A stretch of DNA of 64,000 nucleotides from positions 124,001 to 188,000 of the forward strand of contig CAMFLR010000003.1 of NCBI GenBank assembly GCA_945957605.1. Reading direction: 5' to 3'. The notes beneath the pieces were generated by a model that worked only from the letters and a program-made list of their open reading frames with translations, ran no database searches and was not told where the DNA came from. Made by a program: the position numbers and the translations under genes. This document shows positions 1 through 64,000 of this stretch, in pieces (the first letter of the stretch is position 1; every line of letters starts with the position of its first letter). This stretch comes from an uncultured Isosphaeraceae bacterium (GTDB lineage: Bacteria > Planctomycetota > Planctomycetia > Isosphaerales > Isosphaeraceae).

Positions 1-1895
1 CGACACCGGCCGACAAACGAACGCTGATTCGCCGTGCCACGCTCGACTTGACCGGTCTCCCGCCGACGGTGGCGGAGATTGAAACGTTTCTTTCGGACTC
101 GTCGCCTAATGCTTACGCGAAGTTAATTGATCGACTACTGGCGTCGCCACGGTATGGGGAGCGCTGGGGGCGTCACTGGCTCGATGTGGCGCGTTATGCC
201 GATTCGAATGGGCTGGATGAGAACGTCGCCTATGGCAATGCATGGCGGTATCGCGACTATGTGATCGCGTCGCTCAATCTGGACAAGCCGTTCGATCAGT
301 TTCTTACCGAACAACTCGCGGGCGATCTTTTGCCACCACTGGCGAATGGTTCGCGCGAGCGGCAAATCGCCACTGGATTTCTTTCGCTTGGGCCCAAGGT
401 GCTCGCGGAAGTCGACGAGACGAAGATGGAGATGGATATCGTCGACGAGCAGATCGAGACGGTTGGCCGCGCGTTTTTGGGGCTGACTTTGGGCTGCGTG
501 CGGTGCCACGACCATAAGTTTGATCCGTTCCCGCAAACCGATTACTACGCTCTGGCCGGCATTTTCCGCAGCACGAAGACGATGGAGAATTTTAAGAAGC
601 TGGCGAAGTGGTACGAGATACCGCTCGACACGGCTGAGGATCGCCAGAAGATTGCCGACCATGACGCGAAGCTCAAGAAGCAAAAAGCCGAGATTGCGGC
701 CGAGGTTGCGAACGCGAATGAACAATTAAAGAAAAAAGCGACGACCGATGGTGTGAAAAACTTCACGCTGCCGAAGGAACCTGAGCCGCAATACTCGGCT
801 GAAGCGCGTGCGAAGTTGAAAACACTTCGCGAGGCATTAGCGAAGCTTGAGGAAGTCGCTCCTGAATTGCCGAGCGCAATGGGAGTGACCGAAGGCAAGA
901 CGGCGAACGTGCGAGTGCATGTGCGTGGAAGTCATCTGACGCTGGCTGATGAAGTCCCGCGGCGAGTGCCGCTGGTGCTTGTCTCGCGCAAGACGACCAC
1001 GTTTCCCGCCGCCCAGAGTGGTCGTCTCGAACTGGCACGGTGGCTGACGGGGCCGGATCATCCGCTCACGAGCCGCGTCATCGTCAATCGGCTTTGGCGC
1101 TGGCATTTTGGCCGAGGGATCGTTGCGTCGACGGATAACTTCGGCATGCTTGGCGAGCGGCCATCGCATCCGGAATTGCTCGACTGGCTCGCATTGCAAA
1201 TGATCGAGTCGGGATGGTCGATCAAAGGAATGCATCGGCTGATCATGCTTTCGAGCACGTACCAGATGAGTGCCCGACATGATGAGAAGGCGGCGAGCAT
1301 CGATCCTGAAGACCGTCTTTACTGGCGGTTCAACCCGCGGCGGCTCGAGGCTGAGGCAATTCGCGACGAGTTGCTCGCCGTCGGCGGTAAGCTCGATGCG
1401 ACGATGGGCGGATCATTATTGCAGGTCAAAAACCGGGCGTACTTTTTCGATCATACGTCAAAGGATATGACGAAGTATGATACAAACCGCCGATCAGTCT
1501 ATTTGCCGATCGTGCGTAATCATTTGTTCGATCAATTTGATCTTTTTGATTATGCCGATGCGAGCGTGTCGAACGGAAATCGGGCGACGACCACGGTTGC
1601 TCCGCAGGCTCTCTTCATGATGAATAGCGAACTCGTCGCCGATGCGGCGCATGGTCTAACGGCAAGTCTGCTGGCTGAGAAGAAAGATGACAAAGAGCGT
1701 GTCGATCAGCTTTACATGCGCACGCTTGGGCGCCTACCTCGTGCGGAGGAGGCGGCAGCGGTGGGGAAATTCCTCGACAGGGTCGAACGCGAGTCGACAG
1801 CAACAAAGGCGAATGCTTCCGAACGCCGAGTGCTTGCGTGGGAATCGCTTTGCCGCACGATCATGGCGTCGAACGAGTTCATCTATCTCCAATAA
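1..1895 (+). CDS. DUF1549/DUF1553 (PSCyt2/PSD1) protein, 5' end outside window
   Basis: C-terminal part of a large planctomycete surface or periplasmic protein of the DUF1549 plus DUF1553 type. The frame is open from base 3, and the residues [20 protein letters not shown] before the first Met show that the gene starts upstream of the window. [12 protein letters not shown] motif (about base 500) is the CxxCH signature of the DUF1549 region. It is followed by a Lys/Glu-rich helical insert and then the DUF1553 region ([19 protein letters not shown], later [15 protein letters not shown]). The DUF1501 gene follows after 11 bases, the standard planctomycete pairing. The biochemical function of the family is not established. 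Confidence 0.93.
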
Positions 1896-1906
1896 AGGAC
1901 GTGAGC

Positions 1907-3310
1907 ATGAACCAGTTCGATTGGGGACTGACAAATCGCCGCAAGATGCTCAAACAGACGGCCGGTGGATTTGGTGCGCTGGCGGCTTCGGCGTTTCTTG
2001 CGGACTTGGCGGCGGCGGAATCTGGCGTGCAAAAGCCACACTTTGCGGCTCGGGCGAAACGCATCATCTTTCTTTTCATGACCGGCGGCCCCTCTCAGGT
2101 CGATACGTTCGACCCCAAGCCGCGGCTGCAGCGTGATAACGGCAAGGAATTGCCGTTCGCCAAGCCGCGCGTTCAGTTCGCGCAAACTGGTAAGCTGCTC
2201 GCCTCGCCGTGGAAGTTCAAGAAGTATGGCCAGAGCGGCATTGAGGTGAGTGAACTGTTTCCGAACATTGGGCAGTGTGTTGACGACCTGTGCTTCGTTC
2301 ATTCGATGCACGGCACGAACGCAGCGCACGGCGGAGCGCTTCTGAAGTTGCACACCGGCAGTGAGAATTTCGTGCGGCCGAGTATGGGGTCGTGGATCAC
2401 GTACGGCCTGGGTTCGGAGAATCACGACCTTCCGGGCTTTATCACGATTTGCCCGACGCTGGCGCATGGCGGAGCACTGAACTGGGGCTCGGCGTTTTTG
2501 CCGGCGCAATATCAAGGAATGCCAATTGGTAATGCGAGCGTTCCGTCCGATCGTGCGCAGGTGCGATACATCGAGAACGCGAAGACTTCTCGCGCATTGC
2601 AGCGAACGCAGCTTGATTTGCTAGGGGAATTGAATCGCGACCATCTGAAGCAAGTCGGTCCGAATCTCGACCTGGAAGGACGCATCGAGTCGTTCGAACT
2701 CGCATTTCGCATGCAAACGGCGATGCCGGAGATTCAGTCGATTGCGGGTGAATCGGCCGCGACGCTCAAGATGTATGGCATCGACGATCCCGTCACTGCC
2801 AACTTCGGCCGGCAGTGTTTGCTGGCGCGACGATTCGCAGAGCGCGGCGTGCGATTCATTCAGGTCACGCACAGTGACGCGTTTGTGCAGTGGGACCAGC
2901 ATAGCAAGCTCAAGGAAGGGCACACGAAAAATGCTCGCGAGGTTGATTTACCGATCGCGGGGTTGCTCAAAGATTTGAAAGCGCGTGGACTTCTCAAGGA
3001 TACTTTGGTGATCTGGGGTGGCGAATTTGGCCGCACGCCGACGGCCGAAGGGAACGATGGTCGCGACCACAATCCTGAAGGGTTTACGATGTGGCTTGCG
3101 GGTGGTGGCGTGAAATCGGGGTTCCGATACGGGGCGACCGATGAATATGGTTATTACGCCGTCGATCAGAAAATGCACATTCACGATTTCCACGCCACAA
3201 TTTTGCATCTGCTTGGGCTCAATCACGAGCGATTGACGTACCGCTACGCCGGCCGCGAATTTCGGCTGACCGACGTAGCGGGCGAGGTTGCGAAGGGGAT
3301 TCTGGCGTGA
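1907..3310 (+). CDS. DUF1501 family secreted protein
   Basis: Partner of the upstream DUF1549/DUF1553 gene. The ATG at 1907 is preceded by AAAGGAC at the right distance. The N-terminus has a twin-arginine signal (LTNRRKMLKQ followed by a hydrophobic Ala-rich stretch), so Tat export of the folded protein is likely. The body carries the family blocks IIFLFMTGGPSQVDTFDPKP, a central CLLARRFAERGVRFIQV and a C-terminal GGEFGRTP...GRDHNP block, which resemble the alkaline-phosphatase/sulfatase fold. 467 aa, a normal length for the family. The substrate is unknown. A second, diverged copy of the pair lies at 17.6-21.1 kb. Confidence 0.93.
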   Translation: MNQFDWGLTNRRKMLKQTAGGFGALAASAFLADLAAAESGVQKPHFAARAKRIIFLFMTGGPSQVDTFDPKPRLQRDNGKELPFAKPRVQFAQTGKLLASPWKFKKYGQSGIEVSELFPNIGQCVDDLCFVHSMHGTNAAHGGALLKLHTGSENFVRPSMGSWITYGLGSENHDLPGFITICPTLAHGGALNWGSAFLPAQYQGMPIGNASVPSDRAQVRYIENAKTSRALQRTQLDLLGELNRDHLKQVGPNLDLEGRIESFELAFRMQTAMPEIQSIAGESAATLKMYGIDDPVTANFGRQCLLARRFAERGVRFIQVTHSDAFVQWDQHSKLKEGHTKNAREVDLPIAGLLKDLKARGLLKDTLVIWGGEFGRTPTAEGNDGRDHNPEGFTMWLAGGGVKSGFRYGATDEYGYYAVDQKMHIHDFHATILHLLGLNHERLTYRYAGREFRLTDVAGEVAKGILA

Positions 3311-3406
3311 CTTAAGGGGGCGTTGACTCGGCCCCTGGTGCTTCCCTCGCTTCGCTCAGTCCAGCCCCAGCCACCCATTACGCAACCCGATGTGTGAAAC
3401 GCGGGG

Positions 3407-5728
3407 TCAGGGGACGTCGACAAGCACGGGTGCGGCGAGTATCGGATCGCCGCGTAACTCCAGACTTTGAGCGAACGTTTCGAGACTGGGCTTCGGCGTA
3501 ATCGTCTTCGACGCGCCGCCTTCGCGTTTAATTTCCACTGGGCGTTTGAGGTCGACCAGCGGCGCATCGAGCCAGAGCTTGATCGCGCCCTGGCCTTCGG
3601 CTTTCACTGTGATGACGTTGTTTTTCGCTGAGACGTCGATGCGGCCTTTGTCGGCGGGTTTTTCGGCCTGAACGTAGTAGAACTGTTTGAGCACGTCGTC
3701 GGATTGAATCCAGATCAGGCGATCGCGCCAGACGTTGCGTGGCGGGAGTTTGAGCAACTCGGCGAGCTTGTCGCGGTCGGGTACGGAATGGCCAACGCCG
3801 GGCTTCCACTCGAATCCGCCAGGGAATCCGCCGTATTCCTTCCTCCAGGCTTCGAACTCTTTCGCGAAGGCCTGGCAGCGATCGGCGCGGCCGTATGCGG
3901 TGTCGCGCGAGCCGACCATGAAGGTGAAGTGGACGTTGCGGAGGTTTTGCCCGATGGTTTCGCCGGGAGTCGGAGCCGAGGCCGACGCGTGAACGGCCGA
4001 GAAACGGTCGGGCATTTTCGGGCCGATCACGAACGCTCCGTAGCCGCCGTGAGACGCACCGAGAATCACGACACGATCGGGATCGACATCGTCAAACAGC
4101 ACGAACTGGCGAATCAGTCGCGCAATCAGCGGGCAGATTTGATCATCATAAAAACCGTTCCACTCGTCGTTAGGAGCACGAAGCGCGAGGTACACATAAC
4201 CGCCGACTTCGGGATGATCTTTATAATAACGAGTGAACATGCCATTCCATTGGCCGTCGTTCACTTGTTTGGGCGCTCCGCCGCCGCCGTGCATGGCGAT
4301 TACCAGACCCCAGCCTTTCTTGGGCTTTTCACCCACGTGACGCCAGAGATAGGGACTAGTGCGGTTCGCAGTTTTCACAGTCTTGGAGTCGAACTCTTTC
4401 TTCAAGTCGGCGTGAATTTGGCTTGATTTGTACGCTTCCCAGGCCAGGGAACGTGTATCGGCGTCGAAGGGAATATCGGGCAAGAGCTTTGCAGCCATCT
4501 CGCGTTTGCGGGCATCAGTGCCGAAGCGGTAGCTCAGCAGTTGCTTCAGGCCGGCGCGGGTTTCGTCGGATTGCGGTTTGTCGAGGTCGATTCGTACGAC
4601 CGTGTCTTCCTGCACGGTGACGAGCCGGCACATGGTTTGGCCCTGGTCGCGCGCGAAGACCAGGAATGATTCGCCAGGCTTTGCCGCGATTTGCAGGTGT
4701 AGGTTGATATCGGCCTGCGGGCCGAGGCTTTTGGCAGAGAGTTTCGATTCGCCGGATTGTGAATCAATCGCGTCGACCTGCGCTTCGATGCGCTGTCCAC
4801 CTTTGCGCACCTCGACCATCAAACGCGGCGCCTTGGGCGTATTCGCTACGCCCTTCTTGTAGCGATCGCTGACATTTTCGGCCGGGATGCGAGCCTGTGA
4901 ATTCCAGACGAGCGGGAAGTGCTCGCCGGTCGGGCGATAGGTGATGGCCCAGACGGCGTTGCGGGGAGTCGACTTGATTGCGCCCGCTGCTTCGCCGACG
5001 AACCAGGCGTGGTCGAGTCCCTTGGGATCGGGTTCGGCAGCGCCCACACAGTGCCACTCACCGGCGTCCCAGATTTCGACCCATGTGTGGTTGCCGCCGC
5101 GCCCGGGCCAGGAGGAGATGCCGGCAACTCGCGCGGGAATGCCGACCGATCGGCTTGCTTCCACGAGCATGATCGACAGGCCGGTGCAGGTGGCCATACC
5201 CTGCGCGATCGACTCTTTCGCGTTTTGATCGGTGCGAAGCCGGCGGGTGTTGTACGTCACCTTGTAGTCTTTGAAGAGCGTGGCGTTGAGCTTGAGCGCG
5301 GCCTCGCCTGGCGTTTTGCAATCTTTCACGAGCGCGATGTACTTGTCGTGGAATTCTTGACGCGATGAGTTGCGCGGCTCGGTCATGCTGGCGTGCGGCA
5401 GGACGGCGTCGAGAAAGATCGGCGCGGGGAGCTTCTTGGCCCAGGCGACCTCGGATTGGGCCTGATAGGCGAGCGAGACATTCTGCGCGAGCGAGGCTGG
5501 CGGCAAGTTGTTCAGATCGACGAGCGGGAGATACTCGATCAGGTACGCAATTCCTTCGCGATGTTCGGGCTTGGTTTCGCGCAAAACCTTGAGCCAGGCG
5601 TCACGCTTTTCGGGCGCGCGGTTGAGTGAGGCATCAAGCTTTGCATCCCACCACTCGGCGTGCGCAGAGTTCAATGTCAGCGCGAACGCTGCCAGGATGA
5701 AAATCACGTTCACTCGCAGCGTTCGCAT
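3407..5728 (-). CDS. Secreted transglutaminase-like / alpha-beta hydrolase fusion protein
   Basis: 773 aa. The ATG at 5728 is preceded by GGAGG and followed by a Sec signal peptide ending near SAHA (residue 24). Residues about 150-245 form a transglutaminase-like domain: Cys181 in MATCTGLS, His214 in GGNHTWVEIW and an Asp near 234. Residues about 470-680 form an alpha/beta hydrolase: HGGGG oxyanion loop at 480-484, nucleophile Ser559 in GASHG, Asp609 in SRDT and His647 in GVGHS. A C-terminal beta-rich extension follows. All catalytic residues of both domains appear intact. It could act on extracellular peptides or esters; the substrate is not inferable. The gene converges with the DUF1501 gene and is divergent from the DUF1295 gene. 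Confidence 0.85.
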   Translation of the reverse strand: MRTLRVNVIFILAAFALTLNSAHAEWWDAKLDASLNRAPEKRDAWLKVLRETKPEHREGIAYLIEYLPLVDLNNLPPASLAQNVSLAYQAQSEVAWAKKLPAPIFLDAVLPHASMTEPRNSSRQEFHDKYIALVKDCKTPGEAALKLNATLFKDYKVTYNTRRLRTDQNAKESIAQGMATCTGLSIMLVEASRSVGIPARVAGISSWPGRGGNHTWVEIWDAGEWHCVGAAEPDPKGLDHAWFVGEAAGAIKSTPRNAVWAITYRPTGEHFPLVWNSQARIPAENVSDRYKKGVANTPKAPRLMVEVRKGGQRIEAQVDAIDSQSGESKLSAKSLGPQADINLHLQIAAKPGESFLVFARDQGQTMCRLVTVQEDTVVRIDLDKPQSDETRAGLKQLLSYRFGTDARKREMAAKLLPDIPFDADTRSLAWEAYKSSQIHADLKKEFDSKTVKTANRTSPYLWRHVGEKPKKGWGLVIAMHGGGGAPKQVNDGQWNGMFTRYYKDHPEVGGYVYLALRAPNDEWNGFYDDQICPLIARLIRQFVLFDDVDPDRVVILGASHGGYGAFVIGPKMPDRFSAVHASASAPTPGETIGQNLRNVHFTFMVGSRDTAYGRADRCQAFAKEFEAWRKEYGGFPGGFEWKPGVGHSVPDRDKLAELLKLPPRNVWRDRLIWIQSDDVLKQFYYVQAEKPADKGRIDVSAKNNVITVKAEGQGAIKLWLDAPLVDLKRPVEIKREGGASKTITPKPSLETFAQSLELRGDPILAAPVLVDVP

Positions 5729-5906
5729 GATGCCTCCATCTCGTCGCGCCGTTCCTCGATTGATCGTATGATTCTCGCCAAAGAGCGGTTTCATGTTCAA
5801 CAGGCAAGCCGCGGCCATCCCGCGAAACCGGCGCGGAGGCTGTTGGCGGCTTGACGGTTGGCATATAGTACCGGGGTCCGTTTGGCGGCCCTCGGGAGTT
5901 CGGGCG

Positions 5907-6716
5907 ATGATTCCTGTCTCCGTTCGCTTGATCATTGGCGCGGTGTTCGCCTCGCTTTTCATGGTGGGTCTGTGGCTTCGTCAGCGCGCGACGAAGAACG
6001 CGGGAATTGTCGACGTTGGCTGGGCTGGTGCGATTGGTTTGCTGGGAATCTTCTTTGCGATCACAGGTGACGGCATACCCGCGCGAAGGATCTTACTTGG
6101 CGCATTGATTGGCCTGTGGTCGCTGCGGCTAACGACGTATCTCTTCCTTCGCGTTCATGGTGAGGAGGAGGATGGGCGATACGCGAAGTTGCGGCGCGAG
6201 TGGGGCGATACGTTTCAACGGCGGATTTTTACCTTCTACCAGATGCAGGCCGCGGCCGTTGTGCTATTTGCCGCGCCGATACTTGTCGGCGCGAATGCAT
6301 CTCGCGCGTTCGACTGGCTCGACATTTTTGGAGCGGTTCTTTGGTTCATCGGCGTTGCCGGCGTGACCACTGCCGATGCGCAGCTTGCGCGTTATCGCAA
6401 GAAGCCGACGAGCAAAGGGAAGACCTGCCGCGAGGGGTTGTGGAGTGTTTCGCGGCATCCCAATTACTTCTTTGAATGGGTGCACTGGTGGGCGTACGTT
6501 CCCATCGCGTGGGGTGCACCGGCGTGGTGGGTTGCGATTCTGGTGCCCGCGCTACTCCTTTACTTTTTGCTCTGTGTGACGGGTATTCCAGTCACAGAGG
6601 CCAATGCGCTGGCGAGTCGTGGCGACGATTATCGCGACTATCAGCGTAAGGTAAGCGCGTTCGTTCCCTGGTTTCCGAAAAAGAGTCCTGATCCGGTCAC
6701 ACATGAATCTCATTGA
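5907..6716 (+). CDS. DUF1295 family integral membrane protein
   Basis: 269 aa with about six membrane segments (IIGAVFASLFMVGLWL, AGAIGLLGIFFAI, VVLFAAPILVGA and others) and the family block GLWSVSRHPNYFFEW followed by a C-terminal ASRGDDYRDYQR. DUF1295 proteins are related to steroid 5-alpha-reductases and isoprenylcysteine methyltransferases. They commonly occur beside cyclopropane-fatty-acid synthase genes, as here. The ATG at 5907 is preferred over an upstream in-frame Met at 5793 because GGGAG lies just upstream and the upstream extension is low-quality. It overlaps the next gene by 14 bases, which suggests translational coupling. A reductase or carrier role in lipid modification is an inference. 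Confidence 0.85.
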   Translation: MIPVSVRLIIGAVFASLFMVGLWLRQRATKNAGIVDVGWAGAIGLLGIFFAITGDGIPARRILLGALIGLWSLRLTTYLFLRVHGEEEDGRYAKLRREWGDTFQRRIFTFYQMQAAAVVLFAAPILVGANASRAFDWLDIFGAVLWFIGVAGVTTADAQLARYRKKPTSKGKTCREGLWSVSRHPNYFFEWVHWWAYVPIAWGAPAWWVAILVPALLLYFLLCVTGIPVTEANALASRGDDYRDYQRKVSAFVPWFPKKSPDPVTHESH

Positions 6717-7740
6717 TCTTGCGGAGCAGGGAAGAATTCCCGATGCGTTGATACGGCTGGGAATTCGTCGACTACTCGCACCGGTGCCACGGCGGGCCGA
6801 TCGGCTGAGTCCAGCGGATGCGGATGACTTGACGCGAGCGTTTCTCGCGGAGATTCGCCATGCACCGATTGCTGTGGCGACCGACGACGCGAATACCCAG
6901 CACTACGAGGTTCCGTCGGAATTCTTCGTGCGCATTCTGGGGCCGCGGTTGAAATATAGCAGTTGTCTCTGGCCAGACTCGGGTGGATCGCTGGCCGAAG
7001 CCGAAGCTGCGATGCTCGCGTTGTATGCGGATCGCGCTGAGTTGTGTGATGGTCAGACGATTCTGGATCTGGGATGCGGCTGGGGATCGTTCTCATTGTG
7101 GGCGGCCGAGACGTTTCCGAATGCGCGTGTTACGGGAGTGTCGAACTCGCGCACGCAGAGGGAATTCATTCTCGAGCGAGCGAGAGAGCGAGGGCTGGAG
7201 AATTTGGAGATCATTACTCAAGATGCGCGCGACATTCATCTTGAACAGCGATTCGATCGCATTGTCTCAATCGAGATGTTTGAACACTTAAGAAATACAG
7301 AGGCAATGCTCGCGCGATTGGTGAAGGTTTTGAATCCTGGTGGAAAGTTATTCCTGCATATTTTTGTGCATCGAAGTATTCCCTATGTTTTTCCGACCGA
7401 CGGCCCAACCGACTGGATGGGACGCGAGTTCTTTACCGGCGGGATGATGCCGTCGTACGACCTGCCATTGCGAATGCAGAGCGATTTCGTGGTTGAAGAT
7501 CGGTGGGGCGTGAACGGCTGCCATTACGCGAAAACGTTACGAGCGTGGCTTGATGCGCTCGATGAAAATCGCAGCCAATTGCTCAAGATCTTCCAAACCG
7601 CTCCGCGCGAGGGGCGATCATCCGAAGTCGAACTCCAGCGCTGGCGAATGTTTCTGATGGCGTGTGAGGAGCTTTTTGCGTATCGCGGCGGTTGGGAGTG
7701 GTTCGTCGGCCATTACCGATTTCGGGCGCGATCATCATAG
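6703..7740 (+). CDS. Cyclopropane-fatty-acid-synthase-like class I SAM methyltransferase
   Basis: 345 aa. The SAM motif ILDLGCGWGSFSLWAAE, preceded by QHYEVPSEFF and the LKYSSCLWPD block, is typical of the CFA synthase/mycolic acid methyltransferase family. The later MFEHLRNTEAMLARLVKVLNPGG is motif post-I to IV. It lacks the long N-terminal domain of classical CFA synthase and resembles the shorter coclaurine-methyltransferase-like branch found in bacterial lipid clusters. It starts inside the DUF1295 gene (14-base overlap) and converges with the full-length cfa gene, overlapping its 3' end by 6 bases. It probably methylates an unsaturated acyl chain, but which product it makes is open. Confidence 0.87.
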   Translation: MNLIDLAEQGRIPDALIRLGIRRLLAPVPRRADRLSPADADDLTRAFLAEIRHAPIAVATDDANTQHYEVPSEFFVRILGPRLKYSSCLWPDSGGSLAEAEAAMLALYADRAELCDGQTILDLGCGWGSFSLWAAETFPNARVTGVSNSRTQREFILERARERGLENLEIITQDARDIHLEQRFDRIVSIEMFEHLRNTEAMLARLVKVLNPGGKLFLHIFVHRSIPYVFPTDGPTDWMGREFFTGGMMPSYDLPLRMQSDFVVEDRWGVNGCHYAKTLRAWLDALDENRSQLLKIFQTAPREGRSSEVELQRWRMFLMACEELFAYRGGWEWFVGHYRFRARSS

Positions 7741-9036
7741 TCGAGGGATGATTGCGGCTGGTCGAGCTGCGGGTTTTGCGAGCAGAATCTGAGAGACGCC
7801 AATCGCGCGTTCGTGAAAACCGGCCTCGCAATAGGAAAGATAATAAGTCCAGGCGCGAATGAATCGCTCGTCGTAGCCGAGCGTGCAAACAGCTTCACGC
7901 TCGCGCAAGAAGCGTTCGCGCCAGTGTGCGAGCGTACGCGCGTAATGATCGGGCATGCTTTCGAGATGGATCAATTGCAGGTCGGTCTGCGCGCTAAGCA
8001 ATGCCGCGAATCGGCCCAGAGCGACAAGGCATCCGCCGGGGAAAATGTGTTTCTGGATGAAGTCCACGGAGTGGCGATAGGAGTTGTAGTACTGGTCAGG
8101 AATGGTGATGGCCTGAATCGCCGCAAGACCGTGAGGCGCGAGTCGATTGGCCACAGTTTGGAGATAGTCTCCCAGGTATTCGTGACCGACGGCCTCGATC
8201 ATCTCGATTGATGCGATTTTATCGAATGAGCCTGTAAGGTCGCGGTAATCGCACTTGAGAAGCGTGACGCGATCACCCAGACCCGCGGCTTCGACTCGAT
8301 TGCGGGCGGCTTCGTATTGACGGTCGGAGATTGTGGTCGCGGTGACGTGGCAACCGTACTGACCTGCGGCGTGGATTGCGAATCCGCCCCAGCCGCAGCC
8401 GATTTCGAGCAATTGGTCGCGTGAAGTGAGTTCGAGCTTGCGGCAGATGCGGTCGTATTTTTCGATCGACGCTTCGCGCAGCGTTGATGACTCCGAAGGG
8501 AAAACTCCGCACGAGTACGTCATCGTGTCGTCGAGAAAGAGGGCGTAAAAATCGTTGCCCAGGTCGTAATGCGCTGCGATGTTTTTGCGGCTGCCGTCGC
8601 GCGTGTTTTTGCGAGCGCGATGACGGGCTCGCTCTACAATTCCCAGCAGCCTGGCCCAGCCATGTTCGAGCTTCGTCGGCACGGTGAGATTGCGTGCGAA
8701 GAGGCGAAGAACGGTGGTGAGATCGTCGGCTGTCCAGTCGCCAACGAGATAGGCGTCCCCCGCGCCGACTGCTCCGCCCAGAACGATGCGGCGGTAGAGC
8801 CGCGGATGATGGACGCGCAGTACGCCAGGGGAGTGAATGGACGATGGCTCACCGAGCAAAGTGGATGAATCTGGTTCAACGACGGTGATTTGTCCGTTGC
8901 GCAGTGTTCCTACACGAGCGAAGACGAGCGAACGAAACCAGAGATCGAGACTGGTGAGGCGCCAGGGCGTTAACGAGGGGCCGTCGTTCAGACCGGCTTC
9001 GTCAGTTTGTCGTCGGGGTGCGGTTGATAGGGACAT
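7735..9036 (-). CDS. cfa: Cyclopropane-fatty-acyl-phospholipid synthase
   Basis: 433 aa, full length for the family. The N-terminal non-catalytic domain (LRVHHPRLYRRIVLGG...GDAYLVGDWTADDL) is followed by IAAHYDLGNDFYALFLDDTMTYSCG and the SAM site LLEIGCGWGGFAIHAAG. The C-terminal block SMPDHYARTLAHWRERF is also characteristic. The enzyme transfers a methylene from SAM to the cis double bond of membrane phospholipid acyl chains at the inner membrane. It is the last gene of a four-gene minus-strand run (desaturase, oxidoreductase, DUF1365, cfa) with overlapping ends. The ATG at 9036 lies within the end of the DUF1365 gene (49-base overlap). Confidence 0.93.
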   Translation of the reverse strand: MSLSTAPRRQTDEAGLNDGPSLTPWRLTSLDLWFRSLVFARVGTLRNGQITVVEPDSSTLLGEPSSIHSPGVLRVHHPRLYRRIVLGGAVGAGDAYLVGDWTADDLTTVLRLFARNLTVPTKLEHGWARLLGIVERARHRARKNTRDGSRKNIAAHYDLGNDFYALFLDDTMTYSCGVFPSESSTLREASIEKYDRICRKLELTSRDQLLEIGCGWGGFAIHAAGQYGCHVTATTISDRQYEAARNRVEAAGLGDRVTLLKCDYRDLTGSFDKIASIEMIEAVGHEYLGDYLQTVANRLAPHGLAAIQAITIPDQYYNSYRHSVDFIQKHIFPGGCLVALGRFAALLSAQTDLQLIHLESMPDHYARTLAHWRERFLREREAVCTLGYDERFIRAWTYYLSYCEAGFHERAIGVSQILLAKPAARPAAIIPRL

Positions 9037-9755
9037 CGCTTCGCCCAGAGTTTGAGAGCCTCGAAATAAATCGCCGCGATGATTCGCGCGGGCATCACGG
9101 GATAGCGCCAGAGAAGCGAGCGGAGATGGGCGCGATCGAGCCGTCGCCGGTAAAGGCTCAGCGTGGCATCGAATCGGCAGGCACCGTCACGCCAGTTCTC
9201 CAGACGAACGATCAACCGCTCGCCAGGATCGTTCACACGCCAGTGGTAGACATAATTCATCTCCATGAATGGCGAAACATGCAAGACTTTTTCATCCTGA
9301 TAACGTGTGAGGCGGCTTTTATCGCCTTCGCGATTTCCGCTCCAGAGGATATAGGCGTGCATCTGGTTCCAAGGTGTGTTCGTTACCTCAGCGACGATAC
9401 ATTCGACTTCTTTTCCGCCTTCGTCGAAGCAGTAAAACAAATTGATCGGGCTGAAATAGTAGCCCAATGTGCGAAGTTGTGTTGCGAGCCGGATTGGACC
9501 AGCGGGACGCGTTCCCGTTTGCTGTTGAACGTAGTCACGTACGGCATCGATGAGAGGTTTTGAGGGATCGCCGAGATGATCGGTTCGAAGAAAACTGCCG
9601 AGAGCAAATCTCTTTGTCTTGATGAGTCCGCGACGGGCGAGTTCAGGTACCTCGTCGAGGTCGACCAAGATCATGTAGAGTTTGCGGCGGAAGCGATGGA
9701 GCACGGGGGCGAATCGTCGGTGTTCAACTCGGCCTTCATAGATGCAACTTTGCAT
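8988..9755 (-). CDS. DUF1365 domain protein
   Basis: 255 aa. Begins MQSCIYEGRVEHRRFAP, the canonical DUF1365 start (YEGxVxHRRxxP), so the ATG at 9755 is chosen although the frame stays open upstream. Conserved blocks include INLFYCFDEGGKEVECIVAEVTNTPW and HVSPFMEMNYVYHWR. The family is almost always next to CFA synthase and an FAD-dependent amine-oxidase-like protein, exactly as here. It begins within the last 85 bases of the oxidoreductase gene and ends inside the cfa start. Its reaction is unknown; a role in modifying or transferring fatty acyl groups is inferred from context. Confidence 0.9.
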   Translation of the reverse strand: MQSCIYEGRVEHRRFAPVLHRFRRKLYMILVDLDEVPELARRGLIKTKRFALGSFLRTDHLGDPSKPLIDAVRDYVQQQTGTRPAGPIRLATQLRTLGYYFSPINLFYCFDEGGKEVECIVAEVTNTPWNQMHAYILWSGNREGDKSRLTRYQDEKVLHVSPFMEMNYVYHWRVNDPGERLIVRLENWRDGACRFDATLSLYRRRLDRAHLRSLLWRYPVMPARIIAAIYFEALKLWAKRCPYQPHPDDKLTKPV

Positions 9756-11002
9756 GTTTCGAGGCTCTTTCCAAACCAACGGCCGACCGCGAGGGCGCTG
9801 TTCACGCCGTCTTCGTGGAAGCCGTTCCCCCAGTATGCGCCGCAAAAATAGGTGTTGCGCTGGCCGTTGATTTCGTCGTGTCGAGCCTGCGCGGCGAGGG
9901 AACGAGGTTCGTACAAAGGGTGATGAAACGTGAAAGATTGTAGCATCGATGTCGCTGCCGCTTCGATGCCTCGGTTGAGTGTTAGGCAAATTGGTGTCGA
10001 GGTTTGGTGACCTTGCAGGCGGCTCAGGTCGTATGTGATGGCAACTGGCAAACTCGCGTCGCGTGGGACGAGATAATTCCAACTTGCCCAGGCACGTTTG
10101 CGACGTGGGAGCAGCGAGGCGTCTGTATGAAGCGTTGCCTGGTTTTGCTGGTAGGGGAATGCGGAAAGAATCTCAACCTCGCGCTCGCTTACATCGGCGA
10201 GCAAACGCAAGGTGATATCGGCGTGGGTTGCCATCACGACCGCGTCGAATTCCTCTGCGCTGGAAGCGTCGGTTGTGATGATGACGCCATTCGCTGTGCG
10301 TCGGACGGATCGCACAGGCGTGTTGAGTCGCACGCGCTCGATGAACGGCTGTGCGATCGCGTTCACGTAAAAACGCGAGCCGCCGACGATCGTGCGCCAG
10401 GTGGGATGATTGGCGACCTGGAGTAATCCGTGATTGTGAAAGAAGCGAATGAGAAATCGTGCGGGGAAGTCGAGCACCTGAAGCGCAGGGGCCGACCAGA
10501 TTGACGCGGCCATCGGCAAGAGGTAGAGGTCGCGGAACTCGACGCCGAGGCGCTTGCGCACGAGGTACTGGCCGACTGTTTCATCGGGAGAGAGCGAATT
10601 CGCTTCGCGTGGAGACTCGCGAAAGAAGCGAAGAACGTCGCGGAGCATGAGAAGGTGCGATGGCCGCACGAGGTTGCTGCGCCTTGCGAAAAAGCCGCTC
10701 AGGCTCGATCCGTTGTACTCTTGCCCCGTACGATCGCAACGGACGCTGAAGCTCATGTCGCTAGCGCGTGTTGGAACGTTCAAATACTTGAGCAGACGCG
10801 TGAAATTCGGATACGTGCGTTCATTGTAAACCATGAAGCCGACATCAACGGGATAACTGATCCCGTTCAAGCTGGCGTCAACGGTAAGGGCATGACCACC
10901 GAGTGATTTTTCGCTTTCGAACAGGTGAACGTCGTGCTCGTCGGCGAGGAGCCGCGCGGCCAGAAGACCTGAAACGCCCGAACCAACGACCGCAATTCGC
11001 AT
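9671..11002 (-). CDS. FAD-dependent oxidoreductase (amine-oxidase-like)
   Basis: 443 aa. Starts with a Rossmann FAD site, MRIAVVGSGVSGLLAARLL, followed by the acidic FESEKSLGGHALTVD of the ribose-binding strand. The C-terminal FCGAYWGNGFHEDGVNSAL block is the second FAD contact seen in this subfamily. It belongs to the NAD(P)/FAD-dependent proteins paired with DUF1365 and CFA synthase in many bacteria, some of them under singlet-oxygen control. It probably oxidises or reduces a modified acyl chain; the substrate is not known. 15 bases separate it from the desaturase stop. Confidence 0.9.
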   Translation of the reverse strand: MRIAVVGSGVSGLLAARLLADEHDVHLFESEKSLGGHALTVDASLNGISYPVDVGFMVYNERTYPNFTRLLKYLNVPTRASDMSFSVRCDRTGQEYNGSSLSGFFARRSNLVRPSHLLMLRDVLRFFRESPREANSLSPDETVGQYLVRKRLGVEFRDLYLLPMAASIWSAPALQVLDFPARFLIRFFHNHGLLQVANHPTWRTIVGGSRFYVNAIAQPFIERVRLNTPVRSVRRTANGVIITTDASSAEEFDAVVMATHADITLRLLADVSEREVEILSAFPYQQNQATLHTDASLLPRRKRAWASWNYLVPRDASLPVAITYDLSRLQGHQTSTPICLTLNRGIEAAATSMLQSFTFHHPLYEPRSLAAQARHDEINGQRNTYFCGAYWGNGFHEDGVNSALAVGRWFGKSLETCKVASMKAELNTDDSPPCSIASAANST

Positions 11003-11017
11003 CGCGCGTGGTTCTCC

Positions 11018-11932
11018 TCAGGCTCGACCGACGGGGGAAGGATTCGAACGTAACTGACCGTCTTCGAGCACGTGCGCGGGGACGGGATGCAAGTCCCAAA
11101 CGATGCCGAACCAAGAGAGCGCGACAAGGATCGAATAGCTAATATCGAGTTCCCACCAGTAGAACCCCTGTCGGGCGGCGTTGGGGTAATGGTGGTGGTT
11201 GTTATGCCAGCCTTCGCCGAACGTGATGAGCGCGAGCAGCCAGTTGTTGCGACTGAAGTCGTCGGTGGGAAACCGACGTGAGCCAAACCAGTGGGCGAAC
11301 GAATTGATCGAGTAAGTCACATGATAGACAGCGACTGTCGAAATCACGCCGCCCCAAACAAGCATTTGCAGGCCGCTCGTTCGCAAACCGGGAGCCCAGG
11401 CATTAAGCGCATCTCCCAGAGCATAGAGGAACACTGCAAGCAAGAGCGGGACAGCAAAGTCGAAGCGATCGAGCCAGACGAGCTCGGGGAAGCGCGCGAA
11501 ATCGCGGATTGCTTTGTGATTCGTCGGCTGGTTTGCGCGATCGTGAAACCAGCCCATGTGGCTCCAAAGCAGGCCATCTTGATGCGGGGAGTGGAGATCA
11601 CCCGGGGCGTCGGAAACGCGGTGATGCAGGCGGTGATGCGCGGCCCACCAGAGAGGTCCTCGTTGCATACTAGCATTGCCTGCGACCGCACCAAGAAACT
11701 GAACGATGCGCGACGTTTTGAACGCCCGGTGTGAGAAGTAACGGTGGTAGAAGGCGGTGAGAGCAAAAACGCGGACGACGTACAAAACGACCGCCACAAT
11801 AAGGGCTGCGGGACTCCAGCCGACCCAGATTACGGCGAAGCACGCGAGATGAATGGCGATATACGGGATGAGCTGACCCCACATGATTTTTCGGGGTGGC
11901 CGAACGATCATCCTCTTATCGCTCGTATTCAT
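11018..11932 (-). CDS. Membrane fatty acid desaturase (delta-9 type)
   Basis: About 304 aa with the three histidine boxes of acyl-CoA/acyl-lipid desaturases: HRYFSH, HRLHH and HNNHHH, and four hydrophobic segments. It introduces a cis double bond in saturated acyl chains using di-iron and O2, creating the substrate needed by a CFA synthase. The ATG at 11932 (MNTSDKRMIV) is preferred; an upstream ATG at 11962 is in frame but has no Shine-Dalgarno, whereas GGAG lies 12 bases before 11932. It is the first gene of the desaturase-oxidoreductase-DUF1365-cfa run, so the run encodes double-bond formation and its later modification together. Confidence 0.9.
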   Translation of the reverse strand: MNTSDKRMIVRPPRKIMWGQLIPYIAIHLACFAVIWVGWSPAALIVAVVLYVVRVFALTAFYHRYFSHRAFKTSRIVQFLGAVAGNASMQRGPLWWAAHHRLHHRVSDAPGDLHSPHQDGLLWSHMGWFHDRANQPTNHKAIRDFARFPELVWLDRFDFAVPLLLAVFLYALGDALNAWAPGLRTSGLQMLVWGGVISTVAVYHVTYSINSFAHWFGSRRFPTDDFSRNNWLLALITFGEGWHNNHHHYPNAARQGFYWWELDISYSILVALSWFGIVWDLHPVPAHVLEDGQLRSNPSPVGRA

Positions 11933-12123
11933 AAGATGACTGGTCTCCACGCATATCATCAAAGGCGCAGCGGGCTTTGCCTGCGGATCGCGGGGTTATT
12001 GTAGTCAGCAGGCAATGGCGAGGCACCGATTCGGCGGCGCAGCACGCAACATTGACGCAAACGGATGGGCTGATCGCCCATATTCGCGTGAACGCCCGTG
12101 GTCTCAGCCGTTATACGCGGAAG

Positions 12124-12750
12124 TTATCGCGCTGTTTCTTGCGAATGAAATCGCCAGGTGAGTTTACAGCGGTACTCGCACTTGCAGTACCAGATTCCGG
12201 CCCGCGGTCGCCGGGCGCGACGATGCACGCGTTTGCAGCCGGGGCATTCAGCCTGCCAGGACGAGGCGGCGTCGGGTGAGTGGGGGACGGCGGGCATGTT
12301 GGCGGGGTCGCCGGTGAATGCGAATGTGAGCGATCCACGCCCAGGGCAGACGCAACGATAGCCGGTCAGGCTGCGCGGTCGGCGGTAGCGTTCGATGACC
12401 GCGCCACAGGCGGGGCAGGTGGCCTGCCAGTTTCCGGGTTGAAGATTCACCTCGCCGGGACGAGCACAGGCGCGCGGCGTCGCGCCGATGCGCATGGCGA
12501 CCATCTTCCAGTGCGGTCCGTGGCCGGCAGCGGGACCGGCGAGTGCGTGGGCGATTTCGTGAAGCAGCGTGTCGATGATCGATTCGCGCGAATTGTTTTT
12601 CGCGTAATACTCCGAGATCTCGATCCGTTTCGCCCCGTAATTGCACGCACCGAGCCGGCGTTTGGCGCGAGTTGTCGCAAACGTCCAGCCTTTCAGGCCA
12701 TGCTTCAAGAACGCCGCTGCAGCGAGGGCTTCCAGTTCCTTAACATCCAT
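12124..12750 (-). CDS. SprT-like zinc metalloprotease-fold protein with two zinc-ribbon units
   Basis: 208 aa. The ATG at 12750 has GGAGATT seven bases upstream. The HEIAHAL motif (HExxH) with a downstream GHGPHWK gives the SprT/Spartan-like metal site. The C-terminal third contains two similar units, CPACG...RRPR...YRCVC and CPGCK...RRPR...WYCKC, which look like a tandem duplication of the SprT zinc ribbon. Homologues in eukaryotes act on DNA-protein crosslinks, but bacterial SprT function is unclear. It lies 39 bases downstream of the hydrolase gene on the same strand and may be co-transcribed. Confidence 0.85.
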   Translation of the reverse strand: MDVKELEALAAAAFLKHGLKGWTFATTRAKRRLGACNYGAKRIEISEYYAKNNSRESIIDTLLHEIAHALAGPAAGHGPHWKMVAMRIGATPRACARPGEVNLQPGNWQATCPACGAVIERYRRPRSLTGYRCVCPGRGSLTFAFTGDPANMPAVPHSPDAASSWQAECPGCKRVHRRARRPRAGIWYCKCEYRCKLTWRFHSQETAR

Positions 12751-12789
12751 GAGCAATCTCCACCAATCCGTTGCCGGCGCTATCGGGGG

Positions 12790-13269
12790 TCAATCAGCGT
12801 TCGAGTTCGCCGCGGTTCCAACACAAGCGGCGTGCAGGCGTGCGAGAGATTCGTCGTCGGCCAGGCGATGGTCGTGACCGACGACCCAGAGCGAACTGGC
12901 GTCGAGGCCGCTGTTTCGCACAAGGTCTTCCGAATCGGCGAAGGGAATCACCTCATCGGCCTGGCTGTGCAAGACGATCGTGCCAGGCTTCACGGTCGTG
13001 GCGTTTCCCCACTTCTTCCAGGCTGGGCAGAGCAAAACAAGCCGTGCGTCGCCGGCTTTGAGGTTCATCGCGACCGCTCCACCGCGCGACGAGCCGACCA
13101 CCACGCTCGGGCGATGAGCATCGAAACAGGCTTGGGCTGCTTCGAGGGCGAGGGCGAAGTCGTCGTTGTTGAGTGGAGGGTTGAGGACGTCGATCCCTTG
13201 TTCTTCCAGGTAGCTCGGCTTCACGCCGCCGGGTACAGAATTCCAGCCGTGGAGGAAGAGGATTTTCAT
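12790..13269 (-). CDS. Small alpha/beta hydrolase (RBBP9/YqiA-like)
   Basis: 159 aa. MKILFLHGWNSVPGG is followed by the nucleophile elbow VVVGSSRGGAVAM (Ser in GSSRGG). Asp in SQADEVIPF and His in VVGHDHRL complete the triad. The size and layout match small single-domain esterase-like hydrolases. The substrate is unknown. It is divergent from the SDR gene at 13456 across about 190 bases and upstream of the SprT-like gene. Confidence 0.85.
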   Translation of the reverse strand: MKILFLHGWNSVPGGVKPSYLEEQGIDVLNPPLNNDDFALALEAAQACFDAHRPSVVVGSSRGGAVAMNLKAGDARLVLLCPAWKKWGNATTVKPGTIVLHSQADEVIPFADSEDLVRNSGLDASSLWVVGHDHRLADDESLARLHAACVGTAANSNAD

Positions 13270-13455
13270 GAGAACATGACCCTGAGACTCGGAAATGCAC
13301 GGCGGCGCGTTAAAGTCATTCTAGACCATTCGTCCAGACTTCGCACAGGTTTGTGCGGTGCGAACGCGCCTGCTGGTCCGAGAAAGATGCGGAGATTACA
13401 ATTCGCCAGTGAATAGTGGAAAGATGAGGTGAATTCAACCGAGGTGGCAAACGCG

Positions 13456-14214
13456 ATGGCATTGAACGGCAAAGTTGCGCTGGTGACTGGTGCGGGGTCG
13501 GGGATTGGACGGGCGTCGGCACTTGCGCTTTTGCGGGCGGGGTATGCGGTGGTCGTCGCGGGGCGTCGGGGCGATGCCCTGGCCGAGACGGTGGGACTTG
13601 CCGGGGAAGATTCAGAGCGGGCACTGGCTGTGCCCGCGGATATTACGCAGCCGGATGCGGTGGCGGCGTTGTTCGACACGATTTCGGCCAAATTCGGGCG
13701 GCTTGACGTCTTGTTCAATAACGCTGGGGCGGGCCATCCGGCCGTGCCGTTCGAGGATTTGACGTTCGACCAGTGGCGCAAAGTTGTCGACTTGAACCTC
13801 AACGCGACGTTCCTTTGTGCGCAGGCTGCGTTTCGGATGATGAAGGGGCAATCGCCGCGTGGCGGGCGGATTATCAATAATGGATCGATCTCGGCACACA
13901 CTCCGCGACCGCTTTCGTCAGCTTATACCGCGACGAAGCATGCAGTTTCGGGTCTCACGAAGTCGATTTCGCTCGATGGACGGCCGTTCGATATTTGTTG
14001 TGGGCAGATCGATATCGGCAATGCCGAAACTCCGCTGACCGCTCGAATGAAACAGGGAGTTTTGCAACCGAGCGGTGAGCTTGCCGCCGAGCCGACAATG
14101 GATGTGGAAATCGTGGCGCAAACGGTTGTTTACATGGCGAGCCTGCCGCTTGACGCCAATGTGCTCTTCCTGACGGTGATGGCGAACAAGATGCCGTTTG
14201 TTGGGCGGGGGTGA
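13456..14214 (+). CDS. SDR family NAD(P)-dependent oxidoreductase
   Basis: 252 aa from the ATG at 13456, which has GAGGTGG eight bases upstream; a GTG at 13429 is also in frame. The cofactor motif [12 protein letters not shown], a catalytic Ser in GSISAH and YTATK of the active site are all present. It is a soluble classical SDR whose substrate cannot be named. Its stop codon directly abuts the stop codon of the converging deacetylase gene, leaving no intergenic space. Confidence 0.9.
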
Positions 14215-15201
14215 TTAGGTTTGTTTGGCGCGGGCGGCGATGGTGCCGAGGTCGACGAGCGCTGCGTTCTTGCCGGCGTTGCGCACGAGTTTGCAGATGA
14301 GGTCGATTGCCTCGAATTTGGGATCTTCGACGACGAGGCATGAGGGATGCGCCAGGAAGTCGAAGGTGGCGCGATGGTCGATGGCCCAGCCGACGGCACG
14401 TTCAATGGCTTCGAGGAACGTCGGGAGTTTCCAGTGACCTGAGCGGAAAGCGGTGACGTCGCTGATAGGGCTCATGGGCACTTCGATGAGGCCGGAGGGA
14501 TAGACGAACGGCTGGGCTTCGCTCTGTGCGGCGACGATTGCGCGAAAGGTTTCGGCGGTCGGAGCCTGGCCGATGGGATGCGCGGGATAGAGGCTGCTCA
14601 CCCAGGTGTAGCCTTGGTCGAACAGGAGTCTTTGGAGGTCGGGGCGATCGCGCAGGCCGTTGGGAAATCCGCCGGGAGTACGGAAGCCGGACACGTCGAT
14701 TCCGGCTCGTGTTTTGATGGCGGTTTTCCCGAGACGGATGTTATCTGCGATCAATTCAGTCACGGATTTTCCCTCCGCAAGCCAAGGCGCGCGTTTGAAT
14801 CGAAACTGGACGTCGGCGATTTGTTTCGCTTTGACGTTTACATGGTCATACGAGTGGTTGCCGACGGGATGTCCCTGCGTGGCGATTGATTGCAGCCAGG
14901 AGACGTCGGGTTGTTCCATCGTTCGGCCGAGTGCGAAGAAGTGAATACGGCCGCCTTGTTCGTGAACGCGTTTGGCGGCTTCGACGGCGTAGCGTTTGGT
15001 TGCGTCGTCGAGATTACCTTTCTCGAAATCCCAGTGCGTGGCGTCGGGCGTGGGGTAGTTGCGGCTCATTTCGAGGTCGAGCGTGATGGCGATTTCCGCG
15101 CGTTCGAGAGCGAGGCGCGGAGCCATGCCGAACCCAGCGCAAGCTGCACCGGCGCCGGCGATGAATGCCCTGCGATTGACGCCAGATGTTTCAGCGTGCA
15201 C
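14215..15201 (-). CDS. Exported polysaccharide-deacetylase-like protein
   Basis: 328 aa from a GTG at 15201. The N-terminus VHAETSGVNRRAFIAGAGAA is a twin-arginine signal. The GTG sits inside the last codons of the isochorismatase-like gene (11-base overlap), which argues for coupled translation. The NodB-type fold is indicated by ITLDLEMS (metal Asp) and HPVGNHSYDHVN (HSxxH metal site). It probably removes an N- or O-acyl group from a cell-surface sugar, but the substrate is not inferable. An in-frame extension upstream of 15201 lies inside the neighbouring gene and is rejected. Confidence 0.83.
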   Translation of the reverse strand: MHAETSGVNRRAFIAGAGAACAGFGMAPRLALERAEIAITLDLEMSRNYPTPDATHWDFEKGNLDDATKRYAVEAAKRVHEQGGRIHFFALGRTMEQPDVSWLQSIATQGHPVGNHSYDHVNVKAKQIADVQFRFKRAPWLAEGKSVTELIADNIRLGKTAIKTRAGIDVSGFRTPGGFPNGLRDRPDLQRLLFDQGYTWVSSLYPAHPIGQAPTAETFRAIVAAQSEAQPFVYPSGLIEVPMSPISDVTAFRSGHWKLPTFLEAIERAVGWAIDHRATFDFLAHPSCLVVEDPKFEAIDLICKLVRNAGKNAALVDLGTIAARAKQT

Positions 15202-16267
15202 GGGGCTGCGACTCCGGTTTGGGACCGATCGGACGAATCCACGACACCTGCGTGATGAACAGGTTGAGCGATGCGAACGACACGGCGGTGGTTGTGGCGA
15301 AGCGAGGCGTCGGCTGTGCGGGAAAAGTGGCGATGGTGGCGTCGCCCACCAGGAAGACGTCGAAATCAGCGCTGAGATTTTTGTAGCCGGCGGTCGTTGA
15401 GCACACGCACATATCGGTGTTGTATCCAGCAAGCAAAATGTGTTTGATGCCTTTAGATTTCAAATAATCACGCATAACGGCGTAGCCTTCGGCGTCGTAA
15501 ATAACGAGATCATCGAGTGCGACGTCGATCGGTCGCATGATGGGTGTGGGAAGTTCCCAGAAGCCTTTGGGGTCGTATTTATCGGTGGCATCGAGGCCAG
15601 GAAATGCCTTGAGGTAATTGATTGTGGGCGTTTCGCGATCGACTGCGATTGTTGTGGGAAGTGGTTCGCCAACGTAGACAAACTGTTCGAGCTTCGACTT
15701 GTGCAATGCACGCCCGGCTTCGCGTTCAAGCTTGGTGGGTTGGCTGCGAATTGAGCGGTAGACCATTTTGCGGATTGGGTCTTCCTTACCGGGAAGGCTG
15801 TAAGCGACTAGTCCGACTTTGCCTCGATAAGATTTCAGGAACGGGTTGATGACCTCGCGGGCGTGCTTCAAAACGATGGCATTTTTTGCGGGCGTGCATT
15901 GAAAAGCGACGCCGGCCGGTTCGGGAGTTCTCCAACCGGAGCCGTCGTCGATTCCCCAGGGGTGGACGACGACGATGGCCGTGCGATCGGCGCGGAGGCG
16001 GTTGGGGACTTCGATGATGCCGCGGGCGTTGTAGGAGAATCGCCAGGCTCGAACGGAAAGATCGGCGTCGGGGTCGTCGATGAGAGCCGGCGACTCGAAT
16101 CGCGCGGTCTCGCGGATCGGTTCGACGAACTCGGGAAAGTCGGCGAGAATTGGTTGTGGGTTGGCGATGGGAGTCAGGCGATTTTCGTAGATGCGCGTGG
16201 CGTCGTCGGCGAATGATTTCGACGCGAATGCAAGTGAAATCGATAAAGCAAACATAAATAATTTCAT
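15191..16267 (-). CDS. Exported isochorismatase-like cysteine hydrolase
   Basis: 358 aa from the ATG at 16267, which starts a Sec signal peptide (MKLFMFALSISLAFASKSFA). The isochorismatase-like fold is indicated by VVVHPWGIDDG (Asp), a central Lys region and HILLAGYNTDMCVCSTTAGY with the nucleophile Cys287 or Cys289. The family hydrolyses amides or vinyl ethers, and export is unusual for it. It overlaps the downstream deacetylase start and is divergent from the enolase-superfamily gene, with about 150 bases between them as a shared promoter region. Confidence 0.83.
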   Translation of the reverse strand: MKLFMFALSISLAFASKSFADDATRIYENRLTPIANPQPILADFPEFVEPIRETARFESPALIDDPDADLSVRAWRFSYNARGIIEVPNRLRADRTAIVVVHPWGIDDGSGWRTPEPAGVAFQCTPAKNAIVLKHAREVINPFLKSYRGKVGLVAYSLPGKEDPIRKMVYRSIRSQPTKLEREAGRALHKSKLEQFVYVGEPLPTTIAVDRETPTINYLKAFPGLDATDKYDPKGFWELPTPIMRPIDVALDDLVIYDAEGYAVMRDYLKSKGIKHILLAGYNTDMCVCSTTAGYKNLSADFDVFLVGDATIATFPAQPTPRFATTTAVSFASLNLFITQVSWIRPIGPKPESQPRAR

Positions 16268-16418
16268 ACAATCACCGATGTTTTGTAGGACGCGGCGGGT
16301 CGTCGGTGTGGCGGCTTCTGTCGGCGGGATGCGCTCACTATACTCGAACCGGAATGCGAGTAGGCTGGAAAAGCGGTTGTGTGTCGTGAATTTGGCACTG
16401 GATTTAAGAGGCAGTGAA

Positions 16419-17537
16419 ATGCGAGTGATAAGCGTCGAGACGATGACGGTTCGAATACCGCTCAAGCCGGAGCGGCGGATGATTTCGGCGCTTGGCCGGC
16501 ACGAGGTCTCGGAATTTGTGCTGGTCCGGTTGCAAACGGATGAAGGAATTGAAGGAGTCGGCGAGGCAACGGTGACTCCGCGATGGAGCGGCGAAACGCG
16601 GTGGAGTGCACAGGCGATGATCGCTCATGTGATCGCGCCAGTGATTATGGGGGTTGATCCAAAGGATATCGCCGAAATCGAATCGCGGCTCGATGCAGTC
16701 GCGGTGGGGAACTGGTTTGCGAAGGCCGCGGTGGAAATGGCGTGCTGGGATATCGTTGGCCGTGCGGCGGGGAAGCCAGTATTCGAGCTACTGGGCGGAG
16801 CGTGCCGCCCGCTGACGATTCGCAATCGATTTTCGCTGGGAGCTTACGAACCCGCGCTCGCGGCCGAGCGTGCGAAGGAACGGGTTGCTTCGGGCTTCAC
16901 GACGATCAAGGTGAAGGTTGGCACTGAACTGCGTGCTGACGTTGCTCGCGTTCGTGCTGTGCGTGATGCGATTGGCTCGGACATTGAATTGACGATTGAT
17001 GCGAATGGTGGCTGGAGCGAGTCGGCTGCTTGCGAGTGTTTGAGTGCCCTGGCGGATTGCAACATTAGGCTCGTCGAGCAACCGCTTGTTCGCGGTAATT
17101 ACACAGGACTAAAGCGACTGCGCGAGCGAATGGGTTGCAAGATCATAGCGGATGAGAGTTGCTTTGATGAAGTAGAAGCGGCTGAATTGATTGCCCAGAA
17201 TTGTTGTGACGTTTTGAGCATTTATCCGGGGAAACAAGGGGGAATTGCTCGCGCGCGGCGGATTGCGGAGATGGCGGGCGAGCATGGGGTGGCGTGTACG
17301 ATTGGCTCGAACCTGGAGTGGGACATCGCCGCGCGAGCGATGATGCATTTCATTGTCGCGACGCCAAACATGCGAGTCGATGTTTATCCTGGTGACTGTT
17401 TAGGGCCGTTCTATCATGAATTCTCGATTGCCCAAAACCCGCTGGTGATTGAGGGGCCGTTCACCACGTTAAACGTTGCCCCAGGGCTGGGTGTGGATGT
17501 CGATTGGGATCGCGTGAAGACGCACCGAATTGATTAA
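16419..17537 (+). CDS. Mandelate racemase/muconate lactonizing enzyme (enolase superfamily)
   Basis: 372 aa. The ATG at 16419 follows AAGAGG. The conserved acid/base residues are in place: Lys164 and Lys166 in TTIKVKVG, metal ligands Asp194 (TIDANGGW), Glu220 (RLVEQPL) and Asp245 (IADES), and Lys272 in GKQGG. This KxK...K arrangement matches the muconate cycloisomerase/dipeptide epimerase/o-succinylbenzoate synthase subgroup. The substrate is unassigned; dipeptide epimerization or lactonization are equally possible. It probably shares its divergent promoter region with the exported isochorismatase-like gene. Confidence 0.88.
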   Translation: MRVISVETMTVRIPLKPERRMISALGRHEVSEFVLVRLQTDEGIEGVGEATVTPRWSGETRWSAQAMIAHVIAPVIMGVDPKDIAEIESRLDAVAVGNWFAKAAVEMACWDIVGRAAGKPVFELLGGACRPLTIRNRFSLGAYEPALAAERAKERVASGFTTIKVKVGTELRADVARVRAVRDAIGSDIELTIDANGGWSESAACECLSALADCNIRLVEQPLVRGNYTGLKRLRERMGCKIIADESCFDEVEAAELIAQNCCDVLSIYPGKQGGIARARRIAEMAGEHGVACTIGSNLEWDIAARAMMHFIVATPNMRVDVYPGDCLGPFYHEFSIAQNPLVIEGPFTTLNVAPGLGVDVDWDRVKTHRID

Positions 17538-17567
17538 ACAGCGATGATCATGAGGGACTTAACCGGG

Positions 17568-18965
17568 TCAACTCAGGATCGCTCGGATGGGCCCTTTGCC
17601 TTCTTCTTTTTCAACCAGCCGCATCGTTCGGCCGAGGACGTGGATTTCCATTCTTGTATGATCAAGTCCGAGTTGGTGCAGGATTGTGGCGTGCAGGTCG
17701 CTGTAGTAGTGCGGGTTTTCGACTGACTTGTAGCCCACGTCGTCGGTGGCGCCGTGGATGGTGCCGCCCTTCACTCCACCGCCGGCCATCCACGCGGTGT
17801 AGCCTCTGGGGTTGTGATCACGGCCGGTTGTGTTCTGCGACCAGGGGCTGCGGCCGAACTCGCTTGACCAGACGACCAGCGTTTCGTCGAGCATTCCGCG
17901 TTGCTTGAGGTCGCGGATGAGCCCGGCGATTGGCTTGTCGGTTGCCTGGCAAAGGGGACCGTGGGTTTCAATATCGCCGTGAGCGTCCCAGCCGCCGTTG
18001 CCGCCTCCGGCGTGGCAAACCTGCACGAATCGAACGCCTCTTTCGGCGAGTCGACGCGCGAGGAGAAGCTGCCGGCCGAAGCTGTCGGTTGCGGATTCAC
18101 CGATGCCGTAGAGCTTTCGGATGTGCTCGGGTTCTCCGGACACGTCGACAACCTCCGGCGCTGAGAGTTGCATGCGGGCGGCGAGTTCGTAGGCTCCTGC
18201 GCGGGCTGCGATGTCGGATTCGATGGCGTGATGCTCGCGAAACTCGCGATTCAACTCCTGGAGCGTTTGCATTTGCCGGTCGCGCTCGGCGGAGGTGCCG
18301 GTTCTGGGCGGTTTCAGGTTGGGGATCGGCGTGTCGCCGGGTTGGAAAGGAGTCGCCGCCACACCCGCGCCGAGATAGCCGCCGGTTAATTGGACGGGGG
18401 ATGAGGCGCGGCCGAGGTTCACGAATGTGGGAAGGTTCTTGTTGGCGGTTCCGAGCGCGTAGGATACCCAACTGCCGAATGTGGGGTGGTCGAACGCGCG
18501 ACCACGGTGTCCGGTGCAGGTTTCGATGACGGCGGGAAAATGGTTCCCTTCGTGACACCACATCGACCGGACGACCGCGATTTCGTCGATCACTCCGCCG
18601 ACATTCGGGAACCAGTCTGAGACGGGCGTGCCCGATTTGCCGTATTTCGTGAACTTGCGGCGGCAGGCGATCACCGGCCGGCGCATCTCGGCGTTATTGT
18701 CGCCGAACCCAACGGCGTCGATAAGCTTACCGGCCCATTTGTTATCTTTCGGGTCGAACGTGTCGATATGGCTGACACCGCCGCACATGAACAAGAAAAT
18801 AACGGATTTGGCCTTGGCGGGAAAATGCGGGCCGTGCATCGCATCCTTGATCTCGCCCGCTTCGGCCCAGAGGGCACCCATTGCGACGCCGAAAAAACCG
18901 CCGCCGGCCTGGTGCAGAAAATTGCGCCGAGAAACTTGTCCGCAAGGGAATACGGAACCATCCAT
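17568..18965 (-). CDS. DUF1501 family secreted protein (second copy)
   Basis: 465 aa. Twin-arginine-like N-terminus (CGQVSRRNFLHQAGGGFFG), then SVIFLFMCGGVSHIDTFDPKD, LLLARRLAERGVRFVQV and SSEFGRSPWSQNTTGRDHNPRG, the same blocks as the gene at 1907 but clearly diverged. Six bases separate it from the upstream DUF1549/DUF1553 gene, so the two form an operon. The gene order is the same as in the 0-3.3 kb pair. Confidence 0.93.
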   Translation of the reverse strand: MDGSVFPCGQVSRRNFLHQAGGGFFGVAMGALWAEAGEIKDAMHGPHFPAKAKSVIFLFMCGGVSHIDTFDPKDNKWAGKLIDAVGFGDNNAEMRRPVIACRRKFTKYGKSGTPVSDWFPNVGGVIDEIAVVRSMWCHEGNHFPAVIETCTGHRGRAFDHPTFGSWVSYALGTANKNLPTFVNLGRASSPVQLTGGYLGAGVAATPFQPGDTPIPNLKPPRTGTSAERDRQMQTLQELNREFREHHAIESDIAARAGAYELAARMQLSAPEVVDVSGEPEHIRKLYGIGESATDSFGRQLLLARRLAERGVRFVQVCHAGGGNGGWDAHGDIETHGPLCQATDKPIAGLIRDLKQRGMLDETLVVWSSEFGRSPWSQNTTGRDHNPRGYTAWMAGGGVKGGTIHGATDDVGYKSVENPHYYSDLHATILHQLGLDHTRMEIHVLGRTMRLVEKEEGKGPIRAILS

Positions 18966-18971
18966 ACCGGA

Positions 18972-21125
18972 TCACCTCGCGTAAATGAACTCATCAAGAT
19001 TGAACAACATCCACGCGAGTCCCTTGAGGCGAGCGGGATCGCCCTGCAAATACGCCATGGCCAGTTCTCGCTCTTTTGTCGAAGGGGGGCGAGCGATGGC
19101 GATCCGGTAGCCCAGGTCGACGGCTGCGTCGAGTTTGCCGCCGGACTCTTTCTTCAACCGTTCGGCGAACTTAGCCGTTGCACTGTCGATCACTTCGCTG
19201 TTCATCAGGAACAGGGCTTGAGGCGCGGTGACTGTGCGGGTGCGAACAGGGCAGGGGGCACGTCCGTCGTCGACGTCGAATGCTTGCAGGAAATTGGGAA
19301 CGACGTCTCGGTTCGTGGCATAGCCGCGGACCATGAAGGCTGCGCGACGGTTCGGCCCTCGGCTTCCACCGCCACCACCTCCGCCTCGTCGCCCGCCGCC
19401 GCCACCACCCACGTCGAACGATGGGCCGCCGATGGTGACGTCGAGATCTTTGGCGGCGAAGAAGACGGCGTCCCAAATGGGCTCGGCTTCGAGGCGACGA
19501 AGCTTGAAATGCCAGAGGCCGGCGTTTTCGGGGTCGGACGCGAGTTCGGTCGCAGACTGGCTGCTATTCACTTCCGACGCCAGCTTGTAGACGTCGGAGG
19601 TGACGATTAGCCGATGCATTTCTTTCATGCGGAAGCCTCGGCTGACGAACTCGGAGGCGAGCCAGTCGAGCAGGCGCGGGTGACTTGGGTCGCCGCCGAG
19701 GATTCCAAAGTCGCTTGGAGTTTTGTGCAGACCCTCGCCGAAGTGCCACTGCCAGAGCCGATTGACGGCGACGCGGGCGAACATGGGATTCTCGGGTGCG
19801 GTCAGCCAGTCGGAAAAGGCTTCCACTCGGCTTTCTCGGAACTCAATACCTTCGGGAGCAAATGGCCAGCCGGGTGCGACTTCGTGCTTTAGCTCCGGAC
19901 GATCGGGGTCGCCGCTGGTGAGAATGTAGCTCTTTTCCTGCTCCTTCTTCGGGTCGACCTCGACGGTCCAGTACGCGGGAAGTGTGGAACGTCGACGCTC
20001 GCCGATCTGGGAAAGCTTGCCTTGAAGGTCGCTGTACTTGCGGCGATCGGCTTCGGACATGATCGCCCGGACCTTGTCGGTATCAATCCGCAAGACGGGA
20101 AAATAGTCGTCGGCGATCTTCTGCTCTGCGCTGGTTCGATTCTTCTCGGGCTTGCGGATGACGACCTGAACGTCGGGCGGAAGCATTGCGATCCGGTCGT
20201 CGCGGAGCTTGGCGGCGTAGGGGGCTGTGAGAGTTTCGATCGTCTCTTCGATTGGTGCCCGCTTCTTGTCGACCTCGTCATTCACGCGGCCGGCGGCGAT
20301 GATTTCGGTGGCTGTCGCGAGCGTGACTTTCCGGAGCACGAGGGGATCGAACAGCGCCTTCATGGCGTAGAAGTCGCGCTGCTTGATTGGGTCGTACATG
20401 TGGTCGTGACACTTGGCACAGCCGACGGTCAGACCCATGAAGGCGGTGGAAACCGTTTCGACAGCGACGATGGGGAATTCACGCGAATCTTTGCCGTCGC
20501 GGACGACTGCGCCTCGTGCCAGGAAGCCGAGCGCGAACTGGTCGTCGGGGCGAGGCTCGATGCGAGAGCGAATTCCAACCGCCGCCATTTGGGTTCGTGT
20601 CTTGGACCGATAGCCGGTTAACTGGGCTCGGACGAACTGGTCGTAGGGGACATCATCGTTGAGGGCTCGAATCACCCAATCTCGCCAGTGATGAATGCCT
20701 GACGCGGCGGTCATTCGTTCGTCGACGTCGGCGTATCGCAGAACGTCGAGCCAGTGGCGGCCGTAACGAACGCCGTGTTGTTCTGAGTTGAGGAGCCGAT
20801 CGACGACTTTTTCGTAAGCGTCCGGCGAGTCGTCGCGGAGAAAGGCGTCTTGCTCTTCGATCGAGGGGGGGAGACCAGTGAGGTCGAGCGTTACCCGGCG
20901 CAGGAGTGTTCGCTTATCAGCCATGCCGACCGGCTTGAGGCCGTCGGCCGCGTATCCTTCGGTGATGAAGGCGTCGATTGGATTCGGGGAAGTGGGTCGC
21001 CCCGTGGCTTTGGGACGGACTACTGGCTTCAAGACCCAGAGTGTTTCGGCTTTTTCTTCGGCCGCGTTTGCGATCGGCGGCAAAAGGGCGATGAAACAGG
21101 CGATCCATCGGAGGGGCAATCGCAT
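18972..21125 (-). CDS. DUF1549/DUF1553 (PSCyt2/PSD1) secreted protein
   Basis: 717 aa, starting with a Sec signal peptide (MRLPLRWIACFIALLPPIANA). It has no N-terminal PSCyt1 cytochrome domain: the DUF1549 region ([19 protein letters not shown]) begins by about residue 65. The CxxCH motif is VGCAKCHDHMYDP. The DUF1553 region contains WLTAPENPMFARVAVNRLW and TVTAPQALFLMNSE. An insert of about 25 residues made almost only of Gly, Arg and Ser lies near residue 570-596 (19338-19415). It forms an operon with the DUF1501 gene downstream. Confidence 0.92.
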   Translation of the reverse strand: MRLPLRWIACFIALLPPIANAAEEKAETLWVLKPVVRPKATGRPTSPNPIDAFITEGYAADGLKPVGMADKRTLLRRVTLDLTGLPPSIEEQDAFLRDDSPDAYEKVVDRLLNSEQHGVRYGRHWLDVLRYADVDERMTAASGIHHWRDWVIRALNDDVPYDQFVRAQLTGYRSKTRTQMAAVGIRSRIEPRPDDQFALGFLARGAVVRDGKDSREFPIVAVETVSTAFMGLTVGCAKCHDHMYDPIKQRDFYAMKALFDPLVLRKVTLATATEIIAAGRVNDEVDKKRAPIEETIETLTAPYAAKLRDDRIAMLPPDVQVVIRKPEKNRTSAEQKIADDYFPVLRIDTDKVRAIMSEADRRKYSDLQGKLSQIGERRRSTLPAYWTVEVDPKKEQEKSYILTSGDPDRPELKHEVAPGWPFAPEGIEFRESRVEAFSDWLTAPENPMFARVAVNRLWQWHFGEGLHKTPSDFGILGGDPSHPRLLDWLASEFVSRGFRMKEMHRLIVTSDVYKLASEVNSSQSATELASDPENAGLWHFKLRRLEAEPIWDAVFFAAKDLDVTIGGPSFDVGGGGGGRRGGGGGGGSRGPNRRAAFMVRGYATNRDVVPNFLQAFDVDDGRAPCPVRTRTVTAPQALFLMNSEVIDSATAKFAERLKKESGGKLDAAVDLGYRIAIARPPSTKERELAMAYLQGDPARLKGLAWMLFNLDEFIYAR

Positions 21126-21331
21126 TCTCAGCCGCTCCCGGTATGTACGCTTTTGATGTTCAAGGGGCGAGAGACTGTCGTTGTTCGCAACACAATAGTT
21201 TAACCGCTGTTTGCTGATAAACCATCAGGCTGCCGGTGTGACAGGGCGTTTTTGGGTCGGTGTTGGTCAATTTGTACAATTCTAAGTGAGATGCGATCAA
21301 ATGGGTGGAAAGCTATGTGTTCTGGAAGAGA

Positions 21332-21371
21332 TTTTGAACAGAAGGCAACAAAGGTAACGAAGAGTTTGGAG
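21332..21371 (+). repeat. Interspersed repeat copy A (GAACAGAAGGcAaCaAAGG type)
   Basis: Reads TTTTGAACAGAAGGCAACAA and continues AGGTAACGAAGAGTTTGGAG. Matches copy B about 100 bases downstream over some 40 bases with a few differences, and copy C at 42646. Confidence 0.7.
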
Positions 21372-21430
21372 AATGTTCGCTAGAAATCATGCTAATGATA
21401 AATGTGAATAACTAGCATTATTAATAGAAG

Positions 21431-21470
21431 TTTTGAACAGAAGGAAGCGAAGGTAGCCAAGAGTTTGGAA
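21431..21470 (+). repeat. Interspersed repeat copy B
   Basis: Reads TTTTGAACAGAAGGAAGCGA and continues AGGTAGCCAAGAGTTTGGAA. Same orientation as copy A. The short reverse-strand frame across it is a product of the repeat, not a gene. Confidence 0.7.
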
Positions 21471-21534
21471 GAGGTTTTGTTGGAGTTCGCGAGCGGATGG
21501 TAGCCACATCTTTCTCCTGCGCGAGGATTGGTCG

Positions 21535-22215
21535 TTAAAATGATGATTTTGTGAGAATTTCGTAGTGCGAATTGACTGCGGGTTGACCGGTGTAGTTTGG
21601 GCCGGCGGAGTCGTCGGCGCCGAGGTAGCGAAAGAGAGTCGGTAGGGTCAGATGGCGAGTTGCGGTGAGAAGTCGTTTGGTTTGGTTGTATTTGAGCCTG
21701 AGGCGGCGAAGTTTGTTGATGATCGGGCGCGAGTCGCTGTCGGTCAGCTTGAGGTTGGAGGCGTCGAGGTTTGCGGTGAAATGACCGTTGGGTGCGAGCC
21801 AACTACAGGCTCGCGCGATGAGGCTGAGCTTGTCGCCAATGTAGTGCAGGCCGTGGACGCAGGTGATGAGATCGAACTTGCGGTCGGACTGCCAGGTCTT
21901 GAGTGAGGCTTCGACAAGTTGGACGTCTGGATTTTGGTGATGGAACATGCCGACGAGGTCGACGCCGATGATTGTTGCCGACCATCCTTCTTTGCGCATC
22001 AGCTCGGCAGCTTGAATGAGCGCTTTTCCGGAACCGCAGCAGAGGTCGAGCCAGGCGGGAGGTTGAGATTGGGAGCGCTCGCGGAGAAACGTGAGCGGGT
22101 TGAAGCCCAGCTCGCGGTCGTAGCCGTTCGAGCCGAGCAAATTGCGTTCGCGGTTCATCCGGCAGTTGGCCACGACGGCGGAGCGTTCGAGTTGATCGTC
22201 GCTGAGGAGATTCAT
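21535..22215 (-). CDS. Class I SAM-dependent methyltransferase of the RlaP operon
   Basis: 226 aa. Motif I is WLDLCCGSGKALIQAAE, motif II IIGVDLVGMF and motif IV FDLITCVHGLHYIG, giving a Rossmann methyltransferase. The substrate is unknown. It follows the nucleotidyltransferase gene by nine bases, last in a four-gene run (ATP-grasp, two RlaP-like nucleotidyltransferases, methyltransferase). Some RNA-repair operons carry a 3'-terminal RNA methyltransferase (Hen1), but I see no Hen1-specific metal motif here, so an RNA substrate is only suggested by context. Confidence 0.82.
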   Translation of the reverse strand: MNLLSDDQLERSAVVANCRMNRERNLLGSNGYDRELGFNPLTFLRERSQSQPPAWLDLCCGSGKALIQAAELMRKEGWSATIIGVDLVGMFHHQNPDVQLVEASLKTWQSDRKFDLITCVHGLHYIGDKLSLIARACSWLAPNGHFTANLDASNLKLTDSDSRPIINKLRRLRLKYNQTKRLLTATRHLTLPTLFRYLGADDSAGPNYTGQPAVNSHYEILTKSSF

Positions 22216-22224
22216 TTCTGGCGA

Positions 22225-22980
22225 TCAAACCGTGGCCATGCGAAGTCGAATGAGCAGGTCATTCAATGCGGGACGCGCAGAAGGAGATTCGAGAAGCGTG
22301 CTCGATTCTTGGGCCTCTTCGAGTTCTGCTGTCAGCCGAACGAACTCTCGGTCGTGAAATAGTAGCTCGGCGGCATCGAACGTATCATTCTCTTCACCTG
22401 ACGTTTTGCGGGCGATGAGATCGTTCACGTGGCTCAGTCGCGCGTCTTCGTTGAGGTGCACGAGATTCGCTTCGATGACTCCTGTGCGCATCAGGTGGAT
22501 GCCGGTCAGGAGCACGCGGTAGGTGTAGAGCAGAGGTTTGACGCGCGGAGGTTGCTCGCTCTGGACGAGCCGCCATTGCGAGGCTGAGAAACCGAGATAG
22601 TGATGCGCGTGGTGGCGCGTGATGCAATGGGCGGCGATCGCTTTGAGCTCGTCGTGTGCGGAGGTTGTGTGAACGATGAATGGTGAGAGCAATTGCTCAA
22701 GCACGTAGCCGTTGGGCTTGAGAAGCATCGCGAAGAACTTGCGGGCGTCGTGAGTGACGAGGTCCAGCTCAAGGCCATCGTCCATGCGCGAATCCTCGAT
22801 CGTTTCCGAACCTGTGTCGAGTCCGACAACTTCCCGCGCTGGGAGAATGTGGCAGCCACGGAGGTCGCAATCGGAGTTGGGCGATGGGAAGCCGTAGAGG
22901 TGCGCACCGCTGATCGTCGCGAAGATCAGCGGGTAGGGATGACGGGCTACTGTGCGTTCGAGATGGGCTTGCACGTCCAT
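22225..22980 (-). CDS. Nucleotidyltransferase, RlaP-like (first copy)
   Basis: 251 aa from the ATG at 22980, which has AAGGA upstream. The pol-beta/MNT signature is SGAHLYGFPSPNSDCDLRG (residues 24-42: SG...SDxD), with a second carboxylate candidate in LELDLVTHDARKF. RlaP was described by comparative genomics as an RNA-ligase-associated predicted nucleotidyltransferase, found with RNA ligases and end-healing enzymes. The activity of the family is not established. It lies 16 bases after its paralogue. Two RNA ligases and an HD-Pnk enzyme occur within 16 kb, which supports an RNA-repair role. Confidence 0.82.
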   Translation of the reverse strand: MDVQAHLERTVARHPYPLIFATISGAHLYGFPSPNSDCDLRGCHILPAREVVGLDTGSETIEDSRMDDGLELDLVTHDARKFFAMLLKPNGYVLEQLLSPFIVHTTSAHDELKAIAAHCITRHHAHHYLGFSASQWRLVQSEQPPRVKPLLYTYRVLLTGIHLMRTGVIEANLVHLNEDARLSHVNDLIARKTSGEENDTFDAAELLFHDREFVRLTAELEEAQESSTLLESPSARPALNDLLIRLRMATV

Positions 22981-22996
22981 GAGAATCCTTGAGAGA

Positions 22997-23896
22997 TCAG
23001 AGCAGATCCTTGATTTGATCAAGCTCGGCCTGGATGTTTCGCAGCGCGACGACGGAGCGGTCGGGATTGACGACGCAGCCGTTGAGACTGCCGTAATGTT
23101 CTTCCAGAACCGAGAGCAACAGGTTGCGGATCGCGGGTTCGTCGGGTGTGGCTCGGAGCTTGCTGTCGACGTACAACCGTTCGAGTTGCGACTCTTTTTC
23201 GGCGAACCAGGCGCGCAGTTGTTCCATGGTCCACTCGCCGCGACGAATTGACTTGAGTTGTTCGTTGTTGCGCTGAAGGTCGATGTCGGATTCCATGAGG
23301 ATTTGCTCGACTTCCGAAATCAAGCGGACAACATGGTACGCGAACTTGGTGTCGTAGCCGTAGCGGGCGACGATTTCGGCTCGCTTGCCGACGGGTTCTT
23401 TGGTCAACTTGTGAAGCTGTGAATACGCGTAACCCTTGAATTTGGGCCATGCGCCTTTGTGGAGAAACAGTCGGCGTTGTTCGCGCACGAGCGTGCCGGC
23501 GCGGGTTGCATGCAGCACGCAATTCGACGAGGTAAACAGCGAGTCGATGATGTTGGGATTGTTGTCCATCGCCAGGGCGAAGTATTTCACGACGCCGTAA
23601 AGCGCGAGGTCGTACGATCGGCCGTGGCCGGAGAGGGCGTCGCGATCGCTAATGTGATGCGCCTGGAAAACGTCGAACTGCTCGGATTGTTTGCCGAAGC
23701 CGGCGATCTCACCGCGCAGGTGCGGGAAGATGTCATCCTTCGGCGGAATGGCCCAGCCGATGACATCCATGTCGCTGGTGTCGGACGAAACGCCGTACGC
23801 CACCGAGCCGGTGATCGTCTCGTATTGGACGTTCGTGGGAAGCCAGCGCGGCGGGCGGATCAGGCCGCGGTCGGTCAGGCGTTCTACGGTGCTCAT
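22997..23896 (-). CDS. Nucleotidyltransferase, RlaP-like (second copy)
   Basis: 299 aa. The ATG at 23896 is preceded by GAGG. The signature ITGSVAYGVSSDTSDMDVIG (Gly30-Ser31, Asp42, Asp44) is a pol-beta-type metal and nucleotide site; FDVFQAHHI and YDLALYGVVKYFALAMDNNPN follow. A helical C-terminal half includes FKGYAYSQLHKL. It is longer than and clearly diverged from the copy just downstream. Both sit in an operon with an ATP-grasp enzyme. A template-independent nucleotide addition to RNA ends or to protein is possible; neither is shown. Confidence 0.83.
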   Translation of the reverse strand: MSTVERLTDRGLIRPPRWLPTNVQYETITGSVAYGVSSDTSDMDVIGWAIPPKDDIFPHLRGEIAGFGKQSEQFDVFQAHHISDRDALSGHGRSYDLALYGVVKYFALAMDNNPNIIDSLFTSSNCVLHATRAGTLVREQRRLFLHKGAWPKFKGYAYSQLHKLTKEPVGKRAEIVARYGYDTKFAYHVVRLISEVEQILMESDIDLQRNNEQLKSIRRGEWTMEQLRAWFAEKESQLERLYVDSKLRATPDEPAIRNLLLSVLEEHYGSLNGCVVNPDRSVVALRNIQAELDQIKDLL

Positions 23897-23916
23897 GGGC
23901 GATCCTCAATGGGTCG

Positions 23917-24702
23917 TCAACGATCATCGGCCCAGGCCGCGACCAGATCAAGATACGCAGCGCGAACTTCGGGGAAAACGGTGACGTTGGGAACGTGATT
24001 CACTTCGAGAAGATGCCGCGTGTTTTCAGGCGTGACGATGTAATCGACGCCAATCGTCGCGAGGCCGAAATGCGCAGCGAGCTGTCGCGTGTCGTCGAGC
24101 AATTCACTGTCGAGTGGCATAAATGCGGCGTCGCGATGATGGACGGATTTCAGCCAGTCATCGCCGGTCATGCGCACCTGCCAGGCTCGATCGCCCACGA
24201 GTATGATGCGAACGGCGTCGCCTTCGAGGAAGGGCTCGATCAGTGTTGGGACTTCGGCACGCCAAGGTCCGGTGAAGCGGGCCTTGTCTTCGCCGCAATG
24301 CCAGTTGCCCCACTTGGCGACGTGCGGCGTGGGACGATCGACGGTTGAGCCACGATCGGCATAACTGCGCGGGGGAGCACCGAAACGCGTGACGGCGAGT
24401 GCGTGGACCAATCCAGGGATGCGCAGGCGCAGATCCATCATGCCGCAGGCCGCCGGGAGGCATGGTCCGTCCCAAAGCGCGAGCGCGGTGAGAAAGTCGT
24501 GATCGTCCTCGAATATTGCGTGGAAGACGACGCGATCGACCGAGATGAACTGATTCATGCGGTGCGGGTGTTCGACCAGGAGCGTACCGCCATCAACCTG
24601 GATCCGCGGCAGGTTCTCGTAGGCGATGACTGGCCGGTTCAGTCGCGCGCGGAGTTCGGTGGTTTCGGGCTCGTCGAGTCCGACGAGCAGAATCGCGTTC
24701 AT
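23917..24702 (-). CDS. ATP-grasp superfamily protein
   Basis: 261 aa, first gene of the RlaP operon, with AAGG before the ATG at 24702. The C-terminal TIGVDYIVTPENTRHLLEVNHVPN carries the metal-binding Asp and the ExN pair of ATP-grasp ligases. The preceding VPTLIEPFLEGDAVRIILVGDRAWQV matches the nucleotide-binding strand region. ATP-grasp enzymes usually join a carboxylate to an amine with ATP. Its fixed position upstream of two nucleotidyltransferases suggests a modification step in the same pathway. A second, different ATP-grasp domain is in the STM4014 fusion 6 kb away. Confidence 0.78.
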   Translation of the reverse strand: MNAILLVGLDEPETTELRARLNRPVIAYENLPRIQVDGGTLLVEHPHRMNQFISVDRVVFHAIFEDDHDFLTALALWDGPCLPAACGMMDLRLRIPGLVHALAVTRFGAPPRSYADRGSTVDRPTPHVAKWGNWHCGEDKARFTGPWRAEVPTLIEPFLEGDAVRIILVGDRAWQVRMTGDDWLKSVHHRDAAFMPLDSELLDDTRQLAAHFGLATIGVDYIVTPENTRHLLEVNHVPNVTVFPEVRAAYLDLVAAWADDR

Positions 24703-24855
24703 GATTGATCGCCTTAATTGTGGGGCGCGTGGGGACTTAGCGATGTCCCTTCAAACTAGATGCAGTATCGGCGGAAGGGGTTCGGAGTGCAGCGACGGCA
24801 CGGCGGTTGCACAAAATTCTCGCTCCGCCTTGGACCATTTTTTCGAGGAAATCCC

Positions 24856-25863
24856 GTGCGAACTCGAGATAAGCTGGCGCTAGGGGCTGTTGCGGCGGCT
24901 GGCGCAATGTGGGGGGCGAAGGCGTGGCTACGGTCGCGCCGCTGGATCGAACTGGCCGATCGTGTGGTGGTGATTACCGGGTCGGATAGTGGATTCGGCC
25001 TGGTGCAGGCCCGGCAGATGGCTGCGCATGGCGCGAATGTCGTGCTGGCGGCGCGCAATGCTGAGAAGCTCGAGGAGGCAGCGGAAGCGGTGCGACAGGA
25101 CGGCGCGCCCGAGGTGCTGGCGATTCCGACGGATGTGTCGCACCCGGATGAAGCGAAGCGGTTGATCGATAGAACCGTCGAGCATTTCGGTCGGATCGAC
25201 GTGCTCATCAACATCGCGGGGCTAATGTTGGTGGGAGCCGAGCCGACGCTTACGCTCGAAGATTTTCACACGCTTATGAATGTGAACTTCTGGGGCGCCG
25301 TGCATACCACGAGGGCGGCACTGCCACATATGCGCAAGGCGAAGTTCGGGCGAATTGCGAATGTGTCGTCGGTTGGCGGGTTGTTCGCCGCGCCTCATAT
25401 GATGCCGTACACGACGAGCAAGTTCGCACTGACCGGATTCAACAAGAGCCTGCGTCCCGAGGCGCTTCGCGACAATGTGTATGTTACGGGCATTTACCCG
25501 ATGACGATGCGCACAGGCGGACATCGCCACGCGTGGTTCAAGGGGAACCAGGAAGCGGAATATGCCTGGTTTTCGCTGGGCGACGTGTTGCCGGGGCTGT
25601 CGATGTCGGTCGAGCAAGCTGCGCGGATGACGATTCTCGGACTTCAAGCGGGCGACCCCGAGGTGATCATCGGTCTCATCGGTCGTGTGAAAACCGCTGT
25701 CGATGCGATTTTCCCGTTCTGGTCGGCGGAGTTGATGGACGTCGTCGAGCGAGCGTTCCCCGCGCCTGAGAATGTCGAGACCCCGGCGGTGCAGGGGAGG
25801 GATCTTTATGGCCCGATCGCCAACTTCACGAATCGGATGGTGCCCGATCGTACTCGGCCTTGA
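24856..25863 (+). CDS. Membrane-anchored SDR family oxidoreductase
   Basis: 335 aa from a GTG at 24856 with GAGGA seven bases upstream; the frame is open further 5' but without features. An N-terminal hydrophobic segment (KLALGAVAAAGAMWGAKAWL) precedes the cofactor motif TGSDSGFG, then NIAG, a Ser in VSSVGG and YTTSK. Likely an SDR acting on a lipid or other hydrophobic compound at the membrane. Divergent from the RlaP operon with about 150 bases between. Confidence 0.85.
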   Translation: MRTRDKLALGAVAAAGAMWGAKAWLRSRRWIELADRVVVITGSDSGFGLVQARQMAAHGANVVLAARNAEKLEEAAEAVRQDGAPEVLAIPTDVSHPDEAKRLIDRTVEHFGRIDVLINIAGLMLVGAEPTLTLEDFHTLMNVNFWGAVHTTRAALPHMRKAKFGRIANVSSVGGLFAAPHMMPYTTSKFALTGFNKSLRPEALRDNVYVTGIYPMTMRTGGHRHAWFKGNQEAEYAWFSLGDVLPGLSMSVEQAARMTILGLQAGDPEVIIGLIGRVKTAVDAIFPFWSAELMDVVERAFPAPENVETPAVQGRDLYGPIANFTNRMVPDRTRP

Positions 25864-25879
25864 GAGAATGGCGCATGAA

Positions 25880-25900
25880 AAACCCCGCTCGATGGCGGGG
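25880..25900 (-). terminator. Intrinsic terminator on the minus strand
   Basis: CCCCGC, a six-base loop and GCGGGG form a short GC stem. Read on the minus strand the stem is followed at once by TTTTT. It lies some 40 bases beyond the stop of the 80-aa minus-strand frame at 25937, which supports that frame being a gene. Confidence 0.65.
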
Positions 25901-25936
25901 TCGGCGAATTTCGGTGGTCGAGCCGGTGGTCTGCGA

Positions 25937-26179
25937 TCAGACCGAAACTGGCTCGGCCGCGTCGGGGCATTCGGACAAAGTCTCGGCATGCGCGAAGAGG
26001 GGCATTGGCTCGATTGCAACCGAGCGACTCGGGGCTGGAAATTTGCCATTGAGGATATCGAGCTTACGCCGGAGTCGCGCGCTAACGCTTGCGTGAGCGG
26101 AGAGACTTTGGTGTGCATGAAACAGGGCGGGACCGGCGGCTTCGCCATACTTGCGAACGTAGTTTTGGAGACGTCTCAT
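25937..26179 (-). CDS. Small hypothetical protein, 80 aa
   Basis: MRRLQNYVRKYGEAAGPALF and onward: no known family recognised. Supported by a sensible amphipathic composition, an AAGGA upstream of the ATG at 26179 and an intrinsic terminator on the same strand just after the stop. The N-terminal half is basic and helical, the C-terminal half ends acidic (ECPDAAEPVSV). It occupies what would otherwise be a 430-base gap between the SDR and EIIA genes. Confidence 0.55.
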   Translation of the reverse strand: MRRLQNYVRKYGEAAGPALFHAHQSLSAHASVSARLRRKLDILNGKFPAPSRSVAIEPMPLFAHAETLSECPDAAEPVSV

Positions 26180-26292
26180 GGGTTGCTTTATCCTTCATCG
26201 GCCAGTCGGCCGTTTTGAGTTTTCGACCCATTATTAAATACGTTCGCCACAATGGGTTGGTTCGATTTTGACGACGCCAAATCAGGGCCAAA

Positions 26293-26763
26293 TCACGACG
26301 AAAATGCGGACGGATTCATGGCGGATTTAAACGCTTCGAGAAGCTCATGTGGTGACGTGGTGCTGCGGAGTTTTTCAGCGAGGCCGAAGCGAAGGCTGCG
26401 GACCAGGCGTTCAAAGTAACCGGCGCACGAATTGGAGCGTTCGATCGGAAATACGGCGAAAAAGACGATGTCGACGGGCTCGGCGTCGAGGCTTTGCCAG
26501 TCGAGGTTGGGTTCGGTGAGAACGGCGACGATGAGGCGGGCGTCTGTGACGGCGGTATGACGACAGTGAGGCAGTGCGACGCCCTGTCCCAGCGCGATCG
26601 GGCCGAGTTCCATACGTCGTTCGATCGCCGCGCGGATTTCGCTGGCGGCGTCGATCGCGATTGTGAGATTGCTGGCGAGCATCGTCATCAAGGCGTCGAG
26701 CGTTGATGCACGAGTTGCGGTCTTGAGGATCGTGGCAGACACTGCCGGTTCGAGGTGAGTCAT
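26293..26763 (-). CDS. PTS EIIA type-2 domain protein (EIIA-Ntr/fructose family)
   Basis: 156 aa from the ATG at 26763 (MTHLEPAVS). The phosphorylation site is GQGVALPHCRH, with the GxxxPH histidine of EIIA type 2, and the later IVFFAVFPI and FERLVRSLRFG strands fit the fold. In planctomycetes such lone EIIA domains are probably regulatory rather than sugar transporters. No EI, HPr or EIIB gene lies nearby. Confidence 0.85.
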   Translation of the reverse strand: MTHLEPAVSATILKTATRASTLDALMTMLASNLTIAIDAASEIRAAIERRMELGPIALGQGVALPHCRHTAVTDARLIVAVLTEPNLDWQSLDAEPVDIVFFAVFPIERSNSCAGYFERLVRSLRFGLAEKLRSTTSPHELLEAFKSAMNPSAFSS

Positions 26764-26832
26764 ACGCGTGTCGAGCCTTCGAAACGCGAAGAGGGGCAGC
26801 TTGGAATTGCGCCCAGTTGGGTAAAACAGCAC

Positions 26833-26870
26833 GTCGGTTCCGCGCTGCCGATTGACAGCGCGGAACCGAC
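26833..26870 (-). terminator. Strong hairpin, candidate terminator of the PEP-CTERM gene
   Basis: GTCGGTTCCGCGCTG, eight loop bases, then the exact inverse: a perfect 15-bp stem located 36 bases after the PEP-CTERM stop. On the minus strand four T's begin about six bases beyond the stem, so it is a terminator with a displaced T-tract. Confidence 0.7.
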
Positions 26871-26905
26871 TTTAAGTATGCGCGAAGCGTTGGAAAACGC
26901 CAGGC

Positions 26906-27886
26906 TCAGGCCGAGCGGCGGCGGCGAGCAATCAGCCGTGCAGCGACGAGAACACCGCAAATGGCTGATACGACAGTGGAGGGTTCAGGTGTGCCAACGG
27001 GTGGCTTGGCAAAGCCCTGGACTTCGATGATCCGGTTGCCGTTGCCAAATGTGGAGAACAGGAAGTCGCCGGTGAGAGGATCGGTGAAGGCTCCTTCCAC
27101 GCCGCCCAGACCGGAGATGAATGTGCTCTGGCTGGCGACAATGGGATTTCCATTGGCATCGACCTGATAGGCACTGACAGTGTTCGCCCCGTACTGCGAG
27201 AGCAGCATGGTTGGGCCGCTGAAGACGGGTGAGCCGGCGGGGACATAGGTAATCCCTTCTGGACCACCACCGGGGATGCTGGAGAGCGAAACGCCGGTGA
27301 TGTCGTACGTCCCGGAGCCGTCAGGAACGAGCTGGGCGTTGTAGAAACCGCCGCCGCTATAGCTGGCAATCTTGAACGAGCCGGCGCCGGGGAATCCGGC
27401 CGGCACGAATCCTAGCGAGCCGACAGACGAAGAGATTCCTAAAGGGCTCAGGTCGATCAACTTGTCCGGGCTCGTGCTGCCGGGCTTAATCTCACCGATT
27501 TGATTGGTGGGATATGCGGTGTAGAGCAGGTCGCCGTTGGGAGCGTAGCTCAAGCCGCCGTCGATGTACGGCGCGCTCGCGTAGAATGTGGCGGGGCCGT
27601 TGAAGCCGGTGATATGACCGTTGACGTCACGCGTGACTTTGACGGAGTAGATCGCCCCCGAAGCGCCGTTGGCGTTGCCACCGATCAGCAGCGTATTGGG
27701 ATCGCCTGCGAGGAGCGTCAGCCCACCGTAAAGCGGAGGAACCGTGGATGCGCTACCAAGGTCGAAGAGCGTGTATGCCCCGCTGTAGGCTGGATCGAGC
27801 GTTTGTGCCTGAACAACGCTCGAAGTCAGACCAAGTACTAAGGCAACCATGGGCAACAGCGCCCACCGAATGCGATTCACAGCCAT
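26906..27886 (-). CDS. PEP-CTERM sorting domain protein
   Basis: 326 aa. The ATG at 27886 has AAGGAGG eight bases upstream. It has an N-terminal signal peptide (WALLPMVALVLGLTSSVVQA) and a C-terminal PEPSTVVSAICGVLVAARLIARRRR, which is the PEP motif, a hydrophobic segment and an Arg cluster recognised by exosortase. The body is rich in Gly, Ser and Thr with repeated beta-strand segments (TLLIGGNANG, DGGLSYAPNGDLLYTA), probably a beta-propeller-like fold. It should be exported and processed at the cell surface. The binding partner or ligand is unknown. Confidence 0.88.
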   Translation of the reverse strand: MAVNRIRWALLPMVALVLGLTSSVVQAQTLDPAYSGAYTLFDLGSASTVPPLYGGLTLLAGDPNTLLIGGNANGASGAIYSVKVTRDVNGHITGFNGPATFYASAPYIDGGLSYAPNGDLLYTAYPTNQIGEIKPGSTSPDKLIDLSPLGISSSVGSLGFVPAGFPGAGSFKIASYSGGGFYNAQLVPDGSGTYDITGVSLSSIPGGGPEGITYVPAGSPVFSGPTMLLSQYGANTVSAYQVDANGNPIVASQSTFISGLGGVEGAFTDPLTGDFLFSTFGNGNRIIEVQGFAKPPVGTPEPSTVVSAICGVLVAARLIARRRRSA

Positions 27887-28216
27887 GGTGAAAGCCTCCT
27901 TCATTTGCTCCGATCGTCCACAACTGAATGCTTCGAGCAGGGACAACCAGATGATGAGCGACTAGCCGATCCTTCAGGAAGAACGACGAGAGTATCAAGT
28001 CACGCCGGGCCGAAAATCAAGTCGAAGGACGGGGTTTTCACGGTACTGTCGTTTTTTATCATCGCGAACTCTCGCGTTTTCGCACGTCCGCATACGATTG
28101 ATGATTGATCTGGCGGTAACACGCTATTTAAGGAGATGTTGAATCAGGTGATTTGGAACAAATCTATAAAATCACAAGTAGACTGAATTGCGTTGATTTA
28201 TCATGTCACCAATAGT
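27887..28216. other. Intergenic region upstream of the PEP-CTERM gene
   Basis: 330 bases, AT-rich between about 28080 and 28220. It should contain the PEP-CTERM promoter on the minus strand and the 3' end of the STM operon transcript. No convincing hairpin or gene seen. Confidence 0.6.
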
Positions 28217-29077
28217 TTAAAATGGTTTAGGCGTGATCGGTACTCGCTCGAATGTAGAAGGGCCAAATGTCGTTTTCAATTCGTTGCGGAGCAATTGAGA
28301 TAATCCCAAATAGCAGTCGCAGAATCGGTTGGAACAGGGGCGAGATTGGAGTGATTGTTCCCAGTCTTTTTCGTAACAATTGCCGATAATTTGATCGACA
28401 AAATGACACCGTCGCATGTTGCCCGAGCCATCGACGGTGAACGAATCTTCGCCGGTGGGACACAGCTTGCCGAATGAGGCGACGCGCCTGGCGGTGAGTG
28501 AGAAATGAGGGTCGATGGAGTGAATCTGGTCGAGTTCGGAAGGGGTGTAAGGGCGAGGTCGCGGCTGCTGGGCGTTGATCCAGAGATAGACTTCGGGCGG
28601 GAGTTGCGAGCGGAGTTCAGTGATAAGGGGAAGGTGATTGGGAACGCCCACGGCTCCGGCACAGATGCGAATTCCCTGATCTCGCACTTGCACGACCTTG
28701 CGGACAAAGCGGCCGATTGACGTTTCAGTCGGATGAAACGTTGCCCACAAGGTGACACGCTCGGCTTTGCATTTTGAGAGCCACGCGAGGTCGCATGAGA
28801 GATTCGTTTGAATCGAAATGGAATCGATATGAGGAACATGCGAGAGTATGGTGATCGCTTCGCGGTACCAGCGACGGACGAGCGCTTCACCCCACGGAGT
28901 GAAGAGCAGATGCCATGTGTGTTGTGATTGCTGTGCGAGCCAGTTTGTGAATTGCGCGAGTGACAGGCGGTCGCGCAGGAGTTGGGTTGCGGATTCCTTT
29001 CGCTTGGAGAAGGGGCAGTAATTGCACGCGTAGTTGCAGCTTGAGAGCGGGCCGCGATAGAGCACGGAGAGCTTCAT
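28217..29077 (-). CDS. STM4011 family radical SAM protein
   Basis: 286 aa. The radical-SAM cluster motif is C14xxxC18xxC21 in LSSCNYACNYCPFSK. Extra C-terminal cysteines (KLCPTGED, MRRCHF, RPCSNRFCDCYLG) suggest an auxiliary Fe-S cluster as in SPASM-type proteins. It matches the family named after Salmonella STM4011, whose reaction is unknown. Its ATG overlaps the STM4012 stop as ATGA. It is the last gene of a six-gene minus-strand operon. Confidence 0.9.
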   Translation of the reverse strand: MKLSVLYRGPLSSCNYACNYCPFSKRKESATQLLRDRLSLAQFTNWLAQQSQHTWHLLFTPWGEALVRRWYREAITILSHVPHIDSISIQTNLSCDLAWLSKCKAERVTLWATFHPTETSIGRFVRKVVQVRDQGIRICAGAVGVPNHLPLITELRSQLPPEVYLWINAQQPRPRPYTPSELDQIHSIDPHFSLTARRVASFGKLCPTGEDSFTVDGSGNMRRCHFVDQIIGNCYEKDWEQSLQSRPCSNRFCDCYLGLSQLLRNELKTTFGPSTFERVPITPKPF

Positions 29078-30390
29078 GCCGGCGCTCCCTGAGCGTGGAG
29101 CGCGGTGAATTCGCGAAGCCGGTCGCGCACGGTGGGTGAGTACAACATCGGGCCGACTTCGTCGGAATGCTCGAGGCCAAGAGGCGTGAGAACTTCGCGA
29201 TCGTCGTCGGTCGTTAGCCAGCCACGGTTGCGTAATTCGTCGAGGCCTTCCAAGCTTTCGAGCGAGAAATCTGGGAATTGCGCAGCCAACTCGCGGCGTG
29301 AAAGTCCTTCAGCCTGCAGTAGGCTGAGAATCACGTAGCGACGAATTTGCTCGTCTTCCGAGAGCCAGAGGCCGTGCGTGGCGAATTCGAAGTCGCGTTC
29401 AGTTTGCTCGGTCCATTCGCGGAGAATCGCGTGGACGCTGGGCTGAGTGACGGCGAAGCGCGTGGCGTAGTGCAACTTGCGCGTGTAAGAGCGAGCACCG
29501 CAGCCGAGGCCGATCATGCCATCGCGCTGGCAGGCATAGACCGTCGGCTTTTGATCTTGCGGCCGGCGGAAACAGCGGAGCGAGATTTGTTCATATCCAG
29601 ACACCGTCAGCAAATCGCGGGCTTCGCGATAGAGGTCGGAGCGGTGTTGTGTGGCGGCGAGGCCGGCTTTTGCGAGTCCGGTTTGCGGTCGGATATAGAG
29701 GGGATAGAGGTAGAGTTCCTCGGGCTCGTGTTGCAGGGCTTGTTGGAGTGAGTATTGCCAAGACTCGCGTGATTGCTCGGGATGGCCGTAGATCAGGTCG
29801 AGATTGAGGTCGAACGCGCCGGCTTGTCGGATGGTTTCGATCGCGGAATGGACGTCGCGCGGGTTTTGGGGCCGCCCGAAGAGACGTGTTTCGGCTTCGG
29901 AGAATGACTGAACGCCGAGGCTGATGCGCTGGACGCCGAAATGGGCGAGGATGGCGAGGCGGTCGATCGTCGCAGTTGTCGGCGACGTTTCCACCGAGGT
30001 TGGCATACGGGAAACTTGCTGGCCGGTGTTGGTTTCGATCGCTTCAAATAACCGTTCCAATTGGCCAGCTTCGAGAAATGTGGGAGTGCCGCCGCCGACT
30101 GCGAATTGCGCGAACGATGCCTTTGGTACGCTCGCGCGGACGACTTTCATTTGCGTGAGCAATGTGTCGAGATAGCGTTCGACGAGGTCTTCTTCGGGCT
30201 GCGATCGGGTGAACAGATTGCAGAAGCCGCAGCGCATTTCGCAAAAAGGGATGTGAATGTAAAGCGAGAGGTTGCTCACATCTCCGCCCGACCATGCGTC
30301 GGCGATTCGTATCGGCGGCTGCAACGGTCCGTATGACGACTTGTGGGGGTATGAATAGGCGTAAGCCGAAAGTTCGGCGGCGTCCATCAT
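29074..30390 (-). CDS. STM4012 family radical SAM protein (HemN-like)
   Basis: 438 aa from the ATG at 30390, which has GGAGG eight bases upstream. The HemN-type site is LYIHIPFCEMRCGFCNLF (Cys50, Cys54, Cys57), followed by VGGGTPTFLEAGQLERLF and SVETSPTTA, the SAM-binding segments of coproporphyrinogen III oxidase-like enzymes. The family is named after Salmonella STM4012 and is not a proven haem enzyme. ATGA overlaps occur at both ends, with the STM4014/4013 fusion upstream and STM4011 downstream, so translation is tightly coupled. Confidence 0.92.
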   Translation of the reverse strand: MMDAAELSAYAYSYPHKSSYGPLQPPIRIADAWSGGDVSNLSLYIHIPFCEMRCGFCNLFTRSQPEEDLVERYLDTLLTQMKVVRASVPKASFAQFAVGGGTPTFLEAGQLERLFEAIETNTGQQVSRMPTSVETSPTTATIDRLAILAHFGVQRISLGVQSFSEAETRLFGRPQNPRDVHSAIETIRQAGAFDLNLDLIYGHPEQSRESWQYSLQQALQHEPEELYLYPLYIRPQTGLAKAGLAATQHRSDLYREARDLLTVSGYEQISLRCFRRPQDQKPTVYACQRDGMIGLGCGARSYTRKLHYATRFAVTQPSVHAILREWTEQTERDFEFATHGLWLSEDEQIRRYVILSLLQAEGLSRRELAAQFPDFSLESLEGLDELRNRGWLTTDDDREVLTPLGLEHSDEVGPMLYSPTVRDRLREFTALHAQGAPA

Positions 30391-32345
30391 GTTGTCGCCT
30401 CCAAACGGAATTCGGCGTAAGGGACGGTCCAGACGGCGGAGTGGCCGACGCGGTGGCCTGTCCAACCTTCCTCGCCGAAGAGCGTGCCGTGATCGGACAT
30501 CAGATAGACGGCGCACCGGCGTTTGCGGTTTTTGAGCGCATCGAAGAGCGGCGAAAGATGGCGATCGACATAAGCGAGCGCAGCGCCTTGTGTGGCAGTC
30601 GATTCCTCGCGCTCGCCGCGGAGGTAGGCTCGCGTCGGGGGGTGAGTTGCGGAGATGTTGACGAAAAGGAAGAGGGGCTGTTTGTCAGGGGCGTTTTGAA
30701 CGCTGGCGCAGGCCTGGCGGATTTGTTCGCGCGTGGAATGAGGCGCAGTGACACCGAATTCGGGACGCCAGTGATGTTCGAGAAAGTATGATGGGAAGAC
30801 TGATCCGAGCGGGGTTGAGGGGTCGAAGAAGCCGACGCCGCCGATGCAGATGGTGTGAAATCCGCGGTCGGACAATCCCGCAACGATGTTCGACCCCTTG
30901 AGTTTCAGCGTGTTAGGGCCGACTGTCCGGCTGCCGGGAAACTGGAGTGCGAATGGTCGAGCGTGTTCTCCGGGAGTCGTCGGCGTCGGCCAGAATCCGG
31001 CGAAAAGGGCGGCGTGGGCGGCGTATGTGAAGCTTCCTGGTGAGTGTCGCGGTTCCCAGCCATTGGGAATGAGGGAACACAAAAATGGGGTACGATTTTC
31101 GCGCCATGCGGTTTCGGCGACATCGAACCTCAGGGCGTCAAATGTGATCATGACGATATCAGATTGATCGTCGCGCGGGCGTGATTGTGTGGCCGAAGAA
31201 CGCGTGGATAATTGATGGGGACGTAGCTCGGCTTCGTAGGTTGTTTGGCCGTCGTGGAGCAGGCCTGGTAGATAGCTTCCGAATGCGTTTGCCTCGAGAA
31301 GGGAAAAGTCTTTGCGGTTTGGTCGAACCAAGACGTCGAGGCCTAGCATTCCCGCGCCGGGGAGTTCGGAGACTGCCGCTTTGCAGAGTTGTTCAAGGTC
31401 GCACCACGAGTCGCCGAGTTGTTGGGCCACGACTTCGCGCGGCATCCGCCTGGCGCCGAGGTTGAGGTTTGTGAATGGCGAGGCGCAGGCGCGGCCGACG
31501 ACGTGATGCATCGCGCCGTCGATCATGACGACCCGCAGGTCGTAAGGCGTGCCGTTCCAGCGGGCTTTTGGGAGCCAGCGTTCGATGATGAGATGCTCTG
31601 GGACGAGTGCGTCGATGAGTGCGGCGATTTCGGATTCATTTTGAAGCTGTCGCGGACGTTTGCGAACGAAGAGGCGCGTGCGACCGGCGTCTCGTACGGT
31701 TTCGACCGTTGTGATCGCTCGCACGCGGGAGTCGCGCCATTCGAGGGCGATTGCGCCCATCGCCGAATAACCGTAGCGCGGTTTGAGAAAGATTCGCGCG
31801 TGCGGTTCGGCGATTGTGCTGCGGATCTCGTCGTAGGTGAGATTGCCGGGAAATTGGTGCGGAATCGGCAAGGCGGCGTTTGCCCAGCGCGAGAGGCACT
31901 CGGCCTTGTCGAATGCGGTGACGATTGAATCGGGCGTCGACATCCAGCGGATGTCCGCGTCTTTCCAGACGGAGTCGATCGATTTCAGCGCGGCACGCAG
32001 GCCGAGAAACCACTGGCGAGGGCGGATAATTTCGCTGCCCGTGAAGCTCAGCTCGCGAATGTCGGCTGCGGAAATTGGCTGATAGCCTTCGGCCACTAAT
32101 TGATCGATTCCCAACTCCAGAAGCGTGCGAGCCGTTTCGACGCAGCCGCCTGGGGATTCGAATCGCACGAGCGTTCCGGGCGGCGGAGGTGCATACGTTC
32201 CGTGGATTGCGTCGCGATAGGAAATGATGGAAACATCGGCCGCGCCGAGGCGATTGGCGGTCTCCGCGAATGATTTGACTCGCGGAGACTCGCGCGGTCC
32301 GATGATGAGCAGGCAAGGAAGCCGCGACCTTTGATCACTCGGCAT
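30387..32345 (-). CDS. STM4014 (ATP-grasp) - STM4013 (phosphatase-superfamily hydrolase) fusion
   Basis: 652 aa. Residues 1-375 match the STM4014 ATP-grasp family: Lys188 in RIFLKPRYGYSAMG, FVRKRP near 227 and Glu351/Asn353 in LLEANAFG. After a polar linker (376-394) residues 395-652 match the STM4013 hydrolase of the alkaline-phosphatase/sulfatase superfamily: Asp403 in VMITFDALRFD, Thr440 in SFTYAAH (possible nucleophile), Asp618-His619 in SDHG, His631 and His635 in GHRVGH. In Salmonella these are two genes. There is an 11-base overlap with STM4015 upstream and a 4-base overlap with STM4012 downstream. Confidence 0.9.
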   Translation of the reverse strand: MPSDQRSRLPCLLIIGPRESPRVKSFAETANRLGAADVSIISYRDAIHGTYAPPPPGTLVRFESPGGCVETARTLLELGIDQLVAEGYQPISAADIRELSFTGSEIIRPRQWFLGLRAALKSIDSVWKDADIRWMSTPDSIVTAFDKAECLSRWANAALPIPHQFPGNLTYDEIRSTIAEPHARIFLKPRYGYSAMGAIALEWRDSRVRAITTVETVRDAGRTRLFVRKRPRQLQNESEIAALIDALVPEHLIIERWLPKARWNGTPYDLRVVMIDGAMHHVVGRACASPFTNLNLGARRMPREVVAQQLGDSWCDLEQLCKAAVSELPGAGMLGLDVLVRPNRKDFSLLEANAFGSYLPGLLHDGQTTYEAELRPHQLSTRSSATQSRPRDDQSDIVMITFDALRFDVAETAWRENRTPFLCSLIPNGWEPRHSPGSFTYAAHAALFAGFWPTPTTPGEHARPFALQFPGSRTVGPNTLKLKGSNIVAGLSDRGFHTICIGGVGFFDPSTPLGSVFPSYFLEHHWRPEFGVTAPHSTREQIRQACASVQNAPDKQPLFLFVNISATHPPTRAYLRGEREESTATQGAALAYVDRHLSPLFDALKNRKRRCAVYLMSDHGTLFGEEGWTGHRVGHSAVWTVPYAEFRLEATT

Positions 32346-33252
32346 GAAGAATGAATCTCCACTCCTCGTCAGTTTCTTGCCGGTCTTCAGCGATCACGTT
32401 GCACTTGAGCACGCCCTTGAGTGCGGCGATATTATCTTCGGTCGCGTAATGGTGCGAGATGTTCAGGGTTTCCAGGTTGGGAAACGCTGCGAGGGCTTCG
32501 AGCGACTTGACACCTTCGCTGCTGAGATTTCCCATCGACAGGTCGAGCGTTTTCAGGCGCGAGACGATGGGGGAATTGACGACCACCGCGGCGATTTCGT
32601 CTTCGATCTCGCTGTTCATCAGCCCCAGCCAATTGAGCTTGGGATAGAGACGACCCGAGAGCAGTGGTTGCAAGTCTTCGACGCCGCCATCGAAGCCGTA
32701 ATTCTCCTCACCGAGCAGCAATTCGAGATGGTCGATCGCGGGAAAGTCGCAAAGAAAGATCTCACGAATCGCCGAGCGAGGAAGTCCGCCGGTTTCGACT
32801 GCGAGTTCGCGGAGCGTGTCGTGCTGTATCTTCGAGAACGACAGTTTCGTGCCGCCGCGAACGCGGAATGATTCGAGCTTGGGGAAAGCCTTTATCAGGG
32901 GCGAGACGTCGCACTGGTTGATCCAGGAGATTTCGCACTCTTCATACGTCATCTCGCCGAAAAAGAGGTGCTGAAGTGCTGGCAGCTTGGGAGCCGCTTC
33001 GACGACGGCCGTGGCGATCGGCTCCGAGCTATCGCCTTCGCAGACCGAATTCCAGGCGCCGATGATCAGGTGCGTCAGTTTGTCGGCACCAGGCTGGTCG
33101 AGCAGCAGGGCGAGTCGATCGGCAAGGCTTTCTTCGTCGTCGTATTCGGAGCGGAGACGATAGGCAGCGTCGGGACCATCCCAGTCGTCGGCCTTATTGA
33201 AGTCGACAACTTTTGCCGATTGAAAGGTCTCGATCAGATCGTTGTAGCCCAT
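32335..33252 (-). CDS. STM4015 family leucine-rich-repeat protein
   Basis: 305 aa from the ATG at 33252, preceded by AGGGACC. It has an N-terminal domain of about 95 residues, then LRR-like units (LQHLFFGEM, LESFRVRGG, LRELAVETGG, LNWLGLMNS, LKTLDLSMGNLSSEG, LETLNISHHY). The family is named after Salmonella STM4015. The repeats point to a binding or scaffold role. It ends inside the start of the ATP-grasp/hydrolase fusion and follows the DUF6745 gene by 38 bases, so all are one transcription unit. Confidence 0.9.
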   Translation of the reverse strand: MGYNDLIETFQSAKVVDFNKADDWDGPDAAYRLRSEYDDEESLADRLALLLDQPGADKLTHLIIGAWNSVCEGDSSEPIATAVVEAAPKLPALQHLFFGEMTYEECEISWINQCDVSPLIKAFPKLESFRVRGGTKLSFSKIQHDTLRELAVETGGLPRSAIREIFLCDFPAIDHLELLLGEENYGFDGGVEDLQPLLSGRLYPKLNWLGLMNSEIEDEIAAVVVNSPIVSRLKTLDLSMGNLSSEGVKSLEALAAFPNLETLNISHHYATEDNIAALKGVLKCNVIAEDRQETDEEWRFILHAE

Positions 33253-33290
33253 GTATCGGTCCCTGAAGGTGTATGGAGGGGGCGCGAACC

Positions 33291-34316
33291 TTAGGTTTCC
33301 TGAATCGGCCGGTAGTCGTCGGGATCGTCGAAGCCGGCAATCCATGCGGCGGCGTGGCGACAGGTGGGTGTCGTTGGCGGAACGCGGATGATGTACTGCC
33401 GCCCGGTCGATGGGCAGTAGCACGACATCGCGACGAGATCTTCGTCGTCCTTGAGCGCCACGCGCATGAGTTGGCGAGGGCCGCCGGGGTCGGTGTCGTG
33501 ATCGACGATATCAGCATTTGAATCGACGAGGAAACGACCGTAGCCGTAACGGTCGAGCAGCACGCGACGGCGTTCGGCGTTGCGTTCTTCGAGGATTTCG
33601 TCGACTTGCATTTGATCGGGATAGAAGGCGATCCGCCGATCGACGTTGATTCCTGCCCATCGAAGCTGGGTCGAATCGAGGCTGCGGGGGAGCATCGCTT
33701 CTTGCGTCAGTCCACTGTGTGCGAGGTCGAGCCAGCCGCTTACCACGAGGTCGTTGGGCAGTGATGCGAGGTTGGGGCAATCGCGCACATTGAGCGCGGA
33801 AACGCGGTTCAGGTATGCGGGCAAAGATCTTAAAGCGGTGCAGCCGCGAAGTTGGAGCGATCCGCTATGAATCCTGGCGACGCGCGGCCAGACCTCGAAC
33901 GCCCAGCAACCGGTCATATCCAGAAACCAGACGTCGAGGTTTTCTGGAAGCTCACGAATCGCGGTGCAACTGCGGAGAACGAGCGTACCGACAGTCAGGC
34001 CAACTGGTAGCTCGACCAATTGTTCACAGCGCGTGAGGTCGATGCGGGTCGACACGCTCAGGTCGGCGGGAAGCGCCTCGATGGGCGTGCGCGAAAGGTT
34101 CAGCTCGTAGCATGACAGGCCCGAAGGGAGCGAATGTATCTCGCGCCCTGAGAGGTCGAGTACGTCGACAGCGAGGCTGTCGGGAAATTTGGCGGGCAGA
34201 GGACGCTCGGATTTGTCGGAATAGTCGAGCGTTCCTTGGACGATAAGCCCCTCGAGTGGGGAATCGGCTTCGAGCAGTCGATAGGCCTCGTCGGCCGTAA
34301 CGGGATGATGCGCCAT
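33291..34316 (-). CDS. DUF6745-like leucine-rich protein
   Basis: 341 aa from the ATG at 34316 (MAHHPVTADEAYRLL). The N-terminal two thirds hold short LRR-like repeats (VDVLDLSGREIHSLP, YELNLSRTPIEALP, STRIDLTRCEQLVELP, GTLVLRSCTAIRELP). The C-terminal block DPGGPRQLMRVALKDDEDLVAMSCYCPSTGRQYIIRVPP, ending in CRHAAAWIAGFD, is typical of DUF6745. Function unknown. It lies 25 bases after the small QGD/HEHG protein and 38 before STM4015. Two repeat-type binding proteins in one operon is notable. Confidence 0.8.
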   Translation of the reverse strand: MAHHPVTADEAYRLLEADSPLEGLIVQGTLDYSDKSERPLPAKFPDSLAVDVLDLSGREIHSLPSGLSCYELNLSRTPIEALPADLSVSTRIDLTRCEQLVELPVGLTVGTLVLRSCTAIRELPENLDVWFLDMTGCWAFEVWPRVARIHSGSLQLRGCTALRSLPAYLNRVSALNVRDCPNLASLPNDLVVSGWLDLAHSGLTQEAMLPRSLDSTQLRWAGINVDRRIAFYPDQMQVDEILEERNAERRRVLLDRYGYGRFLVDSNADIVDHDTDPGGPRQLMRVALKDDEDLVAMSCYCPSTGRQYIIRVPPTTPTCRHAAAWIAGFDDPDDYRPIQET

Positions 34317-34341
34317 GACTTCTTGTCCCCGTCGGTGGCGG

Positions 34342-34644
34342 TTAATCCCGGACGATGCGAATCTCGCGCGGCGCGTATTCACGCTGGCGCCAAACGCGAT
34401 AGAGTCCCCTTGGAAGGGAAATGGGGCCATGTTCCTGATGGATCAGCGTTGCGCGATCCTCGGTGACGCGAAGGTAAAGGTCTTGAGCCGATTGATATAA
34501 GTTCGCCGCGGTTCGCTCGGCGATGCGATGCGAATGGCCGGTTAGCTCGCCTTCTGCCAGAACTAGATGATTAAGTAAGCGTGCGTTGCCAGGTATTTCG
34601 TCTGCGTCGGCCGCAAGCAGATCACCGTGTCGATAGAGCGGCAT
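34342..34644 (-). CDS. Small QGD/HEHG family protein, first gene of the STM operon
   Basis: 100 aa from the ATG at 34644, which has GGAG seven bases upstream. Family features: RHGDLLAADADEIP near the N-terminus, LAEGELTGHSHRI in the middle and HQEHGPISLPRGLYRVWRQREY at the C-terminus. Similar small proteins, often near DUF6745 genes or in phages, are known only as hypothetical. The fold is probably all-beta. It opens the operon that continues DUF6745, STM4015, STM4014/4013, STM4012, STM4011. The C-terminal half of the 266-aa protein at 42787 shows the same pattern. Confidence 0.78.
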   Translation of the reverse strand: MPLYRHGDLLAADADEIPGNARLLNHLVLAEGELTGHSHRIAERTAANLYQSAQDLYLRVTEDRATLIHQEHGPISLPRGLYRVWRQREYAPREIRIVRD

Positions 34645-34705
34645 GATCAAGCTCCGTGATACATAGGCAGATTGCGATTCAACGCGTCGGGTACTCTAAT
34701 CGGTT

Positions 34706-34724
34706 TACTGAACGTTGTACAGTA
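34706..34724. promoter_or_regulatory. Inverted repeat TACTG-N9-CAGTA, possible operator
   Basis: TACTGAACGTTGTACAGTA: five-base arms around a nine-base spacer, in the middle of the divergent promoter region. Operator function is inferred from position and symmetry only. Confidence 0.4.
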
Positions 34725-34806
34725 GGTGTCATTCGGAATTTTTTCCCCGAAACGAACAACTCTCTCGTCGATTTCATGTGAACCACGGGCGCGATGAAGG
34801 TGTCGG

Positions 34807-34819
34807 GTTGAGACTCAAC
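34807..34819. promoter_or_regulatory. Perfect 13-base palindrome before the RNA ligase ribosome-binding site
   Basis: GTTGAGACTCAAC (six-base arms, one central base), ending five bases before the AAGGAG of the ligase gene. Could be an operator or a small hairpin that affects translation start. Confidence 0.4.
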
Positions 34820-34836
34820 GATATAAGGAGAAAACT

Positions 34837-35898
34837 ATGCGTAAGCTTGCAAGCGTTCAGACTGTAAGCACGGTCGAGGCGATTCCCGGCGCCGATGCGA
34901 TTGAGAAGATCCGCGTGCTTGGTTGGTGGATTGTCGCGAAGAGGGGGGAGTATCGGCCCGGCGATAAGATCATCTATTGCGAAATCGACTCGCTGCTTCC
35001 CGAGCGGTCTGAGTTCGAGTTCTTGCGCGCGAGCAGCTTCAAATCGGCGCAAACCGGTTTTGATGGGACGATCACCCTACCGGCCGGATTTCGAATCAAA
35101 ACGGTCCGCCTGCGCGGGCAGGTATCGCAAGGAATCTGCTTTCCGCTCTCGCTCTTGCCTTCAGGCATAGGTACAGAAGTTGGGGCTGATGTGACCGAGC
35201 CTCTCGGCATACTCAAGTGGGAGCCACCGATTCCCGTCGGCATGGGAGGAAAGGTGAAGGGTAACTTCCCCGCCTTCTTGCCCAAGACCGACGAAACGCG
35301 CATTCAGGTGCTGGAGGCCGTGCTCGAGCGGCATCGCGGAAAGACGTTTTATGTGACCGAAAAGCTCGATGGCACGTCATTCAGCGCGTTCGTTCGCGAA
35401 GGGGAATTCGGCATCTGCAGCCGCAATCTCTGGATGGATGAGTCGGACGAGTCGAACATTTTGTCGAGGGTCGCCCGGGAGCAGAAGCTTGAGGAGAAGC
35501 TACGTACGGCTCGCGAAAGGCTTGGCTTCGACGTGGCGATTCAGGCAGAGGTGATTGGGCCTGGCATTCAGAAGAATAAGTATGCGATCAAAGGAGTGTC
35601 GTTGCGCGTCTTCAGCGTGCTTGATGTGAACGCATATCGGCTGGTCGATCATGCGACGCAAATAGAGTTGCTGGGCGCGATCGGGCTCGAGCCGGTTCCG
35701 CAACTGGGGACGATCGAACTGAATCACACGGTGGACGAACTGGTGGCGATTTCGGAAGGTGCCAGCGTGCTGAATTCGCAAGTCCAGCGCGAAGGGATTG
35801 TGCTGCGGCCGTTGGTTGAGGAGTACGATGCCGACATCGGCGGAAGGCTCAGTTTCAAGGTGATCAACCCGAAGTTCTTGCTCAAGTATGATGAGTGA
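34837..35898 (+). CDS. ATP-dependent RNA ligase, Rnl5 (Deinococcus DraRnl) type
   Basis: 353 aa. AAGGAG lies six bases before the ATG at 34837. An N-terminal OB-like domain (residues 1-150) precedes the adenylyltransferase: nucleophile Lys176 in EKLDGTSF (motif I), SRNLWM (Ia), IQAEVIGPG (III), EGIVLRP (IV) and FKVINPKFLLKY (V). This domain order is that of the Deinococcus radiodurans RNA ligase family, which seals 3'-OH/5'-phosphate RNA breaks, often nicks in duplexes. The STAS gene follows after 130 bases, then the RRF paralogue. It sits opposite the STM operon and close to a second ligase with HD-Pnk. Confidence 0.88.
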   Translation: MRKLASVQTVSTVEAIPGADAIEKIRVLGWWIVAKRGEYRPGDKIIYCEIDSLLPERSEFEFLRASSFKSAQTGFDGTITLPAGFRIKTVRLRGQVSQGICFPLSLLPSGIGTEVGADVTEPLGILKWEPPIPVGMGGKVKGNFPAFLPKTDETRIQVLEAVLERHRGKTFYVTEKLDGTSFSAFVREGEFGICSRNLWMDESDESNILSRVAREQKLEEKLRTARERLGFDVAIQAEVIGPGIQKNKYAIKGVSLRVFSVLDVNAYRLVDHATQIELLGAIGLEPVPQLGTIELNHTVDELVAISEGASVLNSQVQREGIVLRPLVEEYDADIGGRLSFKVINPKFLLKYDE

Positions 35899-36028
35899 GA
35901 CGAGGAGTCGCGGGATTTTCCGGCCCTGCGGCTCCCTTCAAACTGTGGTTGTGTGGTCAAACTCGAGCGAGCTTCGACATAATGAAGCGAACAATTCTGA
36001 CAGTCTGTCTTCTGCGACGGGAACTGCG

Positions 36029-36370
36029 ATGATTCTCCATGCAACGGTCGATGGCGACGTCGTCATCCTTAGCAATTTCGGTGGTTTGCTGAACGACCCG
36101 AGGCATTTCGATGCGGGGAAGGATGTTCGACAATTCCTCGATCAAGGCCATCGCAAGTTCATTCTGGAGATGACGAATATCCGCGATCTCGGCGATACTG
36201 CGCTCGGGCTTCTGCTGACTCTGACGCGACAGATCAGGCAGGCCAAGGGGGAGATGATCATTGCGAAGCCGGGTAAAGGGGTTCTCTCATTCCTGAATGA
36301 GATGCAGATGGAAGATTACTGGAGCATTGCCGATACGGTTGAAGAGGCGTGCAAGATGTTGGGAAAGTAA
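36029..36370 (+). CDS. STAS domain protein (anti-sigma-factor antagonist-like)
   Basis: 113 aa from the ATG at 36029. The pattern ILEMTNIRDLGDTALGLLLTLTRQIRQAKGEMIIAKP is the STAS fold with a Thr at the usual phosphorylated Ser/Thr position (DTALG). Such proteins switch anti-sigma factors or act in stressosome-like signalling. It lies between the RNA ligase and the RRF paralogue (46 bases upstream of the latter), suggesting a regulatory part of the same operon. No kinase or anti-sigma gene lies nearby. Confidence 0.85.
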   Translation: MILHATVDGDVVILSNFGGLLNDPRHFDAGKDVRQFLDQGHRKFILEMTNIRDLGDTALGLLLTLTRQIRQAKGEMIIAKPGKGVLSFLNEMQMEDYWSIADTVEEACKMLGK

Positions 36371-36416
36371 TCTGTGAGATCGAATTTGTTGCACGGTTAA
36401 ATTTGTCGAGACGATC

Positions 36417-36920
36417 ATGAACGATTGGAAGCCGCGGATGGAGACGGCGGTGCGTCATCTCGCTGGGCAACTGGCGGGAATCCGTACGGGGACGATCAGT
36501 CTTGGGTTCATCGAGACCGTGCGCGCCGACTGCCAGGGGAACTCTGTGTCGATTCGGCGGCTGGGAGTGATCAAACAGCAGGGCGATCGCATCCTTGTCA
36601 CGCCATTCGATAAGGCGAATGTCTCCGCTGTGGTGAGGGCGCTTACCGAGGCCCGGCTCAATGCTTATGCCTTGAACCCGACTACGGTCAGCGTGAGCAT
36701 TCCGCCGATTAGCGGTGAGCAACGCGCCGAGATTGCCAAGCACGTGAAAAAGCTGGGGGAAAATGCCAGGATTGCGGTCCGACAGATCCGTCAGGACGCT
36801 CGCAAGAAGATTGAAGCGACGGGACGAGGTTCGCAACGCTCTGTCGAAGAGGCGACTGAAGCGGCGGTTGCAGAGATTGACCGGCTTGTGAAGGAGAAGG
36901 TTAAGGAGGTTGGATCGTGA
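36417..36920 (+). CDS. Ribosome-recycling-factor family paralogue
   Basis: 167 aa, about 18 shorter than typical RRF. Conserved blocks: METAVRHLAGQLAGIRTG (the tRNA-mimicking helix with IRTG), RILVTPFDKANVSAVVRAL, VSIPPISGEQRAEIAKHVKKL and ARIAVRQIRQDARKKIEA. The N-terminus is short and the acidic turn before the last helix is reduced. It is not in the usual pyrH/tsf context but follows an RNA ligase and a STAS gene. It could be a specialised factor that splits damaged or stalled ribosomes. Whether the genome has a second, standard frr cannot be seen here. Confidence 0.85.
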   Translation: MNDWKPRMETAVRHLAGQLAGIRTGTISLGFIETVRADCQGNSVSIRRLGVIKQQGDRILVTPFDKANVSAVVRALTEARLNAYALNPTTVSVSIPPISGEQRAEIAKHVKKLGENARIAVRQIRQDARKKIEATGRGSQRSVEEATEAAVAEIDRLVKEKVKEVGS

Positions 36921-37004
36921 TGAACTTGAATTTGATCATATTAAACGTTCAATGATTGGCTACGACGAAAAAGATCCTGGGCAACGATGCAGCTAGATTT
37001 GGTG

Positions 37005-38132
37005 TCAGCTCTCGGACGATGTCCCGGTGGTGATGACAACGTCGTGGACTTCGGAGAGTGTGGGCGGTTCGAGCTTTTCGGCGAGGCGGAGGATGACTCG
37101 CTCGGGGACGGGGTTTGAGCGGCGCGCATTTCGCGCGAGGATGACGGGCAGGGGCGGCTCGATGTAGACGATTTCGATTCGCGCACCGTAGTCGGCAAAG
37201 AGGTCGATCCAGGCGCGACGCGTCTGACGAAGCAAGTTCGTCGCATTGAACGCGAACGACCGCCCTGCGCGTAAGTGTTCTCGACATCGCTCGCGACCAG
37301 CCTGAATGACTTCACCCTGGTCATCGGTTGCGTTGACGTCTAACTGGCGACGCAGGTCGTCGAGCGAAACGACGGGCAAATCTGGCCGATGGGCGGCCAG
37401 CCACGAGTCCTTGCCAGAACCGGGGAGGCCCGAAAGCATTGTCACCGTGCAACGGTGGTCGACGTGTGGGATGTAGTGCAGGCTGGGATGCTCTTGCCGG
37501 TGAAAGAGAAATCGAGCGTGATCGCTGGCGAACGGGTAGGGATGGTCGAAGCAGTCGTTTTCTTCGGCGGCGAGCCGGAAGATGTGGAGATTCTCTTCGG
37601 GGCGACTGGTCTCGGTGGAGGCGCGCCCGCGGGTGTCGGCAAGAGCGAAAAGGTAGAGGAGGCGGTTGCTTACCAGCCACGAGAGCGACGCAACTTCGTG
37701 CGACGGTTCGGGCTTTTCGAGCAGAAACGCCGGCCGGCCGTGAAAGCGGACCATCCGGGCGATTTCCTCGCGGATTGTGAGGTCGCAGTCGAGGTCGCGC
37801 AAAACGAACCGGGCGAGATGTTCCCCCTTGATGGCGTGCTTCGGTGAGGTGATTCGTCCTGTCGCTGGGTCGACCTGTGACGTGAGCGGTTTGCCAGCGT
37901 CGTGCAGGAGCGCTGTGAAGAGGAGGAGGATTCGCTCGCGATTATCGAGCGCGGGCCATTCGTCCAGCATGGGAAGCTGGTTGCAGACCATTTTTGTATG
38001 CGTCCACACGTCCCCTTCGGCGTGCCAGCCGCGGTCCTGGTTGCAGGCAGCCATCGCCTGAGCCCACGGCTGATTCGTAGCCCACGTCAAGATATCGTCG
38101 TGCGAAGACGTTTGAATTTCGCGCCAGTTCAT
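37005..38132 (-). CDS. HD-Pnk RNA end-healing enzyme (HD phosphoesterase + polynucleotide kinase)
   Basis: 375 aa from the ATG at 38132. The N-terminal HD domain has His45 (VWTHTKMV), His77-Asp78 (ALLHDAGKP) and downstream His131 (RFHGRP). The C-terminal P-loop kinase has GLPGSGKDS (234-242), an Asp pair in [23 protein letters not shown] and IVYIEPPLP. This is the architecture of Runella HD-Pnk, shown to remove 2',3'-cyclic or 3'-phosphate and to phosphorylate 5'-OH ends. The start overlaps the ligase stop as ATGA, so healing and sealing enzymes are made together. Confidence 0.92.
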
Positions 38133-38869
38133 GACCAGATGTCCGCTGCGTCGTGCAGTTGGTTGGGGATCATCGCCCGGTGCTGCCAATGCTCGCTTTG
38201 TTTGATCTTTTCCACGAACTCGGGTCGCACGAACTTGGCTCTGCCCGTGACGACGCCTTTGGCTTCAGTCCTGAGATAGAGCCCTTCCATCAGGTTGTCG
38301 GTGCGGCTGATGAGTGGGTTGTCAAACTCGGCGTCGAATTGGGACGGTCCTATCAACGCTTCGAGCCGGTCGCGATCCAAAGTACCTCGATGGATCACCG
38401 GAACCGTTTGAAGCCCAGTTCCATCGAGCAATTTGAGCCGGCGTTCGAGATCGAGGAATGCGCTGGATTGTTTGTCGTAGATATCGAATTCGAAGAAGTA
38501 ATGCGGCAGTCGCTTGTAAAGGACCGAATGCTTCGCATAAACCCATTCGCCGAAGAGGATGAACTGATCTTCGAGCATCACCTCCAGGACCGTACGCTTG
38601 ACGGCGGCCCATTGCTTGAGGAGATCGTACTGAGGGTGCATCCCTTCGGTGATCAGGTGCCCGCGGGACTGAAGGTTCATCACTCCATCGGCCGAGAAGT
38701 GGATGCCGACGTTCGTGCCGTCGAGTTTCTCTTCGACGATGAGCGACGCGTCGGTGAGGAACCGGGATGATTCGAAGTCGTCGAGATGTTTGTCGTCGTC
38801 AGTCCCTCGAGAGCCAAAGAGGTGAGGCGTCCTTGGGTACTTGACGAATTCGCCCTGTGACCGCCCCAT
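38129..38869 (-). CDS. ATP-dependent RNA ligase paired with HD-Pnk
   Basis: 246 aa. Adenylyltransferase motifs: Lys48 in [11 protein letters not shown] (I), LQSRGH (Ia), [13 protein letters not shown] (III), EGLYLRTE (IV) and RAKFVRPEF (V). The N-terminus [13 protein letters not shown] is typical of the small ligases found with HD-Pnk. It lacks the OB-like N-terminal domain of the ligase at 34837, so the two belong to different families. It is the first gene of a two-gene operon with HD-Pnk. Likely seals RNA after the partner has restored 3'-OH and 5'-phosphate. Confidence 0.9.
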
Positions 38870-39052
38870 GACCGCCGCCCCGTATCAAGTCCCCATTTGC
38901 CGTATACCCGGTCGCGTGTAGACATCGGAATCCGGCCGTAGGTTCGCACCGAGGAGTTTCGGGTTGTGGCGGCTCATTGTTAATGGGAACGGACTTGCGG
39001 CCCACAGTGGTCCGACGTTTCCGGGCGGAATTCTGGTCGATCTGAGCGCAAG

Positions 39053-39086
39053 AAAAAGCCTCCCTGCGGCGAACCGCAGGGAGGCT
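39053..39086 (-). terminator. Intrinsic terminator of tmRNA
   Basis: On the minus strand AGCCTCCCTGCGG, a TTCG tetraloop and the exact inverse form a 13-bp stem followed by TTTTTC. It begins seven bases after the tmRNA discriminator base. A textbook rho-independent terminator. Confidence 0.92.
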
Positions 39087-39092
39087 TGGCAG

Positions 39093-39454
39093 TGGAGGCG
39101 GCGGGAATTGCACCCGCGTCCCGAGACCCGTTAGTGAGGGCGTCTACGTGCGTAGTCGATCATTTAATTGTCGGCGACGACACCCTGATCGACAAGGTTG
39201 CCGTTCGCTTAGCCCACCATGAATTTAGTCCGTGCCGCAATGGGCGGTTAGGCACAAACGATCCCGCATTGTCGTCACCGGGCGGCCCTAGCAGGAGAAG
39301 GGTCGCCGCGATGCCACTCAACTGCCTTAGGCAGCGAGACGGAGCGAGGTATTCTCGCCAGTTAACATTTTAGTCGGCTTTTTACGAGGCCCGCTGACCA
39401 ACCTCGGCACGCAACCGGACACCTTCGCAATCCGGTCGATCCTAGTTCGCCCCC
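39093..39454 (-). ncRNA. ssrA: Transfer-messenger RNA (tmRNA)
   Basis: Minus strand. The 5' end GGGGGCG pairs exactly with CGCCTCC before the discriminator A at 39093. The 3' T-arm GGACGCGGGTGCAATTCCCG and the 5' CTAGGATCGACCGG block are canonical, as is CCTCGTAAAAAGCC. A reading frame from GGC at 39359 to TAA at 39329-39327 encodes the tag GENTSLRLAA. CCA is not encoded (CTG follows the A), so it must be added. Length 362 nt. It works with SmpB, encoded 91 bases upstream, to free stalled ribosomes. Confidence 0.95.
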
Positions 39455-39545
39455 AAATTGCTTCGGGAGGAAAAGGCAGAGGGCTTTCACCCTCATGTCA
39501 TCATTATCGGCGAAATGGGTGCCAAAGCAAGAGCGCGATGGCCAA

Positions 39546-40037
39546 TCAATAACGCGAGCGGGAGGCACGGTCGATTTCGCGCTTGGCGTCTTGTTGCTTG
39601 ATCGCGTCGCGCTTGTCGTAGTTTTTCCGGCCCTTCGCGATCGAAATTTCAACCTTCGCGATGCCGTTCTTGAAATAGATCTGTAAGGGAATCAGAGTCA
39701 TGCCGCGATCTGTCGCTTTTGCCGCGAACTTGGTGATCTCGGCGCGGTGCATCAGCAACTTCCTGGGGCGTTTGGGTTTGTGATTCATCCGGTTCGCCTG
39801 GAGGTATTCCGGAATATCACAACCGTTTAGCCAGACTTCTTCCCCATCGATCGAAGCGTAAGCCTCTTCAAGGCTCGCTTTGCCGGTCCGGAGGCTTTTG
39901 ACCTCAGTTCCGGTCAGGACGATTCCGGCTTCGATCTTGTCGAGTAGGTCGTACTCGAAGCGTGCGCGACGGTTGCGCGCGACTACCTTGATCGAGCCGT
40001 CGTCCTTGTCTTTTTTTCCGCTATCTTTCTTCGCCAT
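39546..40037 (-). CDS. smpB: SmpB, tmRNA-binding protein
   Basis: 163 aa from the ATG at 40037 (MAKKDSGKKDKDD). SmpB core: ARFEYDLLDKIEAGIVLTGTEVKSLR, then LHRAEITK-like LLMHRAEITKFAAKATDRGMTLIPLQIYFKNG and a basic C-terminal tail KGRKNYDKRDAIKQQDAKREI, the part that enters the mRNA channel. The lysine/aspartate-rich N-terminal extension is short. It lies directly upstream of ssrA and 29 bases after folK, probably in a dapL-folK-smpB-ssrA unit. Confidence 0.96.
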   Translation of the reverse strand: MAKKDSGKKDKDDGSIKVVARNRRARFEYDLLDKIEAGIVLTGTEVKSLRTGKASLEEAYASIDGEEVWLNGCDIPEYLQANRMNHKPKRPRKLLMHRAEITKFAAKATDRGMTLIPLQIYFKNGIAKVEISIAKGRKNYDKRDAIKQQDAKREIDRASRSRY

Positions 40038-40066
40038 GTCTTCACCCGGCCTTTGCAGACTCAATC

Positions 40067-41146
40067 TTAGGTAAGGTTGCGCGGCGGAGCAACGGGGGCA
40101 CCCAGCGATTCGGGCCGGACCGCCGCGCAGGCGGCCAGGATTTCGTGTGTGATGCGGTCGAGAGACTCAGCTGCCGGTGGGTCTGGGGTCTTCTCTGTAT
40201 CGGCGTTCGCACGCAATCGGGCCAGGGGATCGATATAACCCGGGCAAATCACCGGGATTTCGAGACGCTGTATGTCCTTGTCGGGGTGAAGGTTGGGCCA
40301 GCGAGTAAGCTGCATGTAAGTGTTCGGGTTGGTTGCGATAATCGTGGGGCGGACGCACTGCACAAGCTGTTCCGCGATCCGTTCGCGCCAACTCGTGCGT
40401 GCGTGGGCCTGGAGATTGCGAGGCGGAGTCCAGCCCATCAAGCCAGGGAAGAAGTCGCTGACCATCCAGCGATCACCCCAAAGTTCGACCGACCATTTCT
40501 GGATGTCGTAATCCGCAACTTTGCGTTGAACGAGTTCCGTGTAATCTGATGGGGAAATCTCATCGGCAGCTAACTCGAGCGAATCGGCCTCAGAACCTTC
40601 GAGATTTCCAAATGCTCCCAGTTCTTGAGTGACGCGAGAGACGACTGCTAAAGGGAGATGCAGCAGACACAAGAAGTTCGGTCTGCGATCGAGATTTGCC
40701 AACAGACTTGCGATCGACTGCCCGGTTGTTGGTTCCACAACCTCGGGCGCAATCTCCGACAGTGGTCCCAACACAAACCGTCGCACGTGCATGCGGGGGT
40801 GGGGGATCGTCAAAACTGCATCGTCAAGAATGAGATCGTCGTAGAGCAGCAGATCGAGGTCGAGAGTGCGGGCGTCCCAGCGGATGCCACGGACGCGTCC
40901 GGCTTCGTGTTCGATTGCCTGGAGTGCGATGAGAAGTTCGTGCGGTTCGAGCGTCGTTTCGATCACTGCGGCGGCGTTCAGGAACGCGCCCTGGCCGCAG
41001 GGGCCGCCGATCGGAGGTGTTTCGTAGTAAGAACTTATGCGCAAAACATGAACGCCACGTGCCTGGATCAGGGAGTCAACTGCGGCGTTGAGGACGTTCA
41101 TCCTGTCGCCGATGTTGCTTCCCAGAGCCAGGCACGCGCGATGCAT
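40067..41146 (-). CDS. folK: FolK (HPPK) with an extra C-terminal domain
   Basis: 359 aa. Residues 1-155 are a normal 6-hydroxymethyl-7,8-dihydropterin pyrophosphokinase: LALGSNIGDR, YYETPPIGGPCGQGAFLNAA and RWDARTLDLDLLLYDD with the catalytic Asp pair, then IPHPRMHVRRFVL. It makes the pyrophosphorylated pterin for folate synthesis. Residues about 156-359 are an extra domain whose spacing (FLCLLHLPLAVVSRVTQELG, VSDFFPGLMGW, PTIIATNPNTYMQL) resembles a deoxynucleoside kinase with the P-loop lost. HPPK-nucleoside kinase fusions are known in Bacteroidetes; the match here is by eye. Confidence 0.9.
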   Translation of the reverse strand: MHRACLALGSNIGDRMNVLNAAVDSLIQARGVHVLRISSYYETPPIGGPCGQGAFLNAAAVIETTLEPHELLIALQAIEHEAGRVRGIRWDARTLDLDLLLYDDLILDDAVLTIPHPRMHVRRFVLGPLSEIAPEVVEPTTGQSIASLLANLDRRPNFLCLLHLPLAVVSRVTQELGAFGNLEGSEADSLELAADEISPSDYTELVQRKVADYDIQKWSVELWGDRWMVSDFFPGLMGWTPPRNLQAHARTSWRERIAEQLVQCVRPTIIATNPNTYMQLTRWPNLHPDKDIQRLEIPVICPGYIDPLARLRANADTEKTPDPPAAESLDRITHEILAACAAVRPESLGAPVAPPRNLT

Positions 41147-41171
41147 TGCTATTAACTTCGCAAAATTGGGA

Positions 41172-42344
41172 TCAGAGCTTCAGTTTGCCGATGCGGTCAA
41201 CCGCCTCGAGCAGTCGCGGGGTCTCGACCGTGAGGGCGACGCGGATGTAGCCGTCGGTCGTGCGGCCGAAGCCGAGGCCGGGGGTGGTGACGACGTTCGC
41301 TTCGTCGAGCAGGCGCCCGCAAAGTTCGGTCGAGGTGTAACCCTTGGGGCAGGGGATCCAGACGTAGAAGGTGGCTTCGGGAGTGGGGACGTCCCAACCG
41401 AGCTTCTTCATCCCGCCCACGAAGGCGTCGCGACGTTCCTTGTAAAGCTCGCGAATTGGCGGCGTGAGGGTGTCGTACTCGTCGAGGGCGGTTTTGCCGG
41501 CCCACTGGATCGCGGTGAAGATACCCGAATCGGAATTCGCCTTCACCTGGCCGAGCGCGGCGATCATCGGGGCGCCGCCGATCGCGAAGCCGACGCGCCA
41601 GCCGGTCATGTTGAACGTCTTCGAGAGGCTGTGGAATTCGATCGTGTATTCCTTGGCCCCTTCGACTTCCAACATGCTGGGAGCGGGCTTATCGAAGTAC
41701 ATCTCGTTGTACGCGGCGTCTTGCGCGATGACGAGGTTGTGCTCCTTGGCCAGATTCACGACCTTCTCGAAGAAGGGCAAATCGGCCGTGCCGCCCGTGG
41801 GGTTGTTGGGGTAGTTCAGGAACATCAACCGGGCGCGGTTGTAGACGTCGGCTGGGATGGCATCGAGGTCGGGGCGGAAGCCGAGCGACCGTTCGAGCGG
41901 CATCGTATAGACATCGGCTCCCGCGAACATGCTGCTGCTGCGATAGACCGGGTAGCACGGGTCGGGGACGAGGCTGATATCGCCGGGGTTGAGTACGGCG
42001 AGCGGGAAGTGGGCGATCCCTTCCTTCGAGCCGATGAGCGGGAGGATTTCGGTGTCGGGATTCAGGTCGATGCCGTAGCGCTTCTTGCAGAAGGCGGCGA
42101 TGCTCTTGCGAAGTTCGGGGGCACCCTGGTCGAGGGCGTACTGGTGGAACGCCGGGTTTTCGACGTGGTGCTGCAGGCTCTTGATGATGCTGGGAGGAGT
42201 CGGGCGGTCAGGGTCGCCGACGCCGAGGTTGATCACGTCGCGGCCGGCGGCGATGGCGGCTTTTTTCTTCTTGTCGATCTCGGCGAAGAGGTAGGGAGGA
42301 AGCTTCTGGAGCCGTTCGGCTTTAACAAACGGGGAGGTGGCCAT
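41172..42344 (-). CDS. dapL: LL-diaminopimelate aminotransferase
   Basis: 390 aa. Fold-type I aminotransferase with PLP lysine Lys242 in HSLSKTFNMTGWRVG, NYPNNPTGG, GVGDPDRPTP and QYALDQGAPELR near the N-terminus, and the C-terminal Arg block GYIRVALTVETPRL. These are the DapL features. It converts tetrahydrodipicolinate to LL-diaminopimelate in one step for lysine and peptidoglycan synthesis. AGGA precedes the ATG at 42344. First gene of a probable dapL-folK-smpB unit (25 bases to folK). Confidence 0.93.
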   Translation of the reverse strand: MATSPFVKAERLQKLPPYLFAEIDKKKKAAIAAGRDVINLGVGDPDRPTPPSIIKSLQHHVENPAFHQYALDQGAPELRKSIAAFCKKRYGIDLNPDTEILPLIGSKEGIAHFPLAVLNPGDISLVPDPCYPVYRSSSMFAGADVYTMPLERSLGFRPDLDAIPADVYNRARLMFLNYPNNPTGGTADLPFFEKVVNLAKEHNLVIAQDAAYNEMYFDKPAPSMLEVEGAKEYTIEFHSLSKTFNMTGWRVGFAIGGAPMIAALGQVKANSDSGIFTAIQWAGKTALDEYDTLTPPIRELYKERRDAFVGGMKKLGWDVPTPEATFYVWIPCPKGYTSTELCGRLLDEANVVTTPGLGFGRTTDGYIRVALTVETPRLLEAVDRIGKLKL

Positions 42345-42786
42345 GATGAGTCCTGATGCGCTGCGGTTTGGCTAACGGAAAGTCGGATTCGGTCCGAGAA
42401 TCAACGCAAAGCGGCCGAAGGTCCGGAAAGGGTGTAAGGTAACGGATTCGGGGGGAAAGTTCCAGAAGTTGGGGTGGTTCTCGGCTGTGGGACCGGGCTT
42501 GCGGACCGCTCTGCAATGAAATGGACAGATTTTCACGTCAGGACGCAGTATTTGGAAACGGCAGCGGCCTCGGAATTCTGAGATGTACGATGTCGTCAGA
42601 AGTCCACTGAGTTTCTACGCCGTTGGATATCTAATATGAGCAGAATTTGAACAGAAGGAAGCGAAGTTAGCAAAGTGAAAATATGAAAATTCAGGAGGGC
42701 TATTAAATTCCATAATGATTCTGATTTCCGCGAACCTTGATGAAACATCGTGAGTCTTCCTATCAACCAACACGGGAGACACCGAT
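42345..42786. other. Divergent intergenic region with repeat copy C
   Basis: 442 bases between dapL and the gene at 42787. AT-rich from about 42590. It contains one copy of the interspersed repeat and must hold both promoters. No gene-like frame on either strand. Confidence 0.65.
42646..42675 (+). repeat. Interspersed repeat copy C
   Basis: TTTGAACAGAAGGAAGCGAA followed by GTTAGCAAAG; nearly identical to copy B at 21431. The third copy in this window, again in an AT-rich spacer. Confidence 0.68.
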
Positions 42787-43587
42787 ATGTTTGATCAAGC
42801 AATGCTCGAATCGAAGTTTGGACGCATCGGCGCCAGGATGAAGATTGCTGAAGCGCGTCGAAGACAGGAGGCACCAATCGCGTTTGATATCAGAAACGAT
42901 CGCGATGGAGAATACTTCGAGGTGATTTGCAGGCCGAATGCGGCGGCTGATGTTGAAGTGCTCGACGTGCAACCGGCGAATCGTCACTTGCTGCTCATGG
43001 TTCGCGAGGAAGACGGTAAACATAAGTATTTGTGCGGCCACGATGAACGGCATTGGTTCGTCGCCGCGGTTCCGGAAAATACTCCGGTTGGAACGGTTCG
43101 AACCGCGATGGAAGCGCTCAAGCCGCCTGCCGTTCGCGAGGCGCAGGCACGCAAGGGATTACGTCAGGCGGAGGGGAATCGTCGCAAGAATGCGGCTTAT
43201 CGACGCCAGGGAGAATGGTTCTTTATTCCTGCTCCTCATCTCAGGGTTGCTGAGAAACTCATCCTGCTTTATGAGCCGATTTCTCGAGGAAATGGCGGCA
43301 AGCCGCACTGGTGTGAGTTCTGCTATCGGACGGGCGGCGAAACGGTTTATGTTTGTCGGCAACGACCGAGCGGATTGCTTGAAGCCGATTATCGCCGGTT
43401 GATCGATTCCGACGACAAGGCCAAGGATTGGGACTGGCGCGTGATGCGACGGAACGCCGAGGTGTATGTTCGCGGTCGCGTCCGGCACAGCGATCACAAA
43501 ACGATCACGCTGCACGGCTGGCATCAGGTGCTGATGAACACCGAAAGCCAGGCGAAAGCGATGCGGAACGTCGTGTTTTTGGATTGA
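42787..43587 (+). CDS. Hypothetical protein with a C-terminal QGE/RHSDH domain
   Basis: 266 aa; GGGAG precedes the ATG at 42787. No family name recognised. Two parts: residues about 40-120 (LLLMVREEDGKHKYLCGHDERHWFVAAVPE), probably a small substrate-binding domain, and residues 140-266, which start YRRQGEWFFIP and end VYVRGRVRHSDHKTITLHGWHQVLMN followed by VVFLD. This second part follows the same order as the 100-aa protein at 34342 (HGDLL, central His/Gly, LYLR...HQEHGPISLPRGLYRV...IVRD), so the two may share a fold. Function unknown. Confidence 0.72.
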   Translation: MFDQAMLESKFGRIGARMKIAEARRRQEAPIAFDIRNDRDGEYFEVICRPNAAADVEVLDVQPANRHLLLMVREEDGKHKYLCGHDERHWFVAAVPENTPVGTVRTAMEALKPPAVREAQARKGLRQAEGNRRKNAAYRRQGEWFFIPAPHLRVAEKLILLYEPISRGNGGKPHWCEFCYRTGGETVYVCRQRPSGLLEADYRRLIDSDDKAKDWDWRVMRRNAEVYVRGRVRHSDHKTITLHGWHQVLMNTESQAKAMRNVVFLD

Positions 43588-43674
43588 GGTGAACGAGTCG
43601 CATCGCGGGCGAAGCTTGTGGTGCGATATACTGGCGAAGAGTTATGACTCGTCTTCGGCAGTTGAGTGCGCTCC

Positions 43675-44172
43675 ATGCGATTCGTTCGGCTTTGCATTCG
43701 TTCGCTGGCGATTTTTGGTTATGCCATCTGGGTCGGCGGCTTCACGTTTTATGGGGCGGTTGTGCTCTGGGTGGTTCACGAGGCTTACGGCAGTTTCGAC
43801 GCTGGGAAGATCACCCAAAGCGTGACGGATTACCTCAACCTGATCGGCGTGGCAACGCTTGCGGTTTGGGCGGTGTTCGCGTGGGTCGAACGGCGTGCAC
43901 AGCCGCGCTGGGCGCGGAACTCACTGCTCGGTTTGCTCGCAGTTTCGGCTGGGATTCAGGTGTTCTTGTTTGTGGATCACCGGATTCTCGACCAGCGATT
44001 GGCCGAGCACGGCTTGAAGGGTTTTTATGCGCATCACAGCGTTTATCTCAACGCAAGCACGGCGCAGTGGGTAGCGCACTTGCTGATGGTGCCGCTCAGT
44101 GTTTGGGTTTGTGCGGCAGCTTCACCGAGTGATGCGGAGCCGGCGGTTTTGGATGCTTCGTCGCCGAATTGA
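43675..44172 (+). CDS. Small integral membrane protein (about four TM segments)
   Basis: 165 aa from the ATG at 43675; a GTG at 43666 is an alternative. Hydrophobic segments: LAIFGYAIWVGGFTFYGAVVLWVV, LIGVATLAVWAVFAW, SLLGLLAVSAGIQVFLFV and VAHLLMVPLSVWVCA. It resembles DUF4149-like small membrane proteins, without certainty. Its 3' end overlaps the converging glycoside hydrolase gene by 77 bases. Confidence 0.7.
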   Translation: MRFVRLCIRSLAIFGYAIWVGGFTFYGAVVLWVVHEAYGSFDAGKITQSVTDYLNLIGVATLAVWAVFAWVERRAQPRWARNSLLGLLAVSAGIQVFLFVDHRILDQRLAEHGLKGFYAHHSVYLNASTAQWVAHLLMVPLSVWVCAAASPSDAEPAVLDASSPN

Positions 44173-47053
44173 CGACGACGGCCTTGGTTACAGTTGGCCC
44201 ATTCGTGCCCAGCGCGACACCGTTCACGACGATCCCCGTTGGCTGCGTGGTGAGATGGCCGGGCGTCGCATTGAAGCCGAAGGTGATGCTTTGGCCGGGG
44301 GCGATGATGCCGTTCCAGCCGACGTCCTGGAAGGTGTACTTGGTGCCGACGTGGCTCAGCAGCGTTGCGTTCCAGAGCGACGTGATTGTCGGCTTGAAGG
44401 TGAATTGCAGCGTCCAGCCGGCAATCGGCGCTGTGCCGGTGTTCGTGATCGTGACGTCGTCGGTAAAGCCTGCGCCCCAGTCGGTTTCGATGTGGAATGT
44501 CACTTTTGCGCCAAAGGTGCCGGCGGGCGGTAGCGGAGCCGCGAGTGCGGTGCCGTTGAGCACGTAATTGGTGGGGCCGGTATAGGCGCGGCCGGGCGAG
44601 CCGCCGATGGAGATGGGAATCGTGGCGCCGGGGGCGACGGTCGCATCGGTGCTTGCGTTGGTCATCACGTAATGATTGCCGACGTGACTTGCTATCGTTG
44701 CGCCCGCGTTGACGTAGATTGCTAAGGGTGAATCAAACTGCAGCGTCCAGCCGTTGATCGCCGAATTTCCGGTGTTTTTCAGGCCGATGGTCGCGTTGAA
44801 GCCGCTGCCCCAGTCGTTGGTATCGGTGTATGTGACGACTGCACTCGTGGGTGCGACGACGGGCGGTGGGTTGATCGTTACGTTCGCGACTGCAGAGGTC
44901 GAGCCTGTGGTCGCCTGAATGCGCGCATTCGCGGCCGTTGTGCCGGTTAACATAGGCGCGGTGTAGAGGCCGGACGGGGAGATTGTTCCAGAGCCGCTGG
45001 AAACAGACCACGTGAAGGTGGGCTGGGTCGTTAACGCGGCGCCAAATTGGTCTTTCGCTTGGGCCTGGAATTGCTGTGTTCCGCCTGAGGCTATTGTTGC
45101 ATTGCCAGGGCTAATAGCCACTGATGTGAGCGTTTGATTGACCGTAACGCTCACGGTGCCGGTGGTCGTTCCGCCGGAGGGATTGGCAACGGTCACCTGA
45201 AAGGTGTATGTGCCGGCCTTCGTGAATGTGGCGGTTGTCGTTTGAGCGGCGTTCGTGCCGTTGGCGCTGAAGGTCACGCCGCTCGGAGAAGAGCCGGTGA
45301 CGAGCCAACTGTACGTTAAGGTCGATGCGCCGGCGGGATCGGTCGCGATGGCATTCAATGTCGTGGAAACGCCGGTAACGGGGCTTGGCGTCGCCTTCGC
45401 GCTGGAGACTGTTGGGCCGACGGGCGGTGGACTTGTCGATGGTGTCAGGTCGATCACCGACATCGAATAGGCGGGGAAGGTGTCGGTGACTGTGGAACCG
45501 CTGAGGGGCAGAGTCGCACTCAGCGCCGCCAGTGAAGACGCGCCGGTGGGTGATTGGCTCTGGGCGTTGTCCTGTGCGATGCCGTATTGCCAGCCGGTGA
45601 TGTTTGCGGAGGGTTGGAAACCGGTGAACTGGAACTGATCGGTAATGGCGTTCGTGGCGCTCTTGTTGATGACGAGCAGGCGAATGTGGCCGTTCGCTTC
45701 CTTGACGCCGAAGACGTCGAGATTGGAATCGGGGCTGGAAACCTGAATCACCTGGCCGCCGGTTTGAATGATTTTTGACGCGAGCTGCTCGGCGTAATAG
45801 GTGGGGTAGGCGACGTACGTTCCGCTGCTCGGCGCGGTGCCGTTGGGATCGCCCAGCAGACCGTAATCGCCACCCTGTCGCCAGCCGTAGAGCGATGACG
45901 AGTTGTTATTGCCGGTCTCGTACGAATTTCGGAGCGCCCAAACTTCGGCACCGTTGTAGCTTGTTTGCAGCAGCACACCGAGCGAATCGGCGACAAATAG
46001 TCCGTTGACCAGGCTGGTCGTTTGCTTGCCAGGATTCGAGTAGACCGAGTTGAATTCAGTTCCAAGCAACTCGACATTCTTGCCATTGTTGCCCAGATAT
46101 TGGGTGAGCAAGTTCTGATATTGCGACGCGCGGACCGACCAGTTGTCGATGTTGCCGGCCTGGCTTACAGTGTTGAAGAGCAAGCCGTTATCGCTCTCGC
46201 TGCCGGGTGCTTGTACGTAATTGTGATCGCTCAGGAAGCCGGGATTGAACCCTTGCGCGACCGATTGTTGTAGCACGCTGCTCGTCCAAGAGTCGGGCGC
46301 ACCGACGTCGACGCCGATCGAAATTGTTGGGTCGATTGATGCTGCGAGCGTCTGGAACGATTTCGCGAAAGCGACATATGTGGCGGGATCGTGCTGCGCG
46401 GTGTGATGGTCGATTTCCCAGCTACCGTATTCCTCGTTGCCGACCTCGAAATAGTGGAAGCCGAACGGTGCGGCTCGGCCGATGCGGAGGAAGTTCAGGC
46501 CGTCGTCCTGCGCGAGCGGCGTTGATGCGCGAAGGCTGGCCCAGTAACCGGCGGTTTTCCAGTCGACGGTTTGCCAGGTGTTCGTTGAATCGTTCCACTC
46601 CGGACCCGAACCGATGGCCGTCGTATTTCCAACTGGGGCATTCAGATAGGCGAGGAACGCGGCGGCTTCTTGCGGACTGCCGGAGCCGTAGTCGAGCGTG
46701 ACGATTCCCGTGCCGTTCACCGAGGCGATGAACTGCGCCATGCTCGTGTCGGTGCCCTGGCCGTTGTAGGACGGGCCGGCATTGAAGTGGAAATCGTCGG
46801 AGGATGATCCGCCAGGGAAGCGGAAAGATGTAAGCCCGGCTGCCTGTACGAGTTGCTGAGTTTGCGCTGTGTTCAGGTTTGAATCCCACCACGTCAGGTT
46901 CACGCCGAGCAGGCCGGTGCTGACGGGGCGAATCACTGCGCCGGCGTTCACGCCGATCACAGCGGGGACGTCGCGACGTTCGAGCGGTTCGAACGCGAGC
47001 AGTTTGGCCGCGCGCGGACGCTGAGCGCGGTGGGGGTCGAACGAGCGTCTCAT
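44096..47053 (-). CDS. Secreted glycoside hydrolase with Ig-like and two CBM2-like domains
   Basis: 985 aa from the ATG at 47053. The N-terminus LLAFEPLERRDVPAV is the LEPR-like planctomycete sorting motif instead of a standard signal peptide. The catalytic region (about 30-530) resembles alpha-L-arabinofuranosidase/GH-A clan enzymes: FRFPGGSSSDDFHF, YFEVGNEEYGSW (acid/base Glu) and ELLGTEFNSVYS (nucleophile Glu). A PKD-like domain and a BIG2-like domain follow. Then come two CBM2-like domains (about 734-844 and 844-960, NDWGSGF...INGWTLQF and TDWGAGF...IAGWTLQF), and a basic tail rich in Lys, Pro and His. Probably acts on plant-type polysaccharide bound through the CBMs. Confidence 0.82.
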   Translation of the reverse strand: MRRSFDPHRAQRPRAAKLLAFEPLERRDVPAVIGVNAGAVIRPVSTGLLGVNLTWWDSNLNTAQTQQLVQAAGLTSFRFPGGSSSDDFHFNAGPSYNGQGTDTSMAQFIASVNGTGIVTLDYGSGSPQEAAAFLAYLNAPVGNTTAIGSGPEWNDSTNTWQTVDWKTAGYWASLRASTPLAQDDGLNFLRIGRAAPFGFHYFEVGNEEYGSWEIDHHTAQHDPATYVAFAKSFQTLAASIDPTISIGVDVGAPDSWTSSVLQQSVAQGFNPGFLSDHNYVQAPGSESDNGLLFNTVSQAGNIDNWSVRASQYQNLLTQYLGNNGKNVELLGTEFNSVYSNPGKQTTSLVNGLFVADSLGVLLQTSYNGAEVWALRNSYETGNNNSSSLYGWRQGGDYGLLGDPNGTAPSSGTYVAYPTYYAEQLASKIIQTGGQVIQVSSPDSNLDVFGVKEANGHIRLLVINKSATNAITDQFQFTGFQPSANITGWQYGIAQDNAQSQSPTGASSLAALSATLPLSGSTVTDTFPAYSMSVIDLTPSTSPPPVGPTVSSAKATPSPVTGVSTTLNAIATDPAGASTLTYSWLVTGSSPSGVTFSANGTNAAQTTTATFTKAGTYTFQVTVANPSGGTTTGTVSVTVNQTLTSVAISPGNATIASGGTQQFQAQAKDQFGAALTTQPTFTWSVSSGSGTISPSGLYTAPMLTGTTAANARIQATTGSTSAVANVTINPPPVVAPTSAVVTYTDTNDWGSGFNATIGLKNTGNSAINGWTLQFDSPLAIYVNAGATIASHVGNHYVMTNASTDATVAPGATIPISIGGSPGRAYTGPTNYVLNGTALAAPLPPAGTFGAKVTFHIETDWGAGFTDDVTITNTGTAPIAGWTLQFTFKPTITSLWNATLLSHVGTKYTFQDVGWNGIIAPGQSITFGFNATPGHLTTQPTGIVVNGVALGTNGPTVTKAVVVNSATKHPKPPAPHHSVKLPHKPKH

Positions 47054-47292
47054 GATGGGGTGATGTCCGTCGAAGGGCTGGGTCGCGCGTTGCGAAACTA
47101 TCTGAGAATACGTTACCGCGACCGTGGTGTGACGATTTTGGCCGCGTGCCGGGACACGAAACGCATCGCCTGTCACCATCCCTTTACGACGGCGGGCAGA
47201 AGGTGTCTCGAACGGGCCATTTATGTTTCAATAGGAGGTCTTTTGCACCTGCCCCTTGCACTGCCTACCGCGCCGACTGGAGACACCCACCC

Positions 47293-49536
47293 ATGCATCC
47301 CCTGCGATTGAGTTTGGTTCTTGTGCTGGCTGCGGCCGGTGCGCTGCGGGCGGACGAGCCTACGAAACCGACGGCGGCACCCAGCGAAAAGAACCCGGCC
47401 GTGCCTGCGGCGGGGCACTCGATTCACGGCGAGGCGTTCGACGACGGTCCGCGGCAGAAGGCGTATCTCATGCCAGGACAGGGGAATGTGACTTTCCCCG
47501 TGACGACGAATTCGCCCGAGGCACAGAAGTTCATCAACCAAGGGGTTGGTCAGCTTCATTCGTTCTTCTACTTCGAGGCGGAGCGGTCGTTCCGCCAGGC
47601 ATCGTTCCTCGATCCCACTTGCCCGATGGCTGAGTGGGGGATGGCGATGGCGAACGTCAACAATGCGCGCCGGGCTCGCGGCTTTCTGAAAGAAGCCGAG
47701 AAGAAGGCTGCGAAGGTGACAGTCACTCGTCGCGAACGGTTGTATCTCGATGCACTCGCGCCGCTGTATCGCGACGGGACTGAGCCGAAGGTTCAGAAAA
47801 ACCAGCATTTGCTCGGGCTTGAAACGCTAGTGCAAGAGTTTCCCGACGACATGAACGCCCGCGCCTGGATGGCGATGGTGACATGGCAGAACGAAGGGCA
47901 ATCGGGGATTGGCAGCCGGCAAGCGGTTGATATGGTGATCGATACCGTGATGGCCAAGGAGCCGATGCACCCCGGTGCGCATCACTACCGGATCCACCTG
48001 TGGGATAGCACCAAGGCGATTCGTGCCGAGAAATCGGCGGGAATGTACGCGAAAACTGCGCTTGGCATTGCTCACGCGTGGCATATGCCCGGTCATACGT
48101 ATACGAATCTCAAGCGATATACCGACGCGGCGTATCAGCAGGAAGGTTCGGCTCGCGTCGATCACCTGTATATGTTCCGTGATCGCGTGATGCCGTTTGA
48201 AATTCATAACTATGCTCATAACAATCAGTGGCTATCGACGAGCCTGGCGTATATCGGTCGGGCGCGAGATGCGATTTCGGTGGCGCGGAACCTTGTCGAG
48301 CAGCCACGCGATCCGCAGCGTAATGGCCCGAATGATGGCGGATCATCGCAGCGCGCGGGAAGGATGCGCTGGATGGAAGTGCTCGTGAAGTATGAGATGT
48401 GGGATGATTTGATTGCCGCGACGACTTCTGGTGCGCTCGACTGGACCGAGATTCCGCTCGAGGCGAAGGAGAAGCATCTCAGCCTCGGCCTTGCTTATGC
48501 AGCGAAGGGGAATACGGCGAAACTTGCCGAGGAAAGCGCTGCGCTTCGGACGTTCGTTACGAAGTACACAGCGGCTTCAAAACCGCCTGCAAATGCTTCT
48601 GGCTCGACAGAAACGTCGAATCGTGCAAAACGGCAGGCGGAAGAGGCGGCTGCATTGGCGACCTCGTTTGGGTTGGCGCTGGCCGAGCTCGAGGGGTACG
48701 AAAAGCAGGCGCGGGGAGACTTTGCAGGGGCGATCGAGTCGTTCAACAAGGCGACCTCGATGCGGCCGGACTCGCTTGCTCGCGTCCATCTGGCCGGGAA
48801 GAATTTTGGCTTTGCCGAGGCGGCAGCGAAGCGCGCGGTTGATCTGGGACCGAATCAGTATTTGCCGCTGGCGACGCTGGTCGAAGTTCTTCACGCGGCC
48901 GGCAAAGATGCCGATGCGCGTGAGGCTTACAAGAAGCTCGAGCCGATTGCGCGGCAGGCTGATGCAGACACGCCAATTGCCAAGCGCCTCGCGCCGATTA
49001 TTGCTCCTTGGAAGTCACCAGCACCTGAGCCGAGCTACGATCGCATCGACTTGAATTCGGTTGGGCCGCTGATTTGGAAGCCGACGGTTGCCGAACCGAT
49101 TGCGCTTGTCGACTCGGATGGCAAGCCCTGGAACCTGGCCGAGCACAAGGGACGCAATGTGCTAGTGCTGTTCTTCCTGGGCGGCAAATGTGCCCACTGC
49201 ATGCAGCAGCTTACCGATTTCGGTAAGGAGTTCGAGAATCTCAAAAAGGCTGGCACCGACGTGGTGGCGATTAGCACCGATGATGCCGCATCGACCAAGG
49301 CGCTCAAGTCGAACAAGGATGGCATCAAATTCCCGATGCCGATTCTTGTCGATCCCGGTCTCGAACGATACCACGCGTATCGTGCATTTGACGACTTCGA
49401 GAAGACGCCGCTGCACGGGACGTTTTTGATCGACGCGCAAGGGAACGTTCGATTCCAGCGCGTTTCGGCCGAGCCGTTCCTTGATGTCGACTTTATCAAG
49501 AAAGAGTCAGCACGCGTTCAGAAGTTGATTCGCTGA
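47293..49536 (+). CDS. Secreted TPR protein with C-terminal thioredoxin-like (AhpC/TSA) domain
   Basis: 747 aa from the ATG at 47293 with GGAG ten bases upstream. Sec signal peptide (LRLSLVLVLAAAGALRA). A long helical TPR-type part includes QLHSFFYFEAERSFRQASFLDPTCPMAEWGMAMAN and GAIESFNKATSMRPD. From about residue 600 a peroxiredoxin/thioredoxin fold: VLVLFFLGGKCAHCMQQL with a CxxC at about 632, DVVAISTDD and HGTFLIDAQGNVRF. Probably a periplasmic thiol-redox protein. The stop is three bases from the converging stop of the CRTAC1-type gene. Confidence 0.85.
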   Translation: MHPLRLSLVLVLAAAGALRADEPTKPTAAPSEKNPAVPAAGHSIHGEAFDDGPRQKAYLMPGQGNVTFPVTTNSPEAQKFINQGVGQLHSFFYFEAERSFRQASFLDPTCPMAEWGMAMANVNNARRARGFLKEAEKKAAKVTVTRRERLYLDALAPLYRDGTEPKVQKNQHLLGLETLVQEFPDDMNARAWMAMVTWQNEGQSGIGSRQAVDMVIDTVMAKEPMHPGAHHYRIHLWDSTKAIRAEKSAGMYAKTALGIAHAWHMPGHTYTNLKRYTDAAYQQEGSARVDHLYMFRDRVMPFEIHNYAHNNQWLSTSLAYIGRARDAISVARNLVEQPRDPQRNGPNDGGSSQRAGRMRWMEVLVKYEMWDDLIAATTSGALDWTEIPLEAKEKHLSLGLAYAAKGNTAKLAEESAALRTFVTKYTAASKPPANASGSTETSNRAKRQAEEAAALATSFGLALAELEGYEKQARGDFAGAIESFNKATSMRPDSLARVHLAGKNFGFAEAAAKRAVDLGPNQYLPLATLVEVLHAAGKDADAREAYKKLEPIARQADADTPIAKRLAPIIAPWKSPAPEPSYDRIDLNSVGPLIWKPTVAEPIALVDSDGKPWNLAEHKGRNVLVLFFLGGKCAHCMQQLTDFGKEFENLKKAGTDVVAISTDDAASTKALKSNKDGIKFPMPILVDPGLERYHAYRAFDDFEKTPLHGTFLIDAQGNVRFQRVSAEPFLDVDFIKKESARVQKLIR

Positions 49537-49539
49537 TCG

Positions 49540-52476
49540 TCAACGCGGTTGATAGCCTTTGAGCGGCCTGGGGGTGCCTTCGCCTTCGCGAAGTGCGTAT
49601 CCCTGGGCCGTTTTTACTGCGCCAAACGACTCGACCTTGCCATTGGGCCATGTGACTTCGACGTCGGCCGTTTCAGCTTTTGCAAGGCCGAAGTGCATGT
49701 GTGGCGAGTTGCTCGACTGATAGCTGCCGCCGCCGATGCGCCAGGATGTGAATGTTTGATCTTTTGTTTTGACGACGACTTTTGCTCCCACGGCATCGCG
49801 ATTGGATTTTGTCCCTTCTAGGCTGAGAACCAGCCAGTTGGCAGCGTTTGCCGCCTGGTTGTGTAAGTACACCATGGGGCTGTTTTGCGGGAGGATGAGG
49901 CAGTCGACGCGGCCGTCGTGATCGAGATCGCCCACAGCGAGGCCGCGTCCGAGCAGGTCGGCGCGGAAAGGAGCACCGGCTTCTTTTGAGGCGTCGACGA
50001 AGCGTTCGCCCCGCGTGCCAAGGAGAAGTTGTGCGGGCATTTTGTAAGGCTCATCAGGGCGGAAGTCGTCGACGTGGCCATTAGTGGCGATGATGTCGAG
50101 ATATCCATCAGAATTCATGTCGGCGAATGCGACTCCGAAGCCGAGCATGTAACGCGTAAGCACCATCAGGTTCGATTCGGTTGTGTGATCGGCAAACGCC
50201 ATCGTGCCGAGGTTGCGGTAGAGCGTGGTTCCTTCGTTGTAAAAGTTCGTGATGGCGAGGTCGGGGAGGCCGTCGCGATTTTGATCGCCGACCGCCACGC
50301 CCATGCTCGCCTGGTACACACCCTGGGCACTCGCGGCGACTCCGGAAAGCTCGCCGACCTCGCGGAAGCGAAAGCCGCCCTGATTGTGATAGAGGTAATT
50401 CGCGGTTTGATCGTTGGCGACGAAGATGTCGGGGCGGCCGTCGCCGTCGAAGTCGCAAATGGCGACGCCGAGTCCCTGGCCGTGGCGGTCGACGATTCCG
50501 GCTTCGCTGGTGATGTCGACGAATCGTGTGCGATCGTTACGGAAGACGTGGTCGGGCATTGAAGGGAAGCGCGGGGGACCGCAATAGACGTTGCCGGGAC
50601 GTTTGGGATCGGTGCAGGTTTGGGGATTCGTCGCGTCCCAGGCAAGGTAGTGGCAAACGTAGAGGTCGAGGTCGCCATCGTTGTCGAGATCGGCGAATGC
50701 GGCCGAGGTGGGCCAGTCGCGATCGCCGTCGAGGCCAAAAGAGGACGTCACTTCTTCAAATGTGCCATTGCGTTTGTTGTGGAAGAGAGCATATGAACGC
50801 CATCGGGTGATGAAGAGGTCGGGATAGCCGTCGTTGTCGTAGTCTCCCACGGTTACGCCGTGGCCGTAGCCACGAGAGAGATTGGCGATTCCGGACGAGG
50901 CGGTTGCGTCTTCAAAAGTGCCGTCGCCGCGGTTGTGAAAGAGGCGATCGCCGGGCGGGGGCGTGTTTGTGGGCGGCGGAAATGTGCCGCCCTGGACGCA
51001 GTAAACGTCGAGCCAGCCGTCGTTGTCGTAGTCAATCAGCGCGACGCCGCCGGACATTGTTTCGGGTAATTGGCGAAGTGGCGACATTCCACTTTCGAAT
51101 TGAAAACGAAGGCCGGCGGATTCGGCTTCGTCGCGGAATTGCGGTACACCGCCGTGGACGAGACGTGCTGGCCGAACGACGGGCGTTGTGCGATTCAGGT
51201 CGTCGAGCAGGGCCGTCAACGTGGCCGATTGATCGACGGGGGCCGAATGCTGGGCTGTGGCGCGGCCGAGACCGGCGATTGCTTCGGGATCGGTGGAGTC
51301 TCGTTTCAGTGCGATACGCCAGAGGATACCGGCTTCGAGCGGTCGGGAGAGTGTTTCGGCGAATCGCGCCATTTCTGTGGGGCGAGTGTTTGCTGATTCA
51401 AGAAAGAAGAGAATGATTTCATATTGAGCTTTGGCTCGATCGAGCTCGGACTTGCGGGCTCGTAGGCGTTCGGCTTCTTCGCGGCGTCCTGCATGTTGCT
51501 CCAACTCGGCGAGCCGCTCGATTGCTGGTAAGTTCGCAGGGGAAATTGAAACGAGCGCGCGGGTCGCGGCGAGCTCGGCGGGTTCGTCACGCTGTCGCGA
51601 CGCGAACCAGGCGCGGAGTTCGAGGACCTCGTCCGAAGACATTTCTTCAGCTGGCAAATGTGCGAGGGCATGTTTTGCGGTGGATTCGTCCTGCATCGCG
51701 AGTGCCAGTGCGAGCTGGCCGCGCCAGACGGGCATATCGTTGGGACGAGTCTGCGCGCAGCGGTCGAGCCAGGCCTTGGCGTCGGCAAATTGTCCCATTC
51801 GGGTTGCGAGGTTTCCCCAGCCGAGCCAGATGCGGTCGTCGTCGGGGGCGGATTCGTAGGCTCGAGCCAGCGCTGCGCGGGCGCGATCGAGCGCGTAGGG
51901 TTTGATCGAATCGAGTTGAGCAAGTTCTTTGAGAACACCGATGGGGTCTGGGTAGCGATCCCAGTATTTGCGGACGAGCCGTCTGGCTTCGAGAAAGCGA
52001 CCTTCAATTTTGTATAAATGAACGAGCGTTTCGATTGCTTCTTTTGCGTGCGCTCCGGTTTCACCGACGGCGCGGAGCATGAGCGGCTCGGCTTCGGCGA
52101 GATGATGCGATTGAAGCGCGTCACGTGCGAGCATCACCGATGCGCGGCCGGCGAAATCGCTCTCGCCGGGGACATCGCGCCAGGCGCGAAGTGCACGGGG
52201 TCGGTCGCCACTGGCAAGCGCGGCGACTCCGAGTTGATAGAGCACTTCGGCGTCGGTTGGACGTCTTTGAGCGAGATTTTCGAGCACGGCGCGGGCACGA
52301 GGCATCTGATTGTGGGTGACGTCTTTGAGGGCAGCTTCGCGAAGGCGATGGTAGGTCCATTCGCGATAACCCCAGTAGATCGCACCAACCAGAGCGGCCC
52401 CAATCACCAGCAGCCGAAGCAAGCGCGAGCGCTTTCTCCAGGCCCGGGCGGGGGCTTTGACTTCAACCGTTGTCAT
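49540..52476 (-). CDS. CRTAC1-type protein: TPR, FG-GAP repeats, ASPIC/UnbV domain
   Basis: 978 aa from the ATG at 52476. A single N-terminal membrane anchor (LLRLLVIGAALVGAIYWGY) and a TPR region (RAVLENLAQRRPTDAEVLYQLG and others) are followed by FG-GAP/VCBS repeats with calcium-type DxDxDG motifs (DYDNDGWLDVYC, DYDNDGYPDLFI, DLDNDGDLDLYV, DFDGDGRPDIFV). The C-terminal ASPIC/UnbV domain has NRDAVGAKVVVKTKDQTF and VEVTWPNGKVESFG. A common, large planctomycete family, surface-exposed, of unknown ligand. An in-frame ATG at 52548 lacks a ribosome-binding site. Confidence 0.9.
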   Translation of the reverse strand: MTTVEVKAPARAWRKRSRLLRLLVIGAALVGAIYWGYREWTYHRLREAALKDVTHNQMPRARAVLENLAQRRPTDAEVLYQLGVAALASGDRPRALRAWRDVPGESDFAGRASVMLARDALQSHHLAEAEPLMLRAVGETGAHAKEAIETLVHLYKIEGRFLEARRLVRKYWDRYPDPIGVLKELAQLDSIKPYALDRARAALARAYESAPDDDRIWLGWGNLATRMGQFADAKAWLDRCAQTRPNDMPVWRGQLALALAMQDESTAKHALAHLPAEEMSSDEVLELRAWFASRQRDEPAELAATRALVSISPANLPAIERLAELEQHAGRREEAERLRARKSELDRAKAQYEIILFFLESANTRPTEMARFAETLSRPLEAGILWRIALKRDSTDPEAIAGLGRATAQHSAPVDQSATLTALLDDLNRTTPVVRPARLVHGGVPQFRDEAESAGLRFQFESGMSPLRQLPETMSGGVALIDYDNDGWLDVYCVQGGTFPPPTNTPPPGDRLFHNRGDGTFEDATASSGIANLSRGYGHGVTVGDYDNDGYPDLFITRWRSYALFHNKRNGTFEEVTSSFGLDGDRDWPTSAAFADLDNDGDLDLYVCHYLAWDATNPQTCTDPKRPGNVYCGPPRFPSMPDHVFRNDRTRFVDITSEAGIVDRHGQGLGVAICDFDGDGRPDIFVANDQTANYLYHNQGGFRFREVGELSGVAASAQGVYQASMGVAVGDQNRDGLPDLAITNFYNEGTTLYRNLGTMAFADHTTESNLMVLTRYMLGFGVAFADMNSDGYLDIIATNGHVDDFRPDEPYKMPAQLLLGTRGERFVDASKEAGAPFRADLLGRGLAVGDLDHDGRVDCLILPQNSPMVYLHNQAANAANWLVLSLEGTKSNRDAVGAKVVVKTKDQTFTSWRIGGGSYQSSNSPHMHFGLAKAETADVEVTWPNGKVESFGAVKTAQGYALREGEGTPRPLKGYQPR

Positions 52477-53033
52477 GCGTTTGGCCCGACGAGGAGAAGA
52501 CGCTGGGGGCGGAAGATGAGTCGACCCTGACCCGCACCCGACGTCCATCGATTGTACGTCATTCTGCGTTTGTGAGATCGAAAATCATACTCGATATGAA
52601 ACATGAAGGAATTCGGTGGCGATGATGCCGGGATTTGGCGAGATGCTGTCAGCACTTAATTACATCGGGGTGATATCGAATCGTAATGAAATCGGAGATG
52701 CTACAACGCTTTAAATTGCTGAGGTTTGTGATTGGGATTCTCATGAAAACTAAATATGTAGGACGCGTAGGTTATCTCATAAAATCTTGATCTAACGATG
52801 GTTTACTATGGACACACTGGTGACGGGGGCGTAATGTCACGGTTGCGTGGGACGGTGTGTCTGCAAGCCAGAACATCGACACGCGGCACATCCACTCGCA
52901 TTCTTGCGCGATGAGTTCGGGTTGACTAGGGTCGGATTCGGCTTGGAACGAATTCGGGATTGAAGTATCGGCGCCTGCGCTGGTGCTGTGGGTGCGATTG
53001 TGCACCTTTCGACAACTTGGATAGGGAGGGGTC
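52477..53033. other. Intergenic region, 557 bases
   Basis: Divergent spacer between the CRTAC1-type gene and the lipoprotein gene. AT-rich around 52560-52800. No gene, RNA or strong hairpin recognised; both promoters must lie here. Confidence 0.6.
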
Positions 53034-53252
53034 ATGAAGCAGGTTGGCTTTGTGTTGCGGTTAGGCGCTGCGCTGGTGGTGCCTGCTGTGTTGATTGCGG
53101 GGTGCGGCAGCGGATCGGGTTCCGCCGGCGGAGCGCCCGCGCCGATTTCGGCCGAGCAAGAGGCCAAGACCAAGGAGATGCTCAAGGACTATCCGAAGAT
53201 CAACGCTGATATGGCCAAACAGCGTCGCGCCGAAGCTCAAGCTAAGAAGTGA
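53034..53252 (+). CDS. Small lipoprotein
   Basis: 72 aa. GGGAGGGG lies just before the ATG at 53034. The lipobox VLIAGC is followed by a Gly/Ser spacer and a charged helix (EQEAKTKEMLKDYPKINADMAKQRRAEAQAKK). Predicted to be lipidated and exported, then exposed as a short helical peptide. It precedes the DUF1559 gene by 88 bases, a pairing often seen in planctomycetes. Function unknown. Confidence 0.85.
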   Translation: MKQVGFVLRLGAALVVPAVLIAGCGSGSGSAGGAPAPISAEQEAKTKEMLKDYPKINADMAKQRRAEAQAKK

Positions 53253-53340
53253 CTGAGATTCGGTGGTTCTCGACAAGTGATTGCGGATTCGGCTTCGTCC
53301 TCTCACGGTTTCGTTTCTCGCCACTCGAGGAGTGAACTTC

Positions 53341-54441
53341 ATGAGCCGTCGATCGAGAGAAGGATTCACGCTGATCGAACTGCTGGTGGTGATTGCCATC
53401 ATTGCCGTACTCATCGCGCTGCTGCTGCCGGCCGTGCAGGCTGCGCGTGAGGCCGCCAGGCGGTCGCAATGCGTGAACAACCTCAAGCAAATCGGCCTGG
53501 CGATGCATAATTATCATTCGCCGCACGGTACGTTCCCGCTGGGTGCTTCAATGCAGTCTCAGGACGGGACGCCGGGTAATTATGCGATCTGGAACTCGTT
53601 CAGCAGTCTTGCGCTGATGCTGCCATTCATGGAGCAGACGGCGATTTACAACGCCTGCAATTTTTCGTTCTCTCCGCTCGACTCGTTTAACATCAACGCG
53701 ACCGCGGCTTCGAACACGATCATCAACGTGTTTCTCTGCCCGTCGGACCCGAACACCGGTCCTGGCAAGCAGAACAACAACAACTACGCCGCGTGCTTCG
53801 GTACGACGACCGATGGTATGTACGACTGGACCAACCCTGGCCCGGGCGTCTACAACAACCAGAAAGGTCACGACACGACCGGGATGTTCACGGTCGCCGT
53901 ACCGTACGGTTTGCGCGACTGCACCGACGGCTCGTCGAACACGATCGCGTTTTCGGAATGGGTCGTCGGCAACAAGGGGAACGGATATCAGAATATCAAT
54001 CCCCCAATGCATTACCGCGGCAATTTGTTGATCGGCTCGAGCACGGCGAATCCGTCGGTCTACTCGGCGTCGGCCGTGAAGGCACAGGTGATCACTGCGC
54101 TTCAGGGTTGTGCGGCTGAGATGCTCAATCCATCGACAACGTTCATCTACGACTACAAGGGCTGGAAGTGGTCGATGGGGACGGCCGGTTTTTCGATGTT
54201 CAACACGATCCAGACGCCGAACGACAAGCAGTATTTGTACGGCGGCTGCCGCAACGGTTGCACCGGTTGCTGGCCCGACAGCAGCTGGACGATCGGTGCT
54301 GCGAGCTTCCATTCGGGCGGCGTGAACACGCTGATGGCCGATGGTAGCGTGAAGTTCATCAAGGATACGATCAACCGCGATACGTGGTGGTCGCTCGGCA
54401 CGAAGAACATTGGCGAAGTGGTGTCGGCCGACTCGTATTGA
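53341..54441 (+). CDS. DUF1559 prepilin-like protein
   Basis: 366 aa from the ATG at 53341 (GAGGAG upstream). The type IV prepilin-like N-terminus MSRRSREGFTLIELLVVIAI has the cleavage Gly before Phe and Glu+5. QAAREAARRSQCVNNLKQIGLAMHNYH is the DUF1559 block. The C-terminal H-x9-DG motif is FHSGGVNTLMADGSVKF. These proteins are expanded in planctomycetes and are assumed to assemble or be sorted through type II/IV pilus-like machinery. Function unknown. Confidence 0.94.
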   Translation: MSRRSREGFTLIELLVVIAIIAVLIALLLPAVQAAREAARRSQCVNNLKQIGLAMHNYHSPHGTFPLGASMQSQDGTPGNYAIWNSFSSLALMLPFMEQTAIYNACNFSFSPLDSFNINATAASNTIINVFLCPSDPNTGPGKQNNNNYAACFGTTTDGMYDWTNPGPGVYNNQKGHDTTGMFTVAVPYGLRDCTDGSSNTIAFSEWVVGNKGNGYQNINPPMHYRGNLLIGSSTANPSVYSASAVKAQVITALQGCAAEMLNPSTTFIYDYKGWKWSMGTAGFSMFNTIQTPNDKQYLYGGCRNGCTGCWPDSSWTIGAASFHSGGVNTLMADGSVKFIKDTINRDTWWSLGTKNIGEVVSADSY

Positions 54442-54496
54442 TTCGTGCAAACGTGAAATCTTCGGAGCGCATCCCTCTTTTGCGATTCCGACGAAA

Positions 54497-54538
54497 GCGC
54501 CCGGCGGCGGCTCATCGGGGGGCCGGCCGTCGGGCGCT
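54497..54538 (+). terminator. GC-rich hairpin after the DUF1559 gene
   Basis: GCGCCCGGCGGC pairs with GCCGTCGGGCGC (12 bp with one G-U pair), 56 bases after the DUF1559 stop. It has only a weak T-tract (TGTTCGG), so termination is likely but not certain. Confidence 0.45.
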
Positions 54539-54629
54539 GTTCGGTGCGTGAAGTGGTCGGTTGTTGCGCGATATCTGCACAGATAGAATGCGTTTTTTTC
54601 CGCAGAGAAGTTGGAAGGTGGAATTCGTG

Positions 54630-55430
54630 ATGGACGACGCGCAAGTCTCTCCCGCCGATGCGTCGCAAGAGCCCGCGCCTGAGAACATAGCGACGAGCGA
54701 GCGAGTCGTCTCGGCCGGGCGTGTTTGGCTGCTGGCCATTCTCTTTGCAATTTGCGCGATCGCGGCCGCAGCGTTCGGCACCGAGAAGTATCGCGAGCAT
54801 CATCTTCCTGTGAAGCATCGCTCAACGGCGATGGGGAATCCGATGGTGGTGTCGGGGCCGTCGCAGGCGAAGGCCGATCGTCAGAATGCGCTGATCGTCT
54901 TTGGCATTCAGGGCGCCACGATTGCAGGGGCGCTGGGGCTTGCCGGTGGTCTGGCCCAAAGTTCCAAAACGCGGACGGCGGCAGGGGTTGTCGCCGGAAT
55001 TGCGCTTGGGGCGCTTGCAGGCGTTTGCGCTTCCGCATTGTTGCACGCGGTTTACTTCGAGCGCGCGCTCGCGGCCGAAGACGGGTTGTCCAAGGACATG
55101 GTATTCCCGTCGCTGATTCGCGCGATACTGTCGGGCGCGATCGGCCTTGCAGCCGGGCTCGCGTTCGCAGTTGGTTTTGATTTACGGCCGAAGCGGATCG
55201 GCCGGATTGTTTCGGGTGCGATTATCGGTGGAATGCTGGGCGCCCTGATTTACGACGTTCTCGGCGCGCTCGTATTCCCGACCGATCGCACGAACAATCC
55301 CATCGCGCAGTCTTTTGGTGCGCGACTGATGGCGATTGGTTGCCTTGACCTGCTGATTGCAGGCCTAACGGTGTCGTTTGCCTGTGCTCCCGAAGCGGTT
55401 ACAAATCCGCCCGAGGCAACGACGGCCTGA
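54630..55430 (+). CDS. Hypothetical multi-pass membrane protein
   Basis: 266 aa from the ATG at 54630. An acidic N-terminus precedes a TM segment (VWLLAILFAICAIAAAAFG). After a loop come several Gly/Ala-rich TM segments (IQGATIAGALGLAGGLAQ, AAGVVAGIALGALAGVCASALL, AILSGAIGLAAGLAFAVGF, IVSGAIIGGMLGALIYDVLGALVF). No family recognised; glycine-zipper-like packing is evident. It stands alone between the DUF1559 gene and a converging STAS gene. Confidence 0.72.
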   Translation: MDDAQVSPADASQEPAPENIATSERVVSAGRVWLLAILFAICAIAAAAFGTEKYREHHLPVKHRSTAMGNPMVVSGPSQAKADRQNALIVFGIQGATIAGALGLAGGLAQSSKTRTAAGVVAGIALGALAGVCASALLHAVYFERALAAEDGLSKDMVFPSLIRAILSGAIGLAAGLAFAVGFDLRPKRIGRIVSGAIIGGMLGALIYDVLGALVFPTDRTNNPIAQSFGARLMAIGCLDLLIAGLTVSFACAPEAVTNPPEATTA

Positions 55431-55436
55431 CCCCAG

Positions 55437-55480
55437 GAAGCCGCGACCGATCGGAAAATCCACATCCGACTCGCGGCTTC
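55437..55480. terminator. Inverted repeat between converging genes, possible bidirectional terminator
   Basis: GAAGCCGCGA and TCGCGGCTTC form a perfect 10-bp stem with a 24-base loop, seven bases after the membrane protein stop and fifteen before the end of the STAS gene. On the plus strand GCGTTTAG follows. Confidence 0.45.
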
Positions 55481-55494
55481 GCGTTTAGATACAA

Positions 55495-55890
55495 TTAGGC
55501 TCTGATCAGACTGGCGCGGGCGAGATGGAATGTCTCGAGCGCATCGGCTTCGGTGTCGAAGATCTCGAACAGACGGTCGAACCGCGTGATCTGGAAGATT
55601 TCGAGCAGAGCCGGGCTGATCGAGCAAAGCTTGAACGAGCCACCCTGACGGGCGACGCCGCGACCGAGCTTGAGCACGAGCGCGAGGACGTTGCTGGACA
55701 TGTAGCGAACGTCGCGGAAGCTGAGGAGAACCTCGGGCGTTTCCGAGAGGCTGGCGAGCAGGTCCTGGAACTGAGTGCCAAGGTCGTCGATGACGTCTTC
55801 GGCGATAAGGTCGGTATCGGCAAAGCTAGCGACGGTCACACCATGGACGGTTTCTAGCAAAAGCCGCGGGGATACAACTGTCTGGAACAC
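55495..55890 (-). CDS. STAS domain protein
   Basis: 131 aa from a GTG at 55890, chosen because GGAG sits seven bases upstream; a GTG at 55920 is also in frame without one. The pattern VLLSFRDVRYMSSNVLALVLKLGRGVARQGGSFKLCSISPALLEIFQI is a SpoIIAA-like STAS fold with Ser at the phospho-site (MSSNVL). Likely an anti-sigma-factor antagonist or stress-signalling module. It stands alone on the minus strand. Confidence 0.87.
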   Translation of the reverse strand: MFQTVVSPRLLLETVHGVTVASFADTDLIAEDVIDDLGTQFQDLLASLSETPEVLLSFRDVRYMSSNVLALVLKLGRGVARQGGSFKLCSISPALLEIFQITRFDRLFEIFDTEADALETFHLARASLIRA

Positions 55891-56233
55891 GATCAATCTC
55901 CAGTCGACTTGGATGCTCACAAGAGCAAGAAGAGGAATGTTTTACGTCGTTGGGAAGTTATTGGAGCCAGGTGGGGCCGGCAGGCGGGCGGGTGGAATCT
56001 TTGTCATGGTGTTCATCCAGCGGGCTTTGACCTACCCCATTATAGAGGTCGGTCAACGGGGGGTACTTCTTACACTATAGCCCGAATTCGTGCGAGCGCA
56101 GTTTGTTTAAGATGCGCAAAATGCCTTTTAGAAAATCGGCGATAACCATACAAAACCTGTCCCCAAAACGCGTAAAAGCGCCTCGGGGCGAGGTAATGTA
56201 AGTATCGGTAAACTTTGGTGTTGGTCGTGCCGG
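55891..56233. other. Intergenic region, 343 bases
   Basis: Lies between the Fe-S HhH gene 3' end and the STAS gene start, both on the minus strand. It must contain the STAS promoter. AT-rich from about 56085. No gene or clear hairpin. Confidence 0.6.
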
Positions 56234-57316
56234 TTACTTCGATTTGTCGGGCTTTTTTCCCTTTGCGGCGGGGGCAGGCTTTGCGGCCGGCTTGGCCGAA
56301 GCCTTCGCGGCGGGGGCAGGGGTGGGGGCGGACTTGGCGGCGGGTTTGAGGGCAGGCTTGGAATCCACCGGCTTAGTGACTGCCTTGTTAGGCTCGGCCG
56401 GCTTGGGGGCGGGTTTGACCGCGGCTTTCGGAGCAGGGGCGGCTGGAGCTGGTGGCGCTTGCTTGGCCGACTTCGCGGGGGCCGGCGACTTCGCGGCCGG
56501 ACCATCAGGTCCTGGAGCCGCTGGCTTTGCCCCTGCTGCGAGCTTTTCCTTTGAAGGTTTGGCAGTTGGAGCGGAAGCGGATGCCGCCGCGGCCTTTGCC
56601 GATGACTTCACGGCGGGAGCCGGGGCGGGGGCTTCTGCTTTGACTGTGATGATCTTCGGGCAAATCTTCTTCACCTCGCAATGCGGGCAATCGGGCTCGC
56701 CGGCAACGCAGGTGTCGTGTGCGAGTTCTTCGATGAGATCGACGAACTCGACGCCGCGCGTCTTGGGAATGGCGCGTTCGAGGGCGCCGCGGAGGGTGGG
56801 GGCGTCAACATCGGGCTCGGCGACGGCCATCCGTTCGAGAACGCGCCTGGTGGGAACGTCGATACCGATGGCGTGGCCGCCGAGCGCGAGGCGGATTACG
56901 GTGGCGAGTACGAAGTCGGACGAGAGGGCTTCGTATTCTTGCAAGAGTTTGATCGAGTCTTTGAGCGGCTTCTTCGTCAGTGGTTCGAGGTTGAAGCTGT
57001 ACGAGCGTTCGAAGAGCTGACGGAGGAAGCGGCGGACTTTGTTGGCGCGCTCCTCAGCATTCGGGAGCTTGAAGCCTTCGAGTATCGTCTGGATTTCGGC
57101 GATTGAGCTGACGCGGACTTCGTTCCAGTCAAAGAAGCCGGTTTTGAATTTGTCGAGCGCCTGGTCGGCCTGAGCGCGGGTGGCGTCCTCGTGGCAGATG
57201 CCGTAGACCACCGCCTCCAGCACCGTGAATTTCTGCGTCGACGCGCTCATCTTGTAGCGCTTCTTGAGCAGGTTGAGTACGTCGCCGAGGAATTGGGCTT
57301 TGCTCTGTGTGGCCAT
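56234..57316 (-). CDS. Endonuclease-III-like HhH Fe-S protein with a long Ala/Pro/Lys tail
   Basis: 360 aa. The fold resembles endonuclease III: helical N-terminal part, and Cys203-x6-Cys210-x2-Cys213-x5-Cys219 (CVAGEPDCPHCEVKKIC), the [4Fe-4S] loop spacing of Nth/MutY. In the helix-hairpin-helix place the sequence is YEALSSDFVLATVIRLALGGHAIGID. The general-base Asp is kept (Asp153) but the catalytic Lys of bifunctional glycosylases is missing. Residues about 230-360 are a low-complexity Ala, Pro and Lys tail. Likely DNA-binding; glycosylase activity is doubtful. Confidence 0.78.
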   Translation of the reverse strand: MATQSKAQFLGDVLNLLKKRYKMSASTQKFTVLEAVVYGICHEDATRAQADQALDKFKTGFFDWNEVRVSSIAEIQTILEGFKLPNAEERANKVRRFLRQLFERSYSFNLEPLTKKPLKDSIKLLQEYEALSSDFVLATVIRLALGGHAIGIDVPTRRVLERMAVAEPDVDAPTLRGALERAIPKTRGVEFVDLIEELAHDTCVAGEPDCPHCEVKKICPKIITVKAEAPAPAPAVKSSAKAAAASASAPTAKPSKEKLAAGAKPAAPGPDGPAAKSPAPAKSAKQAPPAPAAPAPKAAVKPAPKPAEPNKAVTKPVDSKPALKPAAKSAPTPAPAAKASAKPAAKPAPAAKGKKPDKSK

Positions 57317-57437
57317 ATGGGGTTCGTTGGGCGCTTGTCCGCGAAAAAGTGGAGGGTTGGGGATGAACCGCCGGCCGACTCGGGTCGTCGCTCTCCTTCG
57401 CGACGACCGGTCGCAGTTCCGGCAGTTTCACGCAGTG

Positions 57438-57914
57438 TCAGTCATCCTCGGGTTCGTCTTCGTCGTCATAGTCGTCTTCATCGTCGCTGTCTTCGTCGTC
57501 ATCGATCTCATCATCGCTTGCGAGGGCGTCGGTTCCCGGCGCGGGAGTGCGCGGGGGATTCGCGAGGCGGTCCTGGGCAAGCGTTTCTTCGATGAGCTTC
57601 GACATCTCGACCGACTTCTTGATTCCTTCGTCGCGTTTGAAGATCAAGACGGGGGTGAAGCGCGTTTGCAGGCGGGCCGCGACGAGCGACTGGATGAAAC
57701 CGGTCGCGCTCTTGAGGCCGCGCATCGCGTTTTCCGAGTCGGCAGAACTACCCATGACCGAAACGAACACCGTGGCGTTCCGGAGATCGCCCGAGACCTC
57801 GACGTTCAGGACGGTGACGCCTGATACGCGCGGGTCGGAAACCTGGAACAGGATGGCCTGTGACACAACCTCGCGAATCGCTTCGGCCATGCGCAGGCTA
57901 CGGTGAGAAGGCAT
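57438..57914 (-). CDS. rbfA: Ribosome-binding factor A
   Basis: 158 aa. The RbfA KH-type core: RMAEAIREVVSQAIL, DPRVSGVTVLNVEVSGDLRNATVFVSV and FIQSLVAARLQTRFTPVLIFKRDEGIKKSVEMSKLIEE. The last 25 residues are almost only Asp and Glu with a few Ser and Tyr. It helps mature the 30S subunit at the 16S 5' region. GAGG precedes the ATG at 57914, and the stop of the DUF503 gene lies six bases upstream. Confidence 0.95.
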   Translation of the reverse strand: MPSHRSLRMAEAIREVVSQAILFQVSDPRVSGVTVLNVEVSGDLRNATVFVSVMGSSADSENAMRGLKSATGFIQSLVAARLQTRFTPVLIFKRDEGIKKSVEMSKLIEETLAQDRLANPPRTPAPGTDALASDDEIDDDEDSDDEDDYDDEDEPEDD

Positions 57915-57920
57915 CAGTCG

Positions 57921-58202
57921 TCAAACCTCAATCAATTCGTGGCCGACTAGCTCGGCCCTGGGGTGAACGGTCAGTGCGTCGACGACGCGTTCAAGTGATT
58001 CGTGAACTTCCCGGCGCGTTTCAGCCACCGCGGCGACTGCGAGCACCGTTTCAAAAGGATGCTCGCGGCGATCGACCTCGGCCACTGAAATGTTGAAATG
58101 CTTGTGAAGTTTCTCCAGGATCGCCCGAATGCGGCGCCGCTTGACTCGAACGTGGTTGCAATCCTTGATGCGAAGAGTGAGGCGGAGGGCGGCGAGATGC
58201 AC
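57921..58202 (-). CDS. DUF503 (YlxP-like) protein
   Basis: 93 aa from a GTG at 58202, with GAGG seven bases before it. MHLAALRLTLRIKDCNHVRVKRRRIRAILEKLHKHFNISVAEVDRRE matches DUF503, a small ferredoxin-like-fold family usually encoded between infB and rbfA, as here. Function is not established; its place points to translation or ribosome assembly. A strong hairpin lies between it and infB. Confidence 0.9.
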   Translation of the reverse strand: MHLAALRLTLRIKDCNHVRVKRRRIRAILEKLHKHFNISVAEVDRREHPFETVLAVAAVAETRREVHESLERVVDALTVHPRAELVGHELIEV

Positions 58203-58236
58203 GGGTGGACCTCAATCCAACTCGCCGACAAAACGG

Positions 58237-58265
58237 GCCAGGCGAACTCGAGGAGTTCGCCTGGC
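58237..58265 (-). terminator. Perfect 13-bp hairpin between infB and DUF503
   Basis: GCCAGGCGAACTC, three loop bases, and the exact inverse. On the minus strand the stem is followed by CCGTTTTG. It ends 34 bases before the DUF503 GTG, inside a co-directional gene run, so it may act as an attenuator that lowers DUF503-rbfA expression relative to infB. Confidence 0.7.
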
Positions 58266-58288
58266 GCCGGAAGTCGATGATCGCAACG

Positions 58289-61200
58289 TTAGAGAGTCCG
58301 GCGGATCACGTCGATGCGGTAAGCCTCGATCGTGTCATCCGCCTTGAGGTCGTCGAAGTTGGTGATCTTGATACCGCATTCGAAGCCTTCGCGGACTTCC
58401 TTGACGTCGTCCTTGAATCGCTTGAGTGCTTCGATCTGGCCCTTGTAGATCTCGCGACCTTCGCGAAGCACGCGTGCCTTCGCCGAACGCTCGAACGTAC
58501 CTGCCGTAACGAAGCAACCCGCGACCGTGCCGACCTTCGAGATCTTGAAGAGCTGACGCACGACGGCGCGGCCGAGGTGCACTTCCTTGATCTCGGGGAT
58601 GAGCATCCCCTCGACCGCTTTCTTGATCTCGTCGGTGACCTGGTAAATGATATCGTATCGACGGATATCGATTTTCTTTTCTTCGGCCTGCTGGATCGCG
58701 CGGTCTTCCGGGGCGACCCGGAAACCGATGACGATGGCCTGCGAGGCGTCGGCCAGCAAGATGTCGCTTTCCGAGATGCCGCCGACGCCCTTGAGCAGAA
58801 CGCGAATCGGCACTTCGGGGTTTTGCAGCTTTTCGAGTTCCTTCGTGAGTGCTTCGAGCGAGCCCTGCACGTCGGTCTTCAAGATCAGGTTGAGCGCCTT
58901 GACCTTCTGCTCGGCCATCTTCGAGTAGAGGTTTTCGAGCGTGATCGCCTGACGGTCGCCGAGAGCGACGCCACGCGTCCGTTCGCGACGGGCTTCGGCG
59001 ATCTCGCGGGCGCGAGTGATGTCGTCGATGACGGCGAACTTCTCGCCGGCCGTCGGCACGCTGTCGAGGCCTGAGACTTCGACGGGAGTGGACGGACCAG
59101 CCTGTTCGACCGAGCGGCCCTTGTCGTCGAAGAGAGCGCGGACGCGGCCGAAACCGTCGCCGCAGACCATGACGTCGCCAACCTTGAGCGTACCGTCTTG
59201 AACCAGCACGCGGGCGACCGAGCCACGACCCTCGGAGATGAGGGCTTCGAGGCAGGTACCCGACGCGGGGCGCGACGGATGGGCCTTGAGCTTATCGACG
59301 CAGTAGGTTTCCGCGACGATGCCGATCATTTCGAGCAACTCGTCGATACCCTTACCCGTGAGAGCCGACGTCTTCACGACGGGCGTATCGCCGCCGTACT
59401 CTTCGGGGGCAAGATCTTGCTGCGAAAGCTCGCCGTAGATCTTGTTGAGGTTGACGTTGGGCAGGTCGATCTTGTTGAGCGCGACGATGATCGGCACTTC
59501 GGCCGCCTTCGCATGCGCGATCGCTTCCTGCGTTTGCGGCATCACGCCGTCATCCGCCGCAACGACGAGCACGACGATGTCGGTGACGTTCGCACCACGG
59601 GCACGCATGGCGGTGAACGCCTCGTGACCCGGGGTATCGACGAACGTGATCGGATGGCCGTTGTGTTCGACGGTGTAGGCACCGATGTGCTGGGTGATAC
59701 CACCGCTTTCCGTATCCACCACGTTGGTGCGGCGGATGCGGTCGAGCAGCGATGTCTTACCGTGGTCGACGTGACCCAGGATCGTCACCACCGGCGGGCG
59801 GGGAACAACCTCGGCATAGTCGACAACGTCACCCGAAATGATGTCGAGCAGGTCGTCTTCAGCGGTGCGCTCGTAGACGACTTCAAGCTCGACGCCGAAC
59901 TCCAAAGCCAGCATGACGGCGGCTTCTTCGTCGAGCGTGGCGTTGATATGGACCATCTGGCCCATGCTGTTCATCATCTTGCGGATGAGGTCGTTCGCCT
60001 TGATTCCGGTCGCTTCGGAGAGCGTGCGAACGGTGATCGGCGGCTCGATCTCGGCCGTGGTCTTCCGGACCGGTGCGACGGGACCCCGACGGCCGGCGGC
60101 GTGCAGACCCTTGTGCTTCTTACGCGGTCCGTCGTCTTCATCGCCGGTGATGGCGGAAACGGGGACCGGCGAGCCGACGCGTGACGTTGCACGCTGATCG
60201 CGCTTGGCGCGGCGGCCAAGGCGATCGGTTGCGCCGCCACCACTCTTGCCCTTGCGACGTTCTTCTTCTTCGTCGACCACCGGCGGAGGAGCGGGCGGAG
60301 CGAAGCCTGGAGGCGCAACAGGACCGCGAGGCGGCAGGCCGCCACGAGCCTGAAGCGGATTCGACGGCAGTTGACCGAACCCCGGGCCGCCCTGGTGAGG
60401 CGGACCGCCGGGGCGCTGGGGGGCACCTGGACGGGGCGGACCACCGGGCCGTTGCGGATGCTGAGGACCTCCGCGGCCTGGAGGAGCGGGCGGCGCAACG
60501 CCGAGATTGCCGGACTGGCGCATCTCGAGGAGTTGCTCGCGAGTGAACTTCATTTCCGGGCGCTGAGTTTTGACTTCCGGACCACCGCCACCAGGGCGGG
60601 CGTCCGGACGCCTCGGCTGCTGGATGGGGGCCTGGGAGGCAGCGACCTGCGGCAGCGGACGGCCGCCGGGGCGATTTTCCCTTGAGCGGTCGCCGCCATC
60701 ACTGCGCTGGCCACCGTCGTTTTCGGGCCTGCGTTGCTGGGGAGGCACGGCGTTCAGGTTGCGCATGCCGCCGCCAGGGCGCGTGCCACCGGGACCGATG
60801 TAGTCGCTCTGCCGCAGCGGAGGCGGAGCCACGGGATGCGGCCGCGGTTCAGGACGCGGGGGCATCGGCGGCGGGTTCTGACCGCCGGCCTGTGGCTGAT
60901 TCTGTCCGCCACCGGGGGCAGATCCCTGTCCCTGCGGAGGCGTACCGGGGCCACCGCGATGGGGCGTGTGCCGCGAGAGCGGACCCGACCCGCTGCCCAG
61001 GCGAGGGGCACCGGTGAGTCCAGACCCTGAGGGACGCGCGGGTTGCTGCTGTGCGGGACCACCTGCGGGAGCGCCACCCTGGGGTGGGGCCGACGCGGGA
61101 GGACCACCAGCGGCCGGAGCCGAACGAAGCCCGGGCGAGGCGGGCTGAGCATGAGCGGGCGCAGCCGTGGGAGCGGCAGCGGGGGGCGCGGGCGTAGGCT

Positions 61201-61660
61201 TGTGAGCGGGCGGCGCGGAGGCCTGTCCCTGGGGCGGCGTGGGGGCCGAGGGAGCAGGGGCCTGAGCCTGGGGCTGGGCGGGCGCAGCCTTCACTTCGGG
61301 GCGGGGCCCACTGGGCGCGGCGGGGGAGGAGCCCGGCGAGGCAGCGGGGGCCGAAGGTGGGGCGGGCGGAGCAGAGCCTACGTCTTGTTTAGGCGACGCT
61401 GTGGCTGTCGAGCGAATGGCGGACGTCTCCGAAGGTGCGGGAGCGGCGGGGCGCGGCGACGGCTTGGCGGCCGGAGTAGCGGGTTCGGCCGTTGAGCCAG
61501 CCTCCGCCTGATGCTTCGCGCGGATCTGCTCCACCGTTGCCGAGTCGAGTCCGGCAAAAATACTGGGCTTTACCTCAAAGCCCCACATCTGAATACGGTC
61601 GAGCAGCTCCTGGCTTTTAACTCCAAGCTCTTTCGCCAGCTCGTGGACACGCGTGGACAA
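58289..61660 (-). CDS. infB: Translation initiation factor IF-2
   Basis: About 1,123 aa. The start is taken as the TTG at 61660: GGAGGAG lies six bases before it and the protein then begins [27 protein letters not shown], the normal IF2N domain start. A GTG at 61684 and an ATG at 61771 are in frame but poorly placed. An unusually long linker (about residues 60-560) is rich in Pro, Ala, Gly and Gln. The GTPase domain begins near 630 with [11 protein letters not shown], then DTPGHEAF and NKIDLP; IF2 domains II to IV follow. It binds fMet-tRNA to the 30S. Confidence 0.95.
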
Positions 61661-61690
61661 CGGCAACTCCTCCTGGATGGACACCGTTTC
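61661..61690 (-). promoter_or_regulatory. Ribosome-binding site deciding a TTG start for infB
   Basis: On the minus strand CAGGAGGAG is followed by TTGCCG and then the TTG start. No other in-frame start codon in the region has a comparable Shine-Dalgarno. Confidence 0.65.
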
Positions 61691-61709
61691 AAACGCTTCC
61701 GCTCGAAAC

Positions 61710-61749
61710 GGCACGATCGGTATTGTGACTACATCCGACCGATCGTGCC
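61710..61749 (-). promoter_or_regulatory. Stable hairpin in the infB leader
   Basis: GGCACGATCGGT and ACCGATCGTGCC, a perfect 12-bp stem with a 16-base loop, about 50 bases before the proposed infB start and 120 bases after the nusA stop. No T-run follows, so a structured leader or processing site is more likely than a terminator. Confidence 0.55.
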
Positions 61750-61869
61750 AAGCCCATTTTACCGGGTCCACCGGGCCTCCCTGCCCACCGGTCTAATTCC
61801 GGGAGGTTCAGGAAGGCACGGCGTCGCGCACGCTTCGGCCGAACGACGGCAAGTGGCCCAGGGCGGGCC

Positions 61870-63333
61870 TCATTGTTGTTGCATATCCAAATCTCCCCTC
61901 TCGGAGTCGTCCTCCGAGAAGGTCTCTGGGGTATCAAGGGCCGAACCCATCGAGCCCTCGACCGCCTCGGTAACAATCCGGGCGGTTTCATCTTGATCGG
62001 CGTTGCTTGGGGGCGATGTCACTTCGGGATCGACGGCCTTTGACTCGGCTGACAGTTCCAGGTCGTGCATCTCGCCCTCTTCGCCGGGTTGGTCTCCACC
62101 TTCGCCCGGCTCTCCTGCTGCGAGGGAGTCGACCGGTCTCGGCGACTCGCCTCCCGACTTCGCACCCTTTCGCCTCGGCGCGTCGTCACCTTGCGCCTCG
62201 GCAAACACTTCCGCTCTCGTGCGGATGTCTTCTGCCAGTTCTTCGGTCAGACCCTCAATTGTGTTCACCAGGTCGGTGATTTCCATCACCGAGAGATCGT
62301 CGTAGCTCAGGATGCCCTGTTCGACGAGTTTCTCTGCGAGGTCGGTATCAACTCCTTCGATCTGCGTGAAGGCCGTAACCGCCTTCTCGATCAACTCGTC
62401 GAGTTCTTCCGACGTCATGATCTCTATGTCCCAGCCCACTAGCTTCGAGGCGAGCCGGACGTTCTGGCCGCGGCGGCCGATTGCGAGTGAAAGCTGATCG
62501 TCTCGAACCAACACGATCGCCCGGCCGAGCAACTGGCAGAGCATGACCTCGTCGATTTCGGCCGGCTGCAAGGCGTTGGGAATCAAGACCTGGAGCGACT
62601 CGTTCCAGCGGACGATATCGATGCGCTCGCCGCCGAGTTCGTCGACGATATTCTTGATACGAGTTCCGCGGACGCCAACGCAGGCTCCAACTGCATCAAC
62701 TTTCGTATCGATCGACGTCACGGCCACCTTCGAGCGGTAACCCGCTTCGCGAGCCAGAGCACGGATCGAGATGATGTGGTCGGCGATTTCAGGAATTTCG
62801 AGTTCAAATAGGCGGCGGACGAAGTCGGGATGGGTGCGGCTCAGGATGATCTTCACCCTCTGGCCGACCTTCCGGACGTCGAGAATCACCGCTCGGACGC
62901 GTTCGCCCGGCTGATGGCTTTCGCCCGGGATCTGTTCGCTACGAGGAAGCAGGGCGTCGGTCTTGCCCAGGTTCACCGTGACGGCCCCGCCTTCGAAGCG
63001 CTGGACGGTACCTGTGATCAGGTCGCCGCGCTGGTCTTCGAATTCGTCAAAGAGACTATCGCGTTCGGCCTCGCGGATCTTCTGGATGATCACTTGCTTG
63101 GCGGTCTGCGCGGCGATTCGACCGAAGTCGGGCGGGTCGACGGGGTTACCGTCGGCGGAGGTATGGGTCTTACCGGTATCGCGGTCGATCTGGACCGTGA
63201 TTTCCTCGGCGTGGGGGAAGTGCTTCTTGGCGGCGGTGGCAAGCGCCGACTCAATCCCCTCGAAAAGAACTTCCTTGGGGATGTTCTTTTCGCGGTGAAT
63301 GCTATCGACAATACGTACCAAATCGACGCTCAT
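61870..63333 (-). CDS. nusA: Transcription elongation/termination factor NusA
   Basis: 487 aa. GGAGG lies before the ATG at 63333. The N-terminal polymerase-binding domain, S1 domain ([28 protein letters not shown]) and KH domains ([26 protein letters not shown] and [24 protein letters not shown]) are complete. Helical repeats follow ([28 protein letters not shown]), then an acidic, disordered tail. It controls pausing, termination and antitermination. nusA heads the nusA-infB-DUF503-rbfA group; no rimP precedes it here. Confidence 0.96.
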
Positions 63334-63662
63334 GCCAATCCTCCGAGGCGAAACGGGACGGGTGCCGGTGTTTGCTCGAAGACCGCAGCCCGACCCCGTC
63401 AGGCGCGATTCGAGTTTTTATTCCCGGCGATCCAAATCACCGACGCCGGCGTGATTCATCTCGTTCCCGCTCGCTCAGGAACTCAACGATCCCGCCGCGC
63501 CGCGTCGGACCCGACGTTGCGCCTGCCGTTTCGACTACGGCCCCAGGTGTTCAAATTAACCGCAGGTTGACACCCATGTCAAGACTGCGAACAATGTTTC
63601 ATAGCGTCGCCGCCAGCGTTTCCGGTGGCTTGGAAACACGTAATTCAGGTTTACGCGTAAGC
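63334..63662. promoter_or_regulatory. Divergent region between nusA and a Fur-family gene
   Basis: 329 bases, holding the nusA and fur-type promoters. A perfect ten-base palindrome, TTACGCGTAA (63651-63660), lies two bases before the ATG of the Fur-family gene. No other feature seen. Confidence 0.5.
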
Positions 63663-64000
63663 ATGTCATTTGCCGCGCTCGACGATCAGGCGCTCCGGCA
63701 GGCTCTCGAAGCCGCCGGCTGGAAGTACACCCGCCAGCGCGCGGCCGTGTACGACCACCTGTGCCGGGTGCACGGCCATCCGACGGCGGAAGAGGTTTAT
63801 CAAAGCGTACGCGTCGACGTGCCGGCCATCAGCCTGGCGACCGTCTATAAAGCGCTTGAAGCTCTTACAGCCTCTGGCCTTGCAGCGAAGATCGCGGCGG
63901 CGGACGGCTCGGCACGATATGATGCGCGACGGGATCATCACTATCACCTGCGCGACCTGCGTTCGGGGGCCGTCGAAGACCTGGAAACGCCATTCGTCCC
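63663..64000 (+). CDS. Fur/PerR-family regulator, 3' end outside window
   Basis: The frame is open from the ATG at 63663 to the window end (112 codons). Winged-helix features: LEAAGWKYTRQRAAVYDHL, HPTAEEVYQSV and ISLATVYKALEALTASGL (recognition helix), then ARYDARRDHHYHLRDLRSGAVEDLETP. In most PerR/Fur proteins this last block contains a Cys-x-x-Cys (HYHxxCxxC); here Asp, Leu, Arg and Ser stand in its place, so a structural zinc at that spot is unlikely. It is divergent from nusA. Probably metal- or peroxide-responsive. Confidence 0.88.
   Translation, partial: MSFAALDDQALRQALEAAGWKYTRQRAAVYDHLCRVHGHPTAEEVYQSVRVDVPAISLATVYKALEALTASGLAAKIAAADGSARYDARRDHHYHLRDLRSGAVEDLETPFV

Follow-up and report, generated by a model that had tools for sequence, protein, structure and literature searches.

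The RRF2 locus

The window, the whole 64,000-nucleotide stretch of an Isosphaeraceae contig that was analysed, encodes a divergent RRF paralogue of 167 aa, hereafter RRF2, in an intact ORF with an ATG start (Table 1), with the IRTG and AVRQIRQDAR blocks at residues 22-25 and 120-129. RRF2 scored 103.4 bits against the Pfam RRF model PF01765 (curated cut-off 29.7), which places it in the RRF superfamily, and 92.1 bits against the NCBIfam frr equivalog TIGR00496, under the cut-off of 149.1 and hence outside the equivalog family. It is not a chance ORF, because orthologues in the Isosphaeraceae are 52-66% identical and pairwise dN/dS values of 0.07-0.23 indicate purifying selection. The genes for an Rnl5/DRB0094-type RNA ligase and a single-domain STAS protein of 113 aa precede RRF2 on the same strand, the latter across a gap of 46 nt. 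Downstream, on the opposite strand, are an HD-AAA_33 polynucleotide-kinase-like protein (HD-PNK), a second RNA ligase, tmRNA and SmpB, the last two about 2.2 and 2.6 kb from RRF2. A promoter and terminator scan revealed nothing exceeding chance. The first-pass annotation, made from the letters of this DNA, had described an RRF-like ORF with the two blocks, lying after an Rnl5 ligase and a STAS protein and about 2 kb from tmRNA-SmpB, and this description was confirmed throughout.

Two leucine-rich-repeat proteins are encoded further upstream, the second of which carries a C-terminal DUF6745 and has a weak similarity to XopL/XopAE LRR-type models, far under the cut-off. Beyond them lies a 652-aa protein composed of an ATP-grasp-like half (YheC/D, just under the cut-off) and a sulfatase-like half.

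Table 1. Features of the RRF2 locus (window positions) and the canonical frr gene of the same genome (contig positions).
Feature	Position	Strand	Remarks
652-aa protein	30387-32345	-	ATP-grasp-like and sulfatase-like halves
Two leucine-rich-repeat proteins	32338-34430	-	second with DUF6745
Rnl5/DRB0094-type RNA ligase	34837-35898	+	TIGR02306, 181 bits; RRF2 neighbour, outside conserved unit
Single-domain STAS protein	36029-36370	+	PF01740, 34.5 bits; upstream of RRF2
RRF2	36417-36920	+	PF01765, 103 bits; own clade 100/100; AlphaFold2 model
RRF2 R122-R125 codons	36780-36791	+	R122 and R125 match R129 and R132 of E. coli RRF; no variation in RRF2 or canonical RRF
Shortened domain I hairpin tip, GRGS, residues 136-139	36822-36833	+	replaces canonical loop with E-D pair
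HD-PNK-like kinase and PF09414 RNA ligase	37008-38869	-	genes overlap by ATGA
tmRNA	39092-39454	-	
SmpB	39546-40064	-	
Canonical frr	G000:C3:67613-68101		order rpsB-tsf-pyrH-frr

Distribution of RRF2 and canonical RRF

RRF is normally encoded by a single-copy essential gene. A search for a second, canonical frr, which the first-pass annotation had named as a check, found a separate copy, which shares the contig with RRF2 at a distance of about 93 kb. It is this copy (C3:67613) that occupies the pyrH/tsf context, outside which RRF2 had correctly been placed. RRF2 was found in 18 of 45 Isosphaeraceae genomes, several of them draft or metagenome-assembled, with genes called by ORF and similarity. 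These genomes hold 19 loci, since one of them (G019) carries two copies (L035 and L036) that are mutual sisters in the tree, in addition to a canonical RRF. Canonical RRF was also present in 17 of the 18 genomes, the exception being an assembly (G059) that is 83% complete.

Across the phylum, an RRF search of 392 Planctomycetota genomes returned two RRFs for the window genome only and exactly one for each of 366 others. In a scan of bacterial and archaeal genomes, RRF2 occurred solely in Isosphaeraceae-type records, among them Singulisphaera acidiphila, Tautonia sociabilis and Aquisphaera insulae, and the identity of the matches dropped directly from 56% to 34%, the level at which canonical RRFs started. 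No relatives were found in the viral contigs searched, and a viral origin or spread of RRF2 was rejected on this basis; a role in a defence system was likewise rejected, as PADLOC gave no match for RRF2 or its neighbours. RRF2 is a conserved second RRF specific to the Isosphaeraceae, found alongside the canonical frr gene and showing no conserved association with RNA ligases. Within the open-access literature, incompletely covered, no description of a second bacterial RRF or of an RRF-STAS link was found, and RRF2 is apparently undescribed there.

Gene neighbourhood of RRF2

The STAS gene, rather than the ligase, is the recurrent partner of RRF2. It is single-copy where present (27 of 45 Isosphaeraceae) and was close to RRF2 in seven genomes from three genera (g1, g7, and g9), with spacings that ranged from a 6-nt gap in two g7 genomes up to about 2.3 kb in four g9 genomes. 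The probability of three independent STAS-RRF2 cases by chance is near 2e-7, as calculated for one gene copy per genome and a genome size of about 7 Mb, with shared descent ignored. Among the 14 genomes with both genes, STAS was near RRF2 in only seven and elsewhere in the other half, so the regulatory link is weak and is taken here as suggestive only.

Other genes recurred at RRF2 loci as well. A thioredoxin gene lies upstream of RRF2 in g9, overlaps it in S. acidiphila and, in T. sociabilis, where it also precedes RRF2, is apparently broken into two frames (L038 9472-9658, minus strand). A YqeY-like gene is divergent to RRF2 in g9 and in a further genome. A recurrent 460-aa "neighbour" (L048 7021-8400, minus strand) was dropped as a probable shadow ORF, since it had no Pfam match, was overlapped by longer ORFs on the opposite strand and contained stops in several genomes.

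Orthologues of Rnl5, at 69% identity or more, were detected in seven of the 45 family genomes, only two of which also had RRF2 (2.8 expected; Fisher p = 0.68), and in the second of these the two genes are megabases apart. Rnl5 adjoined RRF2 at one of the 19 RRF2 loci, that of the window genome. None of the seven other Rnl5 copies, from six genomes, had RRF2, STAS, HD-PNK, or the second ligase within about 7 kb (less at contig ends), and no ligase, HD-PNK, or SmpB was seen near RRF2 at the loci outside the window, on contigs some of which are too short for a full neighbourhood. The ligase surroundings of RRF2 are thus a one-genome arrangement. An RNA-repair operon containing RRF2 was rejected by these neighbourhood and co-occurrence tests, and a tmRNA/SmpB-RRF2 link was rejected because SmpB lay near RRF2 in the window only.

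The ligase genes have a distribution of their own. The PF09414 ligase and HD-PNK form a two-gene cassette in about nine of the 45 genomes, beside RRF2 only in the window, and probably act on their own as a pair that heals and seals RNA ends. In G036 and G066 the ligase comes in two pieces. The Rnl5-type ligase is patchy within the family, with two copies in G024 and identities of 69-80%, and the copies found elsewhere, apart from the genes that neighbour it in the window, may point to mobility.

Phylogeny and origin

In a maximum-likelihood tree of 67 RRF sequences, RRF2 formed a single clade with 100/100 support, on a long branch of 1.75 substitutions per site outside all canonical RRF, and the canonical RRF of the window genome grouped among Isosphaeraceae RRFs. 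RRF2 does not group with normal planctomycete RRF in this tree, and its standing as a paralogue, for which the first-pass annotation had proposed a phylogeny, was not refuted. In AU tests, a sister-group position of RRF2 was not rejected either for Isosphaeraceae RRF (p 0.18) or for planctomycete RRF (p 0.22), so that RRF2 may have arisen by a recent duplication followed by fast change or may have an older origin.

Sequence anatomy and predicted fold

Alignment columns were compared between 19 RRF2 and 48 canonical RRF sequences, in E. coli numbering. R28, G30, P103, R129, and R132 were kept in all 19 RRF2, and G46 and E122 in nearly all; R28, R129, and R132 were also present in every one of the 48 canonical RRFs sampled. 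Against this common core, two class-specific changes, R133 to Q and N136 to R, were fixed in 19/19 RRF2, and the E150-D151 turn was deleted in all of them. The spacing from R132 to Q161 was 18 residues throughout RRF2, compared with 21-28 in canonical RRF. RRF2 is indeed shorter than standard RRF, as first annotated, by about 5 residues at the N-terminus and about 10 at the tip. It is about 29% identical to the canonical RRF of its own genome, with 34% in domain I and 18% in domain II.

An AlphaFold2 model, covering RRF2 alone, predicted the two-domain fold of RRF with a pLDDT of 88.9. The predicted helices (4-20, 100-135, and 140-166) are shorter than those of a canonical Isosphaeraceae RRF modelled likewise as a control (3-26, 108-145, and 151-184). 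The top structural matches of the model were solved RRFs, led by 1ise (Z 19.5, rmsd 2.0 Å over 166 residues), and the ribosome-bound E. coli RRF (4v9d) matched with a Z of 19.1. Sequence ranges in the PDB search had hinted that Ehrlichia and Mycoplasma RRFs might share the short tip, a hint that the spans of the structural alignments did not support.

Domain II of RRF is the part that works with EF-G. In mitochondrial RRF, the tip is close to the peptidyl transferase centre (PMC9067457). The places at which RRF2 has been trimmed (the tip) and rebuilt (domain II) would thus be those that govern access to the substrate and coupling to EF-G.

Proposed role of RRF2

We propose that RRF2 is a conditional accessory splitting or recycling factor that would bind the RRF site and be adjusted to part of the ribosome pool or to a given condition. 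We put the chances of this proposal at about even. Because the fold and R28, R129, and R132 are kept, domain I of RRF2 would dock on the large subunit where RRF binds, and the shortened tip of this domain, at the peptidyl-transferase end, together with the rebuilt domain II may provide the adjustment. Splitting or recycling would proceed with one of the existing EF-G paralogues of the cell, since genes with an EF-G domain IV mostly numbered two to three per genome both with and without RRF2, and no dedicated EF-G partner is visible; a dedicated EF-G/RRF pair of the EF-G2mt type is unsupported for the same reason. Three such genes is the number in most Isosphaeraceae genomes. In several genera the production or activity of RRF2 might be tied to the STAS-domain regulator encoded in front of it.

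A bolder version of this role, to which we would give a slim chance, is that the short tip admits RRF2 to ribosomes that still carry a P-site (peptidyl-)tRNA and are for that reason sterically closed to canonical RRF, and that with EF-G it would split stalled ribosomes before peptide release, linked to the STAS-type regulator. We know of no bacterium in which splitting by an RRF variant before peptide release serves as a rescue route. The uniform tip truncation and the R133 to Q change offer testable hypotheses on the access of recycling factors to ribosomes with P-site tRNA.

The uniform change at R133 and the loss of the E-D tip could equally mean that splitting activity was lost. In the main rival to a splitting factor, which we rank first, RRF2 would sit in the RRF site without productive EF-G coupling, as a brake on recycling or a hibernation-like guard of idle ribosomes or 50S subunits. 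We consider this rival possible, if unlikely. It would account for changes at R133, at N136, in the tip E-D, and across most of domain II in a protein that retains the ribosome-contact arginines, and for RRF2 being optional (not found in 27 of 45 genomes). However, no hibernation-factor gene was noted among the neighbours of RRF2, and the two-domain architecture is maintained, although a pure plug would have no need for domain II.

Retention of RRF2 for dosage, as a second recycling factor that is largely redundant, appears rather improbable: the fold is the same and the conserved residues overlap with those of canonical RRF, but the divergence from its own RRF, the long branch, and the class-specific changes that have become fixed point to a different function. 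A function off the ribosome, with another RNA or protein partner, would suit the strongly diverged domain II and the recurring STAS and thioredoxin neighbours, yet the invariant residues of RRF2 are the ribosome-facing arginines of canonical RRF, and we judge it very improbable. Least probable of all is the role suggested by the first-pass annotation, in which RRF2 is dedicated to RNA repair and, by splitting the ribosomes that carry broken RNA, opens this RNA to the neighbouring ligases, in parallel to PrfH-RtcB; in the window genome Rnl5 adjoins and the second ligase/HD-PNK pair and tmRNA-SmpB lie within about 3 kb, but the adjacency is absent at the other 18 RRF2 loci, the genes do not co-occur (2/45 genomes) and the ligase genes are found elsewhere without RRF2, and the suggestion is abandoned here.

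Comparison with known systems

RRF2 can be set beside three known systems. PrfH-RtcB (RFH) also places a translation-factor paralogue beside an RNA ligase, as RRF2 is placed in the window genome, and the coupling of prfH to RNA repair has been described as a system (PMC6514570). The ligase link of RRF2 differs in being confined to one genome, and the case illustrates that a striking context in a single genome, when not conserved, can mislead.

Mitochondrial RRFmt, which has a dedicated EF-G2mt, resembles RRF2 as an RRF variant adapted to special ribosomes, the specialization of RRF2 being proposed here. RRFmt is extended at its N-terminus, and this extension lies at the very tip that is shortened in RRF2 (PMC8203779). 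It is also the organelle's own RRF, whereas RRF2 is an added copy that comes with no extra EF-G.

The closest counterpart is canonical bacterial RRF (frr; PF01765, TIGR00496), with which RRF2 shares the two-domain fold (Z 19), R28, R129, R132, and E122, and the conserved linker into the long helix. RRF2 departs from it in the residues at 133 and 136, the shorter tip and N-terminus, a score under the frr equivalog cut-off, a domain II of low identity and a position outside the frr operon as an extra copy. Nature has in this way set up an experiment, in a lineage that holds a second, remodelled RRF beside the canonical one, from which the parts of RRF needed for binding, for EF-G coupling, and for the choice of substrate could be learned.
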